Assembly: GCA_017744805.1 (NCBI GenBank)
Contig: JAGIAP010000009.1
Location: 4,011-37,560, forward strand
Length of the DNA: 33,550 bases
Reading direction: 5' to 3'
Source of the DNA: Chitinophagaceae bacterium
Lineage (GTDB): Bacteria > Bacteroidota > Bacteroidia > Chitinophagales > Chitinophagaceae
Both the position numbers and the translations under genes were made by a program. The notes below the pieces were generated by a model. It was not told the origin of the DNA. It saw only the letters and a list, made by a program, of their open reading frames with translations, and searched no databases. Numbering within the stretch: position 1 is the first letter of the stretch; every line of letters begins with the position of its first letter. Shown piece after piece: positions 1-33,550 of this stretch.

Positions 1-2
1 TC

Positions 3-176
3 CTGGAGGAAGGCGCTTCCACACTCCGCCTCAATGTGAACCGTCACAATAAAGCCCGCCAGTTCTACGAAAGACATGGCTTCCAGGTTACGCAGGAAGT
101 GGATATAGAGATCGGGAATGGCTACCAGATGAACGATTATGTAATGGAGAAACCATTGCCTCAAAAAGAAGACTAA
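3..176 (+). CDS. GNAT family N-acetyltransferase, C-terminal fragment (5' truncated by window edge)
   Basis: Open frame from the window start: LEEGASTLRLNVNRHNKARQFYERHGFQVTQEVDIEIGNGYQMNDYVMEKPLPQKED*. The N..N..A..FYE..GF pattern is typical of the GNAT C-terminal region. Confidence 0.8.
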   Translation: MEEGASTLRLNVNRHNKARQFYERHGFQVTQEVDIEIGNGYQMNDYVMEKPLPQKED

Positions 177-949
177 CCTTCACGCATAGCTGAATCTTTC
201 ATTTCTTTGGCCAGTTTATGGCCCAGGTATTTTTCAATCCACCAATGTACCAGGTAGATCACCGGCGTCATCAGGATGGCGATCAGGAATTTGTAGGTAT
301 AGTTGACGATACCGATGGCGGTTACTTTGGCAAAAGAGAATCCAAGTGAGAGATACAGGTAGATGTACAACACCACGATGGTATCCACCAGTTGTGATAC
401 CAGGGTGCTTAGCGTGGCACGCATCCAGATATTCTTTTCCCCTGTCAGTTTCTTGATCTTTTTGAAGATGGTGGCGTCCGTTACCTGCCCGATCATGAAG
501 GCGGTGAGCGAGGCCACGATGATGGTCATCCCCTGCCCCAGGATCTGCGCATAAGCGGCCTGCATATCCGGTACGCCATGTTTGGCCTGTGATGGCACCC
601 ACCAGCTAGCCGGGGAAGTATGAATGGATAAATAGAAAACAAGAAAAGCGAACGCGATCAGCCCGGCAGCCACGAAGCTCAGGAACCGGATGCCCTTCAC
701 TCCATAATATTCATTGATGATATCCGTCATGATGAACACGATGGGCCAGGTAAGCGTGCCTACCGTGAGATCGAAGGAAAGCCCTTCTTCCCCCAGCAGG
801 GAAAAGCTCACTTTATCGATGCCCAGGGTCTCCTCCAGCGAAAAGAGCTTGACGCCTATCACTTCAGAAATGATGGCATTGGCGATAAAGAAACTTCCGA
901 GAATGATGAAAAGACGAGTGGATTTATCACGGATAATATTATGGATCAT
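173..949 (-). CDS. Queuosine precursor transporter (YhhQ/VUT family, DUF165)
   Basis: 258 aa polytopic membrane protein with ...FFIANAIISEVIGVKLF... and ...TWPIVFIMTDIINEYYGVKG..., characteristic of YhhQ/QPTR proteins. Confidence 0.88.
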   Translation of the reverse strand: MIHNIIRDKSTRLFIILGSFFIANAIISEVIGVKLFSLEETLGIDKVSFSLLGEEGLSFDLTVGTLTWPIVFIMTDIINEYYGVKGIRFLSFVAAGLIAFAFLVFYLSIHTSPASWWVPSQAKHGVPDMQAAYAQILGQGMTIIVASLTAFMIGQVTDATIFKKIKKLTGEKNIWMRATLSTLVSQLVDTIVVLYIYLYLSLGFSFAKVTAIGIVNYTYKFLIAILMTPVIYLVHWWIEKYLGHKLAKEMKDSAMREG

Positions 950-961
950 GAATAATTAGCG

Positions 962-1246
962 TTAGTTCAAGAGTAAAATGATTATCTGCAGTAATAGAAA
1001 AAGAAAATTACAAACTATCAACCAGTGGGGAAATAATTGCCAGTTGTTTTTTTTCTGCAAGAGGGAAATGACAACGAAAAAGTTCACTACTATGTTCAAT
1101 ATCACCGCCAGGCCGGTACCCAATACCACGATCGTTGACGCGATATGCCCGTGAGGAGATACAGGCAGGTATTGAATGAGCCAGGCCAACAGGAAACAGA
1201 TATTGCAGAGAAAGGCTACCCTGCAGAAGAATAATAGTTTTCGCAT
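962..1246 (-). CDS. Small hydrophobic membrane protein of unknown function
   Basis: 94 aa ORF with three or so predicted hydrophobic stretches, 12 bp upstream of and co-directional with the queuosine transporter. Confidence 0.6.
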   Translation of the reverse strand: MRKLLFFCRVAFLCNICFLLAWLIQYLPVSPHGHIASTIVVLGTGLAVILNIVVNFFVVISLLQKKNNWQLFPHWLIVCNFLFLLLQIIILLLN

Positions 1247-1408
1247 ACACCAAGTTGGTACAAAATTGCATTATTTTGACCAACCGGATTCATTTTAGCG
1301 GAAATAGCACTATTCTGCCTTCTTTTTACCAATAATAAACAGACGGCGCAACAACTTCAGCCAAAAATGTATTATTTTGTCCAATCTTTTTTTAACCATT
1401 CCAGTACA

Positions 1409-3958
1409 ATGAACAAGACATTCTGGCAACAAGCAAAGCCACATGCTCTGGCGATCGGTATCTTTTTGATTGTTTCGATCCTTTATAACCTTCCGGCATT
1501 CCAGGGAAATGTGCTCAACCAAAGTGATACACTGGGATGGCGGGGAGCTGCACAGCAATCATTCGAGTTCAAAGAAAAGCATGGGCATTTCCCGCTTTGG
1601 ACCAATAGTATGTTCAGCGGTATGCCAGCCTTCCAGGTAGCGATGGAAGCCAGGTACAATCTCTCTCTTGCCGTTCTTCAGCAGTTCTTTACCTTGTGGA
1701 TGCCTGCGCCTGCCAGTTATTTCTTCTTGCTTTGCCTGGGCATGTATGCTTTATGCCTATCCCTTCGTCTCCGCTCCTGGCCTTCTATTTTCGGGGCATT
1801 GGGTTATGCATTCGCCTCTTACAATGCGATCATTGCAGCGGTAGGCCATAATACCAAATTGGGGGCTATGGGATGTGCCCCTGCAGTACTTGCAGGCCTG
1901 ATATTGCTGAGCCAGAGAAAATATATCCTGGGTTTCATAACTACCCTTATAGCTACTACTTTTTTGATCTGGAATAACCACCTTCAGATCACCTACTATG
2001 TATTATTGATGTCTTGTCTTTTCGGGGTTGCCTTCCTCATTAAGAGCATCCGTGAAAAATCTTATAAGCATTTGCTGACAACAGCGGGCCTGGCCATTGT
2101 AGCTGCCGTATTGAGTGCCGCTTCTTTTGCGGTGATGCTGATGCCCACCAATGAAATTGCCAAAGAAAGCATGCGGGCAGGCAGGTCCGAACTGACCGTA
2201 TCTGCTACAGGAGAAAAAACAACCTCTGGTAAAACCAAGGGGGGGCTTGATAAAGACTATGCCTTCCATTGGAGTTATGGTGTGGATGAGACCTTCACGA
2301 TGATGCTTCCCTCCTACAAGGGCGGCAGCAGCGGCCCGCAGGAATTACCCGAAAATGGTAAGACCATCGAAGCGCTGCAATCGTCCAATATACCGCAGGA
2401 AGCGGCCAACTATTTCTACAGTGCCCTCTCTTCCTATTTCGGTACACAGCCCGGCACTTCCGGCCCCGTATATTTCGGCGCGCTTGTTTGTGCTTTCTTC
2501 ATTGCAGGCCTGTTCCTGATCAGGAGCTGGCATATGGGCTGGATCATTGCAGCCACTATCCTGGGCACAGTGATGGCATGGGGTAGCAATTTCCCCTCTT
2601 TCAATTATTTCATTTTCGATCATCTTCCTTTTTACAATAAGTTCAGAGCTCCCACCACAGCACTGGTGATCCCCCAGATCACTTTTACATTGCTGGCGGC
2701 CATGGCTTTGAACAGTATTTTCTATGGCGAATGGGATAATAAGGTACTGGTAAAGAAACTTAAGCTGACAGGTATCGTTACCGGGGGCATCCTTCTGATC
2801 TTCGCCTATACCTGGATGGCAGGTGACTTCAAAGGTCCCGGCGACTCGCAACTGCGCCAGGGAATTGCCGGCAGCCTTACACAAATGATGTCCCAGGGCC
2901 AGCAGCCCACGGACCAGGCTTCGCAACAGGCCAATTCCGTTGCCAGTTCCATTATGAAAGGGCTAACGGAAGACAGGAAATCGCATTATGGTGCTGACTT
3001 TTTCCACCTGCTCATCTACCTGGCGCTGGCTGCTCTGATCATCTGGTATGCCATCAAAAAGAAAGGGAATCCTACCTACCTCCTGGTAGCGCTGACGGCT
3101 ATTAGTTTCATCGACCTGGTGATTATAGACCAACGATACCTGAACAAACATAATTACGTTCCCGAAGATGAGTTCCTGGCCCCTTTCACGGCTACCCCTG
3201 CTGACCTGCAGATCAAACAGGACACCAGCTTCTACCGTGTTTTTGATCAAACAGCCGGCAATCCATTCACTGATACCCGGGCTTCTTATCATCACAATTC
3301 TGTTGGTGGTTACCTGCCTGCGAGATTATCATTCTATGATGATGTGATCACACACCAGCTCAACAAGAGCAATATTGCCGTGTTCAGCATGCTGAATACA
3401 AAATACTTCATCATGCGCGATCAACGCAGCGGACAGTCGGTGGCACAGATCAATCCCGACGCATCCGGTCCTGTATGGCTGGTGAAAGCGTTGAAGTATG
3501 TGAACAATGCAGATGAGGAAATGGCGGCATTGAATGATATCCATTTCAGGGATACCGCAGTGATGGATAAACGGGAACAACCGAAAGTTGGTTTTGCTCC
3601 CCAGTTCGATTCTCTGGCCACCATCAGCCTGGTGAAGAATGAAAATGACAAGATCACGTATACTTTCAATGGGGCATCATCGCAGTTTGCAGTATTCAGT
3701 GAAGTATATTACGACAATGGCTGGAAGGCTTTCGTGAATGGAAAAGAAACACCGATTGTAAGAGTCGACTACACCCTACGCGGCTTACCACTCCCCGCTG
3801 GCAAGTATGATATCGAATTCCGTTTTGAACCATCTTCCTATACCACCGGTAATACCATAACGATGGTTGCAGGAGGCATTTCAATACTGCTGTTCCTGGC
3901 AGGTCTCTTTCTGCTCTGGCAACAGAACAGGAAAAAGCAGAACGGTGTTACAGCCTAA
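1409..3958 (+). CDS. YfhO family multispanning membrane protein
   Basis: Long hydrophobic ORF with ...GWRGAAQQSFEF..FPLWTNSMFSGMPAFQ... and a C-terminal soluble part ...FSEVYYDNGWKAFVNGKETPIVRVDYTLRGLPLPAGKYDIEFRFEP, typical of YfhO. The ORF track starts at 1367; the internal ATG at 1409 (MNKTFWQQ) is the more likely start. Confidence 0.88.
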   Translation: MNKTFWQQAKPHALAIGIFLIVSILYNLPAFQGNVLNQSDTLGWRGAAQQSFEFKEKHGHFPLWTNSMFSGMPAFQVAMEARYNLSLAVLQQFFTLWMPAPASYFFLLCLGMYALCLSLRLRSWPSIFGALGYAFASYNAIIAAVGHNTKLGAMGCAPAVLAGLILLSQRKYILGFITTLIATTFLIWNNHLQITYYVLLMSCLFGVAFLIKSIREKSYKHLLTTAGLAIVAAVLSAASFAVMLMPTNEIAKESMRAGRSELTVSATGEKTTSGKTKGGLDKDYAFHWSYGVDETFTMMLPSYKGGSSGPQELPENGKTIEALQSSNIPQEAANYFYSALSSYFGTQPGTSGPVYFGALVCAFFIAGLFLIRSWHMGWIIAATILGTVMAWGSNFPSFNYFIFDHLPFYNKFRAPTTALVIPQITFTLLAAMALNSIFYGEWDNKVLVKKLKLTGIVTGGILLIFAYTWMAGDFKGPGDSQLRQGIAGSLTQMMSQGQQPTDQASQQANSVASSIMKGLTEDRKSHYGADFFHLLIYLALAALIIWYAIKKKGNPTYLLVALTAISFIDLVIIDQRYLNKHNYVPEDEFLAPFTATPADLQIKQDTSFYRVFDQTAGNPFTDTRASYHHNSVGGYLPARLSFYDDVITHQLNKSNIAVFSMLNTKYFIMRDQRSGQSVAQINPDASGPVWLVKALKYVNNADEEMAALNDIHFRDTAVMDKREQPKVGFAPQFDSLATISLVKNENDKITYTFNGASSQFAVFSEVYYDNGWKAFVNGKETPIVRVDYTLRGLPLPAGKYDIEFRFEPSSYTTGNTITMVAGGISILLFLAGLFLLWQQNRKKQNGVTA

Positions 3959-3981
3959 CGGTATACAGTTTGAAATTCCCG

Positions 3982-4020
3982 GCCCTGGTACTATAATACT
4001 TTATAGAACCAGGGCTTTTT
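3982..4020 (+). terminator. Intrinsic terminator of the yfhO-like gene, overlapping the 3' end of the convergent GT2 CDS
   Basis: GCCCTGGTaCTATA-atactt-TATAGaACCAGGGC-TTTTT: 14-bp stem with one mismatch, followed by a T5 run. Confidence 0.75.
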
Positions 4021-5004
4021 GCTTAGCATCTTGGGAGCATACATCCAGCACCGGCCTACGTTTGCGGCCAGTTTTGAAGCCAGTCCAAAATGCCGGAAGG
4101 GGTTGCGGAGATGAAGGAGATTGTCAATCAGGCCAACTATGAAATATACAGGCACGGCAAAGGTGAAGCTGCAAAGTAGGAGAAGATACCAGCCGGCCCC
4201 ATATTGTTTGCGCACCCGGAGAAAATTGGAGATCATTATCTGAAAGCCCTTTCTGTCGTACAACTGCTGATATCCTTTACTGTTTGAACCGAATGTTTCA
4301 TTGGCTGTTTCTCCCTGTAAGTGTACAATATTGTACTGGCCAAAGATGGCCAGTTTACCAATTTTATATAAGCGGCTGCACCATTCAATTTCTTCGGCAT
4401 ACAGAAAAAAATCCTCATCCATCATGCCCGCTCTGTCCACTGCTGTTCTCTTCACCATCATGAAAGCCCCGTTGATCCAATCCACTTCGATAGTGGTGGA
4501 AGCATCCATCAGGCTGGGCTTTTTCACTTTGACCAGGTTTCCCGCAAATTTTATGAGACCTCCCAGGTAAGGCAATGCCAGAAGATGATTCAATCCCCCT
4601 TTCATGAAATAAGCACCGGAGATCTGGGGTGAGCCATCGGCATTCAGCAATTGCACGCCACAGGCCACATAATCCGTGGTGATGAAAGTACGGTAGCAGT
4701 TCCCGATAGCATTATCGCTGATGAGGGTATCGGAATTCAGCAGGAGGAACACATCGCCGGAGGCCTGTTTCATGCCTTCATTATTGCCCCTTGCAAAACC
4801 GGCATTGTACTGCATCTGCACCCATTTCACCTGGGGGAATTCAGTACAGATCAGACTTTGGCTGTCATCACCGGAGGCATTATCAACCACTATCACTTCA
4901 AAAGGATCGGAAGTGGGCTGAGCGAATACGGTCCGCAGGCAATCGGCCAGCAAACGAGGCGTTTTGTAATTGACGATTATGATCGAGTAACCGGGTTTTG
5001 TCAT
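3991..5004 (-). CDS. Glycosyltransferase family 2 (rhamnosyltransferase-like)
   Basis: MTKPGYSIIIVNYKTPRLLADCLRTVF...VIVVDNASGDDS...NAGFARGNNEG...LLLNSDT...DEDFFLYAEEIEWCSRL: GT2 Rossmann and DXD-type motifs. Confidence 0.92.
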   Translation of the reverse strand: MTKPGYSIIIVNYKTPRLLADCLRTVFAQPTSDPFEVIVVDNASGDDSQSLICTEFPQVKWVQMQYNAGFARGNNEGMKQASGDVFLLLNSDTLISDNAIGNCYRTFITTDYVACGVQLLNADGSPQISGAYFMKGGLNHLLALPYLGGLIKFAGNLVKVKKPSLMDASTTIEVDWINGAFMMVKRTAVDRAGMMDEDFFLYAEEIEWCSRLYKIGKLAIFGQYNIVHLQGETANETFGSNSKGYQQLYDRKGFQIMISNFLRVRKQYGAGWYLLLLCSFTFAVPVYFIVGLIDNLLHLRNPFRHFGLASKLAANVGRCWMYAPKMLSKKPWFYKVL

Positions 5005-5047
5005 GCGCCGTAAAGAAACAACAAAATCGGGAATTGCCTTCCTCCTT

Positions 5048-5998
5048 CTACCCTGTCCGCCTGAAAAGGCTGATGAAATAATTGAGCCCCATCAGCAGTT
5101 TGGACACCGGGCCGATCTTCAGCAAAGCAACGGGCATTTTCTGCTGGAAACGGATCATCTGCTTCAACAAGGGGCGGATAGGCTGGTGGTAATATTGCTG
5201 TACATCCGCTTCACTCCGCATATTGAGGTTACGATGGAGCCGCCAGTAATAATCATACACCAGGATATTCCGGAGGATGCCATATCCCATCTTATCGATC
5301 ATATGATAGCTTTCCGGTATCTCTACCGAAGCCACGCGGAATGTGTATTTGGTGACCTGCTCTTTGTTGATGCCAACAGAGATCAGTATGGTATCTATGT
5401 ATTGGAACTGTTGCAATTTCTGAAAGCAACGGATATAATATTCGAAGTCGACCACCCATTTCAATTCAGCATCATAGAAAAGATCAATATCCCTTTTTAC
5501 CAGGGTGCAACTGGGGTTACCCACATAATTGGCCTTGAAAAGATTCAGTGGGCTCTGGCGCAACAGGAAGAGCCCCCATTTTGAGCAGAACATTTTTTCA
5601 ATTTTACCTGTTTCCTGTTCCACATTCTGGTAGGCTGCAAAGAAAAAAGAGCAGGAAGGATGCTTTCGGGTAGCCTGTGCGTATTGTTCCAGGGCGTCCG
5701 GACCTTCAAACCAGTCGTCGTCATGCATGATCTTGATCCATGTTCCCCTGGCGCGCCGGATGGCTTCGTTCCAGTTCTCGGGTGTTCCCATCGCCTTTTC
5801 ATTCCTGAAATAATGCAAAGGGAACCGGGCGGCAAATTCCCGGCACAATTCCTGAACGCTGCTATCGGGACTATCATCCGTAACAATTACTTCAAAATCC
5901 CTCAGGGTTTGTACCTCGATAGACTGCAACAGTCTTTGCAGGTACTCCACCCGCTTGTAAGCCGGGATACAGATCGATATGAGAACTGGACTGCTCAT
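5048..5998 (-). CDS. Glycosyltransferase family 2
   Basis: MSSPVLISICIPAYKRVEYLQRLLQSIEVQTLRDFEVIVTDDSPDSS...WIKIMHDDDWF: GT-A fold motifs. The ORF track starts at 6055; the ATG at 5998 fits the usual GT2 N-terminus. Confidence 0.9.
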   Translation of the reverse strand: MSSPVLISICIPAYKRVEYLQRLLQSIEVQTLRDFEVIVTDDSPDSSVQELCREFAARFPLHYFRNEKAMGTPENWNEAIRRARGTWIKIMHDDDWFEGPDALEQYAQATRKHPSCSFFFAAYQNVEQETGKIEKMFCSKWGLFLLRQSPLNLFKANYVGNPSCTLVKRDIDLFYDAELKWVVDFEYYIRCFQKLQQFQYIDTILISVGINKEQVTKYTFRVASVEIPESYHMIDKMGYGILRNILVYDYYWRLHRNLNMRSEADVQQYYHQPIRPLLKQMIRFQQKMPVALLKIGPVSKLLMGLNYFISLFRRTG

Positions 5999-6154
5999 CA
6001 AAATAAAAAGATTACTACATTTAATTTCCTGTGTATATTGCGCTTTCGCTCGCAAAAATATTGTAAGCGCACAAATGTACGGTTGGTTTACCAGAAATTA
6101 CCTGAACATAAGCCAGCCGGCAGGGCAAATTATTCAGATAAACCCAGTTACAAG

Positions 6155-7036
6155 TTGAAAAGGCCGTTTGTTTATTTGGTGCGGAAAAGAGCATTGGGCG
6201 ACGTGCTGTGGATTGAGCCCGTGATACGCGCGCTGGCTGCACAAAATAAAAAGGTCATCGTGTACACTACGGTCAATGAATTGTTTGCCAACTATCCCCT
6301 CTCCAATGTCGTTTTCAAGAACAAGCTGAGCATATTCGAAAAAGCATTCCGGGCCATTGAGTCCTTTTGCAAAACTGCTTTCTTTTTCATCGATCTCGAC
6401 AATGCGTACGAGGAAAAACCTCAGGTACATTTCCTGAATGCTTACCAGGAAAAGGCCGCACTGCCACTAACCCGTGAGTATCCACGCTTGTACCTGAACA
6501 GCGAGGAAGAAAAAAGGCCGCCCCTCCCTGAAGGAAAATATGCCGTATTGCACCTGGAAAGCATGACGGCCAAAAATTATCGTAAAGTATATGGCGTAGA
6601 TTGGGAGAAAGTAGCCAGTCATATCAATCAGAAAGGGCTCACCATCTACCAGGTAGGTAATACCCCTCCACCCATTCCCGGTGTGGCGCATATCAAAACC
6701 AGCATCAGGGAAATGATAAGGCTCATCAGGCATAGCACCTTTTTTATTGGGCTGGACTCCGGGCCCAGCCATATTGCCGCCAGCCTGGGCATCCCTTCAC
6801 TGATCTTTTTCGGCGCCGTGAAGCCTGAGCTAAGGCATTTCCCGGAATTGTTCAAAGGCTATTTTTTGCAGCAGTACTGTGAGTTTGCCGGGTGCTATCA
6901 CGATATCACCAACAGTAAGTATGGCCCCGACTGCAAACTGGTGGGTAATGAAGGCATTCCCAAATGTTCATTGCATACCACCGGGTATGTGACAGAGCAT
7001 ATTGACCGATTGATAACAGAATATTCATTGATATGA
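6155..7036 (+). CDS. Glycosyltransferase family 9 (heptosyltransferase-like); start codon uncertain, possible N-terminal frameshift
   Basis: KRPFVYLVRKRALGDVLWIEPVIRALAAQNKKVIVYT...FFIGLDSGPSHIAASLGIPSLIFFGAV: GT9 signatures. The ORF-track ATG at 5660 lies antisense inside the divergent GT2 gene and is unlikely. TTG at 6155 gives (M)KRPFVYLVRKRALGDVLW. Confidence 0.85.
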   Translation: MKRPFVYLVRKRALGDVLWIEPVIRALAAQNKKVIVYTTVNELFANYPLSNVVFKNKLSIFEKAFRAIESFCKTAFFFIDLDNAYEEKPQVHFLNAYQEKAALPLTREYPRLYLNSEEEKRPPLPEGKYAVLHLESMTAKNYRKVYGVDWEKVASHINQKGLTIYQVGNTPPPIPGVAHIKTSIREMIRLIRHSTFFIGLDSGPSHIAASLGIPSLIFFGAVKPELRHFPELFKGYFLQQYCEFAGCYHDITNSKYGPDCKLVGNEGIPKCSLHTTGYVTEHIDRLITEYSLI

Positions 7037-7605
7037 TCCAAAAGTTCATCCGGAAAGTAAAGCGAAAGCTGGGCATCAAAGAAATGTATCCCTCCGAAAC
7101 CTCCAAGGTCCGTCACCTGGTGATCGGCTATTGCCAGGGAAATGGCTGTGATATTGGCTTTGGTGGCGACAAGATCAAGAAAGAGAACTGTATAGGGATC
7201 GATTACGAACAACCTTATGCCTATACCGGAAAGGATAAAGTGGATATTGCCGTGGATGTGATGAACGACAAGATACCGGTTGCCGATAACACCTACGATT
7301 ATGTGTATACCAGCCACCTGATCGAAGATTTCAAGAACACCACGCAGGCGCTGGAAGAGTTCATCCGCATTTTGAGATCAGGCGGGAACTTGATACTGGT
7401 ATTCCCCGATCAGAAAGTGTATGAAGTGTATTGCCGGAAAACCGGGCAGCCGTTGAATGAGCACCATGTGCATGCTGAGATGGGCCTGGCCTATATGACG
7501 GAAAAAATTGCGGGGATACCTTATATCACGCACCAGATACTGTTCCAAAGTAATTGCGAGATCGACTACAATGTTGTAATGGTTATAAAAGTGACTAAAA
7601 AATAA
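7033..7605 (+). CDS. Class I SAM-dependent methyltransferase (Methyltransf_11-like)
   Basis: 190 aa, GNGCDIGFGGDKIKKENCIGIDYEQ and IPVADNTYDYVYTSHLIEDF...ILRSGGNLILVFPD. Overlaps the GT9 stop by ATGA. Confidence 0.8.
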   Translation: MIQKFIRKVKRKLGIKEMYPSETSKVRHLVIGYCQGNGCDIGFGGDKIKKENCIGIDYEQPYAYTGKDKVDIAVDVMNDKIPVADNTYDYVYTSHLIEDFKNTTQALEEFIRILRSGGNLILVFPDQKVYEVYCRKTGQPLNEHHVHAEMGLAYMTEKIAGIPYITHQILFQSNCEIDYNVVMVIKVTKK

Positions 7606-7620
7606 AGCACCCTGACCTCC

Positions 7621-8538
7621 ATGAAAAAATTTATCCGCCATATATTAGGATATTTTGGATACGATATCATCAAAGTTGTTCCCACCTCCTTTCTAAAGAA
7701 GGAACAGCCCGTAACAGTGGGCAACTATACCATTACACTTCCTGTTCAGAACCCCCTGATAAAAACGTATGCCACCCAAAAGGATTTCGCCAGTGAGATC
7801 GGAAGGCTCACCGGCTATGTTCATCATAAATACCCTGGTCTCATTTTCGTAGATATCGGCGCCAATACCGGCGATACCATTGCCACCGTCAAGTCCGTAC
7901 AGGATGTGCCCATCCTTGCCGTAGAGGGAGATGAGTTTTCTTTCAGCTACCTGAAAAGGAATGCAGCACAATTCAGCAATGTGCATCTTGTGCAGCAATT
8001 CCTGGGAGAAAAATCAGGCACCATCAATGTGGACCTGCAAAAGAAGGGATGGAATACCACCCTCATACCCAACGCAGGCAATGAAAAGGTTACCATCAAG
8101 ACACTGGATACCGTATTGGAAGAATCTTCCCTGAGCAAACCTGCCATGAAATTGCTCAAGATCGATACGGAAGGATTCGATACGCTGATCATCAGGGGAG
8201 CCACTGCCTTGATAAGGGAAACCCGGCCGGTCATCTACTTTGAATACAACCGCGACAATATGGAAGCCATTCAGGAAAATGGCCTGCAAACTTTACTGGA
8301 CCTCTCCCGGGAGGGCTACGAAAGCATACTCTTTTTTGATGACAGGGGCCGCTTTGTTGTGTCCGGATCACTGTCGAACCGGGAACTGATCCAAGACCTG
8401 CACGATTATGCCGATGGCAGGAATGGTCTGATCTATTACTACAATATTTGCCTGATCCACGGCAGCGATGCAGACCTTGCAGCCAGCATCATAGCCGGAG
8501 AAAGGGCCTTCAGGAAGTCGCAGGAACCTTCCAAATGA
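7621..8538 (+). CDS. FkbM family methyltransferase
   Basis: FVDIGANTGDTIATV...VEGDEFSFSYLKRNA...LLKIDTEGFDTLIIRGA...PVIYFEYN: canonical FkbM motifs. Confidence 0.92.
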   Translation: MKKFIRHILGYFGYDIIKVVPTSFLKKEQPVTVGNYTITLPVQNPLIKTYATQKDFASEIGRLTGYVHHKYPGLIFVDIGANTGDTIATVKSVQDVPILAVEGDEFSFSYLKRNAAQFSNVHLVQQFLGEKSGTINVDLQKKGWNTTLIPNAGNEKVTIKTLDTVLEESSLSKPAMKLLKIDTEGFDTLIIRGATALIRETRPVIYFEYNRDNMEAIQENGLQTLLDLSREGYESILFFDDRGRFVVSGSLSNRELIQDLHDYADGRNGLIYYYNICLIHGSDADLAASIIAGERAFRKSQEPSK

Positions 8539-8589
8539 TCCCGTAATTGCAATTTTCCTTTATCTTGCCTGCTTTTAACAGTTACAGCC

Positions 8590-10080
8590 GTGGGCATCAT
8601 TCAAAAGCAAAGTATCAGGTCGAGCATCGTGATTGTAGCAGGATTTGCTATAGGGGCTATCAACATGATTGTACTAAGCCCCCGGCTGTTGACCACCGAG
8701 CAATTGGGACTAACCCGGATGCTGCTGGATACGGGCGCTACCCTGGCCAGCCTTTGCACTTTCGGTTGCCTGCCCATAATCTATAAATTCTTCCCTTTTT
8801 ATAAAAGCTATCTTCCCGCCCGCAAAAACGACCTGCCATTCATTACGCTGATGGTCTGTCTGGCCGGGTTTGTCATTGTGAGTATCGTTGGCTTTTCATT
8901 GAAGGATATCATCGTGCGAAAATTCAGCGAGCGGTCGCCCATGTTCGTTAAATATAGTTACCTGGTATATCCGCTCACATTTTTTATGCTCTTGTACTCC
9001 TGGCTGGAAGCATTTGCCTGGTCGTTCAAGAAAGGCGTCGTTTCCAATGCACTGCGTGAGACCATGGTACGGCTTATTTTCACGGTCCTGATCGTATTGC
9101 TGGCCTTTGAGGTGATAGGATCAGATCAATTCTTACACTTGTTCTCTGCTTCCTTTTTGTTGCCGGCGATCGTCCTGTTCATGGTGCTGCGGTTCACAGG
9201 AGGCTTCGAGTTCCATGCCACGCCCAGCACCGTTACACGGCGTTTGAAAGGTAAGATGATCAATTTCGGTTTATTCCTCTTTGGAGCGCAGTTCCTCAAT
9301 CTCCTTTCCCGTACTGTTGATACCTTCATTCTTTCCGCCAAGTCGGAACGCGGACTTACAGACACGGCCGTTTTCACCATCGCCACTTATGTGGTTACGC
9401 TGATGGAAATCCCACAACGCAGTATGAATTCCATTACCATCCCGGTGCTTGCGGAGGCCTGGAAGAACAAAGACCTGAAGCATATCAACCAGGTATATAC
9501 GAAAAGCGTTGCCAACCTGTTGGTGATCGGTTTGCTCATGTTCTCGCTGACACTCCTGAACGTCCATAACCTGGCCGCCTTCCTGGGCAGTGATTACAAG
9601 GGCATCGAGTGGGTGATCTTCCTGCTGGTGATCGGCAAGCTCATAGACCTGGGCACTGGTTCCAATTCACAGGTGATCGGCACCTCCAATTACTGGAAGG
9701 TTGATTTTACCACCAATGTGATCTATACGCTGTTGGCGCTGCCACTCAACTATATCCTCATTTCTCATTACGGCCTGATCGGGGCAGCTTACTCTACCCT
9801 GCTGTCGCTTACAGTTTACAACCTGATGCGCTTCGGGTTCCTATGGTACAAATTCGGACTACAGCCTTATACCTGGAAAGACCTGCAGGCCGTACTGCTT
9901 ACGGCTGTGGCTGTACCAATAGTTTATTATTTACCGTATGCCGGGTCCATTTACCTGGACACCGCCATCAGAACAGCGGTATTCTGCCTGATCTTTATAC
10001 CAGCCATTTATTATTTGAAAGTGTCTGCCGAGATCAATCAACTGATCGAAAAATACGTTCCCTTTTTACGGAAGAAGTGA
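8590..10080 (+). CDS. Oligosaccharide flippase / polysaccharide biosynthesis protein (Wzx-like, MATE/MVF superfamily)
   Basis: 496 aa polytopic protein MGIIQKQSIRSSIVIVAGFAIGAINMIVLSPRLLTTEQLGLTRMLLDTGATLASLCTFG... in a glycan cluster. GTG start. Confidence 0.88.
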   Translation: MGIIQKQSIRSSIVIVAGFAIGAINMIVLSPRLLTTEQLGLTRMLLDTGATLASLCTFGCLPIIYKFFPFYKSYLPARKNDLPFITLMVCLAGFVIVSIVGFSLKDIIVRKFSERSPMFVKYSYLVYPLTFFMLLYSWLEAFAWSFKKGVVSNALRETMVRLIFTVLIVLLAFEVIGSDQFLHLFSASFLLPAIVLFMVLRFTGGFEFHATPSTVTRRLKGKMINFGLFLFGAQFLNLLSRTVDTFILSAKSERGLTDTAVFTIATYVVTLMEIPQRSMNSITIPVLAEAWKNKDLKHINQVYTKSVANLLVIGLLMFSLTLLNVHNLAAFLGSDYKGIEWVIFLLVIGKLIDLGTGSNSQVIGTSNYWKVDFTTNVIYTLLALPLNYILISHYGLIGAAYSTLLSLTVYNLMRFGFLWYKFGLQPYTWKDLQAVLLTAVAVPIVYYLPYAGSIYLDTAIRTAVFCLIFIPAIYYLKVSAEINQLIEKYVPFLRKK

Positions 10081-10158
10081 TGAAGAAGATCCGATTGAAG
10101 AAATAGAAAGATTTTTTCTATTTTAGCCGGAGCCAGCCCCCTAACTATTATCATCATC

Positions 10159-13100
10159 ATGATGAAATTCATCTTGGCCATTGTATTATGGCTGACCAGT
10201 GTGGTTGGCAATGCGCAGGTAATTGCAGATTTCAGTATTCCCGATACGGTTTGTATGAATGCACCCGTGCAGATCACTAACAATTCCATCGGCGCCACAA
10301 CTTATTTCTGGAATTTCTGCACTGCCAATCTCGCCAATGCTCCTTCCGTTTCCAATCTCAATATCAGCGGCGCCAACTTCAACTGGCCGGTATTCATGGA
10401 CTATGTGTATGATAACGGGAACTACTACGGTTTTGTGACCAACTACATTGGTGGGAACCTGGTGAGGCTCGATTTTGGCAATAGCTTGCTCAATACACCT
10501 ACCGGCACCAACCTGGGTAATTTCGGAGGGATCATCCCAGCTTCTATCGGCACAGAGGGGATACAGGTAGTTAAGCAGAACGGGCAATGGTTTGCGATCA
10601 TAGTAGGTGGCAATGCCGCGCTGACAGACAAACCCAGGATATTGAAGATCGCCTTCGGGGCCAATATAACCAATCCCGCTCCGGTTGCCACCAACTGGGG
10701 TAACCTGGGGAATATGGACCAACCGGTTGACCTGCACCTATACGAAGATGCGGGCCATTGGTTTGGTTTTACGCTTAATGCTGAAGCCAATACCGTCACC
10801 AGATTCGATTTCACCAACAGCTTCAACAATATACCAACGGGCACCAGCCTGGGCAACCTGGGCTCGCTCAGTTACCCTACCGGTATCTACGTAACTCAGG
10901 AAGCTGGGAGCTGGTATGCTTTCATCGTCAACGGGGGCGATAACTCCCGTAACAACGCATTCAACTCTTCTCTCACCCGGCTCGATTTCGGTAACTCCCT
11001 CAACAATATGCCTACCGGGGTGAACCTGGGAAATCCTGGTGGACTGCTCAACCATCCCCGCGATCTTACCATCATGAAATCCTGCGAGCAGATCATCGGG
11101 TTTGCCGTGAATGCCGGGAACAATGATGCAAATATTGTAAGAATGGATTTCAACAATCTGCTCACCTCCACTCCAGCAGGATCGGTAGCAGCTAATCTCG
11201 GCAACGGTACCTTTCCCCATTGCATCTCCAAACTTTTCAGGGACAAATCGGATGTATATGGCTTTGTAGCCAATGTGGGTACAGGTTCGCTGATGCGTCT
11301 CCGTTTTCCCGGATGCTCCAATTCCAATATCAGCTCCGGCACCGCGAAAGATCCCCTGCCCGTTACATATGATGCTCCCGGCACCTACAATATCAACCTG
11401 ACCATCGATGATGGTTTGCCTACCCAGCAAATGGTCTGTAAGAAAGTAGTGGTATTACCCTCATATATATCCGATTTCAATTACGAACAGGATATATGTG
11501 ATCCGTTATCCGTGAAGTTCATCAATACCAATCCGGCCATTCCTGCGCCCTATTGGATCTTTGGAGATGGCAATATCAATAGCACCACATTCACCCCCAC
11601 CCATCACTATGCTGCTTTCGGCAACTATACCGTAAGGTTTGCAGTAGCGCAAGACAAATTCAAATGCTCAGATACCATCACCAAAGTGATCTCCCTTTCC
11701 GTAGATAAAAAGGATATAGTACTTACTCCGGACACCGTGATCTGCAAAGGGAGCACCAAGCAACTCAGGGCAAAGGACGGACTGGCCTATTGCTGGACAC
11801 CCAATCTCTATCTCAGCAATGCCTCCGACGCCAACCCGATCACTTCTACACCTGTTGACATCACCTATTATTGCACCTCACTCATCAGGGGCGCCAACCT
11901 GGTGGTGAACGGGGATTTTAGTGCTGGCAATACAGGTTTCATTTCAGACTACCTATACGCCCTTCCTCCCAATATGCATGAAAGCGAATACTTTGTGGGG
12001 CCCAGTGCACCGATCTGGCACCCCGGTATGTCGGACTGCCCGGACCATACCGGCAATAATGGTAATATGATGCTGGTGAATGGAGCTACCGTGCCCAACG
12101 TACGGGTATGGGCGCAAACCATCACGGTGAAGCCCAATACCAATTACGAATTCTCTGCCTGGGTACAAACACTGAACAATGCATCACCGGCGGACCTACG
12201 CTTCAGTATCAATGGCCAGCCGCTGGGCCCTCCGCTGGTTTCCGGGGCAGCCTGCGACTGGAAGCAATGCTTCGCCACCTGGAATTCCGGTAACCAAACC
12301 TCGGTTACCATCACCCTGAACAATATGAGCCTGTCATATGCCGGTAATGATTTCGGCCTGGATGATATCTCGTTCTCGGAAGTAAGGATACAGCGCGACA
12401 GTGTAAAGATCTCCATCGATACACCTGATGTGAATACACGCACAGACACTACCCTCTGTCACAAAGGCTCAGTGAAACTCTCCACCTCAGGCGCCAATAC
12501 CTGGAGCTGGACGCCTGCTACCGGGCTCTCTGATCCGAATATTGCAGATCCTATCGCTACCCCTGCCATCACTACCGAGTATGAAGTAGCAGGCACCAAC
12601 CAGTACGGCTGCGTAGCAAAAGATACAGTGCTCATCACCGTTATACCACCGCTTCCTCTGGATATCACTCCGGACACTACGGTGTGTACCAATATTCCGG
12701 TGCAGCTCAGGGCCTTTAGCGCCGGCAATCCAATATACCACTGGTCTCCCGCTGCCAACCTGAATAACCCGGGTATACCCAACCCTGTGGCTTCTCCTAA
12801 AAGCCCCACAAAATATTATGTTGATCTAACGGACAACAATAACTGCATAACCAGTGATTCCATTATGGTGGATATCGTGCCCCGGCCTGCATTCACGGCC
12901 AAAGGCGCTGCGGCAGTCTGTTACGACACGGAAACAAAGCTGGAAGCCTCCGGAGGCGACAACTACCTCTGGTCCCCTTCAGACTACCTGGATGATCCGC
13001 AGAGCGCCACTCCCATCGTAAAGCCCAGATCAGCGGTAAGCTATAACGTATATATTTCCGAGAATACCTGCGGCTATGATACGCTCGTGCAATTTGCCCC

Positions 13101-13629
13101 CATGGTGGTAAATCCCCTTCCTATTGTAACAGCTATGAAAGAGACCGATATCAATTGTGTGATCCGCAGCGCCCAACTAAGGGCGGGCGGCGCCAATAGT
13201 TATTCCTGGACGCCCGCTTCAGCGCTGGATAACCCGTACAGACGGGACCCCGTAGCCATCGTGGACAGCAGCACCCAATTCATAGTCACCGGCATCAATC
13301 GATACGGATGTGAAAGCAGTGACACACTGGTAGTGAATGTAACCAAAACGGGCACTCCTGTTTTTGAAGTGCCCAATGCATTTACGCCAAACGGGGATGG
13401 AAAGAATGATTGCTTCGGTATCAAAAAATGGGGCGTGGTGAAGCTCGAATCCCTTGAAGTATACAATCGCTGGGGACAAAAAATCTTCCAAACCAACAAA
13501 CCCAATGATTGTTGGGACGGAACCTTCCAGGGAAAACCACAGGGTGCCGGAGAATTCGTATACATTATCCGGGCATCCACTTTCTGTGGTCCCATTTTGC
13601 GGAAAGGCGTATTCTTCCTGATCAGGTAG
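10159..13629 (+). CDS. T9SS-exported multidomain surface protein: PKD domain, beta-propeller-like repeats, jelly-roll domain, Ig/SprB-like repeats and type B gliding-motility-associated C-terminal sorting domain
   Basis: Signal peptide MMKFILAIVLWLTSVVGNAQ. Repeats such as RLDFGNSL.N.PTG.NLGN.GG. Repeats PDTTVC...VQLRA...Y.WSPA..L..P...P.A.P...T.Y.V. C-terminus VPNAFTPNGDGKNDCF...LEVYNRWGQKIFQT...CWDGTFQGKPQGAGEFVYIIRAS...KGVFFLIR. Confidence 0.93.
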   Translation: MMKFILAIVLWLTSVVGNAQVIADFSIPDTVCMNAPVQITNNSIGATTYFWNFCTANLANAPSVSNLNISGANFNWPVFMDYVYDNGNYYGFVTNYIGGNLVRLDFGNSLLNTPTGTNLGNFGGIIPASIGTEGIQVVKQNGQWFAIIVGGNAALTDKPRILKIAFGANITNPAPVATNWGNLGNMDQPVDLHLYEDAGHWFGFTLNAEANTVTRFDFTNSFNNIPTGTSLGNLGSLSYPTGIYVTQEAGSWYAFIVNGGDNSRNNAFNSSLTRLDFGNSLNNMPTGVNLGNPGGLLNHPRDLTIMKSCEQIIGFAVNAGNNDANIVRMDFNNLLTSTPAGSVAANLGNGTFPHCISKLFRDKSDVYGFVANVGTGSLMRLRFPGCSNSNISSGTAKDPLPVTYDAPGTYNINLTIDDGLPTQQMVCKKVVVLPSYISDFNYEQDICDPLSVKFINTNPAIPAPYWIFGDGNINSTTFTPTHHYAAFGNYTVRFAVAQDKFKCSDTITKVISLSVDKKDIVLTPDTVICKGSTKQLRAKDGLAYCWTPNLYLSNASDANPITSTPVDITYYCTSLIRGANLVVNGDFSAGNTGFISDYLYALPPNMHESEYFVGPSAPIWHPGMSDCPDHTGNNGNMMLVNGATVPNVRVWAQTITVKPNTNYEFSAWVQTLNNASPADLRFSINGQPLGPPLVSGAACDWKQCFATWNSGNQTSVTITLNNMSLSYAGNDFGLDDISFSEVRIQRDSVKISIDTPDVNTRTDTTLCHKGSVKLSTSGANTWSWTPATGLSDPNIADPIATPAITTEYEVAGTNQYGCVAKDTVLITVIPPLPLDITPDTTVCTNIPVQLRAFSAGNPIYHWSPAANLNNPGIPNPVASPKSPTKYYVDLTDNNNCITSDSIMVDIVPRPAFTAKGAAAVCYDTETKLEASGGDNYLWSPSDYLDDPQSATPIVKPRSAVSYNVYISENTCGYDTLVQFAPMVVNPLPIVTAMKETDINCVIRSAQLRAGGANSYSWTPASALDNPYRRDPVAIVDSSTQFIVTGINRYGCESSDTLVVNVTKTGTPVFEVPNAFTPNGDGKNDCFGIKKWGVVKLESLEVYNRWGQKIFQTNKPNDCWDGTFQGKPQGAGEFVYIIRASTFCGPILRKGVFFLIR

Positions 13630-14383
13630 TAGCAGGACTGGACGACAATGTGCCGATCAGCTCCAGGAATTTTGCCAGGCCTCTTCGCTTGGCCTCATCC
13701 AGTTCATAACTGATATTCTTTGTGTAGTATTCGTGCAGATCGTAGACGCTGTAAGGGTTTGCGGCCACCACTTCATCGATATGGTTCAGCCCTTCCCGGT
13801 TGGCTTCGTCGAAAGCTTTCACGAATGCTTCGGGCAGTGGCTTATTGCTCACCCAGGCTGCAAATACGAATGGCAGGCCAGTATGCGCCATCCAGGCTTC
13901 TCCCAGGTCATAGATGTATTTGCTTTTGTGGCGCTGCTCCAGGGCCCTGTCGCCGATCACTACACCAGCCGTAGTTCCGATGATGCGGGAGCGGTAATCA
14001 TCCCTGGTATCCGTAATGATGGGGGTGATCTTCCAGTGATCACGCATCAGGATGCGAGCGAGGGTCACCGAGGTGCGGCTCTGGTAATCCAGCAGCACTT
14101 CCGTGATCTCTTCAACCGGCACATCACTGAACAGGCAAACCGAGGCCACGGGCTGGGTACAGCCAATACAGAAATTGGTATTGATATGGAACTCCTTCAT
14201 TTTTGGGATCACTGCTACGGGCACCAGTCCCATATCGATCTCGTCTTCCAGGAGCATGCGGGCGATATTTGCAGGATATTCGGGCACGGGCTCGATCTCG
14301 CTATACACGGGTGAATGCTCGATACCATACAATAATGGTTTGGTATTGAGATAATTCACGATTCCAACCTTAATCTTCTTCAA
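13622..14383 (-). CDS. mqnA: Menaquinone biosynthesis protein MqnA (chorismate dehydratase)
   Basis: KKIKVGIVNYLNTKPLLYGIE...VPEYPANIARMLLEDEIDMGLVPVAVIP...CIGCTQPVASVCLFSDVPVEEI: MqnA/MqnD fold. The ORF track starts at 14464, but a TTG start at 14383 fits a promoter at 14403-14434. Confidence 0.9.
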   Translation of the reverse strand: MKKIKVGIVNYLNTKPLLYGIEHSPVYSEIEPVPEYPANIARMLLEDEIDMGLVPVAVIPKMKEFHINTNFCIGCTQPVASVCLFSDVPVEEITEVLLDYQSRTSVTLARILMRDHWKITPIITDTRDDYRSRIIGTTAGVVIGDRALEQRHKSKYIYDLGEAWMAHTGLPFVFAAWVSNKPLPEAFVKAFDEANREGLNHIDEVVAANPYSVYDLHEYYTKNISYELDEAKRRGLAKFLELIGTLSSSPATT

Positions 14384-14402
14384 TTGATTTAATTTTACGC
14401 CG

Positions 14403-14434
14403 CAAAGGTAAAGGAATATCACTTTTAACATCAA
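14403..14434 (-). promoter_or_regulatory. Bacteroidota-type promoter for mqnA (TTG-N21-TACCTTTG)
   Basis: Minus strand: TTG (complement of 14432-14434), 21-nt spacer, TACCTTTG (complement of 14403-14410). Matches the TTG-N19-21-TAnnTTTG consensus. Confidence 0.6.
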
Positions 14435-14448
14435 CATTGAACTTGAAC

Positions 14449-15795
14449 ATGGAACTGAATACACTTACGGCCATTTCCCCTATTGACGGACGCTACCGTA
14501 ACCAGGTGCAGCACCTGCACGAATATTTTTCGGAATTCGCACTGATGAAGTACAGGGTGCTGGTTGAAGTGGAATACTTCCTGTTCCTGGGCGACAAGAA
14601 ATTCTTCTCCCTCCCCGCTGCCGTTCGCAAAGGCCTTCAGGCTGCCCTGGAGAACTTCAACCTCGAAGATGCCAAAACCATCAAGGAAACGGAGAAGACC
14701 ACCAATCACGATGTGAAAGCCGTTGAGTATTTCCTCAAAGCCAAACTGAAAGAACTGAAGGCCGAGCACCTGTCTGAATGGGTGCATTTCGGGCTCACTT
14801 CACAGGACATCAACAATACTGCCGTTCCGCTCTCCTGGAAACAGGCCGTGGAATTTGAATACCTGCCCGCCATGCTCAACCTGAACAAGCAGTTGGAACT
14901 GCTGGCAGACGAGTGGCGCGATATCCCGATGCTGGCCCGTACCCACGGACAACCGGCCTCACCCACCCGCCTGGGTAAGGAGATCCAGGTGTTCATCGAA
15001 CGCCTCAGCAACCAGATACAACAATGCATCGAGATACCCATCAGCGCCAAATTCGGTGGTGCTACCGGCAATTTCAATGCGCACAATGTGGCCTTCCCCA
15101 AAAAGAACTGGGTGAACCTGGGCAATGATTTCGTGGAAGGCGTACTGGGACTGAGCCGCCAGCAATTCACCACGCAGATAGAGCATTACGATAACCTGGC
15201 TGCCCATTTCGACGCCATGAAGCGGATCAACAATATCCTGATCGATTTCTCCCGCGATATGTGGACCTATATCTCCATGGATTATTTCAAGCAGCGCACT
15301 AAGAAGGGCGAGATCGGCTCTTCCGCCATGCCGCATAAAGTGAACCCAATCGATTTCGAGAATGCCGAAGGCAATCTCGGCATCGCCAATGCCCTGCTGG
15401 AGCACCTGGCCGGTAAGCTGCCTATCAGCCGCCTGCAGCGCGACCTGACCGATTCTACTGTACTCCGCAATATCGGCGTGCCTTTCGCCCATATCATCCT
15501 GGCCACCCGCTCCATCGAAAAAGGATTGAGCAAACTGGTATTGAATGATGAGAAGATCTATGACGACCTGGACAATAACTGGGCCGTGGTGGCGGAAGCT
15601 ATCCAAACCATCCTCCGCCGTGAGAACTATCCAAAGCCTTACGAGGCACTGAAGGAGCTCACTCGTGGCAAACAGGGGATCAACAAACAGTCCATCCACC
15701 AATTCATCGATAAATTAAAAGTTCCGGTAACTGTGCGTAAAGAGTTGAAGAAGATCACTCCGCATAATTATACTGGTGTGAACCCTGATTTCTGA
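14449..15795 (+). CDS. purB: Adenylosuccinate lyase
   Basis: MELNTLTAISPIDGRYRNQVQHLHEYFSEFALMKYRVLVEVEYFL...HFGLTSQDINNTA...TRTHGQPASPT-type motif...GSSAMPHKVNPIDFENAEGN (fumarase/aspartase signature). Confidence 0.97.
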   Translation: MELNTLTAISPIDGRYRNQVQHLHEYFSEFALMKYRVLVEVEYFLFLGDKKFFSLPAAVRKGLQAALENFNLEDAKTIKETEKTTNHDVKAVEYFLKAKLKELKAEHLSEWVHFGLTSQDINNTAVPLSWKQAVEFEYLPAMLNLNKQLELLADEWRDIPMLARTHGQPASPTRLGKEIQVFIERLSNQIQQCIEIPISAKFGGATGNFNAHNVAFPKKNWVNLGNDFVEGVLGLSRQQFTTQIEHYDNLAAHFDAMKRINNILIDFSRDMWTYISMDYFKQRTKKGEIGSSAMPHKVNPIDFENAEGNLGIANALLEHLAGKLPISRLQRDLTDSTVLRNIGVPFAHIILATRSIEKGLSKLVLNDEKIYDDLDNNWAVVAEAIQTILRRENYPKPYEALKELTRGKQGINKQSIHQFIDKLKVPVTVRKELKKITPHNYTGVNPDF

Positions 15796-16301
15796 GCAAA
15801 CAGGGCTCTCCACCAGAGCATATCACCTTTCTGATCATATTGTTCAAAGCCATTCTTCTGCAGCACGCGGATAGAAGCGGTATTTGTCCTGTCAGTTTCG
15901 GCGAGGATAGTGGAAATATCTTGCCGTTGCGAAGCCCATTTCACTATAGCTCCCACAGCTTCGGTCATATATCCTTTGTTGCGGGCCTCTTGCATGGTAC
16001 CATACCCGATCTCCACCATTCCGGCAGGGCCGGGCGCACCTTTGAAGCCCAGCTCGGCCACTACCAGGCGGGTCTTGTTCTCTATCACCAGCCAGAATGT
16101 AAAAAAGAGATATTGATCGCCCGGCACTTTTCGCATACAGGGCAGCGTGATGGAATTGACATAGCGCTTCACTTCCGGCGCTACGTTGCGATTAGTGAGG
16201 GTAAGCCCATGTTCCATTTCAAACAGATCATTGCCCTGGAGATACAATTCCAATGAAGCCACTGTGAGGGGCAGGATATAGAGTCTGTCTGTTTGCAGCA
16301 T
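15768..16301 (-). CDS. GNAT family N-acetyltransferase (RimJ/RimL-like)
   Basis: MLQTDRLYILPLTVASLELYL...ELGFKGAPGPAGMVEIGYGTMQEARNKGYMTEAVGAIVKWA...AETDRTNTASIRVLQKNGFEQ. Start at 16301 preferred over 16334. Confidence 0.85.
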   Translation of the reverse strand: MLQTDRLYILPLTVASLELYLQGNDLFEMEHGLTLTNRNVAPEVKRYVNSITLPCMRKVPGDQYLFFTFWLVIENKTRLVVAELGFKGAPGPAGMVEIGYGTMQEARNKGYMTEAVGAIVKWASQRQDISTILAETDRTNTASIRVLQKNGFEQYDQKGDMLWWRALFAQKSGFTPV

Positions 16302-16337
16302 ATGCTTAGTTTCGCTACTGCCCTCAAAGTACAATCT

Positions 16338-17936
16338 TTATACCGATTCCTTGTGGATCTCTGAAGTAAAGTGGAATTCGATGTCCGGATTATTGGTCCT
16401 TTCCGTATTCAAAAACCACTCGCTCTGAGCCAGATAGACGAGGTGACCGTCTTTATCGGTTGCGATATTATTGCTCTTGAAGCGGGTGAATTCATCCAGT
16501 TTCTTCGAGTCCTGGCTGGTGATCCAGCAGGCTTTGTAGAAAGGTTGGGCGCGGAACTCCACACTGGCGCCATATTCCTGGAGAAGGCGGTACTGGATCA
16601 CTTCAAATTGCAGTTCCCCTACGCAACCAATGATCTTTTTGTTGCCACCGAACTGGGTGAAAAGCTGGGCAACCCCTTCATCGGTCAATTGCATCAGACC
16701 CTTCTCCAATTGCTTGGTTTTCATTGGATCTTTGTTCACTACTTCTTTAAATATCTCAGGTGAGAAGGAAGGGATCCCGGTGAAATAGAAATTAGATCCT
16801 TCAGTCAATGTGTCCCCGATCTTGAAGTTACCGGTATCGAAGAGCCCCACCACATCGCCGGGGAATGCTTCATCGATCACATCCTTGTCGCGCGCGAGGA
16901 AGGTGTAAGGATTGCTGAAGCGAACGTCCTTGTCGAGGCGTACGTGATGGAAATATTTGTTACGCTCGAACTTGCCGGAGCATACACGGAGGAAAGCGAT
17001 CCTGTCGCGGTGCTTGGGATCCAGGTTGGCGTGGATCTTGAAAATGAATCCGGAGAATTTGTCCTCGTCGGGGCAAACCTCGCGCACGGAAGTGGGCCTG
17101 CAGCGAGGGATGGGCGCTACTCGGATAAAGGTATCCAGCATTTCACGCACACCGAAATTGTTGATGGCGGAACCGAAGAAAACAGGCGATACTTTACCGG
17201 CCAGGTAGCTGGTCACATCCAGCTCCCCGTTCACCCCGTCCACCAGTTCCACATCTTCACGTAAAAGATTGGCATCCTTTTCACCGAGCTTGGAATCAAG
17301 CACTTCGCTGCTGAGGTCGGTGATCTCCAGGCTATCCTCGTCGTCGGATGCTTTGGTGTTGGCGGTGAAGAGAACAAGGTTCTTATCGTAGAGATTGTAT
17401 ACCCCTTTGAAATCCTTGCCGCTATTGATGGGCCAGGTCATGGGGTGTAAAGATATCTTCAGTTCATTCTCGATCTCTTCGAGGAGGTCGAAGCGGTTCT
17501 TACCGTCGCGGTCCATTTTATTGATGAATACGATCACGGGGGTATCGCGCATGCGGCATACTTCCATGAGGCGACGGGTCTGGTCTTCCACCCCGTTCAC
17601 GGAGTCCACCACCAGGATAACGCTGTCCACGGCCGTGAGGGTGCGATAGGTATCTTCGGCAAAGTCCTTGTGACCGGGCGTATCCAGGAGGTTCACGAGG
17701 ATGCCTTTGTATTCAAAGCTCATCACGGAGGTGGCAACGGAGATACCACGCTGGCGCTCGATCTCCATGAAGTCTGAAGTTGCATGCTTCTTGATCTTAT
17801 TGCTCTTTACTGCACCGGCCGTTTGGATGGCGCCACCAAAGAGCAGGAATTTTTCCGTCAATGTGGTTTTACCGGCATCCGGGTGGGAAATGATCGCAAA
17901 GGTTCTTCTTTTCTGTATTTCTGCATTGTACTTCAT
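16338..17936 (-). CDS. prfC: Peptide chain release factor 3 (RF3)
   Basis: [35 protein letters not shown]...[19 protein letters not shown]...[23 protein letters not shown]3 translational GTPase. Confidence 0.96.
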
Positions 17937-17965
17937 GAAGTGATCGCTTTTAGGAAAAACGCCCG

Positions 17966-17973
17966 CAAAGGTA
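17966..17973 (-). promoter_or_regulatory. Putative -7 box (TACCTTTG) for prfC
   Basis: Minus-strand TACCTTTG 29 nt upstream of the prfC ATG. Confidence 0.5.
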
Positions 17974-18008
17974 CATTAATCCTGCCTCAATTTGTACTTT
18001 TACCGGGC

Positions 18009-18986
18009 ATGCGTTACAGACTTCGTCAATTCATTGTCAATAACTTCCTCCGTTCGCGGAAACACAATGGCTTATCCTCTCCCACCAGCGCTTACAGGAT
18101 GGCGAAAGGCCTCTACCAGATGCGGACGGCCATCCTCCAGAACTCTAAGGATGCGGTACTGATCCTCATCGGGATACTCAGCGCCGGTTTCGGATTGAAA
18201 AGTTTCCTGCTGCCCGTCAAATTCATCGACGGCGGCGCCACCGGTATCTCCCTGCTCACCAGCGCCCTCACAGGCTGGCCACTGGCGCTGATGATCGTGC
18301 TGATCAACCTGCCCTTCATTTTGATCGGGTACCGGCTGATAGGGAAATTATTTACCGTGAAAGCGATCCTGGCCATCGCGGGCCTATCCATTTGCCTGGC
18401 TGTGGTGGACTACCCCATCGTTACCTCGGACAAGCTGCTGGTGGCGGTTTTCGGAGGCTTCTTCCTCGGCGCGGGGATCGGGTTTGCCGTAAGGGGCGGC
18501 GGTGTACTGGACGGAACGGAGATCCTGGCCATCTACCTCAGCCGGAAGATCGGCACTACCATCGGGGATGTGATCATGATGATCAATGTGCTCATCTTTG
18601 CTACGGCTGCTTATTTCCTCGGTATCGACAATGCATTGTATTCCATGCTCACCTACCTGGCCGCCAGCAAAACGGTGGATTTCCTGATCGAGGGCATTGA
18701 AGAGTATACAGGCGTCACCATCATTTCAGCGAAGAGCGAAGAGGTCAGCCGGGTGATAACGGAGAAGCTCGGACGAGGCATCACCGTGTACAAGGGTGCC
18801 GGCGGTTATGGCAAGCGGGGTTATGTGCAGGAAGACCAGCATATCGTTTTTACGGTGATCACAAGGTTGGAAATATCAAGACTGAAGCATGAGATCGAGC
18901 TCATAGACCCGAATGCTTTTGTAGTGATGCATAGTATCAAGGATACGAAGGGCGGGATGATCAAGAAGCGGCCTTTGAAGCATTGA
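18009..18986 (+). CDS. YitT family membrane protein (DUF161 + DUF2179)
   Basis: DAVLILIGILSAGFGLKSFLLPVKFIDGGATGISLL...RGGGVLDGTEILAIYLSRKIGTTIGDVIMMINVLIF...and a C-terminal DUF2179-like domain ITEKLGRGITVYKGAGGYGK. The ORF track start at 17784 lies inside prfC antisense; ATG 18009 is likely. Confidence 0.9.
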   Translation: MRYRLRQFIVNNFLRSRKHNGLSSPTSAYRMAKGLYQMRTAILQNSKDAVLILIGILSAGFGLKSFLLPVKFIDGGATGISLLTSALTGWPLALMIVLINLPFILIGYRLIGKLFTVKAILAIAGLSICLAVVDYPIVTSDKLLVAVFGGFFLGAGIGFAVRGGGVLDGTEILAIYLSRKIGTTIGDVIMMINVLIFATAAYFLGIDNALYSMLTYLAASKTVDFLIEGIEEYTGVTIISAKSEEVSRVITEKLGRGITVYKGAGGYGKRGYVQEDQHIVFTVITRLEISRLKHEIELIDPNAFVVMHSIKDTKGGMIKKRPLKH

Positions 18987-19037
18987 GTTGGAATCGCAGT
19001 CCCGGCCTTCCCAGTTTGGGTCTCCAGTACTTGTTTA

Positions 19038-19171
19038 GTACTTAAACAGCGCTTAAATGGCCTGTTTTAAACGGGGGCTAACGCTTGAGCATCGCTTAAA
19101 CATCGCTGTTTTGATGCTTTTTAAACAGGAAATGACGCTTAAACAACACTTGAACATCGCTGTTTTGAAGC
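19038..19171. repeat. Degenerate direct repeat array with internal hairpins (about 3 copies)
   Basis: CTTAAACAGCGCTTAAATGGCCTGTTTTAAACG / acgCTTGAGCATCGCTTAAACATCGCTGTTTTGATGC / acgCTTAAACAACACTTGAACATCGCTGTTTTGAAGC. The last two match at about 31 of 37 positions, at 54-bp spacing. Confidence 0.65.
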
Positions 19172-19174
19172 AGA

Positions 19175-19561
19175 TCAGCCTTTCTCCACCTTTTTGAAGC
19201 TTTCCCTTTTCGTGAATTTATAGATCGGCCGGCTGTCGATCATCACTTCGGAGATATCGTACACAATGGAATCATTCCTGTAATCCATCTCCAGCTCTTC
19301 GAACAAAGGCTTGGCATTCAGGTAATAGTAGTCGCCAGCTTTAATTATCTTGAAGGTATCCTCCATGGCTACGGAGGATATGATCATATAGAGGGTCTTG
19401 TCCTCGGGATTCTCTTCATCGAATGCGATCCTGGCTCCCTTGCCCGGGGCCAGTTCCATCTTTCGGGCAGCATCGAGGCTGAATCCCAGTTTTCCGTTCT
19501 TGTGTGCAGTAGCCTTCAGGGTTTTGGCGGCTTCGCGGGGGTCAAAAAATTTCAACTTCAT
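19175..19561 (-). CDS. Conserved hypothetical protein, 128 aa, unknown function
   Basis: Complete ORF MKLKFFDPREAAKTLKATAHKNGKLGFSLDAARKMELAPGKGARIAF... with soluble alpha/beta composition. Its antisense ORF (19398-19664) is not convincing. Confidence 0.75.
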   Translation of the reverse strand: MKLKFFDPREAAKTLKATAHKNGKLGFSLDAARKMELAPGKGARIAFDEENPEDKTLYMIISSVAMEDTFKIIKAGDYYYLNAKPLFEELEMDYRNDSIVYDISEVMIDSRPIYKFTKRESFKKVEKG

Positions 19562-19660
19562 AGTTCACCATTCGGTTCTATCCAATCTCCATCTTTTTCC
19601 TAAACAACCTCAATTTATATATTTTACGTCTCAATCTGGATATTTCCGGGCTATATCCCA

Positions 19661-20530
19661 TTAAAAAATATTCACTGTCCAGGTCCTCAAAAAAGCCGCT
19701 CCGGCTTCCAGCTTATTGATCCCTTCTTTTTCTTCCCATAACTGTAAGGAATCCACGCTATCGGCGATGCCGCACCAGGGTTCTATGCACAGGAAGTCGG
19801 CGCCCGGGGCTGCCCAGATCCCCAGGTAAGGGAAACCGGGAAAATCCATACTTAGTCCGTGCTCCGTTTTGCGGCTCAGTAAAGAGATCCGGGAAGAATG
19901 CAGGTTCTTGAATACGATGGCATCACTGGCAAACAATCCCTTGTTCAGGGGAAGCAATTTGGTATCGCTCAACAATGGGGTACTGGAAGTTTTGAGCAGG
20001 CCTGCTTCGGCAATGGGCCATCTACCGGCGGTCTCTGCCTGATCGAATTCGAGGTAGTAATCATCATAGACGGTGCCGGGCACTAACGGCAATGCAAATG
20101 CGGGATGGCCGCCAATGGAGAAATACATCGTTTCCTTTCCTGTATTCACCACTTCATAGGTAACGGCAATGCTGCTATCCACGATGGTGTACTTCACCCG
20201 GAGATCGAAAGGGAAGGGGAATACTTTGAGGGTTTCCCCGGATTGTTTCAGCAAGAAAACGATCCTGTCGAATTCCTGGGATTCCACCGCAAACTGGTGG
20301 TCGCGGGCAAATCCATGACGGCCGAGTTGGTAAGATCGATCCTGGTAGAAATAAGTGTTATCCTTTAGGGTGCCCACGATCGGAAAGAGGATGGGCGAAA
20401 ATTTGCCCCACACGGCGGGATCGCCTTTCCACATATATTCGATGCCGGACTCTTTCTGTAACAGGCTCTGCAATTCAGCGCCTTTGGGATGGATGCTTGC
20501 TTTCAGCAGGTGACTTTCGATCGTAAACAT
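19661..20530 (-). CDS. Aldose 1-epimerase family protein (LacX-like)
   Basis: KGAELQSLLQKESGIEYMWKGDPAVWGKFSPILFPIVG...GRHGFARDHQFAV...SIGGHPAFALPLVPG...CIEPWCGIAD. Confidence 0.9.
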   Translation of the reverse strand: MFTIESHLLKASIHPKGAELQSLLQKESGIEYMWKGDPAVWGKFSPILFPIVGTLKDNTYFYQDRSYQLGRHGFARDHQFAVESQEFDRIVFLLKQSGETLKVFPFPFDLRVKYTIVDSSIAVTYEVVNTGKETMYFSIGGHPAFALPLVPGTVYDDYYLEFDQAETAGRWPIAEAGLLKTSSTPLLSDTKLLPLNKGLFASDAIVFKNLHSSRISLLSRKTEHGLSMDFPGFPYLGIWAAPGADFLCIEPWCGIADSVDSLQLWEEKEGINKLEAGAAFLRTWTVNIF

Positions 20531-20618
20531 ACAGCAAGTTAATAAAAAGGCTTATCCTCCGGATTTGCCGATGAAATAATTCGCGGGGTTGCGCGACAAA
20601 TTCTCCGGAACTATCACT

Positions 20619-20626
20619 TAAATTTG
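20619..20626 (+). promoter_or_regulatory. Putative -7 box (TAAATTTG) 4 nt before the ATG of the ABC permease gene
   Basis: TAAATTTG-gaat-ATG; no convincing -33 TTG at 19-21 nt. Confidence 0.4.
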
Positions 20627-20630
20627 GAAT

Positions 20631-21887
20631 ATGCGTCGTATCATCGAAATTCTCGGCAGCAGCCTCAACCTGACCTGGCAGGAGTTCAAATCTCACAAGC
20701 TCCGCACCTTACTCTCCCTTTCCGGCGTCGGATTCGGCATCCTCTGTATCATTGGCGTACTCGCCACTGTGAACAGCCTGGAATACGCTGTGCAGCAGGA
20801 TATCAAATCGCTCGGCTCCAATTCCATCTATATCGACAAATGGGATTATTCCGGCGGTGGTAACGACTACCCCTGGTGGAAATACGTGAATCGCCCATCT
20901 CCCAAATACAGTGAACTGGAGCTCCTCAAACAGAAAGTGCCCGGCATCGGATATATCGCATACACCAATGGCATCAACGCACAGATCGAATACAATGGAA
21001 GCGTTCTGTCAGGCCTTCAATATTATGGGATCTCAGAGGATTTCGACAAACTGCAACCCATCGAAGTGGGGGAAGGACGTTATTTCCAGCAATCCGAATT
21101 CGACAAGGGGACCGGCACCATCATCCTGGGTTATATCGTAGCAGAGAACCTTTTCGGATCCGATGTAAAGAAAGGCATTGGCCAGGAACTGAAGCTCAAG
21201 GATGGCAAAAAGGCCGTAGTGGTAGGCATCCTGAAGAAAAAAGGAAAGAGCATCATCGGTGGATGGGACTATGACAACAACGTGCTCATCACCCGCAATT
21301 TCATGAAGCAAATGACCAATGAGGACAATGCAGGCCCATCCATCCTGGTGGCCGGCAAAGAGAATATCACATTGGAGCAACTGAAAGATGAGCTGGAAGG
21401 CGCCATGCGCTCCATCCGTAAACTTAAACCTACACAGGAAGATAATTTCACCCTCAATGATATCAATACCCTCAGCAGCCTTGCCACCAGCATCTTCGAT
21501 GGGGTGAACAAAGGCGGATGGGCTATCGCTACCCTCTCTTTGATCGTGGGCATGTTCGGTGTGGCCAATATCATGTTCGTGACAGTGCGTGAGCGCACTT
21601 CGCAGATCGGGCTGAAGAAAGCCATCGGCGCCAAAAAGATCACCATCATGACGGAGTTCCTGCTGGAGTCGTCCTTCCTTTGCATCATGGGAGGGCTGAT
21701 GGGCCTGCTGGTAGTGGTAGGGGTCACTTTCTTAGTATCTGCCCTCTTTCACTTCAATGTGTTCATTGCGCCGGGCATCATCCTGCTGGCCATTACCATT
21801 TGTATTGTGGTAGGCATCCTGGCAGGCATCATCCCTGCATCGATCGCCGCCAAGATGGATCCTGTTGTGGCTATCCGCTCGAAATAA
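20631..21887 (+). CDS. ABC transporter permease (MacB/FtsX family)
   Basis: N-terminal LNLTWQEFKSHKLRTLLSLSGVGFGILCIIGVLATVNSLE, MacB-like periplasmic domain, C-terminal FtsX motif VRERTSQIGLKKAIGAKKITIMTEFLLES. Confidence 0.93.
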   Translation: MRRIIEILGSSLNLTWQEFKSHKLRTLLSLSGVGFGILCIIGVLATVNSLEYAVQQDIKSLGSNSIYIDKWDYSGGGNDYPWWKYVNRPSPKYSELELLKQKVPGIGYIAYTNGINAQIEYNGSVLSGLQYYGISEDFDKLQPIEVGEGRYFQQSEFDKGTGTIILGYIVAENLFGSDVKKGIGQELKLKDGKKAVVVGILKKKGKSIIGGWDYDNNVLITRNFMKQMTNEDNAGPSILVAGKENITLEQLKDELEGAMRSIRKLKPTQEDNFTLNDINTLSSLATSIFDGVNKGGWAIATLSLIVGMFGVANIMFVTVRERTSQIGLKKAIGAKKITIMTEFLLESSFLCIMGGLMGLLVVVGVTFLVSALFHFNVFIAPGIILLAITICIVVGILAGIIPASIAAKMDPVVAIRSK

Positions 21888-21940
21888 TTTCGCAGCCGCC
21901 GGCTCTCCGGAGGCCAGCGGCGGATACACCGGAGAATACT

Positions 21941-21948
21941 TACCTTTG
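21941..21948 (+). promoter_or_regulatory. Putative -7 box (TACCTTTG) 8 nt before tsaD ATG
   Basis: TACCTTTG-ccgcgact-ATG. Confidence 0.45.
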
Positions 21949-21956
21949 CCGCGACT

Positions 21957-22961
21957 ATGAGCGTTACCATACTTGCAATCGAATCCTCCTGCGACGAAAC
22001 GTCCGCAGCAGTTTGTGCAGACGGAAAGATCCTCTCCAATTTCATTGCCAGCCAGTCCGTGCATGAACAGTACGGAGGCGTTGTGCCGGAGCTCGCTTCA
22101 CGCGCACATATGCAGAATATCGTGCCGGTGGTGGACAAGGCCCTGAAAGAAGCTAACCGCACCCTGTCCGACCTCGATGCCATCGCTTTTACCCAGGCGC
22201 CCGGACTGATCGGCAGCCTGCTGGTAGGCGCACAATTTGCCAAATCACTGGCCCTGGCGCTGGATAAACCATTGATCGCCGTTCACCATATGCAGGCCCA
22301 TGTGCTCGCTAACCTGATCGATCAACCCAAACCTTCTTTCCCCTTTCTCTGCCTCACCGTCAGCGGAGGGCATACCCAGATAGTATTGTGCGAAAGCCCC
22401 CAACAGATGCGCATCATCGGGGAGACCATCGATGACGCCGCAGGCGAAGCCTTCGACAAATCAGCCAAACTGCTCGGCCTTCCCTACCCCGGCGGCCCGC
22501 TGATAGACAAATATGCAAAGACCGGCAATCCCCAGCGATTCAAATTCCCCGAGCCACAGATACCCGGTCTCGATTTCAGTTTCAGCGGTCTCAAAACCGC
22601 CATTCTCTATTTCCTGCAGGAGAATACCAAACAGGATCCCCAATTCGTAGACAATAACCTCGCCGATATCTGCGCTTCCATCCAGCACCGCATCATCAGC
22701 ATCCTGATGAACAAACTGAAAAAGGCAAGCAAGGAAACCGGCATCACCGATATCTGCATCGCAGGCGGCGTATCTGCCAACAGTGGCCTCAGAGAAGCCC
22801 TGAAACAAACAGGAGAGCAATTGAAATGGAATACCTTCATCCCTGCTTTCCAGTATTGTACAGACAACGCAGGCATGATCGCCATAACGGCGTATTACAA
22901 ATTCCTGGCAGGAGAACACACTGCCCTTACTGTAAGCCCCTCAGCCAAAGCCGAATGGTAA
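21957..22961 (+). CDS. tsaD: tRNA N6-adenosine threonylcarbamoyltransferase
   Basis: ILAIESSCDETSAAVCADGKILSNFIASQSVHEQYGGVVPELASRAHMQNIVPVV...HHMQAHVLA...VSGGHTQIVL...DDAAGEAFDKSAKLLGLPYPGGP: Kae1/TsaD signatures. Confidence 0.97.
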   Translation: MSVTILAIESSCDETSAAVCADGKILSNFIASQSVHEQYGGVVPELASRAHMQNIVPVVDKALKEANRTLSDLDAIAFTQAPGLIGSLLVGAQFAKSLALALDKPLIAVHHMQAHVLANLIDQPKPSFPFLCLTVSGGHTQIVLCESPQQMRIIGETIDDAAGEAFDKSAKLLGLPYPGGPLIDKYAKTGNPQRFKFPEPQIPGLDFSFSGLKTAILYFLQENTKQDPQFVDNNLADICASIQHRIISILMNKLKKASKETGITDICIAGGVSANSGLREALKQTGEQLKWNTFIPAFQYCTDNAGMIAITAYYKFLAGEHTALTVSPSAKAEW

Positions 22962-23001
22962 CCCTGACCAGTAACCGAATTGTATAACTCAAATCCTGAT
23001 C

Positions 23002-23715
23002 ATGGCCAACGGGTATTTTCAATTCAAACAGTTCACCGTTCACCAGGACCAGTGCGCCATGAAGGTATGCACGGATGCCTGCATCTTTGGAGCCTGGTTC
23101 GCTGCCAAAACTGCCGATTATACCACTGTGCTGGATATCGGCGCAGGCACTGGCCTGCTCTCCCTCATGCTTGCCCAAAAATCGAACTCCGAGATCCATG
23201 GCATTGAACTGGACCTCGGCGCTTACAAGCAACTCAAAGAAAATATCTCCCAAAGCATCTGGAAAGAACGCATCAAAGTTTTTCCGGGAGATGCCCGCAC
23301 CTACTCCTTCCCTATCAAATACGATTTCATCATCACCAACCCTCCCTTCTTCGAGAACGATCTTCCCTCAGCATCGGAAGAAGAACAGATCGCCAAACAT
23401 AGCAAACAACTCAACCTCGAAGAGTTGATCGGCGTGATCAGCCGCAACCTGGAGCCACATGGCGCTTTCGGCATCTTACTTCCTTTTCACAGGTGGGAAT
23501 ATTTCAATACACTCGCTACTGCCAATGGATTTTCATTGGTGGAGAATCTACTGGTGAAGCAAACGCCAAAGCATGATCATTTCCGGAGTATCTTACATTA
23601 TAGCAGAACAAATGATCATTTCAATCCGAGCTTTGAGCTGACTATTCATGGGGAGGATGGAAAGTATACGGAGGAATTTGTTGAGTTGCTGAAGGATTAT
23701 TATTTGTACTTGTGA
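23002..23715 (+). CDS. trmN6: tRNA1(Val) (adenine(37)-N6)-methyltransferase
   Basis: FQFKQFTVHQDQCAMKVCTDACIFGAWF...VLDIGAGTGLLSLMLAQK...YDFIITNPPFFENDLPS (NPPF motif). Confidence 0.9.
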   Translation: MANGYFQFKQFTVHQDQCAMKVCTDACIFGAWFAAKTADYTTVLDIGAGTGLLSLMLAQKSNSEIHGIELDLGAYKQLKENISQSIWKERIKVFPGDARTYSFPIKYDFIITNPPFFENDLPSASEEEQIAKHSKQLNLEELIGVISRNLEPHGAFGILLPFHRWEYFNTLATANGFSLVENLLVKQTPKHDHFRSILHYSRTNDHFNPSFELTIHGEDGKYTEEFVELLKDYYLYL

Positions 23716-23730
23716 TATTTTTTGCTTTCC

Positions 23731-23888
23731 GCGCGCGCAAAGGGGGATATAAAATGAGGTTGGAAAACAAACCACCGCATTTGTAGTGCTATGAGGGTTT
23801 TGTGGGGAAAGATTGAGCTGTAGTATCCGGGCTGAACTTCTTCGCTTATGTTTTCAAGACCTCATTTTATATCCCCGCATTGCGCTGG
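23731..23888. repeat. MITE-like/palindromic element with a perfect 18-bp terminal inverted repeat core
   Basis: GGGGATATAAAATGAGGT (23743-23760) and its exact reverse complement ACCTCATTTTATATCCCC (23859-23876). Imperfect extension on both sides (aaaac/gttttc inside; gcgcgcaaa/attgcgc outside). Confidence 0.7.
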
Positions 23889-23946
23889 CATGCAGAGGCT
23901 GCGATCAGAATGTTACTACCGCATATATCTATTCGATTTTTATTGG

Positions 23947-25152
23947 CTATTTCCCTGCCGCGTAGTCAGCCAGATAATCATACCGCTTTGTGATTTCTCC
24001 AGCCTTCACCATGGTAGCGCGCTCTATCACGGCTGAATGATTGTTCTTCACCAGGTCTTCCAGCACATACTTGATGAGCTGTTCGCCAAAATAACGGCTG
24101 GCATCACGTGGTAATTCATTGGGAAGATTTCCTACGGCCATCACGTCTACGCTGCTGGTAGCGTAGGGTGCTGTTTTTTCAAAAGAGTGCTTGTCTACTC
24201 CGTAGATGGGATCTTCGATGGTCTGATCTCCCAGGTTGATTGGAACGGAACCGAAGGCATCATCGGTGATATCCGCTATGGTATTCATTCTCCAGGCAGG
24301 GTCCTGAATTCTTTCTTTCCCGAATAATCGCGGCATGGCCGTATCCCAGTAGATGCCATTCATGAGGATATCCGACTGCATTGCGTAAGGCAGGAATATA
24401 CAATCGTATTGATCGGGGCGCTCGTGAAAATGCACCCTGCTATAGGCGCCACCGGATTTGGGCTTGTAGAGATCAGGTCCTTTGAGCTGGGTGTATACCG
24501 GGTAAGCGTATTGTTTTTGGAGATAATCTTCAGGTTCCACTTCCACGATGCCCATCAGGTTCATGATCTCCAGGATGCCATGCGCCACACGGCCGCTGCC
24601 CGTTACCACGATCTTCACGGGCGGTATGCGCAACCCGAAATAGGTATGGATGAGCTCGCGAAAGCTTCTTTGTTGATGCACACGCACCAGGTCGAAGGCG
24701 CCGGTACGCTTACCGTAGCTCATCATGCCATTATGTGCGCCCACCACGCCTGCAAAGAAACCGAAGCCGAGGATCCGCTGGCCGTCCTCATGTTCCAGGC
24801 ATTCATAATCGATGAGGGTGATCTGGTTATCGATCACGCTGCGGAAAAGCTTTTGGTTATAGGCCTGCTTCTTCCGGGTATGCGAAAAGAAAAGATAGGT
24901 CTTACCGGGGATCAACTGGCTTACCGGCACCTCCTTGATGCCCAGCAGGATATCGCAATCGCTCATATCTTCCTTCACCTCCACGCCGGCCATGCTATAT
25001 TCCTTATCGCTGAAACAGCGGCTGGGTGAGGATTGGGCAAAAATGGCCACTTCCCCTGAGTTCTTCAGTATCCATTTGCATTGAGCTGGTGTCAAAGCCA
25101 CCCTGTTGTCTGCAGGGGTCTTTCCTTCCCTGATAAGCCCGAGTTTGATCAT
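23947..25152 (-). CDS. NAD(P)-dependent oxidoreductase of the alanine dehydrogenase/PNT-saccharopine dehydrogenase type
   Basis: MIKLGLIREGKTPADNRVALTPAQCKWIL...SDCDILLGIKEVPVSQLIPGKTYLFFSHTRKKQAYNQ...VVTGSGRVAHGILEIMNLMGI...: AlaDH/PNT N-terminal and Rossmann domains. ATG at 25152 preferred. Confidence 0.85.
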   Translation of the reverse strand: MIKLGLIREGKTPADNRVALTPAQCKWILKNSGEVAIFAQSSPSRCFSDKEYSMAGVEVKEDMSDCDILLGIKEVPVSQLIPGKTYLFFSHTRKKQAYNQKLFRSVIDNQITLIDYECLEHEDGQRILGFGFFAGVVGAHNGMMSYGKRTGAFDLVRVHQQRSFRELIHTYFGLRIPPVKIVVTGSGRVAHGILEIMNLMGIVEVEPEDYLQKQYAYPVYTQLKGPDLYKPKSGGAYSRVHFHERPDQYDCIFLPYAMQSDILMNGIYWDTAMPRLFGKERIQDPAWRMNTIADITDDAFGSVPINLGDQTIEDPIYGVDKHSFEKTAPYATSSVDVMAVGNLPNELPRDASRYFGEQLIKYVLEDLVKNNHSAVIERATMVKAGEITKRYDYLADYAAGK

Positions 25153-25186
25153 TTTCGTAAATTTGCGGTATAAATGTACTAATTCG

Positions 25187-25267
25187 ATGAGCAATCCCAC
25201 AGTGCTGAGCAGATTCTGGCAGGTGATCAGGAAGATCTTCTTTCCTAAAAAGTCCTGCTGTAAGTAG
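25187..25267 (+). CDS. Candidate 26-aa cationic amphipathic microprotein
   Basis: ATG..TAG ORF: MSNPTVLSRFWQVIRKIFFPKKSCCK, preceded by TAAATTTG (25158-25165, a possible -7 box). Not in the supplied ORF track; below its apparent length cutoff. Confidence 0.3.
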   Translation: MSNPTVLSRFWQVIRKIFFPKKSCCK

Positions 25268-25281
25268 CATACCGGACGGGA

Positions 25282-27180
25282 TCACACGCCCATATACTCC
25301 CAGGCGCTCTTGTATGCCTCATGTTGTTCGGCATACGCAATAAAGCCCGCATAATAATCGTGCTGACTGAGGGTACCACTATCCCCGATCACTACCAGTT
25401 TCTTCCTGGCCCTTGTCATGGCCACATTCATGCGCCTGATCTCCGACAGGAAACCGATGCGGTTATCGTTATTGCTGCGCGTCATGCTGATCAGGATCAT
25501 ATCCCTTTCCTGCCCCTGGAAGCTATCGATGGTATTGATGGTGATGCGATCCCGGAAAGGATGCAGTTCCGGCGTATGTTGCAGCATTTCCTTCAGCTCA
25601 TCAATCTGTTTCCTGTAGGGCGAAATGATGCCCACCGAAGGGAAGTCTTTCCCCCACTGCCTTTCAGCAGCTACCTGTTTCAGATAACCGATCAGGAACG
25701 ATGCTTCTTCCGGGTTGGAGATGGCATTGCCGCTGGTCTTTTCCTCGAAGCCGCAACCCGCTGTATCGATGAATTGAAGCGGATGTTCATCATTGTTGAG
25801 CGTATGGTTCTCCACGGAAGCGTGGGCCTTTAATTCATTATCATAGAAAGTGGCGGCGGAATAGCCCATGATGAGCCTGTTCATCCGGTATTGTTCATTC
25901 AGCATCACCACCGATTGCGGATAGAGCTTCACCAGCTTTTCCAGCAAAGTATGGGTGAGGCCATTTCTGGCCGCCTCGTTGGATTTAACGGTGGGGGGTA
26001 GTTGCAGATGGTCGCCTGCCAGTATCAGTTTACGGGCTTTGATCACGGGCACCCAGGTGGCGGGTTCCAGGGCCTGCCCTGCTTCATCGATCACCACGGT
26101 ATGGAATTTCTTTTCGCGGATCAGGTAATGATTGGCGCCGATCAGGGTGGCCGTGATCACGTCCGCTTTGGCCAGCAGATCGTCCACAATATACTGTTCG
26201 GTCTTTTCCACCTGCTTCATGATATTACGCGCTTCGTCGAAGAGGGCCTTGCGTTGGTCGCGTTCCGCCTTCCCGAAATTACGTTTATACTTATGCGCCA
26301 TATCCTTGAACTCACCAGCCTGTTTCTTCAATCTTTTGATCTCTTTGTTGGCTGCATGATCCGCCATCTTATTGTCCATGGTAAGGCTCTGGAGCCTGTC
26401 GGATACACGGGCGGGGTTACCTACGCGTAACACGTTCAATCCGGCATCGGAGAGCTTCTCACTGAGAAGGTCAACCGCTGTATTGCTGGGCGCCACTACC
26501 AGTATCTGTTGTTTATCTTTTTCCACCAGGGCCTTGATGGCCTGCACCAGCGTAGTGGTTTTTCCGGTACCGGGAGGGCCATGCACGATGGCCAGGTCTT
26601 CGGCGCTGAGGATCTTATTCACTGCTTCCTGCTGTGAGCTATTCAATGAAGGAAAGAGTACAGGGGATGTAAAGGTCTCGAATACAGGGTCCTGGCTGCC
26701 GGTAAGGATGCGCACCAGTTTACCTTCTTCCTTTTTCTCGTTGAGGGCGATGGCCTGACGGAGCGCCTGCTGCATCTCATCGTAACTGTTATCATCAAAG
26801 AGCAGGTCAACGCCCAGCTTGCCATTGCGGCTCCAGTCCGGGAGCTCATCGGTGCGCAGGGTGATCTTGATCTTATTGACCCCTACATAGTTCACTACGC
26901 CTTCAACCCGGTCCTGGTCGCGGTTATGATTACTGAACAGGGCGGCACTGGTGCCGGTACGGAACTGGTGGGGAATATCCTGGTTGGTAGTTCGTTCCAG
27001 CTCCACCGTTATATAGTCGCCTTTAGTGGGTTCAGTGCCGCGGATGGCCACGGGGTACCAGGTGAGACCGGCCTCACGGCGGTCGTTAACGGAAAGGGAG
27101 GCACTGAGCTGGCGGTAAATCGACTCATCTTCCTGCCGTTCTGTTTTGAGCAGGTCCAGCAGTTTTTTGAAATAATCCAT
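25282..27180 (-). CDS. AAA domain / superfamily 1 DNA-RNA helicase (IGHMBP2/SMUBP-2-like)
   Basis: VHGPPGTGKTTTLVQAIKAL (Walker A), VIDEAGQALEPATWVP (Walker B), LAGDHLQLPPTV, LNEQYRMNRLIMGYSA, NTIDSFQGQERDMILISMTRSN, RMNVAMTRARKKLVVIGD. Confidence 0.94.
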   Translation of the reverse strand: MDYFKKLLDLLKTERQEDESIYRQLSASLSVNDRREAGLTWYPVAIRGTEPTKGDYITVELERTTNQDIPHQFRTGTSAALFSNHNRDQDRVEGVVNYVGVNKIKITLRTDELPDWSRNGKLGVDLLFDDNSYDEMQQALRQAIALNEKKEEGKLVRILTGSQDPVFETFTSPVLFPSLNSSQQEAVNKILSAEDLAIVHGPPGTGKTTTLVQAIKALVEKDKQQILVVAPSNTAVDLLSEKLSDAGLNVLRVGNPARVSDRLQSLTMDNKMADHAANKEIKRLKKQAGEFKDMAHKYKRNFGKAERDQRKALFDEARNIMKQVEKTEQYIVDDLLAKADVITATLIGANHYLIREKKFHTVVIDEAGQALEPATWVPVIKARKLILAGDHLQLPPTVKSNEAARNGLTHTLLEKLVKLYPQSVVMLNEQYRMNRLIMGYSAATFYDNELKAHASVENHTLNNDEHPLQFIDTAGCGFEEKTSGNAISNPEEASFLIGYLKQVAAERQWGKDFPSVGIISPYRKQIDELKEMLQHTPELHPFRDRITINTIDSFQGQERDMILISMTRSNNDNRIGFLSEIRRMNVAMTRARKKLVVIGDSGTLSQHDYYAGFIAYAEQHEAYKSAWEYMGV

Positions 27181-27184
27181 CCGG

Positions 27185-27192
27185 CAAAGGTA
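27185..27192 (-). promoter_or_regulatory. Putative -7 box (TACCTTTG) 4 nt before the helicase ATG
   Basis: Minus strand TACCTTTG-ccgg-ATG(GATTATTTC). The upstream in-frame ATG (27195) would place the box inside the coding sequence. Confidence 0.45.
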
Positions 27193-27315
27193 CAACGGGA
27201 AGGTCGATCATGATGAAAAGGTGCATTTCAGGTGTACAAATAAGCATACAGAAATCCTTATTTATCAGATCGTATATCTATTTTTATCATATTCCTGACT
27301 TTAAAAACAATATCT

Positions 27316-27996
27316 ATGGTACAAAAATTTACGGCTGAATTCTTCGGTACGTTCTGGTTGGTTCTTGGAGGATGCGGCAGTGCATTATTGTCTGCGGCAT
27401 TCCCTAATGTAGGTATTGGCTTACTGGGAGTAGCACTGGCATTTGGCTTAACGGTAGTGACCATTGCCTATTCACTGGGACGGGTATCCGGGGCGCATCT
27501 GAACCCTGCGGTATCCATCGGACTTTTCGTGGGAGGAAGGATGCCGGCCAAAGACCTTCTTCCTTACATTGTTGCGCAGGTGCTCGGCGGCATCGTAGCA
27601 GCAGCAGTGTTGTATGTGATCGTTACGGGAAATGGGAGCTCCATCGGCAGTTTTGCAGCCAATGGGTATGGCGAACATTCACCGGGCGGTTACGACATGA
27701 AAGCGGCATTCGTCTGCGAAGCAGTGATGACCTTCATGTTCCTGATCGTGATCCTTGGCGCTACCGACAGCCGTAATTCAAATGGCGGATTTGCGGGACT
27801 GGCCATAGGTCTTACCCTTACCCTGATCCACCTGATCAGCATCCCTGTCACCAACACTTCCGTGAATCCTGCCAGAAGTATCAGCCAGGCAGTTTTTGTG
27901 GGAGGATGGGCCATGGGGCAACTCTGGCTCTTCATCCTGGCGCCCATCGTTGGCGCAGCCCTTGCGGGGATCGTTTACAAAGCCCTCTGGAAATAG
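27316..27996 (+). CDS. aqpZ: Aquaporin Z
   Basis: MIP family: [22 protein letters not shown]...[16 protein letters not shown] (NPA box 1)...[36 protein letters not shown] (NPA box 2). Confidence 0.96.
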
Positions 27997-28026
27997 TTTC
28001 AAAAAGAACCATGATAAAGTACATTA

Positions 28027-28060
28027 CAGAAAGCCCTTGTGAGAACAAGGGCTTCTGTTT
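28027..28060 (+). terminator. Intrinsic terminator hairpin downstream of aqpZ
   Basis: CAGAAaGCCCTTGT-GAGA-ACAAGGGCTTCTG-TTT. Confidence 0.65.
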
Positions 28061-28279
28061 ATCCGGAACAAATATCCTTTAATCCTTATCTTTCCTACCG
28101 CAAATAAGGAAAGGCTTACCGTTTCTAGTATCTAACAGGCAATAGGAATAAGAAACCATATCTTTGCCAGACCCCCACAGAACAAAACTTCAGCATATCC
28201 GCCCTGCCACCGGCACAACCGCAGCCCTATTGAACAGTTACCATTGCATTGAGCACTAATAACAATAAAAACGAAAGCA

Positions 28280-29092
28280 ATGAATCCAAACAAAGCACTT
28301 TGGGAAAAAGGTGACTTCACCAAAATTGCAGAAAGCATGCGGCAAAGCGGCGCCGGGCTTGTTGCTCAATTAGGCATCTCCCAGGGGATGAATGTACTGG
28401 ATCTGGGCTGTGGTGACGGAACCACTGCCATTCCCGCTGCCAAACTCGGCGCCAATGTATTGGGCGTGGATATAGCCGGCAATCTCGTGATGGCAGGCAA
28501 TCGCAGGGCAAAGGAGGAAGGACTGGATAATTGCGTGTTCCAGGAAGGCGATGCTACAGAATTGCAGGGACTGGAAGACCAGCAATTCGACCTGGTGGTG
28601 AGTATCTTCGGCGCCATGTTCGCTCCCAGGCCGATGGACGTAGCCAAACAAATGGTGCGCGTTACACGCCCTGGCGGCAGGATCGTAATGGGTAACTGGA
28701 TCCCCGGCGACCCCACCCTGGTTGCACAGATCCTGAAGATCAGCTCATCCTATACACCACCACCACCCGAAGGTTTTATCAGTCCCATGTTATGGGGTGT
28801 AGAAGATCATGTTATCGAACGCTTTGGCGCAGCGGGCGTGGCCAAAGACGATATATCATTCAGCAGGAAAACATTCAACTTCGAGATCAACTGCAAGCCA
28901 TCCGAATTTGTTGACAGGTTCAGACAATACTACGGGCCCACCATGAATGCTTTTGAAGCAGCAGGAAAAAATGGAAAAGAAGCAGCCCTGCTGCAGGAAC
29001 TGGAAGAATTGTTCAACAGGCAAAACCAAAGCGGCAGCAACGAAACCACCTTGATCCCCGCCACATTCCTGGAAGTGACAGTTCGCAGATGA
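28280..29092 (+). CDS. Class I SAM-dependent methyltransferase
   Basis: GMNVLDLGCGDGTTAIPAAKLGANVLGVDIAGNLVMAGNRRAKEEGL...FDLVVSIFGAMFAPRPMDVAKQMVRVTRPGGRIVMGNW. Confidence 0.92.
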   Translation: MNPNKALWEKGDFTKIAESMRQSGAGLVAQLGISQGMNVLDLGCGDGTTAIPAAKLGANVLGVDIAGNLVMAGNRRAKEEGLDNCVFQEGDATELQGLEDQQFDLVVSIFGAMFAPRPMDVAKQMVRVTRPGGRIVMGNWIPGDPTLVAQILKISSSYTPPPPEGFISPMLWGVEDHVIERFGAAGVAKDDISFSRKTFNFEINCKPSEFVDRFRQYYGPTMNAFEAAGKNGKEAALLQELEELFNRQNQSGSNETTLIPATFLEVTVRR

Positions 29093-29132
29093 ACACAATA
29101 TCCCTTCAGCCAATCCATCATATAATAAAAAG

Positions 29133-29177
29133 TACATTACAGAAAGCCCTTGTAGACACAGGGGCTTTTGTAATGTA
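29133..29177 (+). terminator. Long hairpin/terminator-like palindrome downstream of the methyltransferase
   Basis: TACATTACAgAAAGCCCtTGT-AGAC-ACAGGGGCTTTTGTAATGTA; about 20-bp near-perfect stem. The left arm is identical to the aqpZ terminator left arm. Confidence 0.65.
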
Positions 29178-29493
29178 ACAAGTCTACATAAGAGAAAGCA
29201 CAATATTATACCACGGATCGATCCGGAAATGAAGACCCTGAGCGAAGGATACAATTTGCAATTTGAAGTTCAGAAAAGAGGGACCGGAGCAGCTTTCCCA
29301 CCCATTCAAAATGGCGCATACCCTACCCCGTCAACTAAAAACATCTTATTTTTCATCATAAATAAACGTACTTCGCGTTAGAATCTGCATGGATGTAAGT
29401 TTCCCCAGCCAATCCCGGCAAAAGGAACAGCCCACTTATCTCCACGATATTGTTTTAAATTAAGCGGCGCTATGCCCTAAACCCCTCACCTTC

Positions 29494-31503
29494 ATGATGC
29501 AAACCAATCCTGTTGCAGATGGAAAGAATTTCCCTGCAACCTGCTTGCGGAAATGCCTATCGGCATTGACGATCCTCCTGTTTATCAACGGTCAGCTTCA
29601 CGCGCAGGTCATAATGGACGCGGCCCTGGCAGTTGTGCTCCCGGAAGAAAAAGAACAGGCCGAATCTCTCGCCAAAAAATACCCCGACGAAACCAATGTG
29701 ATCCGCTATCACCGTCAAACCTTTGAATTCGACAAGGGCGTCAACAGCTTCAAAGACAAAGTGGTCACCGTTCAGGAAACCAGCGAGCTTGAATTCATGG
29801 CGCTCCAACACAGGGCCCTGGCCATCTATCCCGAGTATTACAACAATTTCATCAGGATCAACAATATTACCGCCCTTGGCTTCAGCAAGGGGAATAAGAT
29901 CCCCTTCCTGTTCTATGGGCAGGAAGACAGGTCTGTAACAGATGATGGCATTTTCTTCGACGACAACCGGCTGCGCGCCTGCGGCTTCCAGTTCAACGGG
30001 CCTGGTAATATTGGCCGCCTCACCGTCAACAAAAGCTTTCTCGATTCCAAATATTTCACCCGTCTCTTTTTCCATGAACATTATCCCCTGCTGGAAAAAG
30101 TGATCACTTTCAAAGTACCCGAATGGCTTACCATCGATATCAAGCCATTCAATATGACTGGTTTCAAAGTGGAAAGAACGGAGGATACCCGCAAGGGCAT
30201 CACCACCATCACTTACCGCGTCACCAATCTCGATGCCGCTAAATCGGAAAGCAAACAAGTGGGCAGGGCCTTCTCCGATCCCCACCTGGTGATCAGCGTC
30301 AAATCCTACGAGCGTAAAGGAGATATGATCAAAGGATTCGATAAAGTAGATGATGTATACAACTGGAACAACCGGATGTACACCATGGCCAAAAATGAGC
30401 CCGGCAAACTCAAAGCAACCGTCAGCAAGATCATTGCAGGAAAGAATACGGATGAAGAAAAGATCAAAGCCATTTACTATTGGGTGCAGGACAAAGTGCG
30501 TTATATCGCGTATGAGGATGGTTATTCCGGTTTCATCCCTTCCACTGCACAGGATGTGCTGGACAATAAATTCGGCGATTGTAAAGGTATGGCCAACCTC
30601 CTGACGGAAATGCTCAAACAAGCAGGCTACGATGCACATTTCTCATGGATCGGCACCCGGCAAATCCCCTACCCCCAATCACTGCCTGCCCTTTGCGTGA
30701 ACAACCATGCCATCACTACGCTTTATTTCAAAGGCAATACTTATTTCCTGGATGCCACCGAAAAATATGCTCCCTTCGGAGAGAACGCCTTCCGCATCCA
30801 GGGCAAGGAAGCGCTGATCAGCAAAGGCGATAAATTCGAGATCAAGGCTGTTCCCCTCACTGACGGCAAAGCCCATAAAATAAGCACCAAAGCAGACTTC
30901 ACCCTGAATGCCCAGAATATGAAAGGCAAGGTTCAGGTAACCCTCACCGGTAATGAGAGAACGGATTTCCATCAACTGTACCAGGACCTGGCCACGGTTG
31001 ACAAGGAGAAATTCTTCAAAGGGTTCCTTCAATTGGGTAACGACAATATTGAAGTATCGAATATCACCAACAGTGATCTTTCCAACCGCGAGATCCCCGT
31101 ACAACTCAGCGGCACCATCGATCTTTCCAACCATGTACATAGGATCGAAAAAGAACTGTTCCTGAACCTCGACTTCTTTCCCAAGACCCTGGAATCCTAT
31201 ATGCCGGACGAAAAAAGGAAAAGAGGATACGAGTTCAATTCCATGTTCACCTACGAAGATGAGTTCTCCCTCACCATCCCTTCCGATAAAAAATTCACGG
31301 ATGTTCCTGATAAACTCACGCTCAGCTTTGAAGGCTACGAGTTTGCCGGGGAATATATCGTGAGCGGCAATAAGATCACATTGAAGAAAACCCTGGTGAT
31401 CAGGAATAGCACCATCAACAAGTCGGATTTCGAGAACTGGAAAAAATTCCTGAGATCCATCAAATCTTTCAACAGCTACTATTTCAGCATCACCCAAAAA
31501 TAA
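29494..31503 (+). CDS. DUF3857 and transglutaminase-like domain protein
   Basis: Secretion signal (CLSALTILLFINGQLHAQ). DUF3857-like N-terminal half, then IYYWVQDKVRYIAYEDGYSGFIPSTAQDVLDNKFGDCKGMANLLTEMLKQAGYDAHFSWIGTR...CVNNHAITTLYFKGNTYFLDAT (Cys/His/Asp transglutaminase triad). Confidence 0.9.
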   Translation: MMQTNPVADGKNFPATCLRKCLSALTILLFINGQLHAQVIMDAALAVVLPEEKEQAESLAKKYPDETNVIRYHRQTFEFDKGVNSFKDKVVTVQETSELEFMALQHRALAIYPEYYNNFIRINNITALGFSKGNKIPFLFYGQEDRSVTDDGIFFDDNRLRACGFQFNGPGNIGRLTVNKSFLDSKYFTRLFFHEHYPLLEKVITFKVPEWLTIDIKPFNMTGFKVERTEDTRKGITTITYRVTNLDAAKSESKQVGRAFSDPHLVISVKSYERKGDMIKGFDKVDDVYNWNNRMYTMAKNEPGKLKATVSKIIAGKNTDEEKIKAIYYWVQDKVRYIAYEDGYSGFIPSTAQDVLDNKFGDCKGMANLLTEMLKQAGYDAHFSWIGTRQIPYPQSLPALCVNNHAITTLYFKGNTYFLDATEKYAPFGENAFRIQGKEALISKGDKFEIKAVPLTDGKAHKISTKADFTLNAQNMKGKVQVTLTGNERTDFHQLYQDLATVDKEKFFKGFLQLGNDNIEVSNITNSDLSNREIPVQLSGTIDLSNHVHRIEKELFLNLDFFPKTLESYMPDEKRKRGYEFNSMFTYEDEFSLTIPSDKKFTDVPDKLTLSFEGYEFAGEYIVSGNKITLKKTLVIRNSTINKSDFENWKKFLRSIKSFNSYYFSITQK

Positions 31504-31510
31504 GCCGTCC

Positions 31511-33550
31511 ATGAACTTCAATATAAACAAAGCGTTTACCGCCATCATCATACTGGCCCTGGCCGTGCCCTGTTCGCGGGTAGCTGGCCAGACCTATATC
31601 TCACCAGCCGTCATCAGATCCCTGGGAGATAATTCGTCATCAATGATGCAGAATATCCCTGCGCCTTTCGAGATCACTGCAACCCCATCCAAATGGGACA
31701 AGGAATCCGCCGTGATCATCGCTTACTCACGGAACCTGGTGCTGGATAAAAAAGGCAGCTTCCTGAGCTCGAACAAAATGCTCTATTTCTTTGAGACCAG
31801 GAGATTCAGGATCAAACTGCTCGATATGAATGCAGTGAATAAATTCTCCGAGATCTATTTCCGATATTCAAGCAGCGAGGACGGTTTTATTGCCCGCGTT
31901 ATCAAACCCGGCTATCTCCCCCTTATCATCGATCTGAAAAAAGCGGTGAAGATCCCTTCCGGCAATGATATCCCCGAGTATTACCAGAGCATCACCACTG
32001 ATCTTACAGACAGGAATTATTCCTATTACAAGCTCCCGGTCGGAGACCTGGAGCCCGGTGATATTCTGGAATATATGTCTACCACCAAAAGTAGTTTCAA
32101 CACTTTCAATGCCAGTTATCTCCAGCTCACTCCCCAGTATGAGATCTGCGCCAAGGAATACCCGATCATGTATAACGAGATCGGTATCGATACCGATAAG
32201 AAGACCTTCTTCAAATCCCTGGCCCTGAACGGCGCGCCCGCTTTCAAAAAAGAAGATGCCGCGGAAAAAGGATTCTCCCGTTTCCTTTTCATCGATAAGG
32301 ACCGCGATCGCTTCAAGGACGTGAATTTCGTTACACCACTGATGCAGTTCCCCATTGTCAAATACCAGGTGAACTATGCAAAAAGTGAAGATGTCCGTGG
32401 TGCGTTCATCGGGCAGATCGGTGAACTGAAAAGTAATTTCAGCAAAGAAGAGCTGGCCCAGAAAGCATGGGAAGATATCGAGAACCAAAAGAAGACGGTG
32501 TTCGGGGAAAGCCGCATCACTGTTAGTTCCCTGCTCTCCGATATCAGATCCGCGGATGGAAAGAGATGGAGCGATGAAGAATTCATCGAGAAAAGCTGGT
32601 ACCTCATCCGGCATAAAGTGCTTTACCAAAACTCCTATCTCTCCGATAAAGAATTCGTTTGCCTGTTCAATGGTGTACTGGAAGACAGGAAGATCAATCC
32701 TGAACTGGTGATCAGCATCGGCAACAATGTCGGGAAACTCAACGATATCCTATTCGAAGGTGAGATCCGTTATATGGTGAAGATCGGCGACAAATTCTAT
32801 TTCAACCCCAGTGATTATTCCAATCCCGGCGAACTGGTGGAACCACTGGTAGGCAATGAAGCCTATATCATTTCAGCGCCTCCACGCAAGAGCGATATCC
32901 CTGAGATCAAGCCCATCAAATTACCAGACACCAAAGCCTACGATAATATGCAGGTGGCAGAGATGGAAGCCGAGCTGGACGCCAATATGGAAAAACTGAA
33001 GGTGATCCGCAACTCCGCTTACACCGGCATTTATAAGGCAAAGAACACGAGGGAGCTCCTCAGTTATCATCCATTCATATTGACAGACTATCAATATTAC
33101 GATGGTGAGGACCCCACAAAAAAAATGTACAAAAAGGAACTGGAACGATACGAGACCAATGTAGCCGCAGCCAAAGCAGCCTTCACCAAAAAAAGGCCTG
33201 AGCTCGCTAAAGAGAACGTGCAGAGAGAATACCAGCAAAAAGTGGATGAGGTGAAATTCACGCTGCTCAATGATGGCCGCTCCCCCAAAAAACGTACGCT
33301 CGGCTACCGCGAAGAATTCGAGCTGCCCGATATGGTGAAAAAAGCAGGCAAGAAATTCCTGGTCAACCTGCCAGGCCTCATCGGTGGACAGTTACAGATC
33401 AAGGATGAAGAAAGGAACCGTGAATACGATATGGATGTGAGATATCCCCGCAGTCTTTCCTGGACCATCAATTTCAAGATCCCTGCAGGCTATACGGTTT
33501 CCGGCCTCAATGATCTCAACACGAAAGTGCAACACGAATGTGGCCTCTTC
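31511..33550 (+). CDS. DUF3857-type exported protein, 3' truncated by the window end
   Basis: ATG at 31511, 680 codons open to the window edge: MNFNINKAFTAIIILALAVPCSRVAGQTYISPAVIRSLGD... Absent from the ORF track because there is no stop in the window. Related layout to the preceding gene, with only a 7-bp gap. Confidence 0.8.
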   Translation, partial: MNFNINKAFTAIIILALAVPCSRVAGQTYISPAVIRSLGDNSSSMMQNIPAPFEITATPSKWDKESAVIIAYSRNLVLDKKGSFLSSNKMLYFFETRRFRIKLLDMNAVNKFSEIYFRYSSSEDGFIARVIKPGYLPLIIDLKKAVKIPSGNDIPEYYQSITTDLTDRNYSYYKLPVGDLEPGDILEYMSTTKSSFNTFNASYLQLTPQYEICAKEYPIMYNEIGIDTDKKTFFKSLALNGAPAFKKEDAAEKGFSRFLFIDKDRDRFKDVNFVTPLMQFPIVKYQVNYAKSEDVRGAFIGQIGELKSNFSKEELAQKAWEDIENQKKTVFGESRITVSSLLSDIRSADGKRWSDEEFIEKSWYLIRHKVLYQNSYLSDKEFVCLFNGVLEDRKINPELVISIGNNVGKLNDILFEGEIRYMVKIGDKFYFNPSDYSNPGELVEPLVGNEAYIISAPPRKSDIPEIKPIKLPDTKAYDNMQVAEMEAELDANMEKLKVIRNSAYTGIYKAKNTRELLSYHPFILTDYQYYDGEDPTKKMYKKELERYETNVAAAKAAFTKKRPELAKENVQREYQQKVDEVKFTLLNDGRSPKKRTLGYREEFELPDMVKKAGKKFLVNLPGLIGGQLQIKDEERNREYDMDVRYPRSLSWTINFKIPAGYTVSGLNDLNTKVQHECGLF

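Follow-up and report, generated by a model that had tools for sequence, protein, structure and literature searches.

A probable T9SS-secreted stalk protein from a Chitinophagaceae bacterium with a predicted six-bladed propeller nested in a PKD domain and a CBM-like jelly roll nested in an Ig repeat

The window, the whole 33,550-nucleotide stretch of Chitinophagaceae DNA analysed here, contains an open frame at 10159-13629 on the forward strand that encodes a protein of 1156 residues. All stretches that a sequence-only reading had quoted from this protein, including the start of a PKD-like domain, the repeats, and the Ig repeat, are present in this frame. Upstream of the gene (window 3991-10080), a surface-glycan cluster was recognized by eye, comprising two family-2 glycosyltransferases on the reverse strand, a family-9 glycosyltransferase, two methyltransferases (one of FkbM type), and a polysaccharide flippase. 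These neighbors are common to only 1-5 of 76 related loci and are not conserved. After the gene (window 13622-17936) lie mqnA on the reverse strand, purB on the forward strand, and GNAT and prfC on the reverse strand. The presence of mqnA/purB near the family in 21 of the 76 related loci constitutes a conserved genomic address, which points to vertical inheritance of the locus.

The protein carries export signals at both ends. Its N-terminus, MMKFILAIVLWLTSVVGNA followed by QV, is a signal peptide with a Gln directly after the predicted cleavage site, as is usual in Bacteroidota (the Q-rule, PMC5837995). At the C-terminus, Bac_Flav_CTERM/TIGR04131 scores 55.8 bits against a cut-off of 35 (E 3.7e-15) and CHU_C scores 64.9 bits against a cut-off of 27 (E 7.5e-18), which bears out the type B sorting domain originally read from the letters. 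SprA, the translocon of the T9SS, is encoded in the genome (TIGR04189, 2201 bits, above the cut-off; the gene is truncated by a contig end), and 12 sorting domains of type B pass the cut-off there, so that export of the protein by the T9SS is plausible; for GldM, a partial match only was found in this 89%-complete genome. From the signal peptide, the sorting domain, and the presence of SprA, we infer T9SS export, and by analogy with type B CTD proteins the product may be attached to the cell surface. Pfam analysis of the intact protein detected a second PKD domain (466-501), one Ig_7 domain (PF19081), and a partial CBM_4_9 match between them, and left residues 1-464 blank. The features are as follows, all on the forward strand:

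10159..10215, +, signal peptide, residues 1-19 (predicted cleavage between GNA and Q20; sequence and inference)
10216..10320, +, PKD domain 1, N-terminal half (strands A, A', B, C), residues 20-54 (hhalign; ordered in the model)
10318..10320, +, C54, a cysteine at the neck (predicted to bond with C386)
10321..11310, +, inserted six-bladed beta-propeller, residues 55-384, 330 aa (AlphaFold2; no Pfam family)
10345..10359, +, blade 6 closing ('velcro') strand, residues 63-67 (DSSP strand E44-48)
10387..10518, +, blade 1 (DSSP strands E58-101)
10552..10701, +, blade 2 (DSSP E113-162)
10723..10854, +, blade 3 (DSSP E170-213)
10876..11025, +, blade 4 (DSSP E221-270)
11056..11196, +, blade 5 (DSSP E281-327)
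11215..11307, +, blade 6, three C-terminal strands, the fourth being at 10345-10359 (DSSP E334-364)
11311..11466, +, PKD domain 1, C-terminal half (C'/E, F, G), residues 385-436 (hhalign)
11467..11703, +, PKD domain 2, uninterrupted, residues 437-515 (Pfam PKD_4 E 1.4e-10)
11713..11895, +, host Ig repeat (CHU_C-associated, Ig_7-like), strands up to F, residues 519-579 (hhalign)
11896..12384, +, inserted CBM4/16/22-like jelly roll, residues 580-742 (CBM_4_9, Foldseek, pLDDT)
12385..12426, +, last strand (G) of the host Ig, residues 743-756, RIQRDSVKISIDTP (Ig2 family alignment; model)
12427..13356, +, further uninterrupted Ig repeats, residues 757-1066 (Ig_7 E 9.2e-4 at 836-907; sequence)
13366..13629, +, type B T9SS sorting domain, residues 1070-1156, and stop codon (TIGR04131, CHU_C)

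The first PKD domain appears to be divided by the propeller. The N-terminal piece, which ends in YFWNFC54, and the C-terminal piece, which holds the neck cysteine C386 and the G-strand cysteine C427, would make up a single PKD domain interrupted at the WDFGDG (C-C') loop, because the two pieces are complementary. In hhalign comparisons with the adjacent PKD2 family, half 1 covers columns 2-33 (E 3.2e-8) and half 2 covers columns 40-61 (E 1.8e-7) with no overlap, and the joined halves reach an E of 4.7e-12. Half 1 alone has no Pfam match and half 2 alone matches PF00801 at 0.09 and PKD_4 at 0.0083; joined in silico, the two score 24.9 bits with PF00801 against a cut-off of 23.5 (E 2e-5). Both halves are ordered in the AlphaFold2 model, with block pLDDT values of 88-97. 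Uninterrupted PKDs elsewhere in these proteins follow the pattern WDFGDG..ST..NP...Y...GTY.V.L and represent the empty site, and a search of the relatives for a propeller-free version of this specific split PKD found ordinary PKDs alone. The suggestion that the PKD-like domain resumes at GTAKDPLPVTYDAPGTYNINLTIDDG...CKKVVVLP agrees with the presence of that sequence and with the passing of the Pfam PKD cut-off by the joined halves. The split around the repeats was likewise upheld by the joined-half profiles, the uninterrupted homologs, and the co-occurrence of the halves with the propeller.

The AlphaFold2 model of residues 20-436 (417 aa), computed from an alignment of 92 sequences, has a pLDDT of 95.3 and a pTM of 0.91, with all residues at 70 or above. 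DSSP assigns to it five four-stranded blades and then three strands, the fourth of which is supplied from the N-terminal side (unit 44-48). This closing strand comes directly after the C strand of PKD domain 1, and in sequence it is similar to the d-strand motif found in the remaining repeats. Read from DSSP, pLDDT, and the homologs, the predicted fold has six blades with a circular 3+1 closure. The 'about six' propeller-like repeats of the sequence-only reading are accordingly counted as six: five complete blades and a sixth that the N-terminal strand closes. For the AlphaFold check that it had proposed, ordered halves and repeats closing 3+1 are the opposite of a sequential or unclosed arrangement.

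The insert matched no named propeller family in Pfam, NCBIfam, or PDB sequences: none of the 92 members matches a Pfam family at the propeller, and a PDB sequence search with the propeller profile returned no credible relative. Foldseek with the propeller model recovered LGI1 EPTP, GH43, phytase, and others at 7-13% identity and TM of at most about 0.6. The LGI1 EPTP, GH43/GH32, and Bacillus phytase propellers share the fold with the insert but differ from it at these low values and mostly in blade number, and sequence homology to them was not detected. Self-BLAST of the protein did not find the internal repeat, because the blades are too divergent, whereas the profile and the model do show it. 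The invariant residues are mainly of structural types (R, G, P, F, C, and W).

C54 and C386 flank the insertion point of the propeller, one on each side, and are predicted from the sequences to form a disulfide at the propeller neck. Among 92 units, both cysteines are present in 84 and neither in 8, with no unit carrying a single one; L011 also has neither. Loss of the pair takes four changes on the best tree, of which well-supported branches force one. In the coupling analysis, the pair (C35-C367 in unit numbering) ranks 7 of about 85,000 in a shallow alignment of about 83 effective sequences. Furthermore, couplings between half 1 and half 2 are 1.5-3.5 times denser than the half-insert controls at the same depth of about 83 effective sequences. 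We take these couplings on the neck pair and the PKD halves as supportive only.

A second nesting is predicted in the first Ig repeat. Residues 519-579 match Ig2, the family of the following tandem Ig repeat in these proteins, in hhalign with an E of 3.5e-21, residues 743-756 align at the end of the same family, and joining the two improves the match to 6.4e-24 over 74 columns; the joined halves of the window copy have no Pfam match. The same Ig, recognized by its YCWSP motif, occurs in L009, L110, and L074 with a loop of about 10 aa replacing the jelly roll. The AlphaFold2 model of the split Ig and jelly roll has a pLDDT of 92.5 and a pTM of 0.75, the latter likely due to inter-bead flexibility, since the next Ig bead was also modelled. 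In this model, a single strand of 23 residues (732-754) continues from the end of the jelly roll into Ig strand G. Foldseek comparisons of the jelly roll gave CBM16 at TM(target) of about 0.65 and CBM22 at 0.65, and CBM4 was also found. In sequence, 16 of 28 jelly-roll members match CBM_4_9 at E 0.01 or better; the window copy, at 22.9 bits (E 1.2e-4), does not reach the CBM_4_9 (PF02018) cut-off of 25.9 bits. On the basis of the model, residues 580-742 are predicted to be a 163-aa CBM4/16/22-like jelly roll nested in the Ig F-G loop. The earlier proposal that the segment NLVVNGDFS...FGLDDISFSEV interrupts an Ig domain therefore stands, with the stretch present, the Ig halves matching when joined, and empty-site relatives in existence. 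Its companion, that QRDSVKISI is the last Ig strand, fits the jelly roll's last strand running straight into the Ig strand.

Profile scanning of genome contigs, with eight alignment rows as the query, identified 76 loci, mostly in Chitinophagaceae and some in Bacteroidales; full-length split units number 92, from about 70 loci, a recurrence that goes beyond chance. Bacteroidia-wide, 125 of 132 distinct propeller regions are preceded by PKD half 1 and followed by half 2, and none of the 132 is free-standing; the remaining 7, all truncated or divergent, still show a recognizable half. When the insert was searched by itself, matches came from 33 of 395 Bacteroidia genomes (about 8% of the sample), spread over 28 of 197 genera, and a phylum-wide sample of 396 genomes contained no further class with the insert. 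The PKD-propeller composite also occurs in tandem, as two copies or, in L111, three, with a spacing of often only about 8 aa, and L011 is a lipoprotein-like ORF of 460 aa consisting of the PKD-propeller unit alone. The same jelly roll occurs in L049 and L059 at the equivalent position of another type of Ig-like domain (assigned by eye, with weak Pfam matches), and L006 has the jelly roll without the propeller unit. From these other hosts and the propeller-free case, the propeller and jelly-roll composites therefore appear to shuffle independently. Computationally, both hosts are split, the inserts have two folds, the insertion points are constant, and the composites are reused as units. Some relatives possess N-terminal Laminin_G_3 lectin-type domains, which fit a glycan-binding surface protein.

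Several further arrangements were noted among the relatives. Three jelly-roll-in-Ig composites occur within a single protein at L061:4783-10581 and at L084:247-7908. A second, divergent group (L124-L150) consists of PKD-repeat proteins of 1330-1420 aa across Bacteroidia, with a PKD-nested propeller at the start. In L013, L076, L079, and L083, a remoter jelly-roll family (FAIDDITFRPCG) follows LCTGSLGDPIVN and is seemingly not Ig-nested. The match in Pseudoflavitalea rhizosphaerae (L088:6001-7234) spans 1234 bases, which is not a multiple of 3, and its frame opens inside the propeller; this is either a gene frameshift or an assembly error, and L004 looks alike.

These results bear on three other ways of reading the protein. 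The domains might be sequential and independent, with a truncated PKD-like cap, the propeller, and a small beta domain followed by the Ig and the jelly roll end to end, as the Pfam result on the intact protein would suggest by showing no N-terminal PKD and merely a partial CBM_4_9. The halves, however, are complementary, non-overlapping parts of one PKD and one Ig, the PKD halves always lie on either side of the insert, uninterrupted versions of the hosts exist, and both halves are confident in the models, which leaves this arrangement the least probable of all, with hardly any weight. We give somewhat more credit, though still little, to an enzyme in which the propeller is a catalytic domain of glycoside hydrolase or phytase type and the jelly roll its carbohydrate-binding module. 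CBMs are commonly found with hydrolases, and the propeller fold matches include GH43/GH32/GH62, sialidase-type, and Bacillus phytase structures; yet at 7-13% identity their TM values are 0.35-0.6 and many have fewer blades, the propeller has no sequence match to solved enzymes (PDB) or to Pfam enzyme families, and no conserved acid triad was noticed among the mainly structural invariant residues.

The protein could also be a component of the T9SS machinery or of envelope assembly rather than an adhesin. PorZ offers a precedent, a T9SS-exported protein in which one propeller is nested in a second, with 3+1 closure (PMC5121618), and the family's constant position next to mqnA/purB (21 of 76 loci) would suit such a role. 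The composite, however, was detected in no more than 33 of 395 Bacteroidia genomes (28 of 197 genera), and its architecture is highly variable, whereas a machinery part should be conserved; we regard this assignment as very improbable.

We consider it probable that the protein is a T9SS-secreted adhesin, in which a stalk of PKD/Ig beads shows two side-mounted heads by means of domain insertion. The propeller would emerge from PKD domain 1 at its C-C' loop, and the CBM-like jelly roll from the first Ig repeat at its F-G loop. The sandwich of each host would close round the insert, so that the stalk may be continuous and the inserts may need no linker of their own. The 3+1 self-closure of the propeller would sit exactly where the chain re-enters the host, the predicted C54-C386 disulfide would staple the propeller neck, and tension along the stalk may by-pass the heads. 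Lateral display of putative glycan-binding heads on the stalk is the most likely role; glycan binding is suggested for the jelly roll by its fold and, more faintly, for the propeller. A further-reaching idea, which we hold to be possible but doubtful, is that the PKD-propeller is an obligate composite whose neck disulfide and host form a mechanical by-pass carrying the heads unloaded, and that Bacteroidota follow a reuse rule with different heads and hosts. The hosts under this rule would be PKD for the propeller, inserted at the C-C' loop, and two or more different Ig types for the CBM-like jelly roll, inserted at the F-G loop.

In overall plan, the protein resembles the PKD/Ig-repeat T9SS proteins (CHU_C/TIGR04131, SprB-like adhesins), with a signal peptide, tandem PKD and CHU_C-associated Ig beads, and a type B CTD. 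In contrast to SprB-like type B adhesins, two of its beads hold a whole inserted domain, and its propeller is absent from Pfam. CBM4/9, CBM16, and CBM22 share the jelly-roll fold and a weak family-level sequence match with the second insert; the window copy differs in lying below the Pfam cut-off and nested in an Ig F-G loop. In the integrin beta subunit, an I-like domain is inserted in the hybrid Ig domain. The pilus tip adhesins RrgA and GBS104 have a VWA head with inserted arms (PMC5536039). RrgA/GBS104 and integrin are alike in design, with a ligand-binding head placed on an Ig-type stalk by domain insertion (no homology is claimed), while the inserted folds, the phylum, and the secretion route are other here. 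PorZ of Porphyromonas gingivalis, in which a seven-bladed propeller is nested in another propeller (PMC5121618), is T9SS-exported, as the present protein probably is, and also of domain-in-domain construction, and its propeller is closed by an N-terminal strand and three C-terminal strands (PMC5121618). The present propeller differs in being six-bladed and set in a PKD sandwich, and no sequence relation to PorZ was found.

Ig-type stalk domains that hold a nested head are thus already known, as are nested propellers that close 3+1 (PorZ, PMC5121618). We found no description of a PKD-nested propeller in the open-access literature, where this family of propellers, the PKD domain as its obligate host, and the nesting of a CBM-like fold in an Ig all appear to be undescribed. 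Because domain databases scan linearly, Pfam sees neither the split hosts nor the propeller of this protein, and such proteins have likely been described merely as PKD- or sorting-domain proteins. Recognition of the composite would add a putative new propeller family and a probable binding head in Bacteroidia, and it supplies well-defined limits for constructs in structural and ligand studies. It also offers the idea that T9SS stalk proteins may mount heads without linkers.
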